Source: Paludibacteraceae bacterium (lineage in GTDB: Bacteria > Bacteroidota > Bacteroidia > Bacteroidales > Paludibacteraceae). From it: a DNA stretch of 43,919 nucleotides. A program made the translations under genes and the position numbers. The stretch spans positions 1-43,919 of the forward strand of contig JAFOFC010000027.1 in assembly GCA_017387515.1 (NCBI GenBank). The letters run 5' to 3'. The first letter of the stretch is position 1. Each line of letters begins with the position of its first letter. Positions 1-43,919 of the stretch are shown one piece after another. The notes under the pieces are model-generated. The model was not told the DNA's origin. It searched no databases and was given only the letters and a program-made list of their open reading frames with translations.

Positions 1-2
1 AA

Positions 3-3000
3 AAATGGCATCAAACCGGCGACTTGACTTACGATGGGGAAAAAAACCTGTTTAAAGTTCCAAACGGAGCCTTGGGTGGAAGTGGTGATAAAAATAATTG
101 GGATAAGTATACGTATACAGCAGAATACAAAATCTTAGGTGTTGGTGGAGACTGGACTTGGGAAAATGGCTTAATCTTTGGGCCACATCCTGATGCTAAT
201 AACAAGAATGAAGTATTGTATCCATGCCTTGAGGTTAAAGAATCGGAAGCCATTAAAGTTGTAAAAAATGGTGGTTGCTATTATGGAGAAGGTTGTGTAA
301 AGGATGGTTCTGTTTCCGTTACTTATGATGATGATGGTAATATAGTTTTACCTAAGGGTGTGTATGATTTGTATTTTGACAAAACTACTAATCAACTATA
401 TATTGGTTATGCCGTGCCAACCAAATACCTTGTAATGGGGGTAGGTAATGACTGGACAACAGGTATTGAAATGACGGAGAATAAAAACAATGCCGACGAA
501 TACATGCTGACTGGTCAGTGCTTCGATAAATCTACAGATGCAATAAAATTTGTAAAAGAGTATTCTTGTGGAGCAAAAGAGTATTTTAATGCGGTTAATT
601 CATCTTCAACGGCATCGTATACTTACAACGGAGATGGTAATATTGTGTTAGAAACAGGTGCTTACGACTTTTATTTTAGCAAGAGTAAGAATGAAACTTA
701 TATTGGCAAGCTTACACCAAGTGCTTGTTATATCACAGGAATAGGAGGAAATGATAACAAGATAAAATTGAGTCTTAATGATGATAAGACAGAATTTGTG
801 TCAACTCAAGCAGCGGGAATACAAGTTAAAAGCACCGATAAAGTTAAAGTCCGTTTAGAGTGGTCTTGCGGAGCAAGCGCAGAATATGTGGCGTTGGATG
901 ATGCATCTTGTGCTACCTCTAGTAATAGCGGCATCACCATGAAAGATGGATATTATGACTTTTACTTTAAATTAGCTGAGAATAAGTTATATGTTGGTGC
1001 AAACCAAACAAATCCTGCCAATGTAGCCTACTACTTAATGGGTGTAGGTGGTGATTTGGAAAAAACAGATTACCCTTTAATCCCTAATCCAGGTAATGGC
1101 AATGAATTGATGCTATTAGGCCAAGAAATTAGAAAAGCCAATGATGCCATTGAAATTAAAAAGAAAACTTTATGCGCAGAAGACGTTTTATACGACGATG
1201 TAAAGATAGATTCACCTATACCTTATACTAAGGATAATAACGGAAATATCGTTTTAGAAGATGGTACTTACGATTTCTTTTTTGATAAAACAACTAACAA
1301 AATTTATATTGGAGGTACACTCAATAACGCAAATGTGGTTTACTTAGATCCAAAAGTAGAAGACGGCAACGATTGGGAAGTGGATGAGGCTCGTTTTGCG
1401 GTGTATTACTTTAGAACTAACGATGATTATGGTTGGGTTTCGGCCGATAAATGCGGTGGTCTTTATTATGCACCAGTCCCAGCAGCATATACCAAATATG
1501 ATTGGGTAAGAATTATGAAAGATGGCTCTAATACATGGGATGATAAATGGGATCAAACGTATAGTATAACCTATGATAAAAATAAACCACTAACTAAACT
1601 AACCAAACCCTCGGCAGAAGCGAAACATTACGATAGTTACCAAACTACCTATACCGGTATTTGTGGAAATAACTACGAAAATTTAGATTGTACTTTCCCT
1701 GCAGTAAAAGATACCGTATATGTGCACATCAATCAGTTTGTAGAGAACGACCTTTGTAACTATGTTTTTGATTCTTTTGAACAAGCCTTTGCCGTATTAA
1801 AGACAAGAACTGAAATTTGTAGTGCAAAGACAGTTTACTACGGTTCTTTAAAAGAAGATGAGATTACATTAAACGTACCCGTAGTAATGTTGGTACACTA
1901 CGGCCCTGAGTACTACAGAGGAACCGAAAAAGTAGGTATGTCGGGTGGACATATAAACGATGCTCCTGCCATTTTCTTCCGCAATATCAACCGCGATGGT
2001 AATGGCAAAACATTGGTGGTTAGAACAGCCGACCCCAAAGGCAACCGTGCTGTGTTGGTACACCCTGTTATTCGTCGTAGTACAAACATTGTATTGGATA
2101 ATTTAGACATTATCAGCGATAAAAACTTGCGTGATAATGCCTTGGATATCGATACCGGCGAGGGTATGGATAATTTTGAAGGTTTAGAAGAAGACTATAA
2201 CATTGTACCTTTGGCAACCATCGAAAATAACATTGTTCTTAAAAATTGCTTTGTAGAATCGTATGGCCGAAATGGTATTCACGTGGTGGGTATCAAGGGC
2301 ATTCATGTAGAAAACAACGAATTCTATACCAAATACGATTTTTCTGTTAATCAAACAGAGGGCGAAGACGTGGTAGACTGGGGTGGTACCATCAAATTTA
2401 TCAATACCACCGATGTGAAATTCTTGCGCAACGACTCAGAAGGTACGTTGGCTACTTCGTTCTTTATTCAAGGTTGCCAACGCGTGTTGTTGATGAACAA
2501 CGTATTCTGGAACGACAATGCGGTTTCTGTTCCCCAATTAGCGGCAGAAGGTAGAACGGTAGCCAATGTACGTTTGGTAAACTATGGAACCAAAGCAGCA
2601 GAATTCCCGCTTAAAAACATTGGTATTTACTACAATACCTTCTTTATTAAGAACAACCCTTCGACAGATTTGGCTGATAGTTATGTTAAGTTTGACTTTT
2701 TCCGTTTAGGAGGCAAGGAACAACCTGTTGATGATAACAATAAAGACAATTTTGAACCTAAAACCATTCGTTTCCAATACAACAACTGTTATTCGTACGA
2801 TGAGGATATTGAAGGTAATAACGATACTTATGACAATGAACATAAAGATAAACATAAGCTAACTTTCTACCTTCAAGGAATAGGGAGAAGTACCGATTGG
2901 TGCCAATGCTTTAAGTATAACAACTTTTGGAGCCAATACGATGAAGATAAGGGCAACTCGTCGTCTAGCTTTGAAATAGGTAAGTTTTGTACAGGTGAAG

Positions 3001-5417
3001 ATGAAACGTACAACTTATATGCCAATGTAAGCGAACAAGTATGTAAAACAGACCCCAAACGTCCTGGTGCGTTGGTGGTGAAAGGTGATGCCATGAACAT
3101 TGGTACTACAATAGAAAGAGATGAAGATGTTTCGTTACAGGGTGCCGATCAACTCTTTAACGACCGATTAAATCCAGACAATTCCGAAAACTGTGTTCGT
3201 CCAAGAATGTCGGTAGACAATAGCAACGATGCCTTGTCTCCCTACGATCATATCTACATAGAACCTGGTACAATCAATTTGTTTACATCGCCCATTGTTG
3301 GTTCACAAACCACCGATGTGATGGTAACCTCTATCAAATTAACCCCCAAAAGTGATGTAAATTTAAGCATTGTTGATAAAAACGATGACCCTATTGCAGA
3401 TGGTCGTTTTGCCATTACCGATGCCGAAGGATCTACAATTGCAGCGCTAACAACCGATTTGAATGGATCGTTTGAAAATAAACCTGTTTACGTTACCTTT
3501 GTACGTCCTGAATTAGACGAGGATAGAACTTACGAAGCATTCTTAATGATTGTTCCTTCACAGGATGTAGATAAACAGCTTATTTTGCGTATCCCATTAC
3601 GTGGACACCATAAAGCGGCATTAACCTCAATTCCAGGTGCATGGACGGTAGGTGCGTTCCAACAACGTGTAGCCACACCCGTCGATACCATTATTTGGCA
3701 TGGTTCGCATTCTGCAGCGTGGGATGATCGTAACAACTGGTACAAAACAGATGGTTCTTTGGTTACTTGTTTGGATGCACTAACAGAAGATTTAACTGTA
3801 ATCATCCCCAAAAAGGATTCGGAAAAATACGTAACACCTCCAGCAGGTATTACTAGCTATCCAACCTTGCCCAATATTGCTAGCGATTATGATTTTAAAA
3901 CAGTTCGTGATAATGAATGGTCTGGCGAGCAAGTAAATGCAGGTTCTACTGCTAAGGTAGCCAATAAGATTGTTATGGAGTATGGTGCCTCTTTGGTTGG
4001 CGCAGAGGAATTGAACGATGACAATGAACGCTACAACGAAGCTGAGGTGGAATTTATTGCCCGTAGAAATACCTGGTTGTTAGCGGGTGCAGTAGTAAGA
4101 CCATGGCAAACAGACAACGAAGATAATTTTGTGCTAGTAGGCGGCAAAAAACAAACACGTTTGGCTTGCTCGCGCGATTATTACAGATGGCACTTGCCAC
4201 AAGTGTATATGCACGAGGCAACTATCGACCCTGCTACGAATAAGGCAACTTGGGGTGTAGAGTTCCCCGATTTGGATATCGATTTGCCAAAAGACAGGGC
4301 ATACGCTATTCACATTCCTGACGAATACGGATATTATTACTATCCTGCTAGTACGTATAACTACATCAATGGAACGAATTACGATCCAGAAGAACCTATA
4401 CGCTACACCTTTACAGGACGTTTCTATAACGAGGATCAATTGCCAACCTACTCGGTTGAGCCTAAAACCACAGTTATCTTAACGAATACCTACCCTGCTA
4501 ATATCGATGCGGTGAAATTGCATGAATCGCGTAGAGGTACCGTACAAGTTTATAGTTATGACGATCAGTCGTTTAATACGGTAGAAGATGCGACAAAAAC
4601 AGCCGTGATTCAAGCACAACATAGTTTTGTGTTTACTCCTAATGAGACGCTTAAACAATTAAATATTGAACGAGAATGGCTGCTTAATACGGAAGTAACG
4701 CACCGCAGTGCCGAGGTAGAAATGCCTTACGCACGTATCGAAATGCGTAATAAAGCCAATAAAGTAGCCAGCAATGTTTATATTGCCATTGACCCAGCAA
4801 AAGACGATCTGCCTAATTTTGCCGTAGACGCACCCAAGGTGTTTGCTGCCGAAACCTATGCACTTGCCGACTTGTATGTGATGCGCTACGATGCTAAATG
4901 GGCAAGTGTGCGTGTGCCTTATGCTAATCAACCTATTCCATTGGGTGTAAAGGCACGCCAAACAGACAAAACCTATACCTTTGGTTTGGTGGGCGCCAAC
5001 ATGGCAGGCCAAATTTTGCTAGAAGATAGAAAAACCGAAACTGTAACCGATTTAACCACAGAAACTTACGCGGTTAGCGACTTGGCGGTCGATAAAAATG
5101 GTGTTTGCGAAGGACGATTCTACTTACAATTTGTTCCTAGTCAAACAGAAGAGGATGTACCCACCAACATAGAAGAAGTTGTGATTGATGATCATCAAAT
5201 CACTATCTATGCTTGTCATAATAATGTAACAATTTCTACCAATTTAGGCAATAATTTACAAACAATTATCGTTTCTGACATGGTAGGTAGACATCAAGTG
5301 TACAAGGTATCGGGAAGATATGTAACTTTGTCACTTCCTGTGACGGATGGCGTTTACACCGTACGTGTAGTAGCAGATAATGCCGTACGAACAGAAAAGG
5401 TTTACTTATGTAAGTAG
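3..5417 (+). CDS. Very large T9SS-sorted surface/secreted protein, 5' end outside the window
   Basis: The reading frame is open to the left edge with no credible start, so the gene is partial; about 1804 residues are visible. Four related repeats of about 95 residues lie at roughly 126-407, 423-707, 726-998 and 1032-1313. Each starts with a Y-x-MGVGGD-like strand and ends in a (Y/F)DFYF...YIG strand, with a Cys near the middle. A carbohydrate-binding-like Tyr/Trp-rich region follows (about 1320-1700), then a right-handed beta-helix-like region (about 2080-2980) with recurring N-rich short strands, then beta-sandwich-like domains. The last 85 residues (about 5164-5417) end in DGVYTVRVVADNAVRTEKVYL and look like a T9SS type A sorting domain. 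Family knowledge: such tails direct export through T9SS and are cleaved by PorU, which is encoded in this window. Ligand and enzymatic activity are unknown; I see no catalytic signature. Repeats and beta-helix suggest polysaccharide binding or adhesion, which is inference. Confidence 0.85.
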   Translation, partial: KWHQTGDLTYDGEKNLFKVPNGALGGSGDKNNWDKYTYTAEYKILGVGGDWTWENGLIFGPHPDANNKNEVLYPCLEVKESEAIKVVKNGGCYYGEGCVKDGSVSVTYDDDGNIVLPKGVYDLYFDKTTNQLYIGYAVPTKYLVMGVGNDWTTGIEMTENKNNADEYMLTGQCFDKSTDAIKFVKEYSCGAKEYFNAVNSSSTASYTYNGDGNIVLETGAYDFYFSKSKNETYIGKLTPSACYITGIGGNDNKIKLSLNDDKTEFVSTQAAGIQVKSTDKVKVRLEWSCGASAEYVALDDASCATSSNSGITMKDGYYDFYFKLAENKLYVGANQTNPANVAYYLMGVGGDLEKTDYPLIPNPGNGNELMLLGQEIRKANDAIEIKKKTLCAEDVLYDDVKIDSPIPYTKDNNGNIVLEDGTYDFFFDKTTNKIYIGGTLNNANVVYLDPKVEDGNDWEVDEARFAVYYFRTNDDYGWVSADKCGGLYYAPVPAAYTKYDWVRIMKDGSNTWDDKWDQTYSITYDKNKPLTKLTKPSAEAKHYDSYQTTYTGICGNNYENLDCTFPAVKDTVYVHINQFVENDLCNYVFDSFEQAFAVLKTRTEICSAKTVYYGSLKEDEITLNVPVVMLVHYGPEYYRGTEKVGMSGGHINDAPAIFFRNINRDGNGKTLVVRTADPKGNRAVLVHPVIRRSTNIVLDNLDIISDKNLRDNALDIDTGEGMDNFEGLEEDYNIVPLATIENNIVLKNCFVESYGRNGIHVVGIKGIHVENNEFYTKYDFSVNQTEGEDVVDWGGTIKFINTTDVKFLRNDSEGTLATSFFIQGCQRVLLMNNVFWNDNAVSVPQLAAEGRTVANVRLVNYGTKAAEFPLKNIGIYYNTFFIKNNPSTDLADSYVKFDFFRLGGKEQPVDDNNKDNFEPKTIRFQYNNCYSYDEDIEGNNDTYDNEHKDKHKLTFYLQGIGRSTDWCQCFKYNNFWSQYDEDKGNSSSSFEIGKFCTGEDETYNLYANVSEQVCKTDPKRPGALVVKGDAMNIGTTIERDEDVSLQGADQLFNDRLNPDNSENCVRPRMSVDNSNDALSPYDHIYIEPGTINLFTSPIVGSQTTDVMVTSIKLTPKSDVNLSIVDKNDDPIADGRFAITDAEGSTIAALTTDLNGSFENKPVYVTFVRPELDEDRTYEAFLMIVPSQDVDKQLILRIPLRGHHKAALTSIPGAWTVGAFQQRVATPVDTIIWHGSHSAAWDDRNNWYKTDGSLVTCLDALTEDLTVIIPKKDSEKYVTPPAGITSYPTLPNIASDYDFKTVRDNEWSGEQVNAGSTAKVANKIVMEYGASLVGAEELNDDNERYNEAEVEFIARRNTWLLAGAVVRPWQTDNEDNFVLVGGKKQTRLACSRDYYRWHLPQVYMHEATIDPATNKATWGVEFPDLDIDLPKDRAYAIHIPDEYGYYYYPASTYNYINGTNYDPEEPIRYTFTGRFYNEDQLPTYSVEPKTTVILTNTYPANIDAVKLHESRRGTVQVYSYDDQSFNTVEDATKTAVIQAQHSFVFTPNETLKQLNIEREWLLNTEVTHRSAEVEMPYARIEMRNKANKVASNVYIAIDPAKDDLPNFAVDAPKVFAAETYALADLYVMRYDAKWASVRVPYANQPIPLGVKARQTDKTYTFGLVGANMAGQILLEDRKTETVTDLTTETYAVSDLAVDKNGVCEGRFYLQFVPSQTEEDVPTNIEEVVIDDHQITIYACHNNVTISTNLGNNLQTIIVSDMVGRHQVYKVSGRYVTLSLPVTDGVYTVRVVADNAVRTEKVYLCK

Positions 5418-5429
5418 TAGAAGAAAAAT

Positions 5430-5885
5430 ATGAAGAATAAATATAAAATGAGACGCTCTTTGCTTTTCTTTTTGTTGGCTTTAAGTAACACGCTTTGGGC
5501 GGTCAGTTTTCCTCCTCAGTCGTATGCGGTGTACAATGATTTATACGAGATAAATCACGATAACGTAAAGATGGATCAAGGAACGTTAATTAAGGGCGTT
5601 AACCATGTTTTACAAGCGAGTAATGACGAATGGGGAACAGCATGCGTAAATGAGTATAGCGCAAAAAATATGAATTGTAGAGCCTGCTGTGGTCAAAAGT
5701 TAGAAGCAATAGAATTAGACAAACGTAAGGATTACGATGAATTACATGCCGCCTGCCTTACGATGTGCAATACAGGGTTACCTTTGGGGGGTGCTCCGCT
5801 AGATATTCCTATGTGGTTTATCTTGCCTTTATGCGGCCTTTATGGTGTGGTGCAACGCACTAGATGCAAAAAGACAGAAAAATAG
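5430..5885 (+). CDS. Small secreted Cys-rich protein with C-terminal PLGG-transmembrane-basic tail
   Basis: 151 residues; unknown family. It starts 12 nt after the T9SS cargo gene, so the two are probably co-transcribed. The N-terminus is a signal peptide (start could also be the second Met at 5448, MRRSLLFFLLALSNTLWA). The mature part has Cys at residues 72, 83, 86, 87, 109 and 113, including a C-x2-CC cluster and a C-x3-C pair, which suggests disulfides or metal binding. The C-terminus is tripartite: LPLGGAPLDIP (about 117-127), a hydrophobic segment (about 128-142) and a basic tail (QRTRCKK). This layout resembles sortase/exosortase-type sorting tails, or may simply be a single membrane anchor. 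Function is not known; proximity suggests a partner or anchor for the upstream cargo. Confidence 0.75.
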   Translation: MKNKYKMRRSLLFFLLALSNTLWAVSFPPQSYAVYNDLYEINHDNVKMDQGTLIKGVNHVLQASNDEWGTACVNEYSAKNMNCRACCGQKLEAIELDKRKDYDELHAACLTMCNTGLPLGGAPLDIPMWFILPLCGLYGVVQRTRCKKTEK

Positions 5886-5890
5886 TAACT

Positions 5891-6367
5891 ATGACAACTA
5901 TGCAGTTAGACCAATTAGACGAAAAAATCTTACAGATGGTATCGCGTAATGCGCGTACGCCTTTTTTGGAAATTGCTCGCGAGTGCAATGTATCGGGTGC
6001 CGCTATTCATCAACGCGTTCAGAAACTAACCCAAATGGGGGTAATAACGGGTTCTGAATTTATTGTTGATCCCGAAAAAGTGGGCTACCATACATGTGCG
6101 TATATGGGGTTGTACTTAAAGGATGCTAACGATTTTAAACACGTAGTAGAAGCACTATACAAAATACCCGAGGTAGTAGAATGTCACTATACCACGGGTA
6201 AATATGCGTTGTATTTAAAGATTTATGCTAAAGATAACAAGCATTTCTTAAGCATTATTCACGATAAAATTCAGTCTATTCAAGGTGTTGATAGTACCGA
6301 AACCCTTATATCGCTTGGCGAAGCCTTCCGTCGTCAAATAACGGTAGAAGGCTTGTCTTGCGAATAA
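5891..6367 (+). CDS. Lrp/AsnC-family transcriptional regulator
   Basis: 158 residues from the ATG at 5891 (a second Met follows at 5900). An upstream ATG at 5864 would overlap the previous gene and adds residues that are not Lrp-like. The N-terminal AsnC-type winged helix-turn-helix begins LDQLDEKILQMVSRNARTPF and includes the recognition region around SGAAIHQRVQKL. The C-terminal half is an RAM/AsnC effector-binding domain (VVECHYTTGKYALYLKIYAKD). Family members sense amino acids or related metabolites and form octamers that bend DNA; the ligand here cannot be read from the sequence. Its 3' end overlaps the convergent meaB gene by 34 bp. Confidence 0.9.
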   Translation: MTTMQLDQLDEKILQMVSRNARTPFLEIARECNVSGAAIHQRVQKLTQMGVITGSEFIVDPEKVGYHTCAYMGLYLKDANDFKHVVEALYKIPEVVECHYTTGKYALYLKIYAKDNKHFLSIIHDKIQSIQGVDSTETLISLGEAFRRQITVEGLSCE

Positions 6368-7440
6368 TACATGTCTAATAATTGATGAGCAGCGGTAAAC
6401 GATCCTATTTCTTCGTCGGTTACTTGCTGCTCTAATTGTGCTAGTTTGGCAGCAATTTTTTCGTTGTGATAGAAATGATCGCGTAAGTGTTGGTCGATGG
6501 TTTCGTACATCCAATACTTGGTTTGTAGCTTGCGCTTATTTTGGAACGAACCATTGGCCTTGGTAAAGGTGGTGTGTTCGTCTATCATTTGCCAAATTTC
6601 TTCGATGCCAATTTTATGAAAAGCCGAGCAGGTTAGCACCTTGGGTACCCATCCCGATGTATGGGGTGGGAATAAATGCAAGGCATTTTGAAATTGACGT
6701 TGTGCCAACTGGGCTTTTTCTAGGTTGTTTCCCTCTGCCTTGTTGATGGTAATGCCATCGGCCATTTCCATAATACCCCGTTTAATGCCTTGCAGCTCGT
6801 CGCCTGTGCCGGCTAATTGCAACAGCAAGAAAAAGTCGGTCATGGAGTGTACGGCGGTTTCTGATTGGCCTACACCCACAGTTTCTACAATTACAATATC
6901 AAAGCCAGCTGCCTCGCAAAGTACAATGCTTTCGCGTGTTTTGCGGGCTACACCGCCCAATGAACCTGCCGATGGCGAAGGGCGAATAAAGGCCTTGTCG
7001 CTTACCGAAAGTTCTTCCATACGGGTTTTGTCGCCCAAAATACTGCCTTTTGAACGCTCACTGCTGGGGTCGATGGCCAGTACGGCTACTTTATGCCCTT
7101 GTTTTACCAAATGCATACCAATGGCCTCTATAAAGGTACTTTTGCCAGCGCCGGGTACACCTGTAATACCAATGCGGGTAGATTTGCCTGCATACGGCAA
7201 GCAACCTTCTATTACTTCTTGTGCTAAGGCATAGTGGGCGGGTAGGGTGCTCTCTACCAAGGTAACGGCTTGCCCCAATATGGCAATGTCGCCTGCTACA
7301 ATACCTTTAATATACTCTTCTTTGGTAAGCAGTTGTCTGCGTTTTTTGCGTACCAAATGGGGGTTTACGCTGGGTGGTTGCACAATGCCTTTGTTAACGG
7401 TTAGGCCTTCGTATTTTGGGTCGTTTTCTGGGTGTATCAT
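6334..7440 (-). CDS. meaB: Methylmalonyl-CoA mutase-associated GTPase (MeaB/ArgK family)
   Basis: 368 residues, slightly longer than most family members because of an N-terminal extension. G1/Walker A is GVPGAGKS (residues 94-101), the AIDPSS segment (about 122-127) is the family's switch region, ETVGVGQSE (186-194) is the G3 region, and NKAE (233-236) is the G4 motif, usually NKAD. In known systems MeaB loads and protects adenosylcobalamin in methylmalonyl-CoA mutase, which belongs to propionate/succinate metabolism in Bacteroidales. The mutase genes (mutA/mutB) are not in this window. The last 34 bp overlap the end of the convergent Lrp/AsnC gene. The helical C-terminal dimerisation arm is present. 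Confidence 0.93.
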   Translation of the reverse strand: MIHPENDPKYEGLTVNKGIVQPPSVNPHLVRKKRRQLLTKEEYIKGIVAGDIAILGQAVTLVESTLPAHYALAQEVIEGCLPYAGKSTRIGITGVPGAGKSTFIEAIGMHLVKQGHKVAVLAIDPSSERSKGSILGDKTRMEELSVSDKAFIRPSPSAGSLGGVARKTRESIVLCEAAGFDIVIVETVGVGQSETAVHSMTDFFLLLQLAGTGDELQGIKRGIMEMADGITINKAEGNNLEKAQLAQRQFQNALHLFPPHTSGWVPKVLTCSAFHKIGIEEIWQMIDEHTTFTKANGSFQNKRKLQTKYWMYETIDQHLRDHFYHNEKIAAKLAQLEQQVTDEEIGSFTAAHQLLDMYYSQDKPSTVI

Positions 7441-7468
7441 ATTTTGTTGGTGATTTGGTTATTTGATT

Positions 7469-7504
7469 GACTAATCGACTAATCGGTGAATCGACTAATC
7501 GGTG
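7469..7504. repeat. Short tandem repeat of an actaatcg-type unit
   Basis: Between the DUF1573 gene and meaB, actaatcg occurs twice in a row (7470-7485), and a 13-mer cgactaatcggtg occurs at 7476-7488 and 7492-7504. The reverse-complement word (caccgatt) recurs in the spacers before umuC and before the SUI1 gene, so this appears to be a common spacer word in this genome. Confidence 0.6.
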
Positions 7505-7520
7505 TTTAGGTGTTGAATCT

Positions 7521-7555
7521 ATATCGGTCCCTGAGCTTGTCGAAGGGCCCGATAT
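7521..7555. repeat. Inverted repeat around a TTCGACAAGCTCAG core
   Basis: The arms ATATCGGTCCCT (7521-7532) and AGGGCCCGATAT (7544-7555) pair at 11 of 12 positions around an 11-nt loop. On the minus strand the centre reads CCTTCGACAAGCTCAGG, the same core as in the two longer repeats at 13101 and 25706. It lies just downstream of the minus-strand DUF1573 gene but has no U-tract, so it is not a standard terminator. Confidence 0.65.
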
Positions 7556-7561
7556 AAGCAT

Positions 7562-8158
7562 TTAGTCGTTTAGGCGTTTGGTCTTGCGACTAAGTTTGTT
7601 CTTTTTTTGGCGAATAGGCTTGTCTTTTTTCTCGGTGGCCATTTCTTCCTCTTCTTTACTCGGTATCGCACTATAATCTTCGTGGCTATAATCGGCAAAG
7701 GCAAATTCGCCCGATACAACTAACCTAAAGGTGCCAGCATTGGTATAGACATAAATGCCCTTTTTGAATTTTCCCGCCTCTTTGCATGGCGCAATTTCTA
7801 CGTCTATTTGGCCGCTTTGGTCGTAAAATAAACTATCGGTAGGGTATTGCGTTACTTGGCATCCGCAGGTAGCCTCTATGCGTTTAATTAACAGCCCTTG
7901 TTGCCCTACATTGCAATAAAAAAACGAATAGGTGGTTGGCTTGGTATTGTCTTTAATAAGACCTAAATGGTATTCTTGTGTATCAAATACCATGGTTGCT
8001 TCTTGTGGTGGTTCTACAATGCTATCCACAGCCAACGTATCTACTATCTCTGCCGTTTGGACAGAAATTTTACTTGTATTTTGGGATTTGTTATTGGCTT
8101 GTAGTCCGCTTAGTAAGAAAATGGCACAAACAATGAGTATAATGGTTTTCTTTATCAT
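7562..8158 (-). CDS. DUF1573 domain secreted protein (long form)
   Basis: 198 residues. An N-terminal signal peptide (MIKKTIILIVCAIFLLSGLQA) precedes a linker and an Ig-like DUF1573 domain, recognisable from F-x-Y-H-L-G-x-I (about 62), the F-x-C-N-V-G-x-x-x-L segment and the hallmark ATCGC Cys pair (about 96-100). The C-terminal tail is highly charged, with KEEEE followed by Lys/Arg-rich sequence. DUF1573 proteins are common envelope or periplasmic proteins of Bacteroidota with no established function. A shorter paralogue lies immediately upstream on the same strand, but a strong terminator at 8233-8270 separates them, so this gene likely has its own promoter in 8159-8235. Confidence 0.85.
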   Translation of the reverse strand: MIKKTIILIVCAIFLLSGLQANNKSQNTSKISVQTAEIVDTLAVDSIVEPPQEATMVFDTQEYHLGLIKDNTKPTTYSFFYCNVGQQGLLIKRIEATCGCQVTQYPTDSLFYDQSGQIDVEIAPCKEAGKFKKGIYVYTNAGTFRLVVSGEFAFADYSHEDYSAIPSKEEEEMATEKKDKPIRQKKNKLSRKTKRLND

Positions 8159-8232
8159 CTTAAATAGCTTGATTACAATGTACGAAGATACAAAAAAAAT
8201 CTGCCATTACGTAGGTATGGTACAGATTTGTA

Positions 8233-8270
8233 CAAAAAAATCCCTCGGTGTTGAGGTAACCGAGGGATTT
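8233..8270 (-). terminator. Rho-independent terminator after the short DUF1573 gene
   Basis: Perfect 12-bp stem (8238-8249 with 8259-8270, core ATCCCTCGGT/ACCGAGGGAT) and a 9-nt loop. On the minus strand the stem is followed by a run of U (positions 8240 down to 8234). It closes the guaA/short-DUF1573 unit, which ends at 8292. Confidence 0.9.
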
Positions 8271-8291
8271 TGTAAAGGTATACTGCAATAA

Positions 8292-8699
8292 TTATTGAGC
8301 TTGAGTTTTTGGAATAACAGAACCTTTGATGTTTAAAATAACGGCAGATGCTTTTTCGTCGCCAGCTTTTAAATAACGAATGGTAATGCTCTTGTTAAAG
8401 TTACCAGGACGACCTGCAGGGTTGTAGGTAGCGGTGATGTAGCTTTTTTTACCAGGAGCAATGGGTTCTTTTGGCCAGTTAGGTGTGGTGCAACCGCAAG
8501 AAGCTTGTACGTTGGTTAATGTAATGGGTTTGTTGCTAACATTTTCAAATTCAAAAACGGCTTCAACACGACCATCTGCTTCTTGAATGGTGCCAAAATC
8601 GTGGGTACGTTTTTCAAATTTAATAGCCGATGCATCTTGTGCAAATGCCATGCCTGCCAATGCAAACAATGCGGTTAAAAGAAATAATTTTGCTTTCAT
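8292..8699 (-). CDS. DUF1573 domain secreted protein (short form)
   Basis: 135 residues: signal peptide MKAKLFLLTALFALAGMAFA followed by one DUF1573 domain. F-x-x-x-x-HDFGTI (about 29-38) and the ASCGCT motif (about 66-71) are diagnostic, and the protein ends in a beta strand (VILNIKGSV). Role unknown; predicted periplasmic or surface Ig-like protein. It is 70 nt downstream of guaA on the same strand and ahead of a strong terminator, so read-through from guaA is plausible. Confidence 0.88.
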   Translation of the reverse strand: MKAKLFLLTALFALAGMAFAQDASAIKFEKRTHDFGTIQEADGRVEAVFEFENVSNKPITLTNVQASCGCTTPNWPKEPIAPGKKSYITATYNPAGRPGNFNKSITIRYLKAGDEKASAVILNIKGSVIPKTQAQ

Positions 8700-8769
8700 A
8701 ATACTATGTGTTTTAAATTTTGTCTTTTATTTAGACGGGAATATACTAAAAAGGTTTATTGTCCTATTA

Positions 8770-10077
8770 TTATTCCCATTCGATGGTTGCGCTTGGTTTT
8801 GGCGACATGTCGTAGCAAACGCGGTTTACGTTGGGAACTTCGGCCAAAATACGTTTGGTAATTTTGTCTAAGATAGCCCAGTCAATGTGCTCGATGGTTG
8901 CGGTCATGGCGTCGATGGTGTTTACGGCGCGGATAATTACTGGCCAATCGTAGCTGCGTGCGTTGTCTTTTACACCTACCGATTTAAAATCGGGAACGAT
9001 GGTAAAGTATTGCCATACTTTTTTGTCTAGGCCTGCAAGGGCAAATTCTTCGCGCAAGATAGCGTCCGATTCGCGTACGGCTTCTAAACGGTCGCGGGTA
9101 ATAGCACCCAAGCAACGAACACCCAAACCAGGACCAGGGAAGGGTTGGCGATAAACCATTTCGTAAGGCAAACCTAATTCCAAACCGCAAGCACGAACTT
9201 CGTCTTTGAATAGTTGGCGGATAGGCTCTACCAATTCAAATTGCAAGTCTTCTGGCAAACCACCTACGTTGTGGTGCGATTTTACCATTTTAGCGGTTTT
9301 GGTACCACTTTCTACAATATCAGGATAGATGGTGCCTTGACCCAAGAAGTCGATGCCGTCTAGTTTGCGTGCTTCTTCTTCAAATACGCGGATAAATTCA
9401 CCACCAATAATTTTACGTTTTTCTTCGGGATCTTCTACGTTTTCTAGTTTAGTTAAGAAACGTTCGGTAGCGTCTACATACACCAAGTTAGCGCACAATT
9501 GTTTGCTGAATACGTCTACAACGGCTTCCGATTCGCCTTTACGCATCAAGCCGTGGTTAACGTGAACGCAAACCAAGTTTTGGCCAATGGCTTTTAAAAG
9601 CAAGGCTGCTACCACAGAACTATCTACACCACCCGAAAGGGCCAAAAGCACTTTGCGGTTGCCTACTTGTTGACGAATCAATTCAATTTGGTCGTTAACA
9701 AAGTTGGTCATGTTCCAGTTGGCTTCTGCACCGCAAGTATCAAATACAAAGTCTTTAACAGCTGCTTTAATGGCTTCTTCGTCATTTGTAAATTCGGGTA
9801 GTTTAACATCGCATAATGCTTTGTTGTGACCAGCAGCCATTACAGGGAATCCTGCTTGGTAAATTTCGGGTAAAACGTCAATTTCTACACCGTCAATTAC
9901 ATGGTTAGGACCACCATTGATGATAATGCCTTTTACATTAGGCAATTTTTGCAACTCGGCAGCAGTAATGTCGTGTGGATAAATTTCACTATAAACGCCT
10001 AAGGCGCGGATGGCTCTGGCAAGTACGGTATTTTCGTGGCTTCCCAAGTCCAAAATGACAATCATGTCTTGTTTCAT
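8770..10077 (-). CDS. guaA: Short GMP synthase with degenerate glutamine amidotransferase domain
   Basis: 435 residues, against about 510 for ordinary GuaA. Family role: XMP + ATP + NH3 (from glutamine) gives GMP. The ATP-pyrophosphatase half is intact, with the P-loop LALSGGVDSS (about 145-154), QGTIYPD, the RQPFPGPGLGVR block and the conserved C-terminus PSATIEWE. The N-terminal class I amidotransferase half keeps its first strands (VILDLGS, KGIIINGGP) and its last helix (FVFDTCGAEANWNMTNFV). The region between is collapsed: where the catalytic elbow GICYG should be the sequence reads VMAAGHNKAL (79-88), with Gly83 at the Cys position, and the catalytic His/Glu (HPE) segment is absent. The protein should therefore use free ammonia or a separate glutaminase subunit; this is inference. 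The frame is clean and the active-site half conserved, so it is not an obvious pseudogene. A second, full-length guaA elsewhere is possible. Confidence 0.9.
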   Translation of the reverse strand: MKQDMIVILDLGSHENTVLARAIRALGVYSEIYPHDITAAELQKLPNVKGIIINGGPNHVIDGVEIDVLPEIYQAGFPVMAAGHNKALCDVKLPEFTNDEEAIKAAVKDFVFDTCGAEANWNMTNFVNDQIELIRQQVGNRKVLLALSGGVDSSVVAALLLKAIGQNLVCVHVNHGLMRKGESEAVVDVFSKQLCANLVYVDATERFLTKLENVEDPEEKRKIIGGEFIRVFEEEARKLDGIDFLGQGTIYPDIVESGTKTAKMVKSHHNVGGLPEDLQFELVEPIRQLFKDEVRACGLELGLPYEMVYRQPFPGPGLGVRCLGAITRDRLEAVRESDAILREEFALAGLDKKVWQYFTIVPDFKSVGVKDNARSYDWPVIIRAVNTIDAMTATIEHIDWAILDKITKRILAEVPNVNRVCYDMSPKPSATIEWE

Positions 10078-10122
10078 TGTCGTGAATGTTTGTAGTGGTT
10101 AAATGAAAAGTTTTTCAAGATG

Positions 10123-10130
10123 CAAATTTA
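10123..10130 (-). promoter_or_regulatory. Candidate -7 box for guaA (TAAATTTG)
   Basis: The minus strand reads TAAATTTG, matching the Bacteroidetes TAnnTTTG -7 consensus, 45 nt before the guaA start. No clear TTTG -33 element lies at the expected distance. A 7-bp inverted repeat (TATCGTA at 10180-10186, TACGATA at 10195-10201) lies further upstream, in the divergent spacer shared with the glycosyltransferase gene. Confidence 0.45.
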
Positions 10131-10262
10131 GAAAAAATAATTTTTTTGTAGGTAGTACCTAGGGCATTTTTTTTACAAGTATCGTAAAAAAATATACGAT
10201 AATTATGGTTGCACAGTACTGTTAAAAATGTGCGAAAAAAGGTTTAAAACTAATAAATATGT

Positions 10263-10270
10263 TATCTTTG
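10263..10270 (+). promoter_or_regulatory. Candidate -7 box for the glycosyltransferase operon (TATCTTTG)
   Basis: TATCTTTG fits TAnnTTTG and lies 38 nt before the ATG at 10309. The -33 region is T-rich (TTTA at about 10243) but not a perfect TTTG. It would drive the run GT4-YbhN-like-umuD and possibly umuC. Confidence 0.5.
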
Positions 10271-10308
10271 TACTGACTTTGAATAAAAAATGTATAAAAA
10301 TAGAATAA

Positions 10309-11484
10309 ATGACCTTGGATAAGTTGAAAATAGGATTGTTTAATGAATGTTTTCCGCCAATTCAAGATGGAGTGTCGCAAGTGGTAGAGAATTATGCCCG
10401 ATTGATGCACGAGGGGGGGCACGATGTAACGGTGGCGACAGCTAAGGTTCCTTCATTTGATTATCCTAATCCTTATAAAGTTAAGAATATTTTATCCATC
10501 CCTATACCCGTAAGACGTCCTTATCGTTGGGGATTGCCTACATGGATGGTGCCTTGGCAACCTATTTATAGTTTTCAATCGGATATTATTCACGCTCATT
10601 CTCCGTTTACGGCAGCCCGTATTGCCTTAAAGTTGCGTAAAAAGTATGGCATACCCGTTGTAACAACGTTTCATTCTAAATTTAAAGATGATTTTAGGGC
10701 TTCTGTACCTTCTGATACCATTGTTAATTATATGGTAAAGAATATTATGCAAGTGTTTGAAGCTGCCGACGAGGTATGGGTAGGTGCTCCTGGGGTGATA
10801 GATGTAATGCGTGAATATGGGTATAAGGGCAAGGTTGAGGTGGTTCCTCATGCTATTGATTTTGACTTATCGGGAGTAGATGTCCCTCTTTTAAAAGCTC
10901 AGGCAAAAGCAGAATTAGGTGTTCCTGTAGCAGTTCCTTGCCTGTTGTTTGTTGGTCAAATTATTCATGCAAAGAATGTACTTTATACCTTGGAAGCATT
11001 GCATTTGTTGCATCAAAAGGGCATTCCATTTAAGATGTTTTATGTGGGAAAAGGGAATGCTTCAGCCGAATTAATGCATGCCATAAAACGCTATGGTATG
11101 CAAGATTGTGTAGAGTGGATAGGACAATTGAGCGATAGAGCAACTTTGCAAAAATATTATGCAGCGGCCGATCTTTTTTTGTTTCCCTCTTTGTACGATA
11201 CGTTGGGCTTGGTGGTACGCGAGGCGGCTGCGCATCATACGCCTAGTATCTTGTTGGCCGATTCTACAGCTGCCAAAGGCATTAATCATGCAGTAGAAGG
11301 ATTTATTGCCCCACAGACAACCCCTGCCGATTTTGCGCAAACCTTGCAAAATTGCTTGTCACAGCCTTCGCTTATAAAAGCGGTAGGGCAAACCGCCGCT
11401 CATAGCCTAGGGCTAACTTGGAATCAAGTGATACCAGAAGTTATAGATAGATACAAATCGTTGATAATCAGAAAACAAAGATGA
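10309..11484 (+). CDS. GT4-family glycosyltransferase
   Basis: 391 residues, typical for GT-B fold retaining enzymes. The N-terminal acceptor domain begins IGLFNECFPPIQDGVSQVV, with the usual glycine loop contacting donor phosphate, and contains HAHSPFTAARIA and TTFHSKFKDDF. The C-terminal nucleotide-sugar domain has LLFVGQIIHAKN, FYVGKGNA, and SLYDTLGLVVREAAA, where the first acidic residue of the usual EX7E pair is Asp. Related proteins glucosylate or mannosylate diacylglycerol or lipid carriers on the inner membrane face. The stop overlaps the next gene, a multi-span membrane protein, by ATGA. That pairing suggests synthesis and membrane handling of a glycolipid, which is inference; donor and acceptor cannot be read here. 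Confidence 0.88.
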   Translation: MTLDKLKIGLFNECFPPIQDGVSQVVENYARLMHEGGHDVTVATAKVPSFDYPNPYKVKNILSIPIPVRRPYRWGLPTWMVPWQPIYSFQSDIIHAHSPFTAARIALKLRKKYGIPVVTTFHSKFKDDFRASVPSDTIVNYMVKNIMQVFEAADEVWVGAPGVIDVMREYGYKGKVEVVPHAIDFDLSGVDVPLLKAQAKAELGVPVAVPCLLFVGQIIHAKNVLYTLEALHLLHQKGIPFKMFYVGKGNASAELMHAIKRYGMQDCVEWIGQLSDRATLQKYYAAADLFLFPSLYDTLGLVVREAAAHHTPSILLADSTAAKGINHAVEGFIAPQTTPADFAQTLQNCLSQPSLIKAVGQTAAHSLGLTWNQVIPEVIDRYKSLIIRKQR

Positions 11485-12590
11485 GTAAAAAACAGCAAGT
11501 AGATACCACAGAGCAAACCGTAAAAAAAGGCCTAAATACCAAGCACATTGTGTGGCCGGTTTTATTTGGCTTGATTGGTATTGTTTGGATGATATACAAT
11601 GAATTTTCGCAGTTGGGCGATTCTCCTGTGCCCCTTAGCCATTACATTACAAATACCACCATTTGGTTTTTGTTGTTGTCGGTGGCCTTGATTGTGATTA
11701 GAGACCTTTCGGGCATGGGGCGTTTGTACTTGTTGGCCGATAGAAAATTAGGCTTTGGCGCTTTGTTTCGCATTAGGATGTTGTACGAGTTTACCTCGGC
11801 CGTAACCCCATCGGCTGCAGGCGGTTCTACCTTAGAAATGATTTTTATTAACCGCGAGGGTATCTCGTTTGGCAGAAGTACGGCTATTTGTATCATGTCG
11901 TTGTTTTTAGACGAACTTTCGTTGGTGCTTCTTTTTCCATTGGTATTTTTATTTTTCCCCATTGATATTTTCTTTCAAGTAGCGGGCGAGGCTTCGGCTT
12001 CTATTGCCTCGTTGTTTGCCATTGGCTATTTTGCTAAGTTGATATGGGTTACTATTTTGTTTGTGGGAATTTTTGTAAAACCCCAAGTGATATCGTGGCT
12101 TATTAGTCGTATTTTTTCTATTAAATGGCTTAAAAAGTGGAAGTTTAAAGCTTTTAGAACGGCTGTCGATATCAAGGCTTGCTCTAAAGAAATGCGTCAT
12201 AAATCGGCTGGCTTTTTTATTTCTAATATACTGCTTAGTATGCTGTTGTGGGTGTCGCGTTTCTTAATTGTGAATGCGCTTATTATGGCCTTTGTAACGG
12301 CATCCGATTCGTTAACCTTTGTGGATCAGGTAATTATTGCTGTTCGCCAAGGCATTGTATTGGTGGTTATGATGATAGCACCTACACCTGGTGGTAGCGG
12401 ATTTATCGAAGTGATGTTTGAGTCGTACCTAGGTGAATTTATCCCAGTGGGCATGGTGTCGCTTATCATTGTATCGGTATGGCGTATGCTTACTTACTAC
12501 AACTACTTAATTATAGGGGCAATTATTACTCCCAAATGGATTGCCAAACATTTTTCGCGCAAAAAACAAGACGATAAGGAGGAAAACTAA
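11481..12590 (+). CDS. YbhN/UPF0104 (AglD-like) multi-span membrane protein
   Basis: 369 residues with about seven to eight hydrophobic segments (about 26-46, 60-80, 140-165, 185-210, 235-262, 285-310, 320-345). The family's conserved region is present as EFTSAVTPSAAGGSTLEMIFINREG, with its P-x-x-x-GG core, and a second G-rich P-TPGGSGFIEV motif near the C-terminus. This is the lysylphosphatidylglycerol synthase transmembrane/UPF0104 family; members act in lipid or lipid-linked sugar handling. No catalytic LPG-synthetase domain is attached. The start overlaps the GT4 stop (ATGA), and the stop overlaps the umuD start by 1 nt (TAATG), which implies translational coupling across the operon. Confidence 0.82.
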   Translation: MSKKQQVDTTEQTVKKGLNTKHIVWPVLFGLIGIVWMIYNEFSQLGDSPVPLSHYITNTTIWFLLLSVALIVIRDLSGMGRLYLLADRKLGFGALFRIRMLYEFTSAVTPSAAGGSTLEMIFINREGISFGRSTAICIMSLFLDELSLVLLFPLVFLFFPIDIFFQVAGEASASIASLFAIGYFAKLIWVTILFVGIFVKPQVISWLISRIFSIKWLKKWKFKAFRTAVDIKACSKEMRHKSAGFFISNILLSMLLWVSRFLIVNALIMAFVTASDSLTFVDQVIIAVRQGIVLVVMMIAPTPGGSGFIEVMFESYLGEFIPVGMVSLIIVSVWRMLTYYNYLIIGAIITPKWIAKHFSRKKQDDKEEN

Positions 12591-13009
12591 TGATTCCGCA
12601 TCGTATTGATACAGCTGCCGAGGCCCAGTTTACGCTTTGTGGCGATGTAAAAGCGGGTTTTCCGTCGCCTGCCGAAGATGTAGGTGAAAAATTAGACCTC
12701 ATTCAACTCTTGGTGCGACACAAGGCTTCTACCTTCTTTTTTAGGGTTAGCGGTGTGTCGATGGTAGATGCGGGTATGGACGAGGGCGATATTATCATTG
12801 TAGACCGTAGCCTGTCGCCTTACAACGGATGCAAGGCGGTTTGCTATTTAGATGGCGAATATACAGTTAAGGCGGTAGAGATTGCCGATAAAACCGTTCG
12901 TTTGTTGCCTGCTAATCAAAACAACGCTACCTATCATCCCATAGAAGTAACGGCCGATAATCAATTTGCCATTTGGGGCGTGGTAACCTACGTTATCAAA
13001 AAGATGTAA
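12590..13009 (+). CDS. umuD: UmuD-like S24 autoprotease, error-prone polymerase subunit
   Basis: 139 residues, the usual UmuD size. A short N-terminal arm carries the cleavage dipeptide Ala22-Gly23 in KAGFPSPAED. The nucleophile Ser57 lies in FRVSGVSMVDAGMDEGD and the general-base Lys94 in YTVKAV. RecA filaments trigger self-cleavage to UmuD', which joins UmuC as DNA polymerase V during the SOS response. The start codon overlaps the stop of the upstream membrane-protein gene, so it is transcribed with the GT4 gene unless an internal promoter exists. I saw no obvious LexA-box-like palindrome at its 5' end. Confidence 0.93.
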   Translation: MIPHRIDTAAEAQFTLCGDVKAGFPSPAEDVGEKLDLIQLLVRHKASTFFFRVSGVSMVDAGMDEGDIIIVDRSLSPYNGCKAVCYLDGEYTVKAVEIADKTVRLLPANQNNATYHPIEVTADNQFAIWGVVTYVIKKM

Positions 13010-13035
13010 TGACTCGGGCGTTGCCCTCGTGTCGC

Positions 13036-13061
13036 AAGTCGAAAGTCGAAGGTCGAAGGTC
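13036..13061. repeat. agtcgaa/ggtcgaa tandem octamer run
   Basis: Four degenerate 7-8-mers based on agtcgaa. The 22-nt stretch 13036-13057 recurs in the same orientation at 25374-25395, in each case a short distance before the larger dispersed repeat. Confidence 0.6.
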
Positions 13062-13100
13062 AACTCACCAAATCACCGAATCACCGCATCACCAATAAAT

Positions 13101-13222
13101 TCGGGCACTTTGATATTTCTTTTGCGACTCGGCATAATCAATGCTGGGCACTTCGACAAGCTCAGTGACCGCATTGCTTCTGCTCTCGCTGCTCAAGAAA
13201 CTCGACAGGCTCAGTGACCGAA
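13101..13222. repeat. Dispersed intergenic repeat, copy A (between umuD and umuC)
   Basis: 122 bp almost identical to 25706-25828. It holds an inverted stem (CAATGC 13139-13144, GCATTG 13171-13176) enclosing CACTTCGACAAGCTCAGTG, flanked by cggcata on one side and tctgctctcgctgct on the other. A second, partial core (actcgacaggctcagtgacc) follows at about 13200-13219. The 294-bp umuD-umuC gap (13010-13303) consists largely of this element plus caccgatt-type short repeats; I see no gene in it. Confidence 0.88.
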
Positions 13223-13303
13223 TTTGGTTTACCGCCTCACCGATTCACCGATTCGCCGATTATTCACATTCGTTCATCAACACGTCACCGATTCGTCAAT
13301 AAT

Positions 13304-14563
13304 ATGTTCGCTCTTGCCGATTGTAATAACTTTTTTGTGTCGTGCGAACGGGTTTTTAGACCCGATTTAAACGGCAAACCCGTTATTGTGCTCTCTAATA
13401 ACGATGGGTGTGCTGTGGCACGTAGCAACGAGGCCAAGGCATTGGGCATAAAAATGGGCGACCCCTTGTTTAAAATACGGCATTTGGTACAAAAGCACGG
13501 GGTGGCAGTATTTTCGGGCAATATGGCCCTGTATGGCGATATGTCTAGGCGTGTTAGGCAAACCTTGCAAGATTTCTCGCCCATGGTAGAGGTTTATTCT
13601 ATCGACGAGGCTTTTTTAGACTTGCGTGGGTTGCTAATTGATGATTACGATGCCTACGCCAAGACCATTGCTAAACGTTGTTATCAGTACACGTCTATTC
13701 CTGTTTCTGTAGGCATAGCCCCTACTAAAACCTTAGCCAAGATAGCTTCTAAATTGTGCAAGCAATACCCCAAACTACAAGGTGGTTGCTTTATGCATCG
13801 TCCCCAAGATATCGAAAAAGTGCTGCGTAAATTTCCCATAGGTGATGTGTGGGGGATAGGCCGTCAGTCTACCCAAAAATTATTGCAGTTGGGGGTTGGA
13901 ACGGCGTATGCGTTTACCCAACTGTCCGAAAGTAAGGTGCGGCAATTAATGGGAATAAATGGGGTTAGAACCTGGAATGAGTTACGCGGCGTACCTGCCG
14001 TATTGTTTGAAGAAACCCCAGAGGTGCGTAAATCAATTTGTGTGTCGCGCAGTTTTGCTGCCGAACTATACGATTGCGCTGCGTTGAGCGAACAAGTGGC
14101 TAATTTTGCCATGAAAGGGGCAGAAAAGTTGCGTCGACAAGGTTCGTTGTGCGCCGAGATGACGGTGTTTGCGTATACCAATCGTTTTAAAGAAGATGTG
14201 CCCCAAACCATGGGTAGCAATCTGGTTTGTTTTACCACACCCAGCAACAATCAGCAAGTGATTGTATCGGCTGCTGTGCAGGCTACCAAAGAACTATTTT
14301 GTAGTGGCTATGGGTACAAAAAGGCAGGGGTGGTGTTTACCAAGTTGCAAGACGCTGCGCATACCATGTATTCGCTTTTTGACGATGCCCAAGATAGAGA
14401 GAAGCAACAGCGCTTGTCGGTAGCCATGGATGCCATTAGAAATACCTATGGCAAGCATGCTTTAACCATTGCCTCACAAGGAACTACCAAAGAATATTCC
14501 CTTTCAGAGAACCAGTCTCCACATTATACTACCTTGTGGAGCGATTTGCCTATTGTAAAGTAG
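13304..14563 (+). CDS. umuC: UmuC-like Y-family DNA polymerase
   Basis: 419 residues from the ATG at 13304. An earlier in-frame ATG exists at 13214, but its extra 30 residues are translated repeat. The palm starts MFALADCNNFFVSCERVFRP with metal ligand Asp6; SIDEAFLDL supplies Asp101 and Glu102. The steric-gate Phe region (NFF), helix-hairpin-helix (IGDVWGIGRQSTQKL) and little-finger domain follow, so the polymerase is complete. It is the translesion catalytic subunit that works with UmuD'. Unusually, it is separated from umuD by 294 bp of repeat DNA rather than being adjacent or overlapping. Confidence 0.95.
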   Translation: MFALADCNNFFVSCERVFRPDLNGKPVIVLSNNDGCAVARSNEAKALGIKMGDPLFKIRHLVQKHGVAVFSGNMALYGDMSRRVRQTLQDFSPMVEVYSIDEAFLDLRGLLIDDYDAYAKTIAKRCYQYTSIPVSVGIAPTKTLAKIASKLCKQYPKLQGGCFMHRPQDIEKVLRKFPIGDVWGIGRQSTQKLLQLGVGTAYAFTQLSESKVRQLMGINGVRTWNELRGVPAVLFEETPEVRKSICVSRSFAAELYDCAALSEQVANFAMKGAEKLRRQGSLCAEMTVFAYTNRFKEDVPQTMGSNLVCFTTPSNNQQVIVSAAVQATKELFCSGYGYKKAGVVFTKLQDAAHTMYSLFDDAQDREKQQRLSVAMDAIRNTYGKHALTIASQGTTKEYSLSENQSPHYTTLWSDLPIVK

Positions 14564-14612
14564 TTGCTTGTTGCTTGGCTCCCCGCATTTCAATCGCTTC
14601 GTCGCGGAGCGT

Positions 14613-14646
14613 TAACTCCTAACTCCTAACTCCTAACTCCTAACTC
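14613..14646. repeat. taactcc heptamer tandem repeat
   Basis: 4.9 perfect copies of taactcc in the 85-bp convergent gap between umuC and the DUF5686 gene. No clear terminator is visible there; a weak GCTCC/GGAGC pairing lies just before. Confidence 0.85.
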
Positions 14647-14648
14647 GA

Positions 14649-17189
14649 TTAGAACGTAAAGCTTAGCGATACGCGTACGCCGTTGGCCGCTACGTTAGGA
14701 CGGTCTAGGTAGTTGATACGTCTAACGTAATCTACACGAAGCACTTTTAGAATGTTGTCAATACCTACACTAAATTCCATGTAAGGCTCGTACAAACGGT
14801 TAGGATCGAATGTGCCCGTACCACCAGGGAATTGTAGCAATGTATTGTCAAATGCAGGGTTGTTCTTGTCGGATAGGTAACCCCAATATGCTTTAAAGCC
14901 GAATACTTCGCGCAATTGCAATTTTTTAACGCCCGGAATTAGGTTAAAGAGCAATCCGTTGGTAGAAATACCCAAGTCGATGGTGGCGTATTGGTCGCAC
15001 ACAAACTCCAAGGGGTTTACTTGGCTAAACGACTCGGCCATTACGGTAAACGAGGTGTTGGCATTGGGGCTAAACAAGTAAGGATATGCTACACCACCGG
15101 TCCAAATTTTACCCGCTTTAACGGTAAGGTCAATACGACCAAAGGCCGATATAAAATAGCGTTGGCTGTATTTTAGTTCGGTGGTTTGGTAACCGTAGTT
15201 AGTGCCCAAAATGTCTTTGAAACTAGCTCTGTGGGTTAATTCAAATACAGGGTGGGGGTTCTTTAGGTTGAAACGATAAATACGACCTTGTACAAATTTT
15301 TCTTTGGGCGCGTAACGCAAGGTAATACCCACTTCGTTGTTCACCAAATGGTCAAATTGATTGCCTGTTCCTACTTCGGTAAAACGGATGCTATCGGTGG
15401 GCAATTGGGTTTCTGATTTAATCCATGGATTAACCGAGAAACCACTCATGTCCTCGTAGGTGTACTGCATTTTAAGTTGTTTGTAGTACATCATGTTGTA
15501 AATAGCCATACGTTTAATAGAGTAGGCCCAGTTATCGGTAGGCGAACCTACTGGGTTTTCGCCCAAGGTACGGATATCGTCGGTATAATTTAAGGCAATA
15601 GAGTTAACGGGATACTCGCGTGCGTGGTAACTTTTTTGGTTAAACGAGTACTCAAAATCTAACCCGTATTTCATTTTGTGGTCGTGGAAGCCATACGCCA
15701 TGTAACCTTTGGCAAAGAAATTGGGCGATAGGTTGGCTGTGGTTTCGCCGCCTACACGCAAACGGAAACCTTCTATGGTACTACCACTAAACATGGTGTA
15801 GATAGGACCAATATCAAAGTAGCTAGGATCGCCTGTACGTAAGTAACCCTTAATAAGCAGCTCGGCAATGAACAAAACACCTTTTACAAAGGCATTGTTT
15901 TGCAGCTTGTCTAGGGTGGTGCTTACTTGGCTTTGTGCCAATTGTACACTATCGGTGCGGTAGGCCTGCCAGTGTGTGCTGTCTTGCTTTTTGGCGTCTT
16001 TTAGCACCTTTTCTGTGCCGGCAAAACTTTTTAATATCGAGTCGTTGGGGATGTTAAATTCATAATCCTTAAACGACCTACTACGTTGGGCATAAAAACC
16101 TTGGGTACCTTTTACTAGGTAAAACTCGGCCGTTAGTTGGTCGTCTTGTAGTTCCATGATACCATCATCGTTTAACTTAAAGTTTTGTTCCAAGTGGAAA
16201 CCGTCCAAATAGTTGATGTTGGTATTTTTAGGAATGTCGATGTTTACGTGTTTAATGGCAAGGGTAGAGTCGTCTACCGTAATGTAACCCATAAATCCAA
16301 AGAACGACGAGTTAAAGGGCGTAAATCCTAAGTTAATGTATTTTTCGCCGTCAATCGATATGGTATCTTTGATAAAGAATTTGTAAAAATCGGTAGCAAT
16401 GGGCGATAAAGGACCAACAAAGGGTTTAAAGGCAATGTTGATGTTGCTGTTATAAATGTCAATGTCCTTGAACATTTCGTCCATGTAGGTGGTTAGCCAA
16501 CCTTCGGCAAATAATTGGTCGTCAATCCCTTTTTCTTGTCTACCCGTAACAATTTGCTTTTTAGTGCTGGGCGATTTGCGGTAATATTGAGTCATGGTTT
16601 TTTCTTTCAAAGAAACCATAAGCACTTTTTTACCACTTACAATAGAAGTGTCAGATTGGCTAACAATATCGCTTAACCCTAGGTTTTTGGTGGCTTTGCC
16701 TTCTTTAATGTCGGTAATACCCAACAATAATTTTTCGTAGGTGTCGCGTTGGTAGTAATTGGCATTTTCTATGCGGTTGTCGTTTTTTTGCGCCAAGATG
16801 CGTTTGGCCAATTCTACAGCAGGATTGTTCTTTTTAGAGTAGCTATTTTTGCTGGTAACTTGTACTTCTTGCAACATGTAATCGGTGGGTACCAATTTTA
16901 CATTCATGTGTTTGTTGACGTACTTGTTAAGCGCGTAGGTTTTGGTTTTGTAGCCCAAAAAGGTGAATTCCAATTTGTCGGTATCGTCGGCGTTGAGCGA
17001 GAAATTACCATCAATGTCGGTTTCGTCGCCATACATGGTACCCGCAATGCGAATGGAAATAAAAGGAAGCGTTTCTCCTGTAATAGAGTCGGTTACTGTG
17101 CCAGTAAAAGTAAGTGCCCATGCTGATGAGCTTCCTAGCAAGCAAAAAAGAAGAATAATATAAGATCTAAGTGCTTTCAATTTCCTCAA
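14649..17189 (-). CDS. DUF5686 / carboxypeptidase-regulatory-like outer-membrane protein
   Basis: 846 residues. After a signal peptide (to about residue 25, SSAWA) comes a CarboxypepD_reg-like beta-sandwich (about 28-100: FTGTVTDSITGETLPFISI, DGNFSLNADDTDKLEFTFLGY) of the kind seen at the N-terminus of TonB-dependent receptors. There is no plug or TonB box. The remainder matches the DUF5686 layout: a helical linker (NPAVELAKRILAQKNDNRIEN), a large beta domain, and a C-terminal part rich in alternating aromatic strands ending in LSFTF, a typical outer-membrane barrel terminus with final Phe. Function is unknown; location is predicted to be the outer membrane. It is divergently arranged with pfp. 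Confidence 0.88.
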   Translation of the reverse strand: MRKLKALRSYIILLFCLLGSSSAWALTFTGTVTDSITGETLPFISIRIAGTMYGDETDIDGNFSLNADDTDKLEFTFLGYKTKTYALNKYVNKHMNVKLVPTDYMLQEVQVTSKNSYSKKNNPAVELAKRILAQKNDNRIENANYYQRDTYEKLLLGITDIKEGKATKNLGLSDIVSQSDTSIVSGKKVLMVSLKEKTMTQYYRKSPSTKKQIVTGRQEKGIDDQLFAEGWLTTYMDEMFKDIDIYNSNINIAFKPFVGPLSPIATDFYKFFIKDTISIDGEKYINLGFTPFNSSFFGFMGYITVDDSTLAIKHVNIDIPKNTNINYLDGFHLEQNFKLNDDGIMELQDDQLTAEFYLVKGTQGFYAQRSRSFKDYEFNIPNDSILKSFAGTEKVLKDAKKQDSTHWQAYRTDSVQLAQSQVSTTLDKLQNNAFVKGVLFIAELLIKGYLRTGDPSYFDIGPIYTMFSGSTIEGFRLRVGGETTANLSPNFFAKGYMAYGFHDHKMKYGLDFEYSFNQKSYHAREYPVNSIALNYTDDIRTLGENPVGSPTDNWAYSIKRMAIYNMMYYKQLKMQYTYEDMSGFSVNPWIKSETQLPTDSIRFTEVGTGNQFDHLVNNEVGITLRYAPKEKFVQGRIYRFNLKNPHPVFELTHRASFKDILGTNYGYQTTELKYSQRYFISAFGRIDLTVKAGKIWTGGVAYPYLFSPNANTSFTVMAESFSQVNPLEFVCDQYATIDLGISTNGLLFNLIPGVKKLQLREVFGFKAYWGYLSDKNNPAFDNTLLQFPGGTGTFDPNRLYEPYMEFSVGIDNILKVLRVDYVRRINYLDRPNVAANGVRVSLSFTF

Positions 17190-17206
17190 CGTTTTGAAAA
17201 TCGTTG

Positions 17207-17214
17207 CAAAGTTA
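17207..17214 (-). promoter_or_regulatory. Candidate -7 box for the DUF5686 gene (TAACTTTG)
   Basis: The minus strand reads TAACTTTG 17 nt before the start codon. No convincing -33 TTTG. It predicts a very short 5' leader. Confidence 0.45.
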
Positions 17215-17378
17215 TTAAAAATTAGACGTTTACTATATGCCCGTTCTAAAAAAATAACTTATTTAACTTTTTTGTGCATAATTGGTTACATTGGTGTTAC
17301 AACCACAGCCCCTAAAAAATTGGGAAAGGCTTATAATAGATGCCTAATACAAACCTTGTATATTGGTGCGGGGTAGTA

Positions 17379-17410
17379 TTTGTATAATCGCAGATTTTAT
17401 TGTAAATTTG
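17379..17410 (+). promoter_or_regulatory. Bacteroidetes-type promoter of pfp
   Basis: TTTG (17379-17382), 20 nt, then TAAATTTG (17403-17410): a full match to the -33/-7 consensus. Transcription should start near 17414, giving a leader of about 30 nt to the ATG at 17445. Confidence 0.8.
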
Positions 17411-17444
17411 TGGCTGTTTTGAATATTCATTTAATTTTATTGAT

Positions 17445-19058
17445 ATGACTAAAAGTGCATTGCAAATTGCCAGAGCTGCTTATCAACCTAAATTGCCTAA
17501 AGCATTGAAAGGTGCAGTTGCTGTGAAAGAAGGCGAAGCTACTCAATCGGTAGCCGACCAAGAAGCGATTAAAAACTTGTTCCCCAACACCTACGGCATG
17601 CCCGTTATTACTTTTGAAGAAGGTGCTGCAACCCAACTTCCTGCTATCAATGTAGGTGTAATCTTGTCGGGTGGTCAAGCTCCTGGTGGTCACAACGTAA
17701 TTTCTGGTTTGTTTGACGGATTAAAATCGCTTAATGCTGATAGCAAATTGTATGGTTTCTTAGGTGGTCCTAGCGGTTTGGTAGATCACAAATACATCGA
17801 ACTTACTGCCGAAATCGTAGACGAATACCGCAACACCGGTGGTTTTGATATCATTGGTTCGGGTCGTACCAAACTAGAAGAAACTGCTCAATTTGACAAA
17901 GGTATCGAAATCTGCAACCAATTAGGCATTAACGCATTGGTTATTATTGGTGGTGACGACTCTAACACCAACGCTTGCGTATTGGCAGAATACTATTTGC
18001 AAAAAAATACCGGTATCCAAGTAATTGGCTGTCCTAAAACCATCGACGGTGACCTTAAAAACAACATGATTGAAACCTCATTTGGTTTTGACACCGCTTG
18101 TAAAGTATACTCTGAAGTTATCGGTAACATTATGCGTGACGCTAACTCAGCTAAAAAATACTGGCACTTTATTAAATTGATGGGTCGTTCTGCTTCGCAC
18201 ATTGCACTAGAATGTGGCTTGCAAACCCAACCAAACATTTGTATTGTTTCTGAAGAAGTAGAAGCAAAACAAATGACTTTGGCCGACATCGTTAATAACA
18301 TTGCAGAAACCGTAGCTGCTCGTGCTGCAGAAGGTAACAACTTTGGTGTAATCCTTATTCCAGAAGGTTTGATCGAGTTCATCCCTGAAATGAAAGTGTT
18401 GATTGCTGAATTGAACGACCTTTTGGCGCACGAAAGCGACGTACAAAAAGCACTTCAAGGCCTAACCGCTACTTCTGCTGCTGTTTACGCTTCTCTTCCT
18501 GAAGCTATCGCTAAACAATTAACCTTAGACCGCGACCCACACGGTAACGTTCAAGTATCGTTAATTGAAACCGAAAAATTGCTTATCGAAATGGTTAAAA
18601 CCCGCTTAGCTGCTATGAAAGCAGAAGGTAAATTTGTAGGCAAATTTGCTGGCTTGGGCCACTTCTTTGGTTACGAAGGCCGTTGCGCTGCTCCTTCTAA
18701 CTTTGACGCAGACTACTGCTATTCTTTAGGTTTCAACGCTGCTAAATTGATTGGCGCTGGCAAAACCGGTTATATGTCGCTTATCCGCAATACTACTGCT
18801 CCTGCAGAACAATGGATTGCTGGTGGTGTTCCTGTTACCATGATGATGAACATGGAACGTCGTCACGGCGAAATGAAACCTGTTATCCGCAAAGCGTTGG
18901 TTGAACTAGACGGTGCACCTTTCAAAAAATTGGTAGAAAACCGTGCTACTTGGGCTAAAGAAACCGCTTACGTATATCCTGGTCCTATCCAATACTTTGG
19001 TCCATCGGAAGTGTGTGATCAGCCTACTAAGACTTTGCAGTTGGAACAAGCTAAGTAA
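17445..19058 (+). CDS. pfp: Pyrophosphate-dependent 6-phosphofructokinase
   Basis: 537 residues, the long PPi-PFK clade. It interconverts fructose 6-phosphate + PPi and fructose 1,6-bisphosphate + phosphate, reversibly, in glycolysis/gluconeogenesis. Visible motifs: [11 protein letters not shown] (about 74-84), GGDDSNT (169-175), where Asp in place of Gly after GGD marks PPi rather than ATP use, PKTIDGDL (197-204) with catalytic Asp201, MGRSASH and EGR for fructose-6-phosphate binding. The gene has a textbook promoter, and its codon use has more C-ending codons than the neighbours, consistent with high expression. It is monocistronic; the nearest + strand terminator is at 19213. Confidence 0.96.
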
Positions 19059-19212
19059 TAGCATTTTTAATGGTGAATTTCTGCGTTATGCTTGCCCTCA
19101 AAATGCTCATTTACGCCAAGTAAACTCCGCTTTTTCGGGCTTCGCAAGCCTTGAACTTCACACATTTAAAATCCTATTAAGCGAATAATCGATTATTCGA
19201 CTTATCAAAAAG
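19059..19212. other. pfp 3' spacer with degenerate inverted ends
   Basis: No gene seen. The words aatggtgaa (19069-19077) and ttcacacatt (about 19157-19166) form imperfect inverted ends about 90 bp apart around a gcgttatgcttgccctcaaa...gggcttcgcaagcc interior. This looks like a small non-coding repeat or MITE-like remnant. The 486-bp gene-free stretch 19059-19544 continues with a palindrome, a terminator and a nested inverted repeat, listed separately. Confidence 0.4.
19182..19199. repeat. Perfect 18-bp palindrome
   Basis: CGAATAATCGATTATTCG is its own reverse complement, with AAG before and CTT shortly after extending the symmetry. It sits directly before the + strand terminator. It could be a protein-binding site or part of the 3' structure; there is no direct evidence for either. 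Confidence 0.7.
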
Positions 19213-19236
19213 AGCACCCTGCGGGGTGCTTTTTTT
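19213..19236 (+). terminator. Rho-independent terminator downstream of pfp
   Basis: AGCACCC/GGGTGCT 7-bp GC-rich stem with a TGCG tetraloop (19220-19223) followed by seven T. It is preceded by AAAAAG, so it can also fold partly for the opposite strand. Confidence 0.88.
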
Positions 19237-19286
19237 GTTGGAGTGGCACACCCTACGGGCGTGCAAAGAAGGGATGCTGGATTGAA

Positions 19287-19426
19287 ACAGGCCTTTTCGG
19301 TGTTTTGCACCTCAAAGACCTGCCTACTATAAAGTTTAACCCCTAACGGGGTACCCAACCCGCATCGCGGGTTGAACATGAATAATAGGCAGGTCTTAAG
19401 CAAGCGAAGCGAAGCGCAAGGCCTGT
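19287..19426. repeat. Nested inverted-repeat element with two internal hairpins
   Basis: Outer arms ACAGGCCTT (19287-19295) and AAGGCCTGT (19418-19426) pair perfectly. Inside them, 16-nt arms at 19315-19330 and 19382-19397 (core AGACCTGCCTA/TAGGCAGGTCT) match at 15 of 16. Inside those are two more hairpins, ACCCC-taac-GGGGT (about 19339-19352) and CAACCCGC-atc-GCGGGTTG (19356-19374). The whole could fold into a branched cruciform or RNA. No transposase is linked to it; an ORF across it is a by-product of low stop density. Confidence 0.75.
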
Positions 19427-19485
19427 AAAACGGATGCCCGCCCCCGCCCCCACATCCCAACCCGCATTGCATCGCCTCAACATAA

Positions 19486-19521
19486 CAAAAAAATCTCGGT
19501 CACTTCTAGGGACCGAGATTT
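19486..19521 (-). terminator. Rho-independent terminator after ispF
   Basis: Perfect 11-bp stem AAATCTCGGTC (19491-19501) with GACCGAGATTT (19511-19521). On the minus strand it is followed by a U-run from the A-tract at 19486-19493. It ends the FAH-porU-porV-ispF unit. Confidence 0.9.
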
Positions 19522-19544
19522 AAAAGTTTAAAAGATTATAATGT

Positions 19545-20027
19545 TTAAGGTAGTTTTTGTATTAGCACCGTGGCGTAGGCAGCTATGCCTTCTTTGCGTC
19601 CTACAAAGCCTAACTTTTCGGTAGTGGTGGCCTTGATGGATACATCTTCGCTATCAATGCCCATTACACTTGCTAGGCAATTTTGCATGGGCTCAATGTA
19701 GTCTTTTAATTTAGGGCGCTCGGCACAAATGGTGGCATCGATGTTGCCAATTTCGTACCCTTTGCCACGTACCAACGCTACGGTATCTTTTAGTAAGATT
19801 TTACTGTCTATGTTCTTAAATTCGCCTGCGGTATCGGGAAAATGATACCCTATATCGCGCAAGTGAGCCGCACCCAATAGGGCATCGCAAATGGCGTGTA
19901 TCAATACGTCTGCATCAGAATGACCTTGCAATCCCATTTCGTGGGGAATTTGCAAGCCGCCCAACCATAGTTCGCGGTTAGGAACTAGGTTATGCACGTC
20001 GTATCCAAAACCTACGCGAATCTTCAT
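19545..20027 (-). CDS. ispF: 2-C-methyl-D-erythritol 2,4-cyclodiphosphate synthase
   Basis: 160 residues from the ATG at 20027, giving MKIRVGFGYDVHNLV. A longer ORF start would run into porV and adds non-homologous residues. It cyclises CDP-ME 2-phosphate to MEcPP in the non-mevalonate isoprenoid pathway; active as a trimer. Zinc ligands lie in DVH near the N-terminus and in the GHSDADVLIHAICDALLG block; DIGYHFPDT and the C-terminal TTTEKLGFVGRKEGIA (CMP binding) are also present. It begins one nucleotide after the porV stop, so it is expressed with the T9SS genes although the pathways are unrelated. Confidence 0.96.
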   Translation of the reverse strand: MKIRVGFGYDVHNLVPNRELWLGGLQIPHEMGLQGHSDADVLIHAICDALLGAAHLRDIGYHFPDTAGEFKNIDSKILLKDTVALVRGKGYEIGNIDATICAERPKLKDYIEPMQNCLASVMGIDSEDVSIKATTTEKLGFVGRKEGIAAYATVLIQKLP

Positions 20028-20028
20028 C

Positions 20029-21249
20029 TTATTTATCGTCTTTGCTAAAGCCAATTAACTCTTTCATGCCACCCATGTTAAAGCCAAGGGTAAAGCGCAA
20101 GGTTTGGTCTAGTGGGTTGTTTTGTGCAATTGATAATACGTAAGCCACGTCTAGCGAGAATACGTTTAGTTTAAAGCCTGCACCAAAGGTTGCGTATTGA
20201 CGACCGCCAATCATAGGATCTTCGTAATACAAACCTACACGGCCAAAGAATTGTTCGTTGTAGTCGTATTCTAAACCGGCCGACCAGGTTACCTTTTTAA
20301 ATTGATCTCCAAAGTTGTAAGGTGAACCGTCGGGCATATCAACAAACGAACGGCCAATACCGGTAATGGGGTCCATTTTGTAGTACTCGTCTACACGTTG
20401 AGCGTAGGCTTCGTTGCTTTCACCATCCCCTTGAATAGGATGCGCTGGTACCAACAATTTGTTGATGTCTAAGTGAGCGGTTAAGTGGTTGTATTTGTCA
20501 AATGGAATGGTAAAACGACCACCCAAACGTAAGTTGGTAGGCAAGAAAGCAGCGCTGCGGTAATCGCCGTATTCTACTTTTTTACCAATATTAGAGATGT
20601 TAAAACCAAAACCACCAAAACCAGTTCCCCAAGAGAAATCTACTTTTTGACCATAGTAACCCGAAATATCGGCAGCAATAGACCAACCTGGCTCGATGTA
20701 TTCGCCACCATCGGCGTTGTAACCACCAGTAAGGTCAGACCAAATAAAACGCAAGGCAACACCCATAGAGAAGTTTTTAGCCAAAATACGTGAGTACGAT
20801 ACGTCTAATGCTAGGTCGTAAGGTTTTACGTTGTAGCCTGATTCTGGGTTAGGATCTTTTTGGATAAGCACGTTACCAATAGAAAAGAAACGGAACGATG
20901 CAGCAATGGTTTGAACATCTTGAATTTTGTAGTAACCTGATGCAGAAATAAGGTCGATATCCGATACTATTTTACGTAACCAAGGCACGTACGATACGCT
21001 CGCACCACCTACACCATCAATAAAGGCGTATTTTGCAGGGTTCCAGTATTGTGAGTCGCCATCGGGGGCAGAAGCGCCACCGGTATCACCCATACCACCA
21101 CCACGGGCATCGGGAGCTACCGAAAGGAAACTAACACCAGTGGTAATAGGAGCAAATTGTGTGTATGTAGATTCTGTTTCGTCTTGTGCAAATGCAATAG
21201 CGGGTAAAAGTAGCAATGCGGCTACTAAAATTAGCAAATTTTTCTTCAT
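20029..21249 (-). CDS. porV: T9SS outer-membrane protein PorV (LptO)
   Basis: 406 residues. Signal peptide MKKNLLILVAALLLLPAIAFA, then the family's start TTGVSFLSVAPDARGGGMGDTGGAS with SQYWNPAKYAF, and a FadL-like beta-barrel. PorV shuttles T9SS cargo from the translocon to the PorU sortase at the outer membrane (established in Porphyromonas/Flavobacterium). It lies directly downstream of porU, 56 nt apart. A TATTTTTG -7-like box at 21281-21288 (minus strand) suggests an additional internal promoter. The barrel is full length; no defect is visible. Confidence 0.95.
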   Translation of the reverse strand: MKKNLLILVAALLLLPAIAFAQDETESTYTQFAPITTGVSFLSVAPDARGGGMGDTGGASAPDGDSQYWNPAKYAFIDGVGGASVSYVPWLRKIVSDIDLISASGYYKIQDVQTIAASFRFFSIGNVLIQKDPNPESGYNVKPYDLALDVSYSRILAKNFSMGVALRFIWSDLTGGYNADGGEYIEPGWSIAADISGYYGQKVDFSWGTGFGGFGFNISNIGKKVEYGDYRSAAFLPTNLRLGGRFTIPFDKYNHLTAHLDINKLLVPAHPIQGDGESNEAYAQRVDEYYKMDPITGIGRSFVDMPDGSPYNFGDQFKKVTWSAGLEYDYNEQFFGRVGLYYEDPMIGGRQYATFGAGFKLNVFSLDVAYVLSIAQNNPLDQTLRFTLGFNMGGMKELIGFSKDDK

Positions 21250-21280
21250 GTAAATAAGTTCAAATGTTTATAAACGGCTA

Positions 21281-21288
21281 CAAAAATA
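21281..21288 (-). promoter_or_regulatory. Possible internal promoter (-7 box) for porV-ispF
   Basis: The minus strand reads TATTTTTG, 32 nt before the porV start, in the only noticeable gap of the unit. The -33 region is not convincing. Confidence 0.35.
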
Positions 21289-21305
21289 ACGTTTTTTTGT
21301 CTATT

Positions 21306-24300
21306 TTATTGCGTTAGTACTATAATCTTTTGGGTATTTTGTGTTGATGTGCCTTCTGATGTGGTTATACGCACACTAGCCAGGTAAATTCCTGCTTTTA
21401 AAGGGATGCCTTGCCCGTCGTTTATGTGCAATGTTGTGGTATATATGCCATCGGCAGTTTGTAGCATTTCTTCGCTTTGCCAGCAAAGTTGTCCCACCAA
21501 ATCGTACACAAAGAATTGTACCTTACCAACGTCGGCAGGACGGTTGTATTGCAGGCTAAGGGTAGCCTGGTTGCGAATGGGGTTGGGATAGATGTGGAAC
21601 GATTCAATAGTTGGGTCTAATCCGTTTTCTACCACAAAGTTAAGTTGTTGCGTGGTAGAAATATTTTGTAGGTTCCAAGCTTTAAATTCTAGGGTATATG
21701 CTCCTTCGGGTAGTTCGCTAAGGGGGAATCGAACCACTCCGCTTTTGTAACTATTTAGCGACGAGGTATAGTATTCGTTTAGGTTAATGGTTTCTTTGGG
21801 ATTATTACTTAGGCGTAGCGTAATGTCGTGTCCTATGCCTGCACCCACGGTGTTGATGCCGTATTCGTCGTACAAGTGTGCATAGAATACTGGCTTGTTG
21901 TTTACTTTTTGGCCGTTGGTAAATTGTGGACTGTTTAAATAAATACGTGCCACAGGGCCTGTGGTTTGTTGCTCTATATCGGTAGCGGTGCCGCCAATGG
22001 TAAAGTCGTGATTGTATCCGTGTCCGTCTATGGTTTCGTCGTTATCGATTAAATAATAAACCAATCGGCCTTTGCCTAGCGCGTAATTGATGTCTTTGGG
22101 CATCATAAAGGTAAAGTTGAGTTGACCATTAACAATGTCTACAACGCCAGAGAACAGGGTATTGGGATAATCTTGGTATTCAAAAGGATTACCTCCTTTG
22201 CCTGCTAGGGTTTGCAGTTTTTCTGCCTTATCGTATAGGGTAACGTATGCTTTGCCTTGTAATTGGCTGTTTATTTGGTTGTTGGCATCTCTTACCGAGG
22301 CCTCGATGGTAATTAATCCTAGGGCTGGTAGGGTGGCTTCGGTGGCAGGCATACCGTTTATTTTATCGGTAACGATGGTGTGCTTAGGATAATGAAGCGT
22401 AATGGCCGGGTCGCCTAACAAACTAAAGTTAAGTTTGTTGATGTCGATGGGTAGGTTGGCTTTGGCCTTTCTAATTACATCGCCTAGGGTAGGTTGTGGC
22501 GCATTATCTTTGGGAACTAACTGATGATAAACCGCTTGCGCTAGGTTATTGTTGTTGGTAGAATACACTACGCGCGTGGTGGTAAACGAGGCAATGCCCC
22601 CTCCGTTGGGGTTGAGCACTACTTCCATGCCTGCCGATTTTTCGTAGTCGTCGTAGCGACTAAAATCGCAAGTGGCTGTAATCCAAACGGGCAAGTGATT
22701 GATGTTATTCAGGTAGGTAATATCGCCTCGTGTAATGGTTTGCTCGGAGGTAAGGGTGTTGGTACTGCCGTGCCCTACGTAGGTAAAGACCAATGTTCCG
22801 TTGTTTAACTGGCGAAGTATGGCTTCTTTTGCTTTGGGGTAATGGGCTCCCGATGCATTTTGCTCTATGGGGTAGGCATCTAGCCATATTTTAGTAGGGA
22901 CGTAGGCGGCATTTAGTTGTAACAAGGTGTCTGCCAAGGCATCGGCTTGCGACATGTGCATGTTGCCATCGCCGTCGTCGGCCATAAAGGTAAAGGTATT
23001 GCGCCATGTGCCGTAGTCAGACTGGGTTGCGTAGTGTATGGTTTTGTCGACGCATTGTTTGGCTTCGGTTTTGCTGCTAACGGGAAACCTGCCTACGCCA
23101 ATGTCCATGCTGCCGCTTTCTATGCTTCTGCCTTCGTTATCTTCTAGCAGGGTGTAATAGTCGTCGGTAACGTACGATAGGGTGGAGTTTAGCGATTCGG
23201 TAGATTGGTAGCTAAGCATGGCGGGTACGTCGTGCTTAATACCACGATTATCGTAGTAGGCAATGCCCATAAAGAGCAAATGTTTGGGGCGAAGTTGCTC
23301 GTTTTCGGCTCTGTCGTATAGCATTTTCATTAGCCAACGGTAGGCACTGGCATCGGGTGTGCCCGACGAAAATTCGTTGTAAATTTTATCGGGTGTAACC
23401 ACTTTTACGGTATAACCATCGTGGCTGCGGTGGTGGCTAGCCAATCGTTCGGCTTCGCTTACGTAATCGGGATGGCTAATAATAACCATGTCGGTATGCC
23501 CCCAGCTGTGTAGATCTTGGTTGCTGATGGTGCCAACTATGGTGGGGGTGGGGAATTCTCCTTGTGTATTGACGGCTATAAAAAAGCGGTCTGATAGGGT
23601 TTTAGCGGTAAATGATAGTTGATTGTTTTCTTTTTCAACGGGCATCTCTTTTGCTTCTAGGGGGTTGGTGATGTCCCATATTTTTACAGCGGAAGTGGCG
23701 TTGGAAAGAACGTATTTGTATACATGATCGTACCTAAAGTTGGTGGGGTAAAAAATGGGCAACTGGGCACCATGCATGTGTAGTTGTTGGTAGGCGCTAA
23801 TGCCTATGTAATCTAGGTTTGCCTTGCTGTTGCTAAATGGTGGATGGTAGGTGCAAGTTATGGTGAGTGGGTCGGTGGCGGGTTGTGCAACTTGGTTGGC
23901 GAATTTTCCTTTGCTTCCCGCTACATACGAACTGCTAGAACCGTATACTAGCAACGAGTTGCTTTCGCTTTCTGTGTCAAGGATAAGACGATGCAATCCC
24001 TCGCCTTTGCCTATGTAACAGGCATTTAGGTAGATGTTGTCGGTGGTGATGTGGGGAATATTGAATGTAAGGGTAAGGGTGTTTTTTTCGGTATTAAATG
24101 TTTCGCCGTACCAGTCTCTACCCGATTTTAGCAGGTTTTCTAGTTCTTTTTCGTGGTAAAAGTAACGATAGGTTTTGGTAATGCTTGTAAATGATTTGCC
24201 GTTTTCTGCAGCCTGTTTGCTGATGCGTTTGCCTTGGCCTGCATCGGTGGTTAAAAAGTAGTAACCTTTGGTGCTGTAGGGGTTTTGGGTGTGTGTAAAC

Positions 24301-24689
24301 GATGATAAGTTGCTGTTGTAGGTTACCTTGGTAGGTCCTTGGGCATAAAATAAGATGTAATCGCCTGTGTTAAAAACACCGTCGCCTCCTTTTTCCATGT
24401 AGATGGGAATTTCTGGCAAATCGTCGGCTAGGCGGGCTTCTTGGTTAAAGTGTTCGGAAAGCATATTGCCCCCGTATCCAAATACCTTGATGTTTTCGGG
24501 GTGGCTAAACCCCATGTTTTGCAGGTCTTGGTAGGTTAATTGGTATATGCCGGTTTGGTCAACACTTATTTTTACCCATTTGCCTTTTTGTAGTACGGAG
24601 TGTTCGGCATAGGTAAAAAGTGGTTCGGTAGCCATCAAACTGATAGCTACGCAGCATAACCCTATCAACGTTAAAAGCAACTGTTTCAT
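21306..24689 (-). CDS. porU: T9SS C-terminal signal peptidase/sortase PorU
   Basis: 1127 residues, normal for PorU. Signal peptide (about 1-20), N-terminal beta domains (GKWVKISVDQTGIYQLTYQDL), then a gingipain-like C25 cysteine peptidase domain. Catalytic His640 lies in TYVGHGSTN and Cys674 in ITATCDFSRYDD. Ig-like domains and a C-terminal sorting-domain-like segment follow (YPNPIRNQATLSL, ending KAGIYLASVRITTSEG). PorU removes CTD signals and attaches cargo to A-LPS at the cell surface; it keeps its own CTD-like tail, as in known orthologues. Its start overlaps the stop of the FAH-family gene by 4 nt. Confidence 0.95.
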   Translation of the reverse strand: MKQLLLTLIGLCCVAISLMATEPLFTYAEHSVLQKGKWVKISVDQTGIYQLTYQDLQNMGFSHPENIKVFGYGGNMLSEHFNQEARLADDLPEIPIYMEKGGDGVFNTGDYILFYAQGPTKVTYNSNLSSFTHTQNPYSTKGYYFLTTDAGQGKRISKQAAENGKSFTSITKTYRYFYHEKELENLLKSGRDWYGETFNTEKNTLTLTFNIPHITTDNIYLNACYIGKGEGLHRLILDTESESNSLLVYGSSSSYVAGSKGKFANQVAQPATDPLTITCTYHPPFSNSKANLDYIGISAYQQLHMHGAQLPIFYPTNFRYDHVYKYVLSNATSAVKIWDITNPLEAKEMPVEKENNQLSFTAKTLSDRFFIAVNTQGEFPTPTIVGTISNQDLHSWGHTDMVIISHPDYVSEAERLASHHRSHDGYTVKVVTPDKIYNEFSSGTPDASAYRWLMKMLYDRAENEQLRPKHLLFMGIAYYDNRGIKHDVPAMLSYQSTESLNSTLSYVTDDYYTLLEDNEGRSIESGSMDIGVGRFPVSSKTEAKQCVDKTIHYATQSDYGTWRNTFTFMADDGDGNMHMSQADALADTLLQLNAAYVPTKIWLDAYPIEQNASGAHYPKAKEAILRQLNNGTLVFTYVGHGSTNTLTSEQTITRGDITYLNNINHLPVWITATCDFSRYDDYEKSAGMEVVLNPNGGGIASFTTTRVVYSTNNNNLAQAVYHQLVPKDNAPQPTLGDVIRKAKANLPIDINKLNFSLLGDPAITLHYPKHTIVTDKINGMPATEATLPALGLITIEASVRDANNQINSQLQGKAYVTLYDKAEKLQTLAGKGGNPFEYQDYPNTLFSGVVDIVNGQLNFTFMMPKDINYALGKGRLVYYLIDNDETIDGHGYNHDFTIGGTATDIEQQTTGPVARIYLNSPQFTNGQKVNNKPVFYAHLYDEYGINTVGAGIGHDITLRLSNNPKETINLNEYYTSSLNSYKSGVVRFPLSELPEGAYTLEFKAWNLQNISTTQQLNFVVENGLDPTIESFHIYPNPIRNQATLSLQYNRPADVGKVQFFVYDLVGQLCWQSEEMLQTADGIYTTTLHINDGQGIPLKAGIYLASVRITTSEGTSTQNTQKIIVLTQ

Positions 24690-25297
24690 TTAATTTCAAA
24701 GTCCATTAGCAATTTGTCTTCTAGGTAGGCTTGCAGACGGTCGCCGGGTTTTACTTGTCCTACGCCTTGTGGGGTGCCTGTAAATAGCAAATCGCCAATT
24801 TTTAGGGTGTAATATTGGCTGATATACGAAATTAAATAGTCGGGTTTAAATAGCATATCGCCGGTGTATCCTTCTTGTACCGTTTGCCCGTTTATAACTA
24901 AACGAAAATGCAGGTTGTCTATTGTGCCAAAGTCGGTTAGGGGATAAAATTCGCTTATAGCGGCCGAATTGTCAAAGCCTTTGCAAAGGTCCCATGGTTG
25001 GCCTGCTTGTATGGCTTGTTGTTGCATGTCGCGGGCGGTAAAATCAATGCCTAATCCTACTTCGGTATAGTAGCGTGATGCAAATTTTTCGGCAATGCCT
25101 TTGCCTAATCGGTCTATACGGATAACTAGTTCTAATTCGTAATCGATGCGTCCCATAAAGTCGGGTACATAGAAAGGTTTGTTTTGTTTTAGTAGGGCTG
25201 AGTCGGGTTTGCAAAAGACCGTTGGTGTAGCGGGGACTTTTGCTTGCATTTCTGTATTGTGTGCAGGGTAATTCCAGCCGATGCAAATTACTTTCAT
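24686..25297 (-). CDS. Fumarylacetoacetate hydrolase (FAH) family protein
   Basis: 203 residues, the short FAHD1/YcgM-type form. Visible: MKVICIGWNYPAHNTEM, the E-L-E metal-binding pair in IDYELELVI, GIDFTARDMQ, and LLFTGTPQGVGQVKPGD. Relatives hydrolyse acylpyruvates or decarboxylate oxaloacetate using Mg2+; the exact substrate is not readable. It is the first gene of the run leading into porU (4-nt overlap), an unusual neighbour for a secretion sortase but likely housekeeping. Confidence 0.9.
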   Translation of the reverse strand: MKVICIGWNYPAHNTEMQAKVPATPTVFCKPDSALLKQNKPFYVPDFMGRIDYELELVIRIDRLGKGIAEKFASRYYTEVGLGIDFTARDMQQQAIQAGQPWDLCKGFDNSAAISEFYPLTDFGTIDNLHFRLVINGQTVQEGYTGDMLFKPDYLISYISQYYTLKIGDLLFTGTPQGVGQVKPGDRLQAYLEDKLLMDFEIK

Positions 25298-25318
25298 GTT
25301 GTTTTATCCTTAAAAGCA

Positions 25319-25326
25319 CAAAGATA
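25319..25326 (-). promoter_or_regulatory. Candidate -7 box for the FAH-porU-porV-ispF unit (TATCTTTG)
   Basis: The minus strand reads TATCTTTG 22 nt upstream of the FAH-family start codon. No clear TTTG at -33. As the only good box at the head of the unit it is the best promoter candidate for the T9SS genes here. Confidence 0.5.
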
Positions 25327-25373
25327 ATGTTTTTTTGTTGAATCGTTGAACTGTGGAATCGCGAAATCGTCTA

Positions 25374-25395
25374 AAGTCGAAAGTCGAAGGTCGAA
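25374..25395. repeat. Second copy of the aagtcgaaagtcgaaggtcgaa run
   Basis: Same 22 nt and orientation as 13036-13057. It opens a 597-bp gene-free stretch (25298-25894) that consists almost wholly of the small repeats listed here. Confidence 0.65.
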
Positions 25396-25397
25396 AG

Positions 25398-25444
25398 TTG
25401 CGAGTAAGCGAGAGCAGAGATTAAATTTATTTAAGCTATGCCGA
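25398..25444. repeat. Small hairpin element, unit 1
   Basis: Begins gttgcga, then GCGAGAGCAGA, a stem TTAAA (25421-25425), loop TTTA, stem TTTAA (25430-25434), then TATGCCGA. It is followed exactly 50 bp later by unit 2. Confidence 0.8.
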
Positions 25445-25447
25445 CAG

Positions 25448-25494
25448 TTGCGATTAAGTGAGTGCAGAAGCAAAGTTTACTTTGATTATTCCGA
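25448..25494. repeat. Small hairpin element, unit 2
   Basis: Begins gttgcga, then GTGAGTGCAGA, a stem CAAAG (25471-25475), loop TTTA, stem CTTTG (25480-25484), then TATTCCGA. Flanks and loop match unit 1, while the stem sequence differs on both sides in a compensating way. Confidence 0.8.
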
Positions 25495-25549
25495 ACGTGA
25501 GCAACATGAGCGAAGCTAACGGGAGCAACTTATTACATGATTTTAGGCA

Positions 25550-25598
25550 TCGGTTCAGCATAACCCATGTAAACATGGTTTCTGCATTCACCTCGCAC
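25550..25598. repeat. Small hairpin element, unit 3 (inverted)
   Basis: Read on the minus strand: GTGAATGCAGAA, stem CCATG, loop TTTA, stem CATGG, then TATGCTGAACCG. Stem arms are at 25565-25569 and 25574-25578. Confidence 0.75.
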
Positions 25599-25628
25599 TA
25601 AAATTCATGAGCGAAGAGAATAAAGTAG

Positions 25629-25648
25629 GGACGCACGGTCGTGCGTCC
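25629..25648. repeat. GGACGCACG/CGTGCGTCC hairpin
   Basis: Perfect 9-bp arms around GT, preceded by gta and followed by gtg. The GGGACGCACGG...CGTGCGTCC word resembles a short intergenic repeat I recall from many unrelated bacterial genomes; origin and function are unknown to me. Confidence 0.7.
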
Positions 25649-25705
25649 GTGTTTCAAAATCGCAACGCCTTTTTTGTATAAACGCCTAAACGATTCAACG
25701 ATTAT

Positions 25706-25828
25706 TCGGGTACTTGAATATTTCTTTTGCGACTCGGCATAATCAATGCTGGGCACTTCGACAAGCTCAGTGACCGCATTGTTTCTGCTCTCGCTGCTCA
25801 AGAAACTCGACAGGCTCAGTGACCGAAT
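25706..25828. repeat. Dispersed intergenic repeat, copy B (upstream of the SUI1 gene)
   Basis: 123 bp, near-identical to 13101-13222. The stem CAATGC (25744-25749)/GCATTG (25776-25781) encloses CACTTCGACAAGCTCAGTG. On the minus strand its flanks read GCGAGAGCAGAA and TATGCCGA, so it is a version of the small hairpin element whose loop has been replaced or enlarged by the TTCGACAAGCTCAG core. As in copy A, the words accgattcgtcaataa follow it shortly before the next gene. Confidence 0.88.
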
Positions 25829-25858
25829 AGGATCGATTCACCGATTCGTCAATAAAAT

Positions 25859-25890
25859 TTTGCCATTACTCTCGGTTTGTATTATCTTTG
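25859..25890 (+). promoter_or_regulatory. Bacteroidetes-type promoter, 4 nt from the SUI1 start codon
   Basis: TTTG (25859-25862), 20 nt, TATCTTTG (25883-25890), AAGC, ATG. A consensus promoter so close to the start codon predicts a leaderless or nearly leaderless transcript. Confidence 0.8.
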
Positions 25891-25894
25891 AAGC

Positions 25895-26221
25895 ATGGAT
25901 TGGAAAGATGCATTGGGTGCTTTGTATGATGCAAGCCCCGAAGAAGAAAAAATAGCGTTGCAAGAGCAAGAAGAAACAACCGCACCTACTAAAAAACAGC
26001 ATTTTTGTTTGCAGTTTCAGCGCCGAAACGGCAAGCCTGCTACTTTAATAACGGGTTTTGAGGGGTCTGACGACGAACTTAAGGAGTTGGCTAAACAACT
26101 AAAAGTTACCTTGGGTGTGGGTGGTTCGGCTCGTGGTGGCGAAATTTTAATGCAAGGCGATGTGCGCGATAAAGTGCGCACATGGTTGCGTAATCAAGGA
26201 CATCAAGTAAAAGGCGGATAA
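25895..26221 (+). CDS. SUI1/eIF1-like translation factor (YciH family)
   Basis: 108 residues from the ATG at 25895 (MDWKDALGALYDASPEEEK). A charged N-terminal arm precedes the SUI1 domain: LQFQRRNGKPATLITGFEG, DDELKELAKQLKVTLGVGGS and EILMQGDVRDKVRTWL. The family is related to eIF1; bacterial YciH is thought to affect start-site selection or stress translation, not firmly established. The start is fixed by homologous N-termini (M-x-WK) and by the promoter ending 4 nt before it. It is followed after 1 nt by the AddA-like helicase gene. Confidence 0.92.
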   Translation: MDWKDALGALYDASPEEEKIALQEQEETTAPTKKQHFCLQFQRRNGKPATLITGFEGSDDELKELAKQLKVTLGVGGSARGGEILMQGDVRDKVRTWLRNQGHQVKGG

Positions 26222-26222
26222 C

Positions 26223-29200
26223 ATGAGTGTAGATGTATATAAAGCGTCGGCTGGTTCTGGTAAAACCTTTACGCTTACCCAAAAGTATTTGGGGTTGTTA
26301 AAGAAAAAACACCATAGGCACATTTTGGCGGTTACTTTTACTAACAAAGCAACTACCGAAATGAAGGAACGTATTATCGAAACCTTATCGAAAATAGTGG
26401 ATAATGAGGCCAAAGATGCCGAAAATGAGGCTAAATTTACGTCCCAAGAGGCTCAACAACTTTTGGCAAATTTGTTACACGATTATTCGCATTTTAATGT
26501 ATCGACCATTGATGGGTTTTACCAACAAATTATGCGCAGTTTTGTGCGTGAGTTGGGCTTGTATGGGTCGTACACGTTGGCGCTCGATAACAAGGAAGTG
26601 ATTGCCAAGGCTGTAGAAGAACTTACCTTTTCGCTGCAACGTGACGAAAGCCAGCATTTATACGATTGGTTGTTAACGCGTGCTAAAGAAAAAATTAGAG
26701 AAGGCGAAAGTTGGCAGTACCAAACTGAATTATCAAAACTGGCAGAACAATTGTTTAGAGAGGATGTGGCCGAAGCCTTAAGTATGTTGCGATCACTGCC
26801 CAACGCAAAGGGTCAAATTGATGCGTTTAGAAAGGAACTGATAGCCAATAAGAAAGGCATTTTGCGGCAAATACACGATGAAATAGCTGCTTTAAAGGCT
26901 ATATTTAAGCAAGCGAACTTTGACCATAGCATCAAGGGTAATTCTAGCAATGGTGTCTTAATGCAACTAGATACCAAGGTGTCTAACGATAAATGGCCTA
27001 CATTTACCGATTCCTTTATCAAATTAACGTTAGGAACAGAAGGTTCCGCACGTGCTGCATTTACTAAAACTAAAGCTAATGATGTTCTTTATGCACAATT
27101 GGATGCGCTTGGTTTTTCGCAAGCTTTGGGGCAATTGGGTAGTGTGCTAAGTAATCGTAAAGGTACTTTCAATGCCATTGATGCCATTTTAGTCCCCATT
27201 GATTTATTGCCCGTTTTGCTAGATTTGGAGCAAATTATTCATCGTTATTTGAAAGAGAATAATATGGTAATGCTTTCGCAAGTAAACGGCTTTTTGCACA
27301 ACATGATAGGTGAGTGCGATACCCCTTTTATCTACGAAAAAATGGGTAATTATTTGCATCACTACATGCTTGACGAATTTCAGGATACTTCTATTCTTCA
27401 GTGGAGTAATTTTAAGCCCCTTATATCAGAAAGTTTAGGCCAAGGTAATAATAACCTGATAGTGGGCGATATTAAACAAAGTATTTACCGTTGGCGTAAT
27501 TCGGATTGGCGCATTTTGGCCAATATCGACCAAGATTTTACACCACAATATACGGTAAATCATTATCCTGCTCTTATGCCAGGACAGGACACCAAACCTG
27601 CCACGACTAATTGGCGTAGTTACAAGGATATTGTTACGTTTAACAACGCATTTTTTACCCAATTCCCATTGCTGTTTAAAACGATAGATGGGGCTGAAAT
27701 GTTGTTGGATGCTTACCAAGATGTGGTGCAAAATGTGTCGCCCAAACACCAAGACAAACAAGGTTTGGTGCAAATAAAGTGGGTAAATGCCGAGGGAACC
27801 TCTAACATAGATAAATACGGCGTTTGGTTGCGAGAACAGCTTATAGAGACCATAAAGCAAGTGTTGGACCATGGTTATTTGTATAAGGATATTGCCATGT
27901 TGGTGGAAAAAAACAAAGAAGGATCGTTATTGGCTAGCTGGTTACTAGAAGAGAATATCCCTGTTATATCGTCCGAATCGTTGCTACTATCGCAGTCGCC
28001 TGCGGTGCGCTTGTTGGTGGCGGTGATTCGTTTGTCGTGTTCTACGCAGCCCGAAGTGGACGCGCGTGTTTTGAGCATGATTCGCAATGTGTCTGATGAA
28101 GAAAATAAAGCCTTGGTAGATGCCATGCAATTGCCATTGTTCCAGGCTATAGAGAGCTACATTCAAATTTTTAAGCTGAATGAATCGGACCAAAATTCGG
28201 CCTACTTGCAGGCATTTCAGGATATGGTGAGCGGCTTTGCCGACCATAATTACCCAGATGCACAAACGTTTATTCAGTGGTGGGATAGAAATGGGTTTAA
28301 AACTAAACTTCCTGCTAATGAGCAACTAAATGCGGTGCAAATCATAACCATTCACGGCTCAAAAGGATTGGCTTATCCTATTGTTATGATGCCATTTTGT
28401 TTGGGCAATGTTTATAAAAAAGAAGACCAAGCTAATCTATTATGGTGCAAAACAAAAGGTACCGAGTTTACTTCTTTGCCTGTAGTGCCTATCTATAGCA
28501 AAAAAATCTTGTTGGAAACTAATCCTGTTTTTGCTCAAGCTTATAGAGAAGAACACTTGTACGAAACCATCGATTTTGTAAACAAATGGTATGTGGGATT
28601 TACCCGTGCCGAGCATGCATTGTATGTGTTCTCTAAAAAGGAAAAAGGTGAAGAGTTAAAGAAAGGAATGGCTTTATACCAAATAGCCAAGCAAATTACC
28701 GATACCTTGCAAGAAGAGTTGTCTGTACAGTGGACAGAGGACCAACTGGTAGAAACCATGACGGTGGGTGCATTGCCCGATAAACCGCAAGACAAGAAAG
28801 AAGAAGAAAAAAAGAGTGATACAATCTCGTTGCCCTATTACTCTAAATCTTTTAAAGATAAGAGTTTGCGTTTACGCCTTAAAGCGAAAAGCTCGGAACA
28901 ACAACGTTGGGGTAGCACGTTGCACCAATTGTTGCAATTTATTGTAACAGCAGACGACTTAGAAAAAGCGTTGGCTAAAACCATTCGTATGGGCATGATT
29001 TTACCCGAAAAGGTAGACGACGCCCGTAAAGAACTGCTAGAAATTTTGTCGCACCCACAGGCCAAAACTTGGTTTGATGGTTCGTATAGTGCTGTATGGA
29101 ACGAACGTAGCATTATTACGCATACCAAGAAAAAAAGCAAGCAAAATGCCATGTATCGTCCCGACCGTTTGTTGGTAAAAGGCGATACTATCGTGGTAGT

Positions 29201-29348
29201 TGATTATAAATTTGGCGATGAACACGATTCGTACCAACGACAAATTAAAAATTACATGCAGTTGTTGGCCGATATGGGCAGATGGAATAACATAGAAGGT
29301 TATTTGTATTACCACAAAACGGGTAAGGTAGAGTTAGTCTCTATCTAA
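26223..29348 (+). CDS. AddA/RecB-type UvrD helicase-nuclease
   Basis: 1041 residues, shorter than typical AddA (about 1200). Superfamily 1 helicase motif I is ASAGSGKT (8-15), motif Ia AVTFTNKAT, motif II LDEFQDTS (383-390, DEFQ instead of DExx variants), motif III GDIKQSIYRWR, motif V ITIHGSKGLAYPIVMMP and motif VI YVGFTRAEHALYV. The C-terminus has a PD-(D/E)XK nuclease: YRPDRLLV, then VDYKFG with Asp994 and Lys996, and QIKNYMQLL. Such proteins pair with an AddB partner in double-strand break end resection; no addB is adjacent, only the SUI1-like gene 1 nt upstream. The 3' end overlaps convergent trmN6 by 15 bp. Confidence 0.92.
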   Translation: MSVDVYKASAGSGKTFTLTQKYLGLLKKKHHRHILAVTFTNKATTEMKERIIETLSKIVDNEAKDAENEAKFTSQEAQQLLANLLHDYSHFNVSTIDGFYQQIMRSFVRELGLYGSYTLALDNKEVIAKAVEELTFSLQRDESQHLYDWLLTRAKEKIREGESWQYQTELSKLAEQLFREDVAEALSMLRSLPNAKGQIDAFRKELIANKKGILRQIHDEIAALKAIFKQANFDHSIKGNSSNGVLMQLDTKVSNDKWPTFTDSFIKLTLGTEGSARAAFTKTKANDVLYAQLDALGFSQALGQLGSVLSNRKGTFNAIDAILVPIDLLPVLLDLEQIIHRYLKENNMVMLSQVNGFLHNMIGECDTPFIYEKMGNYLHHYMLDEFQDTSILQWSNFKPLISESLGQGNNNLIVGDIKQSIYRWRNSDWRILANIDQDFTPQYTVNHYPALMPGQDTKPATTNWRSYKDIVTFNNAFFTQFPLLFKTIDGAEMLLDAYQDVVQNVSPKHQDKQGLVQIKWVNAEGTSNIDKYGVWLREQLIETIKQVLDHGYLYKDIAMLVEKNKEGSLLASWLLEENIPVISSESLLLSQSPAVRLLVAVIRLSCSTQPEVDARVLSMIRNVSDEENKALVDAMQLPLFQAIESYIQIFKLNESDQNSAYLQAFQDMVSGFADHNYPDAQTFIQWWDRNGFKTKLPANEQLNAVQIITIHGSKGLAYPIVMMPFCLGNVYKKEDQANLLWCKTKGTEFTSLPVVPIYSKKILLETNPVFAQAYREEHLYETIDFVNKWYVGFTRAEHALYVFSKKEKGEELKKGMALYQIAKQITDTLQEELSVQWTEDQLVETMTVGALPDKPQDKKEEEKKSDTISLPYYSKSFKDKSLRLRLKAKSSEQQRWGSTLHQLLQFIVTADDLEKALAKTIRMGMILPEKVDDARKELLEILSHPQAKTWFDGSYSAVWNERSIITHTKKKSKQNAMYRPDRLLVKGDTIVVVDYKFGDEHDSYQRQIKNYMQLLADMGRWNNIEGYLYYHKTGKVELVSI

Positions 29349-30032
29349 ATAAAAAGGAGCGGTTAATTGAGCAAAGGCATCGGTGTACTGGTGTCTTTGC
29401 TCTTTTTCTATAACAAGGTGTTCTTGGTGTGTTGTGGTTTGGGTGCGAGTAAATCCCATAACAATGCGTTTGGCTGGTTTCTCTGCACGGGGGTGTACAT
29501 GAATAAGGCGATAAGGGTATAGTCCTTTTTCTTGCGCTAGTTGGCAAAAGTTTGTTTGCTCGTCCGCTGGCAATATTACCCAAAATTTTCCTGCTGGCGA
29601 TAGTAACCTATCTACGCCTTCTACTAGTTCGTTAAACGATAAACTATCGGTATGGCGGGCGGTGGTGCGCTCTGCCTTTGGCGCTTTTAGCGAGTTTACA
29701 AAATAGGGTGGATTGCTTACAATCAGGTTGTATGGCTGGTTGGCGGTGTAGGTTTGCAACGCAGCACAGTGTACCCTAATCTGTGGCCATGGGCTTTGTG
29801 CTACGTTTTCTGCGGCTTGCTTGGCTGCTTTGCTGTCAATTTCTATGGCATCAATGCTCATGCTAGGGTTGCGTTGAGCCAACATTAAGGCTACAAGACC
29901 TGTTCCTGTGCCTATGTCTAGCAGGTGGGTGGCTGCTGTTACATCGGCAAGTACCCCTAATAAGACGCCATCGGTGCCCACTTTCATGGCACAAGCATCT
30001 TGGTGAATGGTAAACTGCTTAAAACTAAACAT
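29334..30032 (-). CDS. trmN6: tRNA1(Val) (adenine(37)-N6)-methyltransferase
   Basis: 232 residues, the YfiC/TrmN6 size. SAM-binding motif I is LLDIGTGTGLVALML (about 37-51), the acidic SAM contact is in AIEID (62-66), and the catalytic motif IV NPPY is at 107-110. N-terminal FKQFTIHQDACAMKVGTDGVLLG is typical of the family. It methylates A37 of tRNA(Val). The gene abuts the upstream CrtI-like gene with no spacer and overlaps the end of the helicase gene by 15 bp. Confidence 0.93.
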   Translation of the reverse strand: MFSFKQFTIHQDACAMKVGTDGVLLGVLADVTAATHLLDIGTGTGLVALMLAQRNPSMSIDAIEIDSKAAKQAAENVAQSPWPQIRVHCAALQTYTANQPYNLIVSNPPYFVNSLKAPKAERTTARHTDSLSFNELVEGVDRLLSPAGKFWVILPADEQTNFCQLAQEKGLYPYRLIHVHPRAEKPAKRIVMGFTRTQTTTHQEHLVIEKEQRHQYTDAFAQLTAPFYLDRD

Positions 30033-31529
30033 TTAGCCTTGGTTAAATGGAATTCCTTCTGACTTGCACAAGCGTTGAATGGTAAATCTACCTGTAACGG
30101 CAGCGTTGGGAAGCCCGCCTGGAGGTTGTAACCATTGTCCGCTAAGGTATAAATTAGATAGTCCCTTAATGCGGCCTTTGTGCGATTTTTTAGGAGCATA
30201 GGGGGTTAAAATAAAACTCATATAAGAACCTTTGTATGCTCCGCAGAAGCGATAAAAACTGTAGGGAGATACGGTTTCAATTACCTCTATTTTACCTTTA
30301 AAAACGGGGAATTGAGTTTCTAAGCGTTCTACAATTTGTTGGGCCAATCGGGCCTTTTCTTCTTTGTATTTTTCGGGGTAGCGTAGGTACAAATCTTCCC
30401 AACGTTCAAAATCGTCTTCGTATTGTACCAGTAAGGTTTGTAGCAGGTTTTTGCCTGCTGGCGAGAAACCTGGCTCGCTAGCAAAGTTTTTTAATAGGAT
30501 GTTTTTTTGTACCCTACCTACTGCCCAATAAGGATAGCAGTCAAACCAGGTGGTATCGCCCAAAAAAGAGGTGTCTGCATCTACCGCTAGGTAGGTGTTA
30601 AAACTGCTGTATACGGGATGTGCTTGCTTATTGCTATAGTGTTCCTTAAAGAATTTATCAATGTATTTAGGGTGCAACAATTGCTTAAAGGTAACGGCGG
30701 TATCGCATGCCGCTATGTAATAGTCGGCTGTGGCAGTGGTGCCATCACTAAAGGTAACCCCGCTGATGCATTTTTTGCCATAGGTAAATGCAACCGCCTT
30801 TTTGCGGGTATGAATGGTGCCTCCCAATGCTAAAAATTGGTCAATCATGCGGTGGGTTATGCCTTCGGAACCGCCTTTGGGAAGTGCACCATTGCCGCTG
30901 CAAAAAGTACCCAATACAAACAGCCAAGACGATACGTTGTAGGTATGTGGCATGTAGGCCAATATCATTTTTTGTAGCAAAGGATGTTTGAATCGTTTGG
31001 CATATTGTTGTAACGATATGCGCGATAATTTACCGTGAATTTTGCCAATGGGACGCAATTTTTTTAGCAGTTGCCAAAATTCTTTAATAGATAGTTGCTC
31101 AACTGGTTTTAAAGCAGGCATATCCATGCCTTTGTACACTTCTATTTGGTCTACAAACTCGTTAATAGCATCGGCATCTACGGGCGATAGTTGTAATAGA
31201 TCTTGGCGCAGACGATGGGTGTCTTGCCATAGATCAAGGCTTTCGCCCTCGCTTTCTAGGTGTAAGAACGATTCGTTTTGAATTACAGGAATATCATCGC
31301 CAAGCACGTGCAGTTCTTTCCAAACCTGGTGCATTTGGGTAGCCGGGTTGGTGCCCGTTAACCAATGCACGCAATTGTCTATGTGGTATCCTTTTCTTTT
31401 CCAACTGGTGCATTGTCCCCCTGCAAAAATATGTTGCTCGTAAATATCGCAGGCAAAGCCACTTTTTAGGGCATAAATACCAGCCGATAGACCAGCTACG
31501 CCTCCTCCTATGATGGCAATTTTTTTCAT
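30033..31529 (-). CDS. CrtI/CrtISO-like FAD-dependent oxidoreductase
   Basis: 498 residues. The N-terminal dinucleotide fold is KIAIIGGGVAGLSAGIYALKSG (GGGVAG, 8-13), followed by GGQCTSWKRKGYHIDNC. The C-terminal family signature is NLYLSGQWLQPPGGLPNAAVTGR. The layout matches the phytoene desaturase/carotenoid isomerase/all-trans-retinol saturase-like group. No crtB, crtE or other carotenoid gene is nearby, so the substrate is uncertain and the annotation stays general. It is sandwiched tightly between the DEAD-box gene (1 nt) and trmN6 (0 nt). Confidence 0.88.
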   Translation of the reverse strand: MKKIAIIGGGVAGLSAGIYALKSGFACDIYEQHIFAGGQCTSWKRKGYHIDNCVHWLTGTNPATQMHQVWKELHVLGDDIPVIQNESFLHLESEGESLDLWQDTHRLRQDLLQLSPVDADAINEFVDQIEVYKGMDMPALKPVEQLSIKEFWQLLKKLRPIGKIHGKLSRISLQQYAKRFKHPLLQKMILAYMPHTYNVSSWLFVLGTFCSGNGALPKGGSEGITHRMIDQFLALGGTIHTRKKAVAFTYGKKCISGVTFSDGTTATADYYIAACDTAVTFKQLLHPKYIDKFFKEHYSNKQAHPVYSSFNTYLAVDADTSFLGDTTWFDCYPYWAVGRVQKNILLKNFASEPGFSPAGKNLLQTLLVQYEDDFERWEDLYLRYPEKYKEEKARLAQQIVERLETQFPVFKGKIEVIETVSPYSFYRFCGAYKGSYMSFILTPYAPKKSHKGRIKGLSNLYLSGQWLQPPGGLPNAAVTGRFTIQRLCKSEGIPFNQG

Positions 31530-31530
31530 G

Positions 31531-32775
31531 TTATTTGTTGTCAGTTCGTTCTACGCTCTTTTTAGGACGTTTATTAAAACCTTTACGTGGGTATTTGCCA
31601 CGTGGGTGGCGCTTTTTAGGTTGTGGATGATAGGCAGGTGCCTCTCCTAGTTCTTCGGGCAGTGGTACTTTGCGTACTTCTTTTTCAATGAGTTTTTCGA
31701 TGGCACCAAACTTGTATTGTTCCTTTTCGGCAATAAACGTAATGGCAATGCCTTCGCCACCGGCGCGGGCAGTACGTCCTATGCGGTGTACGTAATCTTC
31801 GGCATCGTGTGGCACATCGTAGTTAATCACCATTTGAATGTCTTCAATGTCAATGCCTCTGGCAACAATATCGGTGGCAACCAAAATGTGAATGTGCCCA
31901 TTTTTAAAGTTACGCATCACGGTTTCGCGCTCGGCTTGTTCTAAATCGGAATGCATCGAGGCCACCTTTAGATGCATGCGTTTAAAGGTGTGGTATATTT
32001 CTTTTACCTTTTGTTTGGACGACGAAAAAACAATAACGCGCGTTAATGCTTGCGATGCAAAAATACCTTTTATTAATGCTAGTTTTTGGGCTTCGTAGCA
32101 AACGTAGGCCGATTGGTCTATCTTATCGGCAGGTTTTGAAGTGGCTAAGTGAATTTCTGCTGGTTGAATGAGTGTTTTGCGGGCTAACTCCCTAATTTTA
32201 GGTGCCATGGTAGCCGAAAAAAGCAAGGTTTGTTTTTGCTTAGGCAGGTACGATGCTATGCGCATAATGTCGTCAACAAACCCCATCTCTAACATGCGGT
32301 CGGCTTCGTCTAATACAAAAAATTGCACAAATGACATGTCTATCTTGCCCATGTTTAGGAGCGATATAAGCCTGCCTGGTGTAGCAATAACTACGTCTAC
32401 GCCGCTTCGCATGGCTTTTTCTTGTTGGCTAAAGATAGCGCCATCGCCCCCTCCGTATACGGCTACCGAGGTAACGGGCAAAAAATAGGCAAATGCATCC
32501 AGTTGTTGGTCTATTTGTAGCGCCAACTCGCGGGTGGGCACCATAATAAGCGCATTGATTTTATCTTCGGGGTGTTTGCGCTGGCACAGAATATTTAAAA
32601 TAGGAAGCAAATAGGCGGCGGTTTTACCCGTTCCTGTTTGTGCACAAGCAATGATGTCTTTTTTGTCTAATATTAGGGGGATAGCCTTTTCTTGAATGGG
32701 GGTAGCCTCTTTAAAATTCATGGCTTGCAACCCATCCAATAATTCGGCTTCTAAAGGTAAGTCGTTAAAATTCAC
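31531..32775 (-). CDS. DEAD-box RNA helicase (RhlE-like)
   Basis: 414 residues. Q motif FKEATPIQEKAIP, motif I AQTGTGKT (45-52), Ia PTRELALQ, II DEAD (156-159), III SAT, V ATDIVARGIDIE and VI HRIGRTARAG are all present. The basic C-terminal tail (PKKRHPRGKYPRKGFNKRPK) is typical of RNA-binding extensions in RhlE-type proteins. It unwinds RNA in ribosome assembly or decay. It starts 10 nt after the stop of the upstream outer-membrane gene, so it is probably in that transcript. Confidence 0.95.
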   Translation of the reverse strand: MNFNDLPLEAELLDGLQAMNFKEATPIQEKAIPLILDKKDIIACAQTGTGKTAAYLLPILNILCQRKHPEDKINALIMVPTRELALQIDQQLDAFAYFLPVTSVAVYGGGDGAIFSQQEKAMRSGVDVVIATPGRLISLLNMGKIDMSFVQFFVLDEADRMLEMGFVDDIMRIASYLPKQKQTLLFSATMAPKIRELARKTLIQPAEIHLATSKPADKIDQSAYVCYEAQKLALIKGIFASQALTRVIVFSSSKQKVKEIYHTFKRMHLKVASMHSDLEQAERETVMRNFKNGHIHILVATDIVARGIDIEDIQMVINYDVPHDAEDYVHRIGRTARAGGEGIAITFIAEKEQYKFGAIEKLIEKEVRKVPLPEELGEAPAYHPQPKKRHPRGKYPRKGFNKRPKKSVERTDNK

Positions 32776-32785
32776 GTTGCTTATT

Positions 32786-33442
32786 TTAGAACATGTAACC
32801 TATTGATAATGTAAAGCCACCGCTTCTTAGTTGGTCTTCGTCAGTAACTGCCATGTCGAACAAACCAAAGTCGTAGCCCACCATAAGGCGTGCTCCAAGG
32901 TATTCCGCACCAATGCCCACGTGCATAGATAGGTTAAAACGCGATAACTCGTGGTCAAACGCAATGTTACTTTCAGATTGCTCTACTTGTTCTTGATATA
33001 GGGGTAAGGTTAATGTGGTGGTAATTTGGTCGGTTAACCCGCAAGAGAAATGAGGCCCTACCTCCAGTAGTAACGTAGCATCGTTTTTTAATGGATATTG
33101 CCCCACAGCATACAGTGGAAATTGTAAATAATACAATCGAAGGGTTTCTTCTAGTACGTACTCGATGTCTTTAACAAAACTATGGTCGCCTGTGGCAAAA
33201 CCATTCATCGAAAAATATACACCCGATTGTAGTGAAAAATAATCAATAAATTCGTAGGCAACAGCTGGTCCTATAGAAAAACCGTGGATATTTCGGGTAG
33301 TGTAACGTTCTCCGTCAATGGTCCAAGTAGCCCCTGTATTATCGTAGCTAGCTCTAATGCCGTATCGCCAATCCGCATAGGTAGGTAGCGAAAAAAGTAG
33401 CGTAATGGCTACTATCGTTAGTCGTATAAATGCTTTTTTCAT
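32786..33442 (-). CDS. Outer-membrane beta-barrel protein (porin-like, OMP_b-brl_2 type)
   Basis: 218 residues. A signal peptide (MKKAFIRLTIVAITLLFSLPTYA) is followed by about eight amphipathic strands (GFSIGPAVAYEFIDYFSLQSGVYF; LSMHVGIGAEYLGARLMVGYDFGLF) ending in ...LSIGYMF with terminal Phe, the usual outer-membrane insertion signal. No specific role can be assigned. It is the first gene of the minus-strand run to trmN6, and its promoter is divergent from metH. Confidence 0.83.
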   Translation of the reverse strand: MKKAFIRLTIVAITLLFSLPTYADWRYGIRASYDNTGATWTIDGERYTTRNIHGFSIGPAVAYEFIDYFSLQSGVYFSMNGFATGDHSFVKDIEYVLEETLRLYYLQFPLYAVGQYPLKNDATLLLEVGPHFSCGLTDQITTTLTLPLYQEQVEQSESNIAFDHELSRFNLSMHVGIGAEYLGARLMVGYDFGLFDMAVTDEDQLRSGGFTLSIGYMF

Positions 33443-33461
33443 AGTGCTTTTTATTTCGGTA

Positions 33462-33469
33462 CAAATATA
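33462..33469 (-). promoter_or_regulatory. Candidate -7 box for the outer-membrane protein operon (TATATTTG)
   Basis: The minus strand reads TATATTTG 20 nt before the start codon. The -33 element is not evident. Confidence 0.5.
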
Positions 33470-33492
33470 GTGAAAATAATGGATAATTTGGA

Positions 33493-33500
33493 TATATTTG
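33493..33500 (+). promoter_or_regulatory. Candidate -7 box for metH-metF (TATATTTG)
   Basis: TATATTTG lies 20 nt before the metH ATG at 33521, leaving a leader of about 17 nt. That leaves no room for a cobalamin or SAM riboswitch in front of metH. Confidence 0.5.
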
Positions 33501-33520
33501 TCCTTTCTATAAAAAGTAGT

Positions 33521-36500
33521 ATGAAATTGATTCTAGATGCTATAAAACAACGTGTTTTGGTGCTAGACGGAGCCATGGGAACCATGCTGCAACGCCTAAC
33601 CGGTGCCGAGTACGATAAGGTAAAGCAAGTACACCAACTTTATATAGAGGTAGGTGCCGATATTATTTCTACCCATACCTTTGTGGCCAACGAGGGCGAT
33701 GATGATGCCATTGTACAGCGCAATGTTACCTATGGGCAATTAGCCAGGCAGGTGGCCGATGCTGCTTCAAGAAAAGTGTATGTGGCAGGTTCTATAGGCC
33801 CCTCTAATAAAACCCTTACCCTAGCAGACCAGGGTGGTTTTGACGAATTATGTCGTCGCTATAGTGTGCAAATTAAGGCTTTGCGCCCCTATGTAGATGT
33901 GCTGCTTTTTGAAACTTTTTTTGATACCCTTAACCTGAAAGCCGCTTTGGTGGCTGCTAAAAACCAGGCCCCCGATGTGCCTGTTATGGTATCGGTAACG
34001 CTAGAAAAAAGTGGCAGATTGTTAAGCGGACAAACCTTAGAGGCGTTGGTGGCTACCGTAGAACCTTTCTCGCCCATGTCTATAGGGTTAAACTGTTCGT
34101 TTGGAGCGGCCGATATGTTGCCCCATTTGGCTACGTTATCGTCGCTAACCAGTTGCTATGTTAGTGTGCATCCTAACGCAGGCTTACCCAATGCCCTAGG
34201 AGAGTACGACGAAACGCCAGCGTCGATGGCACAAGCCATGCAACCTTATTTTGATAGGCGTTTGGTAAACATTGTAGGGGGCTGTTGTGGAACTACGCCA
34301 CAACACATTGCTTTGATAGGTCAAATGGCTGCCCAAACAGCGCCTCGCATTCCGGTGCAACCCACGCAAAAAGGCTATTTAACAGGGTTGGAAACCTTGT
34401 GCATCGACCAGCAATTTGTAAACGTGGGCGAACGCACCAACGTGGCAGGTTCTAAAAAGTTTGCCCGATTGATTGCCGAAAAGAAATACGATGAAGCCCT
34501 TACCATTGCCCGTAAACAAGTAGAGGGTGGGGCTTTGGTAATTGATGTTTGCATGGACGATGCCATGCTAGATGCCTCGGCCGAAATGGCGCATTTCTTG
34601 TTCTTGATGGGTAATGAACCCACCATAGCGCGTGTGCCTGTCATGATCGATTCGTCGCGTTGGGAGGTACTTGCCAAAGGATTGCAATATGTACAAGGTA
34701 AGGCCATTGTTAACTCCATATCGCTAAAAGAGGGTGAGGAGGTCTTTTTAGAGCGCGCATCGTACATCCAAAAAATGGGAGCAGCGGTGGTAGTAATGGC
34801 TTTTGACGAGGAAGGACAGGCCACTACCTATGCCAAACGTATCCAAGTGTGCCATCGTGCCTACCAACTGTTAACCGAAAAACTACATTTCCCCCCTCAA
34901 GATATTGTGTTTGACCCTAATGTGCTTACCCTAGCCACGGGTATGCCCGAACACAATAGTTATGGTGTTGATTTTATAGAAACGGTACGATACATTAAAC
35001 AAAACCTACCACATGCTAAGGTAAGTGGTGGTATTAGCAACCTATCGTTTGCTTTTAGGGGCAATAATGTGGTGCGCGAGGCTATGCACTCGGTGTTTTT
35101 GTACCATGCCATTCAAGCAGGCTTGGATATGGCCATAGTTAACCCTGCCCAATTGCAAATATACAGCCAAATAGAGCCCACGTTATTGGCCAAAGTAGAG
35201 GCCGTTATTTTAAATACCCATCCCAATGCTACCGACGGGTTGATTGCTTACGCTAAAACCTTGCAAAATACCGAAACCGTGGCTAAGGCAGAACAAACTG
35301 ACCTTTGGCGCAGTGCTTCGGTGCAAGATAGGTTGGTGCATGCGTTAATGCATGGCATAACCGAGTTTATACAGGCCGACGTAAACGAAGCCTTACAAAC
35401 CTATCGTCCCATTCAACTGATAGAAGAGGTGTTGATGAAGGGCATGACGCAGGTGGGTAAATTATTTGGCGAAGGCAAAATGTTCTTGCCACAAGTGGTA
35501 AAAACAGCGCAAGTGATGAAAAAAGCGGTTAGTTTTATAGAACCCTTGTTGCAACAAGAAGCCCAACATAGCACCCATCGTCCCAAGGTGTTGTTGGCTA
35601 CCGTAAAGGGCGATGTGCATGATATTGGTAAAAATATAGTGGGAGTAGTATTGGCTTGTAATGGGTACGATGTAATTGATTTGGGCGTAATGGTGCCCAA
35701 AGAAACCATTGTGCGTACAGCCACAGAGCAACAAGTGGTAGCCATATGTTTAAGTGGGCTTATTACTCCTTCTTTAGTAGAAATGGCCCAGGTGGCTACC
35801 GAATTGCAGCGTTGTGGTAGTTCTATACCCCTTGTAGTAGGCGGCGCAACTACCTCGTTGGCGCACACGGCCCTTAAATTAGATCCCTTGTATAGCGCGC
35901 CCGTGTTGCATTCTAACGATGCATCGCACAATGTAGCCTTGGTAAACGAATTAGTAGCCGATAAGGATGCTGCCGCCCGTTATAAACAAGAATATGCCCA
36001 AATCAGGGCTCAATACGAGCAAAAACAACCGATAGAAACCAATAAACGGGTGCTTGTCGATTGGCAAAACGAACCCATTTTTGTTCCCACCGAGATAGGT
36101 GCATGGCGTGTAGACGATTTTTTGCCGTTAAAAGAGGTAGCGTCGTACATCAATTGGAAAGCCTATGCACAGGCGTGGAAAATAAAATTTGACCAAGCAG
36201 GCGATTTAATTGCCGAAGCCAAAAAGTACCTGTTTAACAACCCAACTTGTTGGCAGATGCGTGGTAGGGTGGGTATTTTCCCCGCGATTTCTGTTGGCGA
36301 AACAATAGAAATAGGTGGTAGGGCATTCCCTATGGAGCGTCGCGATTGTTCGTTGGCCGATTTTGTATCGCCCCATGGCGATTATGTGGGTGCCTTTGCT
36401 GTTACCGTTGATGTAATGGAATGGATAGCCCAGTTGCAAGCCAATAACGAAACTTATGCGGCCATGGTGGTGCAACTGTTGGCCGATAGGTTGGTAGAAG

Positions 36501-36733
36501 CTTGCTCTGAATACCTGTTTGAAACCATGAAAAACCAATGGTGGGGTTTTGATGCCGGTATTAGGCCTGCTGTGGGTTATCCTTGTTTGCCCAACCACCA
36601 ACTAAAACAACCTTTGTTTGACCTTTTAGAGGCTTCCGATTTGGGAATCACCCTTACCGAAAGCGGGGCTATGTTGCCACAAGCATCGGTTTGTGGACTT
36701 TACCTAGCCAATAAACATGCTAAATACTTTTAA
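33521..36733 (+). CDS. metH: Cobalamin-dependent methionine synthase
   Basis: 1070 residues from the ATG at 33521; an upstream GTG at 33470 would place the -7 box inside the gene. It transfers methyl from 5-methyl-THF to homocysteine via cobalamin. Domains: homocysteine-binding (1-290, zinc Cys pair GGCCGTTP at 255-256), pterin-binding (about 310-560, FVNVGERTNVAGSKKF), cap and B12-binding (about 590-820, DVHDIGKNIVG with lower-ligand His700) and AdoMet reactivation (about 845-1070, RPAVGYP and EACSEYLFE). The reactivation domain is compact: it ends soon after the KYF strand and lacks about 35 C-terminal residues seen in the E. coli enzyme. It is followed after 2 nt by metF. Confidence 0.95.
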   Translation: MKLILDAIKQRVLVLDGAMGTMLQRLTGAEYDKVKQVHQLYIEVGADIISTHTFVANEGDDDAIVQRNVTYGQLARQVADAASRKVYVAGSIGPSNKTLTLADQGGFDELCRRYSVQIKALRPYVDVLLFETFFDTLNLKAALVAAKNQAPDVPVMVSVTLEKSGRLLSGQTLEALVATVEPFSPMSIGLNCSFGAADMLPHLATLSSLTSCYVSVHPNAGLPNALGEYDETPASMAQAMQPYFDRRLVNIVGGCCGTTPQHIALIGQMAAQTAPRIPVQPTQKGYLTGLETLCIDQQFVNVGERTNVAGSKKFARLIAEKKYDEALTIARKQVEGGALVIDVCMDDAMLDASAEMAHFLFLMGNEPTIARVPVMIDSSRWEVLAKGLQYVQGKAIVNSISLKEGEEVFLERASYIQKMGAAVVVMAFDEEGQATTYAKRIQVCHRAYQLLTEKLHFPPQDIVFDPNVLTLATGMPEHNSYGVDFIETVRYIKQNLPHAKVSGGISNLSFAFRGNNVVREAMHSVFLYHAIQAGLDMAIVNPAQLQIYSQIEPTLLAKVEAVILNTHPNATDGLIAYAKTLQNTETVAKAEQTDLWRSASVQDRLVHALMHGITEFIQADVNEALQTYRPIQLIEEVLMKGMTQVGKLFGEGKMFLPQVVKTAQVMKKAVSFIEPLLQQEAQHSTHRPKVLLATVKGDVHDIGKNIVGVVLACNGYDVIDLGVMVPKETIVRTATEQQVVAICLSGLITPSLVEMAQVATELQRCGSSIPLVVGGATTSLAHTALKLDPLYSAPVLHSNDASHNVALVNELVADKDAAARYKQEYAQIRAQYEQKQPIETNKRVLVDWQNEPIFVPTEIGAWRVDDFLPLKEVASYINWKAYAQAWKIKFDQAGDLIAEAKKYLFNNPTCWQMRGRVGIFPAISVGETIEIGGRAFPMERRDCSLADFVSPHGDYVGAFAVTVDVMEWIAQLQANNETYAAMVVQLLADRLVEACSEYLFETMKNQWWGFDAGIRPAVGYPCLPNHQLKQPLFDLLEASDLGITLTESGAMLPQASVCGLYLANKHAKYF

Positions 36734-36735
36734 TT

Positions 36736-37689
36736 ATGAATATTGCCGAAAAATTACGCACTGCCCAAAATCCTTTGTTTACCTTTGAGGTATTGCCTCC
36801 ACTAAAGGGCAAGGGAATTGAGGCTATTTATGCCGCCATCGACCCCTTGTTGGCATTTAATCCGTCGTACATCAATATTACCTACCATGCAGCCGATGTA
36901 CAATACAAAACCAAAGACGATGGTAGCATCGAAAAACGCGTGGTGCGCAAACGCCCGGGAACGGTGGCTACAGCTGCAGCCATTCATTATAAATACGGTA
37001 TAGAGGTAGTGCCTCACCTTATTTGCAGCGGTTTGAACCAAGAAGAAATAGAAAATATCTTAATCGACTTAGATTTCTTGGGCATTCATAATGTATTTGC
37101 CTTGCGTGGCGATGCGCAAAAAGGTTCGCGTGTGTTTATTCCTAAAGAAAATGGGCATGCTCATACCACCGATTTGATGCAACAAATTGCCAATATGAAC
37201 AAAGGTATTTATTTGGACGATGCACTTAAGTCGCCCGTGCCTACTCAGTTTTCGATGGGTGTGGCTTGCTATCCCGAAAAACACATCGAAGCGCCCAATT
37301 TAGAAACCGATATTCAGTTTTTAAAGGAAAAAGTAAAATTGGGTGCTGAATATGCGGTAACCCAGCTGTTTTTTGATAATCAAAAATACATTGATTTTGT
37401 AAAAGCCTGTCGTGCCGAAGGCATTACTATTCCCATTGTGCCAGGGCTAAAACCCATTTCTGGCTTAAACGATTTGAACCTATTGCCTCAAACCTTTAAC
37501 ATTGATGTGCCAGAAGTGCTGGTAAAAGAGGTAAAAAAATGCACTACCAACGAGGCGGCTCGCCAAGTGGGGGTAGAGTGGACCATTCAACAATGCAAGG
37601 AGTTAAAAGCATTTGGCATTCCATCGTTGCACTTTTATACCTTGGGAAAATCAGACAATATTGCCCAAATTTGTAAAGAAGTATACTAA
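36736..37689 (+). CDS. metF: Methylenetetrahydrofolate reductase
   Basis: 317 residues, normal for bacterial MetF. FTFEVLPPLKG (N-terminal barrel strand with catalytic Glu), NITYHAAD, HLICSGLNQEEIE, and NVFALRGDAQKG (FAD contacts) are present, and the C-terminus has PSLHFYTLGKSD. It reduces 5,10-methylene-THF to 5-methyl-THF, the direct methyl donor for the adjacent MetH. It begins 2 nt after the metH stop and ends 22 nt before a strong terminator, so metH-metF is a two-gene operon. Confidence 0.96.
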   Translation: MNIAEKLRTAQNPLFTFEVLPPLKGKGIEAIYAAIDPLLAFNPSYINITYHAADVQYKTKDDGSIEKRVVRKRPGTVATAAAIHYKYGIEVVPHLICSGLNQEEIENILIDLDFLGIHNVFALRGDAQKGSRVFIPKENGHAHTTDLMQQIANMNKGIYLDDALKSPVPTQFSMGVACYPEKHIEAPNLETDIQFLKEKVKLGAEYAVTQLFFDNQKYIDFVKACRAEGITIPIVPGLKPISGLNDLNLLPQTFNIDVPEVLVKEVKKCTTNEAARQVGVEWTIQQCKELKAFGIPSLHFYTLGKSDNIAQICKEVY

Positions 37690-37711
37690 AATACTTTCCA
37701 ATATGCGTAAT

Positions 37712-37747
37712 GGGATGACTAAAAAGTAAATTAGTCATCCCCTTTTT
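37712..37747 (+). terminator. Rho-independent terminator after metF
   Basis: Perfect 11-bp stem GGGATGACTAA (37712-37722)/TTAGTCATCCC (37731-37741), 8-nt loop, then C and five T. Confidence 0.92.
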
Positions 37748-37883
37748 GGTGTTGTAACAACATTGTAATTGATGATTTGTTAAAAACATCGTTTGCATTG
37801 TTAATCGTTTTTCTGCATTCTTAAAATTAATTTTCGTTCACTTCTATTTACCTATTTAAAGGCACTTTGCTGCAACAGAAAAC

Positions 37884-37891
37884 TACTTTTG
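37884..37891 (+). promoter_or_regulatory. Candidate -7 box for the lipoprotein gene (TACTTTTG)
   Basis: TACTTTTG fits TAnnTTTG, 73 nt before the ATG at 37965. The T-rich -33 region is imperfect. The leader would be about 70 nt, the longest in the window. Confidence 0.45.
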
Positions 37892-37964
37892 TTATGTGTT
37901 TTGCAAACCACACTAACAATGAATCGGGCAATTCGCCCAAGTAGTAAAATTAAATGTTGTTCGT

Positions 37965-39869
37965 ATGAAAAGCGCAACTAAAAAAATCAAATGGTTACTA
38001 CCTCTGTTACTAATAGGAGGTATGTTTACCGCATGTCAAGATCGTGGTGAAGAACCACAAAGTCAGGAACAGATGCAAGAAGAACAGCCCATTGCTCCAG
38101 CTAATTTGGATATGGATGTGGTAGATCAAGTGTACGATGGCGAAGTGGCAGTGCTAGGATCATCCTCGGCAGATTTTATGCCTTATTTCTTAAAACGTTT
38201 CCCTAATGTAGCAGGTTCTATTACAGAGAATTCAGATGTAGTGGTATTGGACGAGGCTGCTGCTCAAGGAGTTTTAGGCAATGCTTCTTTGTTAGAAACG
38301 GTTCAATTGCATTGGGCAAAAAACAAAGCGATTGGTTTTGTGAATCCATCTAGTAACGCAATTAAATTGTTGTCAAAATTAAACGGAGTTGAGGGTGATA
38401 ATTTTGATGAAGAAGGCAAAGCGTTGATGGAAAATTATGCCTTTTACCTAGTAAAAAAGGATGGTAATGCGATGTCGTACTGCAAGTCAAATGTAAGTAA
38501 TATAGAAATAGAATACGTAGATTCTTTAACTAATGAGATAAAAGTAGAAAAAGTAATGCCAACTAACGAATTGTCGTCTGAATATTCGTTGGGTAGAATT
38601 GGCGAAAGAGCCGCCGAATGGATGAATTCTTTTAATGGGGCCAAATTGCGTAGCTTGGATGCTTCTTGTGGTGATGTTGCTTACCAAGCGTTTACGAACA
38701 AAATTTACCAAACGGTTACTGTTGACCATGATTATCTAGTAAATTATAATGACTTTGGAACAGGTCCAGGACCAAGAACTACCGAAGCTATTATAGAACT
38801 AAAAGTATACGCAGGATTTGATGTGGCCACTAATAAGTATGTATATGATGTAAATGTGTCAGAAGTATTTGATGCTAGCAAATGTTATATTGAGAATATA
38901 GTGACTCAGAAAAAAATGGCCTACAAATACAAATACACAGGTGGTAATTATGCTGGTTTAAATGTAGGATTAAGACTAACAAATGTTGCTGGCAGTGATA
39001 TTTCGTATACACAAGCAACTCCAATAGGAATGGCAAGTAGTAGTACACAAACCTATTATCCTTCTACACTTACAGTAGGTGGTGGTCTTGCTGCCGGTGC
39101 AGATGCAAGTGGTCCTAGTTTCTCGGGAAATCTGTGTTTCTCTTATACACCAGCTTATACCACTATAGCTATGACTGATAGTGAATTGCCAGTTCAATAT
39201 CAAGATAACCATACATGGGTTGAATGGGATTATGGTAAAAAACTAGAGAACTATAATCAGGTATACGATATTGAATGGGGATTTAATCCAACATTTAAAG
39301 GTGTAGCTCAGTTCTCTACCAGAAGTTGTCTAACAGAACAAGCAATTACCTATATGCTAGATGCCAGTACCGATAAATACGATGGAAAATCGGTTTGTAT
39401 GGGCGTTAATGCTACTTTTAAAACATTCCACGAATCTGCTGGTCCTTGGGGCGGAACTCACTGTTTTATGTATCAATACGCAAATATGTATGTTTATTTG
39501 CCAGTAGTGCCTCGTTATTTTGACCGATACACTCCTTACTGCAAAGCTATGCATGTAGTAGATAAAACAGAAAAGTGGGAAGACGTAGAAAACACATTAA
39601 GAAGCAATGTTAATTATAAAGTTTTCTATAACGAAAATCTGCTAATTGGTTCGCCCGTTAAAGATGGTTTGAACAAAGAGGCAGGTAAAGTTTGGGAAAG
39701 TACCATTCAAAGTATCATTAAACAATTTAGTGCTAGAAACTTTAATAACGAATACGTAGTTGGATTAGCTAATTCAAAAGGAGAATCCTTAAAAATGGGT
39801 CTGTACATTAAAGGAAATACCTGGAAATTAGTAGACGACATTAACCAAGTGCAATTGGGAGTAGAGTAA
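37965..39869 (+). CDS. Large lipoprotein of unknown function
   Basis: 634 residues. The signal sequence ends in a lipobox, GMFTAC with Cys24, and the following QDRGEEPQSQEQ is acidic, which in Bacteroidota can act as a surface-export signal. After a linker (to about 50) the protein has alpha/beta sequence (50-190), then mostly beta sequence. A Ser/Gly-rich strand region (about 355-400: TYYPSTLTVGGGLAAGAD, PSFSGNLCFSYTPAY) is followed by VEWDYGKKL. Ten or more Cys occur in the mature part, unusual for a periplasmic or surface lipoprotein. The Ser/Gly region recalls the stem of leukocidin-type pore formers, but this is only a visual resemblance. I do not recognise the family. It stands alone, with its own terminator. 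Confidence 0.8.
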   Translation: MKSATKKIKWLLPLLLIGGMFTACQDRGEEPQSQEQMQEEQPIAPANLDMDVVDQVYDGEVAVLGSSSADFMPYFLKRFPNVAGSITENSDVVVLDEAAAQGVLGNASLLETVQLHWAKNKAIGFVNPSSNAIKLLSKLNGVEGDNFDEEGKALMENYAFYLVKKDGNAMSYCKSNVSNIEIEYVDSLTNEIKVEKVMPTNELSSEYSLGRIGERAAEWMNSFNGAKLRSLDASCGDVAYQAFTNKIYQTVTVDHDYLVNYNDFGTGPGPRTTEAIIELKVYAGFDVATNKYVYDVNVSEVFDASKCYIENIVTQKKMAYKYKYTGGNYAGLNVGLRLTNVAGSDISYTQATPIGMASSSTQTYYPSTLTVGGGLAAGADASGPSFSGNLCFSYTPAYTTIAMTDSELPVQYQDNHTWVEWDYGKKLENYNQVYDIEWGFNPTFKGVAQFSTRSCLTEQAITYMLDASTDKYDGKSVCMGVNATFKTFHESAGPWGGTHCFMYQYANMYVYLPVVPRYFDRYTPYCKAMHVVDKTEKWEDVENTLRSNVNYKVFYNENLLIGSPVKDGLNKEAGKVWESTIQSIIKQFSARNFNNEYVVGLANSKGESLKMGLYIKGNTWKLVDDINQVQLGVE

Positions 39870-39870
39870 C

Positions 39871-39900
39871 CTTAACTTAACCTAACCTAACCTAAACTAA
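39871..39900. repeat. CYTAA pentamer run
   Basis: Six tandem pentamers (cttaa, cttaa, cctaa, cctaa, cctaa, actaa) directly after the lipoprotein stop codon and before the terminator. Confidence 0.75.
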
Positions 39901-39904
39901 AGAG

Positions 39905-39937
39905 AAAGGGACAGACCTGTTGGCCTGCCCCTTTTTT
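39905..39937 (+). terminator. Rho-independent terminator after the lipoprotein gene
   Basis: AAAGGGACAG (39905-39914) pairs with CTGCCCCTTT (39925-39934) with one A-C mismatch; the last bases belong to a six-T tract. Confidence 0.85.
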
Positions 39938-39953
39938 GTATGCTGTTTTTTTT

Positions 39954-41330
39954 TTACAACCTTTTTAGCAATTCCTTGCCCAATTGATCCAATTGGGGGT
40001 CGCGAGCACCCATAATTAAAAAGGTGGTGTTTTCGTCGGCCAAGGTAATCATTTCGGTAAGGGCACCTTGTTTGTTGCCCACGTAGTGCGCTTGTTTGCC
40101 TTCGCGTATAATGGCAGTGCTAACCACCGTGGGCGATATGTTTCTATCTACCGTGCCCCCAGCATAATAAACGTCGCCAATTAAAAAATAATCGTTGGGG
40201 CGTAATACCTTAGCCACTTCTTGCGATAGTTCGGCATGCATAAAGCGTAGGGGACCAAAACCATGGGGTTGGAAATAGGCAATTACCCTGGGGCTTAGCA
40301 ATTGGCACGATGCAATGGCAGCAGCTACTTCCGATGGGTTGTGTGCAAAATCGTCTATTACAAATTGTTTGTTCTTTTTATTTTCTCCTACCAATTGTGT
40401 ACGGCGATAAATGCCTCTAAACGATGACAATGCCTTGATGATAGTAGATTTGTCTATGCCTACTTGGGTACAGATGGCAAAGGCCGCTAGGGCATTTTCC
40501 ATGTTGTGAGCACCCATAACAGGTACTTTGCAACTGTTCCCGTTTATTTTAAACGAGATGCTAAATCCACTTTGTTTAAACGAACTGCCTTTTACGCCTA
40601 CTTTGGCACCTTTGGCAGAAAAATCGTATTCTGCTAAAAGCGATAAGCCTGCGGCTAATTCATTGTCGGCATTTACAATAAAAGCCCCTTTTGTATTTTC
40701 TTTAAAGGTAGTAAATAGTTCAATTAACTCGTCCGCTTCTTTGTGGTCGCGCTCTATGTTTAGCACTACGGCAATTTCGGGATGATAGCCTACAATAGAA
40801 CCATCCGATTCGTCGGCTTCAATGACCAACCATTCTCCGTCGCCTTTAATCGCATTGCCTGGCAATCCCTTTTCTTGTAGTTCAGTCAGGCCTGCTCCGG
40901 TTATTAATGATGGGCTTAATCCTGCTTGCGATAGCACGTGGTACACCATGGCAGTGGTGGTTGATTTGCCCGATGTGCCCCCTACGGCTATGGTTTTAAC
41001 ATCGTCCGATATGGCGGCTAATACAGCCGAACGTTTAGCAATAGGAATGTTAAGCGATAAGGCTTTTTGGTATTCCACGTTGCTTTCTTCTATGGCCGTA
41101 GATACTACCACCAAGTCGATGCTGCTGTCAATGCCGCTACCATCTTGTATGGCACAGGTAATGCCCATGTCTTCAAACTGTTGTTGCAGTTGCGATTTGC
41201 TGCCAGCTGCAAACAAACGGTCCGAACCAGTAACAGTTTTACCGCATCCGCGCAAGTATTGTGCAATGGCACTCATGCCAGTGCCAGCAATGCCTACAAA
41301 AAAGAAAGATTGATAATCTTGTATGTTCAT
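39954..41330 (-). CDS. Mur ligase family protein (MurC/Mpl-like)
   Basis: 458 residues. The N-terminal Rossmann-like domain starts FFVGIAGTGMSAIAQYLRG, close to MurC's G-I-G-x-x-GMS loop. The ATP loop is GTSGKSTTT (118-126), with Ser in place of the His of MurC GTHGKTTT. The central domain has EADESDGS and VVLNIERDHKE; the C-terminal domain has DDFAHNPSEV (MurC: DDYGHHP) and FQPHGF. It should ligate an amino acid or peptide to UDP-MurNAc. The altered ATP and substrate motifs and its position away from a division/cell-wall cluster suggest a second MurC-like ligase or a peptide-recycling (Mpl-type) role. It is downstream of holA by 12 nt. Confidence 0.85.
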   Translation of the reverse strand: MNIQDYQSFFFVGIAGTGMSAIAQYLRGCGKTVTGSDRLFAAGSKSQLQQQFEDMGITCAIQDGSGIDSSIDLVVVSTAIEESNVEYQKALSLNIPIAKRSAVLAAISDDVKTIAVGGTSGKSTTTAMVYHVLSQAGLSPSLITGAGLTELQEKGLPGNAIKGDGEWLVIEADESDGSIVGYHPEIAVVLNIERDHKEADELIELFTTFKENTKGAFIVNADNELAAGLSLLAEYDFSAKGAKVGVKGSSFKQSGFSISFKINGNSCKVPVMGAHNMENALAAFAICTQVGIDKSTIIKALSSFRGIYRRTQLVGENKKNKQFVIDDFAHNPSEVAAAIASCQLLSPRVIAYFQPHGFGPLRFMHAELSQEVAKVLRPNDYFLIGDVYYAGGTVDRNISPTVVSTAIIREGKQAHYVGNKQGALTEMITLADENTTFLIMGARDPQLDQLGKELLKRL

Positions 41331-41342
41331 ATCAAAAAAAAG

Positions 41343-42365
41343 TTAATGCAATATTTTATACACCAGTTCTTTAAGTAGTTTGGTGTCGTCGTTGTCGGCC
41401 GTTCCTATGCCTTTAGATTTGCCATCGTATTCTCTTAGATACCCAATAATTTTAAAGGTTTGCATTTTAGAAAATCGTCTAGCCCCTGCTTCGTAATTGC
41501 GCAGAGCCCAAGGTTGTATGCGAAGTAACTCGGCAGCCCTGCTTTTATCGGCCATGTATAGGTACGACATTAGGTTGGCAAAATAGGTAAAAAGCGTAGC
41601 AATGATGCGTTGAATAGGCTCGTTGGTGTGCAAAATAATTTGATTGGCCTTTACTACATTGCCAGCAATAAGGGCATCTTGCAGTTCAAAGGTGCTGTAT
41701 TTTTTGCTCATGCCCGTGGTTTTCTCTAGTAACTCGGCGGTGATGTTCTTTTTGTCGGTTAGTAGAATAGAGAATTTTTGCACAATGCTTTCTATCAAGC
41801 TGAGGTCGGATCCTGCCAATTCTAACAGCATCCGTACCGCATCGGTATCCATTTGCAACTGGTGTTGTCTTAGTTGCTCTTGAATAAATTGTTCAACTTG
41901 GTTTTCGTACAATTTTTTCGATTCAAAAACCACGCCCATTTGGTCGGCTACTTGCATCCATTTTTTACGACGGTCGATGGTGTCATACTTGTAGGCAATG
42001 ATTAGAATGGTTTGTGGCTGAGGTTTTTGTAAGTAAAATTGTAGCTTGTCAAAGACGTCTTTTTTGTCGACGGTTTGCGCCTCTTTTAAAATCACTACCT
42101 GATATTCTGACATCATGGGGTAGCGTTGGGCATCGTTGATGATATGGCCTACAATGTCGCCGTTTTTGTTCGATTTTACATCGTTGCCGTACCTAACGGT
42201 AAGGTTCATCATTTTTTCGTCTTCCGATAGAATGTTTGCCTCTAGGGCTTCTACAATCTTATTGATATAGTAAGGCTCTTCGCCCATCAGTACGTAGATA
42301 GGCGCATATTGTTTCATGCTAATTTGTTGCATGATAGATGCGTATGTTAAGCCTTTTTGTGCCAA
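41343..42365 (-). CDS. holA: DNA polymerase III subunit delta
   Basis: 340 residues. The AAA+-like N-terminal domain begins PIYVLMGEEPYYINKIVEAL, typical of the delta subunit, with no Walker A as expected. The central DVKSNKNGDIVGHIINDAQRYPMM and VVILKEAQ and the helical C-terminal collar domain follow. It opens the beta clamp in the clamp loader. The N-terminus (AQKGLTYASIM...) aligns with Bacteroides delta N-termini as I recall them, which supports the TTG at 42365 as start; the first ATG would be at 42332. It is followed by the Mur ligase gene 12 nt downstream. Confidence 0.92.
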   Translation of the reverse strand: MAQKGLTYASIMQQISMKQYAPIYVLMGEEPYYINKIVEALEANILSEDEKMMNLTVRYGNDVKSNKNGDIVGHIINDAQRYPMMSEYQVVILKEAQTVDKKDVFDKLQFYLQKPQPQTILIIAYKYDTIDRRKKWMQVADQMGVVFESKKLYENQVEQFIQEQLRQHQLQMDTDAVRMLLELAGSDLSLIESIVQKFSILLTDKKNITAELLEKTTGMSKKYSTFELQDALIAGNVVKANQIILHTNEPIQRIIATLFTYFANLMSYLYMADKSRAAELLRIQPWALRNYEAGARRFSKMQTFKIIGYLREYDGKSKGIGTADNDDTKLLKELVYKILH

Positions 42366-42372
42366 AAAAACG

Positions 42373-42858
42373 ATGTTTTACAAAAATCGTATTACCTTTG
42401 TAAAGGTAGTATTTATTTTGGAATTACGCGTAGAAAATAAGAACGGAAAAAAACACATTTTTGACGCTTTTCGTCAAAAGTGGGTAGTGCTTACGCCCGA
42501 AGAAGGTGTGCGTCAGCAGTTTTGTCAGTTTTTGGTCGATGTAAAAAGTTATCCACAAGTTTGCATTGCCAACGAATGTACCTTGCCCATCAACGGCCAA
42601 TTACAACGATGCGATACCGTAGTGTATTCAAAAAGCCATCCTGTTATGCTAGTAGAATACAAAGCTCCTACGGTAAAAATAACACAAGATGTTATCAATC
42701 AAGCACTTCGCTATAATACGCAATTACACGTTCCCTACCTAGTGGTAACCAACGGCATCGATACCTACTGTTTTAGCATCAACTACCAAACCCTCAAAGC
42801 CACCCCACTAACGGATATTCCTGAATACTCGGTGCTTGTCAATCTGATGAGTAAATAG
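42373..42858 (+). CDS. Type I restriction enzyme R N-terminal-like (HSDR_N) protein
   Basis: 161 residues from the ATG at 42373. The core, VENKNGKKHIFDAFRQKWV, LTPEEGVRQQF, CDTVVYS and MLVEYKAPTVKI, is the HSDR_N nuclease-like fold; D of CDTV and E-x-K in VEYKAP are the expected PD-(D/E)XK residues. It stands alone: no hsdM, hsdS or helicase domain is present. Such orphan proteins are common in Bacteroidota and have no assigned role. Start uncertain: a -7 box (TACCTTTG, 42393-42400) lies inside the longer reading frame, so a TTG at 42418 (ELRVENKNGKK) may be the true start. It diverges from holA. Confidence 0.82.
   Translation: MFYKNRITFVKVVFILELRVENKNGKKHIFDAFRQKWVVLTPEEGVRQQFCQFLVDVKSYPQVCIANECTLPINGQLQRCDTVVYSKSHPVMLVEYKAPTVKITQDVINQALRYNTQLHVPYLVVTNGIDTYCFSINYQTLKATPLTDIPEYSVLVNLMSK
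42393..42408 (+). promoter_or_regulatory. -7 box inside a 7-bp inverted repeat (holA/HSDR_N divergent region)
   Basis: TACCTTTG (42393-42400) fits the -7 consensus and lies within TACCTTT-GT-AAAGGTA, two perfect 7-bp arms. It may be a promoter with an overlapping operator. No strict -33 TTTG is seen at 20 nt. Confidence 0.45.
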
Positions 42859-42930
42859 CGTGGGATACAAAGGAGTTGAATAAAAGAGGTGAAGTTGTAA
42901 CCAAAACCTGAATTTTTTACATTATGCTTT

Positions 42931-42963
42931 AAGTCGCATTCAGTCATGGGTGCGACTTTTTTT
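42931..42963 (+). terminator. Rho-independent terminator after the HSDR_N gene
   Basis: AAGTCGCA (42931-42938)/TGCGACTT (42951-42958) stem, 12-nt loop, then a seven-T tract. Confidence 0.87.
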
Positions 42964-42972
42964 GTTTAATTA

Positions 42973-43004
42973 TTTGTATAAATATGACTAATTAGTTATA
43001 TTTG
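42973..43004 (+). promoter_or_regulatory. Promoter and palindromic operator of the toxin-antitoxin operon
   Basis: TTTG (42973-42976), 20 nt, TATATTTG (42997-43004), then CAGC and the ATG at 43009. Between the boxes lies ACTAATTAGT (42987-42996), a perfect palindrome that extends to TAT...ATA (42983-43000) with one mismatch. It is well placed for autorepression by the downstream Xre protein. The 4-nt gap to the ATG predicts a leaderless mRNA. Confidence 0.8.
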
Positions 43005-43008
43005 CAGC

Positions 43009-43374
43009 ATGAATCTTAAGAAAACTAATATAACAGATATTCGTGTGGTCTATAAGTCGGAAGAATTTGAAATGTTCTACGCGGGACTATCGGAAAATGT
43101 GAAGAAGAAATTTGATTACGTATTAAACGTTGTTCAAACAGTATATAGCATTCCACAAAAGTTTATAAAAAAACTTGAGAATACAGACTTTTATGAGATG
43201 AGAGTATCTATAGGAACTAACGAATATCGTTCTGTGTTATTTGCTATAGATCATGATAATGTAATAGAATCTACGAAAATAATTTTATTGAATGCTTTTG
43301 TAAAAAAGTCAACAAAAGATTACAGGAAGGAAATAGAAAAAGCTGAAAATATATTAAATAGTTTAGAGTTATGA
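43009..43374 (+). CDS. RelE/HigB-type (Gp49-like) toxin
   Basis: 121 residues. The fold signature is visible: FEMFYAGLSENVKKKFDYVLNVV (helical N-part), IPQKFIKKLENTDFYEMRVSIGTNEYRSVLFAID (core strands with R and Y typical of the phage-derived Gp49-like/HigB family), and a basic C-terminal helix. Family members are ribosome-dependent mRNA interferases. Its stop overlaps the antitoxin start by 4 nt (ATGA). The toxin-first order is the HigBA layout. Confidence 0.88.
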   Translation: MNLKKTNITDIRVVYKSEEFEMFYAGLSENVKKKFDYVLNVVQTVYSIPQKFIKKLENTDFYEMRVSIGTNEYRSVLFAIDHDNVIESTKIILLNAFVKKSTKDYRKEIEKAENILNSLEL

Positions 43375-43682
43375 GAAGAATTAGCGAAGATAAGTTGGCA
43401 AAACTTTCTACTACTAATCAAATGCTTGATGGGAAGTATGGAGCGCATGGAACAAAGACTCGTGATGAGTTTGATGAAGATTCTATTGCGTGGTTTTATG
43501 GAAATATGTTGAAGCAACGTAGAAAGGAATTGAATATGACACAAAAAGAAGTGGCAGAAAAGTCGGGTCGCGATCAGAGTTATATTGCCAGGGTAGAGCG
43601 AGGAAAGGCGGATATCCAACTATCCAGTTTTTTTAGAATTGCTTCCGTATTAGGTATTAGATTTATACCTACCTTTTTATGA
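43371..43682 (+). CDS. Xre-family HTH antitoxin (HigA-like)
   Basis: 103 residues. An N-terminal toxin-binding arm (to about 55) is followed by an HTH_3 domain: LKQRRKELNMTQKEVAEKSG, then RDQSYIARVERGKADI. In this Gp49-associated subgroup the antitoxin follows the toxin and carries the HTH at its C-terminus. It should neutralise the upstream toxin and repress the shared promoter at the palindrome 42983-43000. Confidence 0.9.
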   Translation: MRRISEDKLAKLSTTNQMLDGKYGAHGTKTRDEFDEDSIAWFYGNMLKQRRKELNMTQKEVAEKSGRDQSYIARVERGKADIQLSSFFRIASVLGIRFIPTFL

Positions 43683-43698
43683 TCCAGTGATTCAAAAT

Positions 43699-43732
43699 AA
43701 AACCCTGAGGCTCAAGTGTCTCAGGGTTTTTT
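43699..43732 (+). terminator. Rho-independent terminator after the toxin-antitoxin operon
   Basis: AAAACCCTGAG (43699-43709)/CTCAGGGTTTT (43720-43730), perfect 11-bp stem with a 10-nt loop and six T. Confidence 0.92.
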
Positions 43733-43783
43733 AGTGAACCAAGTTAAACAAAAAACCTCCAAAGCTCAAAGTGCACTATGATG

Positions 43784-43919
43784 TGACCCCCAAAAGTTGG
43801 ACGGTTAACATTATTAAGAGGCAACTTTAGATTGGTATAAAGCTCGGTATTTTACCGGGCTTTTTCCATTTAGCCTCAACTTAATTCTATCGTTATTGTA
43901 ATATCGTATATACTTCACA
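43784..43919 (-). mobile_element. IS3-family element, terminal part at the window edge
   Basis: The inverted-repeat end TGACCCCCAAAAGTTGGAC (43784-43802) is followed inward by the 3' end of the transposase on the minus strand. An internal hairpin (AAGCTCGGTA/TACCGGGCTT, about 43840-43861) is visible. The other end and the target duplication are outside the window. Confidence 0.85.
43814..43919 (-). CDS. IS3-family transposase (OrfB), C-terminal fragment
   Basis: Partial at the window edge. The minus strand translates to VKYIRYYNNDRIKLRLNGKS and then PVKYRALYQSKVAS before the stop at 43814-43816. The YIxYYNNDRIKxxLxGxSPVxYR pattern is the conserved C-terminus of IS3/IS150-group DDE transposases. 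Whether the element is intact cannot be judged. Confidence 0.85.
   Translation of the reverse strand, partial: VKYIRYYNNDRIKLRLNGKSPVKYRALYQSKVAS

Follow-up and report, generated by a model that had tools for sequence, protein, structure and literature searches.

Textbook amidotransferases carry their own glutaminase because the level of free ammonia inside cells is considered low. In the two-domain bacterial GMP synthase GuaA (NF000848, PDB 1gpm), a GATase domain with a catalytic Cys and an HPE motif accompanies the ATPPase and dimerisation domains; we take this glutamine-hydrolysing enzyme to be EC 6.3.5.2 and the ammonia-dependent GMP synthase to be EC 6.3.4.1. Vertebrate carbamoyl phosphate synthetase I, which is ammonia-dependent, keeps its glutaminase part with the Cys replaced by Ser, and subunit B of the archaeal GMP synthase (PDB 2dpl, 6jp9) is an ATPPase chain without a built-in glutaminase. 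According to excerpts of the respective sources, ammonia supplied from outside can serve two-domain GMP synthases and ATPPase subunits in vitro (PMC10526850), P. falciparum GMP synthase keeps ammonia-dependent activity when its catalytic Cys is mutated to Ala, and its ATPPase domain on its own still works with ammonia, the kcat being 5.9-fold lower (PMC4673825); an E. coli CTP synthase variant that has lost its glutamine-dependent activity is almost fully active with NH4Cl (PMC9138612). The single-domain NadE, an N-type ATPPase, amidates an adenylated substrate with free ammonia, and in Table 1 of a 2012 survey this form without glutaminase accounts for 44% of 886 genomes, while for guaA, pyrG, asnB and carAB no form lacking the glutaminase is listed there (PMC3376133). 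Searches of open-licence PMC papers, with passages of PMC9312489, brought up no description of a glutaminase-free GuaA or of ammonia-using amidotransferases of Bacteroides, and earlier reports elsewhere are possible.

The short GuaA described here lies in a window of 43,919 nucleotides, the whole stretch of DNA that was analysed. It shares the ATPPase and dimerisation domains, the PP-loop, the lid motif, the C-terminus and the first part of the GATase fold with two-domain GuaA, from which it differs in having lost ~77 GATase residues along with the catalytic Cys and HPE motif. It resembles archaeal subunit B, which aligns to its residues 125-435, in being an ATPPase chain without a glutaminase; unlike the archaeal two-subunit enzyme, it retains a conserved piece of the GATase, and a search of five genomes (G000, the window's own, and G007, G013, G079 and G080; G, C and L numbers denote our genomes, contigs and loci) found no GATase subunit for it. 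The logic would be that of NadE, and a NadE-like frame of 277 residues (named by eye) occurs in the window's genome too.

A short GuaA with a collapsed GATase half

A clean open frame of 435 codons on the minus strand (8770-10077) encodes the short GuaA, a protein of 435 residues in which the frame, the profile matches and solved GuaA homologues place intact ATPPase and dimerisation parts behind a collapsed GATase part. It scored 539.5 bits against NF000848 for GuaA (cutoff 400) and matched TIGR00884, for the C-terminal part of GuaA, over its full length with 454.2 bits (cutoff 338.75), which bears out the conserved ATP-pyrophosphatase half and C-terminus reported in the preliminary description. 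The sequence features expected of the synthetase part of a GMP synthase were present: complete ATPPase and dimerisation parts, the PP-loop SGGxDS and the lid motif. In alignment A1 of 43 short proteins, the PP-loop SGGVDSS of the ATP-pyrophosphatase domain (residues 148-154; 9616-9636, minus strand) was invariant, as were V265, K266, H268, H269 and N270 of the lid-loop motif VKSHHN (residues 265-270; 9268-9285, minus strand), whose general form is IK[TS]HHN and whose role is described in an excerpt of PMC10526850. The GMP synthase C-terminal domain PF00958 was matched completely (8776-9051, minus strand). Upstream of the gene, 53 bases before the ATG, TAAATTTG (10123-10130, minus strand) is a candidate Bacteroidales -7 box, the consensus of which we take to be TAnnTTTG; the motif occurs 73 times on the two strands of the window and is weak evidence.

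The GATase half gave a different picture. TIGR00888, which covers this part, was matched at positions 1-74 of 188 only, with 47.8 bits against a cutoff of 172.15, so that the class-I GATase domain is both incomplete and below cutoff, and Pfam GATase (PF00117) was matched at model positions 1-76 of 190 only, by residues 7-80. A phmmer search of the PDB aligned residues 5-84 to positions 9-87 and residues 77-435 to positions 165-525 of 1gpm_A, presumably E. coli GuaA, and this two-part alignment indicates that an internal GATase stretch is missing. The spacing from the nucleophile elbow to the PP-loop was 65 residues in 65 of the 83 short proteins and 60-68 in all of them, compared with 141-142 residues in full-length GuaA (46 of 55 measured). 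When the 83 short proteins were aligned jointly with 38 of the 55 full-length proteins, 77 columns were missing in the short form, 44 after window residue 88 and 33 after residue 103, in agreement with the shortening by about 80 residues that had been noted before. Between the two sites of this ~77-residue loss, which includes the His/Glu motif, lies a collapsed, variable segment (residues 89-103; 9769-9813, minus strand).

The catalytic Cys was absent from every short protein. Residue 83 (9829-9831, minus strand), which stands in the alignment at the place of the catalytic Cys in GuaA glutaminases, is Gly and falls within VMAAGHNKAL (residues 79-88). This position held Cys in 0 of the 83 short proteins (G 61, D 16, S 2, A 2, E 1, N 1). 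Full-length homologues contained the GxCxG elbow by pattern in 54 of 55 cases, the remaining one reading AICYGAQ by eye, and the HPE motif in 55 of 55; the letters HPE occurred within the first 140 residues of a single short protein (L103, not the window's), outside its GATase stretch. These results confirm that the elbow has become VMAAGHNKAL without a Cys and that the His/Glu motif is gone, and the collapse proved to be conserved across the 83 short proteins. A replacement nucleophile at the elbow was rejected, as the position has no conserved residue (G, D, S, A, E, N).

What is left of the GATase half, an N-terminal remnant of residues 1-88 (9814-10077, minus strand), was delineated by the PF00117 match, dN/dS and conservation in the 83 short proteins, and the match to residues 7-80 upholds the statement that the first part of the fold is retained. 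Some of its invariant residues are common to full-length GuaA (for example D10, G12, S13, R21, R24, E31, G50, G55 and P78), and others are peculiar to the short form (N16, T17, H35 and D36). For residues 1-80, dN/dS was 0.00 against G013 and 0.04 against G007, similar to the values of the ATPPase and C-terminal part (0.03 and 0.05). The segment of residues 81-120 was looser against G007 (0.11) and G009 (0.16) and not looser against G013 (0.01). The GATase remnant is under purifying selection, and a dN/dS on a par with that of the ATPPase part indicates that it is kept for a reason.

Distribution, copy number and origin of the short form

Within the window's genus, the short GuaA was found in 5 of 16 genomes: the window's own, G013 (98%), G007 (94%), G009 (86%) and G005, where it is split over two contigs. 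A scan of the collection yielded at least 591 loci with relatives, and the best 80 of these were all of the short form (80/80), at 76-92% identity. They include Bacteroides fluxus, clarus, cutis, faecis, oleiciplenus and congonensis, Parabacteroides goldsteinii, Robinsoniella, Longibaculum and Lachnospiraceae, with isolates among them. The window's assembly is fragmented, with 81 contigs, which might suggest an assembly or sequencing artefact, but the presence of the short form in 80 of the 80 best loci of other genomes, isolates included, rules this out, and a dN/dS near zero does the same for a decaying gene; both readings are already refuted. The short guaA is an old paralogue in Clostridia and Bacteroidales, a feature of a large, horizontally spread clade that is not particular to the window's sequence. 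Of the earlier proposal that a precise internal collapse had produced a functional variant, the functional variant therefore stands, whereas the collapse taken as a recent local event does not, the form being old and clade-wide. The short GuaA also occurred on two putative plasmid records, NZ_OY725961.1 and NZ_OY725764.1 (Bacteroides finegoldii and Parabacteroides distasonis), both of which annotate it as a glutamine-hydrolysing GMP synthase. A phage search returned 15 records, all below 60% identity.

In a tree of the ATPPase part (30 of the 83 short and 55 full-length proteins), the short proteins lay on one side of a single branch with support 93, a branch that was not starred; the Clostridia rows branched off first and the Bacteroidales were nested. 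This topology fits a single origin and later transfer, probably from Clostridia to Bacteroidales. Other members of the window's genus (L128-L131, L140-L142) have a GuaA of 608-644 residues whose GATase motifs are intact and whose branch is very long and deep. In the genus mate G012, the frame of the full-type GuaA is broken into two pieces of 342 and 272 residues.

A full-length guaA directly preceded the short gene in 7 of the 80 loci and stood one or two genes before it in the Clostridia loci L104, L112 and L113, and the short gene followed guaB in 11 of the 80 loci (guaB named by eye). In six loci mscL (named by eye) directly preceded the short gene with no full-length guaA between, while other Bacteroides show the order mscL-guaA(full)-guaA(short), so that these six loci look as if a full-length guaA had been removed; the genome of one of them (L046, G066) has a full-length GuaA on other contigs. 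Eight Clostridia loci (L101, L102, L104, L106, L107, L111, L114, L118) have a tyrosine-recombinase-like gene no more than a few kb behind the short guaA, which would fit a mobile element targeting the 3' end of this gene, and several of them add MobC-like and AAA-ATPase-like genes (named by eye).

We selected 50 genomes from the 80 loci and found the short GuaA as the sole copy in 31 and together with a full-length copy in 19, the sole-copy status coming mostly from MAGs. The short form stands alongside the glutamine-dependent enzyme in large Bacteroides genomes and alone in many smaller gut Bacteroidales genomes, including the window's. No other GuaA was found in the five short-GuaA genomes of the genus (completeness 78-91%); if gaps fall independently, a second GuaA that exists would be missed in all five with a probability of ~8e-5. 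The search for a second full-length guaA or a stand-alone GATase proposed in the preliminary description thus found none in the window's genome. PF00117 matches in that genome were PyrG, HisH (in a his cluster), the remnant in GuaA itself and a MetA-like protein below cutoff (named by eye); those in G007 and G013 were PyrG, HisH and the remnant only, giving no candidate for a separate GuaA-type GATase subunit among the matches of these three genomes (84-91% complete). Among the matches listed, G079 and G080 had one each, with E-values of 2.5e-8 and 6.6e-8, as weak as the remnant's.

Glutaminase sites of other amidotransferases

We compared the catalytic triads of CarA and PyrG between genomes with the short GuaA as their only GuaA (short-only genomes) and genomes with a full-length GuaA. 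Reading one CarA per genome, we found the triad altered in 19 of 19 short-only genomes and in 0 of 20 genomes that have a full-length GuaA. In 6 of the 19 the Cys was replaced by Ser, as in vertebrate carbamoyl phosphate synthetase I; unlike that enzyme, the CarA changes are bacterial, show several substitution patterns and stand alongside changes in other amidotransferases. The PyrG triad was altered in 13 of 19 short-only genomes and intact in the other 6, compared with 0 altered in 24 genomes with full-length GuaA (26 PyrGs), and the altered triads formed six residue sets (V/H/Q, G/N/E, G/Y/Q, C/L/Q, G/H/E and G/E/Q). The Cys was kept and the His or Glu lost in the CarA of G074, G085 and G097 and the PyrG of G072. 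Within the 50-genome set, among the matches listed, CarA was read in 19 of 31 short-only and 15 of 19 two-GuaA genomes, and PyrG in 15 of 31 and 19 of 19.

Fisher tests that ignore kinship gave 7e-7 for PyrG and 1.5e-11 for CarA. On the trees, the PyrG change amounted to four events and the CarA change also to four, three of them forced by starred branches. Independent pairs agreed with the association in 3 of 3 cases for CarA and 3-4 of 6 for PyrG, with none opposed (sign test p 0.25 and 0.125-0.25). The association of CarA and PyrG changes with the short GuaA has few independent contrasts behind it, and the pairs test is too small for significance.

In the window's genus, the PyrG of G000, G005, G007 and G013 read GIVLGMQ and FHPQ, whereas that of the five full-GuaA genus mates having a PyrG read GICLGMQ and FHPE. 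The PyrG frame of the window's genome (L186, G000:C78) contains one in-frame TAA; no such interruption occurs in G005 and G013, and in G007 the first 70 positions of the model are not matched. CarA was not found in any of the five short-GuaA genomes, each of which has one CarB, compared with two CarBs in 4 of the 5 full-GuaA members searched. Neither CarA nor PyrG was found in the full-GuaA members G002, G003, G004, G010, G014 and G015, and GlmS was not found in five of these six (G002, G003, G004, G010, G014). The CTP synthase domain PF06418 was not found in 7 of the 16 genus genomes (G002, G003, G004, G009, G010, G014, G015), one of which, G004, is 95% complete. Since full-GuaA genus mates also lack detectable CarA, PyrG and GlmS, these losses are not exclusive to genomes with the short GuaA.

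PurF began with MGGFFG, with Gly at the nucleophile position, in all five short-GuaA genomes of the genus. It was read in 24 of the 31 short-only genomes of the 50-genome set, 11 without and 13 with the Cys. Six genomes with full-length GuaA (G008, G011, G012, G090, G093, G102) have a PurF of ~470-500 residues with Gly for the nucleophile Cys (MGGFFG or MGGIFG), possibly an ammonia-dependent PurF paralogue, and G008, G011 and G012 have a Cys-bearing PurF as well. GlmS was not found in any of the five short-GuaA genus genomes, a weak match in G009 falling in the PurF frame. Among the Bacteroidales of the 50-genome set, AsnB-like proteins were present in 0 of 28 short-only genomes versus 8 of 11 two-GuaA genomes; the figures for GlmS were 1 of 28 and 7 of 11 plus one partial. 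Here AsnB and GlmS were separated by score and frame length alone, and the search may miss genes, as the isolates G069 and G092 with both GuaAs gave no GlmS and five genomes gave no match. A 546-residue asparagine-synthase-like frame without a GATase_6 match was seen by eye in the window's genome (L009, G000:C31). In sum, the CarA, PyrG and PurF sites are often lost in the short-only genomes read, and GlmS and AsnB were not found there, with exceptions.

Not every glutaminase has gone. In the genus loci read, PurL had an intact site (GICNGCQ and PHLER) in 15 of 15, and HisH was likewise intact in 4 of 4 of the short-GuaA genomes examined for it, so glutamine is still consumed at some steps in the cell. 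One contig of G012 (L381, L382; G012:C51:35500-66000) carries pyrG-carB-carA-glutamine synthetase III-ammonium transporter (amtB)-PII-dapL-dapF followed by gltB-gltD-asnB-glmS-purF, several of them named by eye. A gltD was also seen near asnB in several Bacteroides loci. Because several products of the G012 cluster are missing or glutaminase-dead in short-only genomes, loss of an island of this kind is a natural hypothesis.

Free ammonia as the proposed nitrogen source and competing explanations

We propose, at a probability of about 0.83, that the short GuaA is a working GMP synthase using free ammonia and that, together with the glutaminase losses in other enzymes, it reflects a lineage-level change to direct ammonia use. 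Direct use of ammonia was one of the options raised in the preliminary description, and it gains indirect support from the intact synthetase motifs, the conservation of the protein, its status as sole copy and the glutaminase-site losses in CarA, PyrG and PurF. Judging from known GuaA chemistry, the ATPPase domain would adenylate XMP with ATP, and NH3 from solution, instead of NH3 from glutamine hydrolysis, would displace AMP to give GMP. The N-terminal remnant would be non-catalytic and may serve as a docking or lid-stabilising element for the ATPPase. The switch would have taken place in an ammonia-rich gut. By analogy with the engineered P. falciparum proteins, the short enzyme may best be read as a natural version of a glutaminase-less GMP synthase.

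Two other options had been raised along with ammonia use. The short protein might recruit a glutaminase subunit in trans, as in the two-subunit GMP synthase known from archaea (described in part in PMC10526850), and its remnant could then be the docking site; but such a subunit would find its place taken by the remnant, and the PF00117 matches of G000, G007, G013, G079 and G080 included no extra GATase, which argues against a separate archaeal-type subunit and makes it very unlikely. Alternatively, a protein that coexists with full-length GuaA in 19 of 50 genomes might no longer be a GMP synthase and might aminate another nucleotide or act as a regulatory part. This new role is very improbable, as the protein is the sole GuaA in 31 of the 50, exceeds both GuaA cutoffs (NF000848, TIGR00884), keeps the PP-loop, lid motif and C-terminus, and is encoded after guaB in 11 of the 80 loci.

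A further explanation concerns the cause of the losses. Glutamine antimetabolites (DON, azaserine, acivicin) label the catalytic Cys of these glutaminases, and escape from them could have driven the loss of Cys-dependent sites, given that the Cys-glutaminases of GuaA, CarA, PyrG, PurF, GlmS and AsnB were lost or not found together. However, PurL, a main azaserine target, and HisH keep their Cys in the window's genus, and some sites keep the Cys and lose the His or Glu (the PyrG and CarA cases above), a pattern that points to plain loss of function. Although DON acts on the Cys of CTP synthase, as an excerpt of PMC9138612 states, we consider such an escape unlikely.

The change may extend beyond this enzyme. 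We give slightly better than even odds to a scenario in which some gut Bacteroidales reorganised a large part of their nitrogen transfer around free ammonia: they would have lost a G012-like nitrogen island, kept or acquired glutaminase-free synthesis of GMP, CTP, carbamoyl phosphate and phosphoribosylamine, and repeatedly broken leftover sites by point mutation, with larger Bacteroides keeping both sets as low- and high-ammonia systems. These odds are slightly lowered because CarA, PyrG and GlmS were also not found in several full-GuaA genus mates. The loss of glutaminases in several enzymes is more surprising than the short GuaA itself. A glutaminase-free GuaA in common gut genera, with relatives that have lost glutaminases in several pathways, bears on the nitrogen uptake of gut Bacteroidales and on metabolic models in which glutamine is counted as the nitrogen donor of these steps. 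Isolates with both GuaA forms (B. faecis, P. goldsteinii) make the ammonia idea directly testable.

No riboswitch or other known RNA scored above the Rfam gathering scores in the window. Neighbouring genes in the window encode DUF1573 proteins, MeaB, an Lrp/AsnC regulator, a glycosyltransferase, an LPG-synthase TM protein, a peptidase S24 and an IMS polymerase; a functional link between them and the short guaA was rejected, as none has an evident nitrogen link. At 12590-14563, the peptidase S24-like gene is followed by the IMS (Y-family) polymerase gene, forming a UmuDC-like pair.
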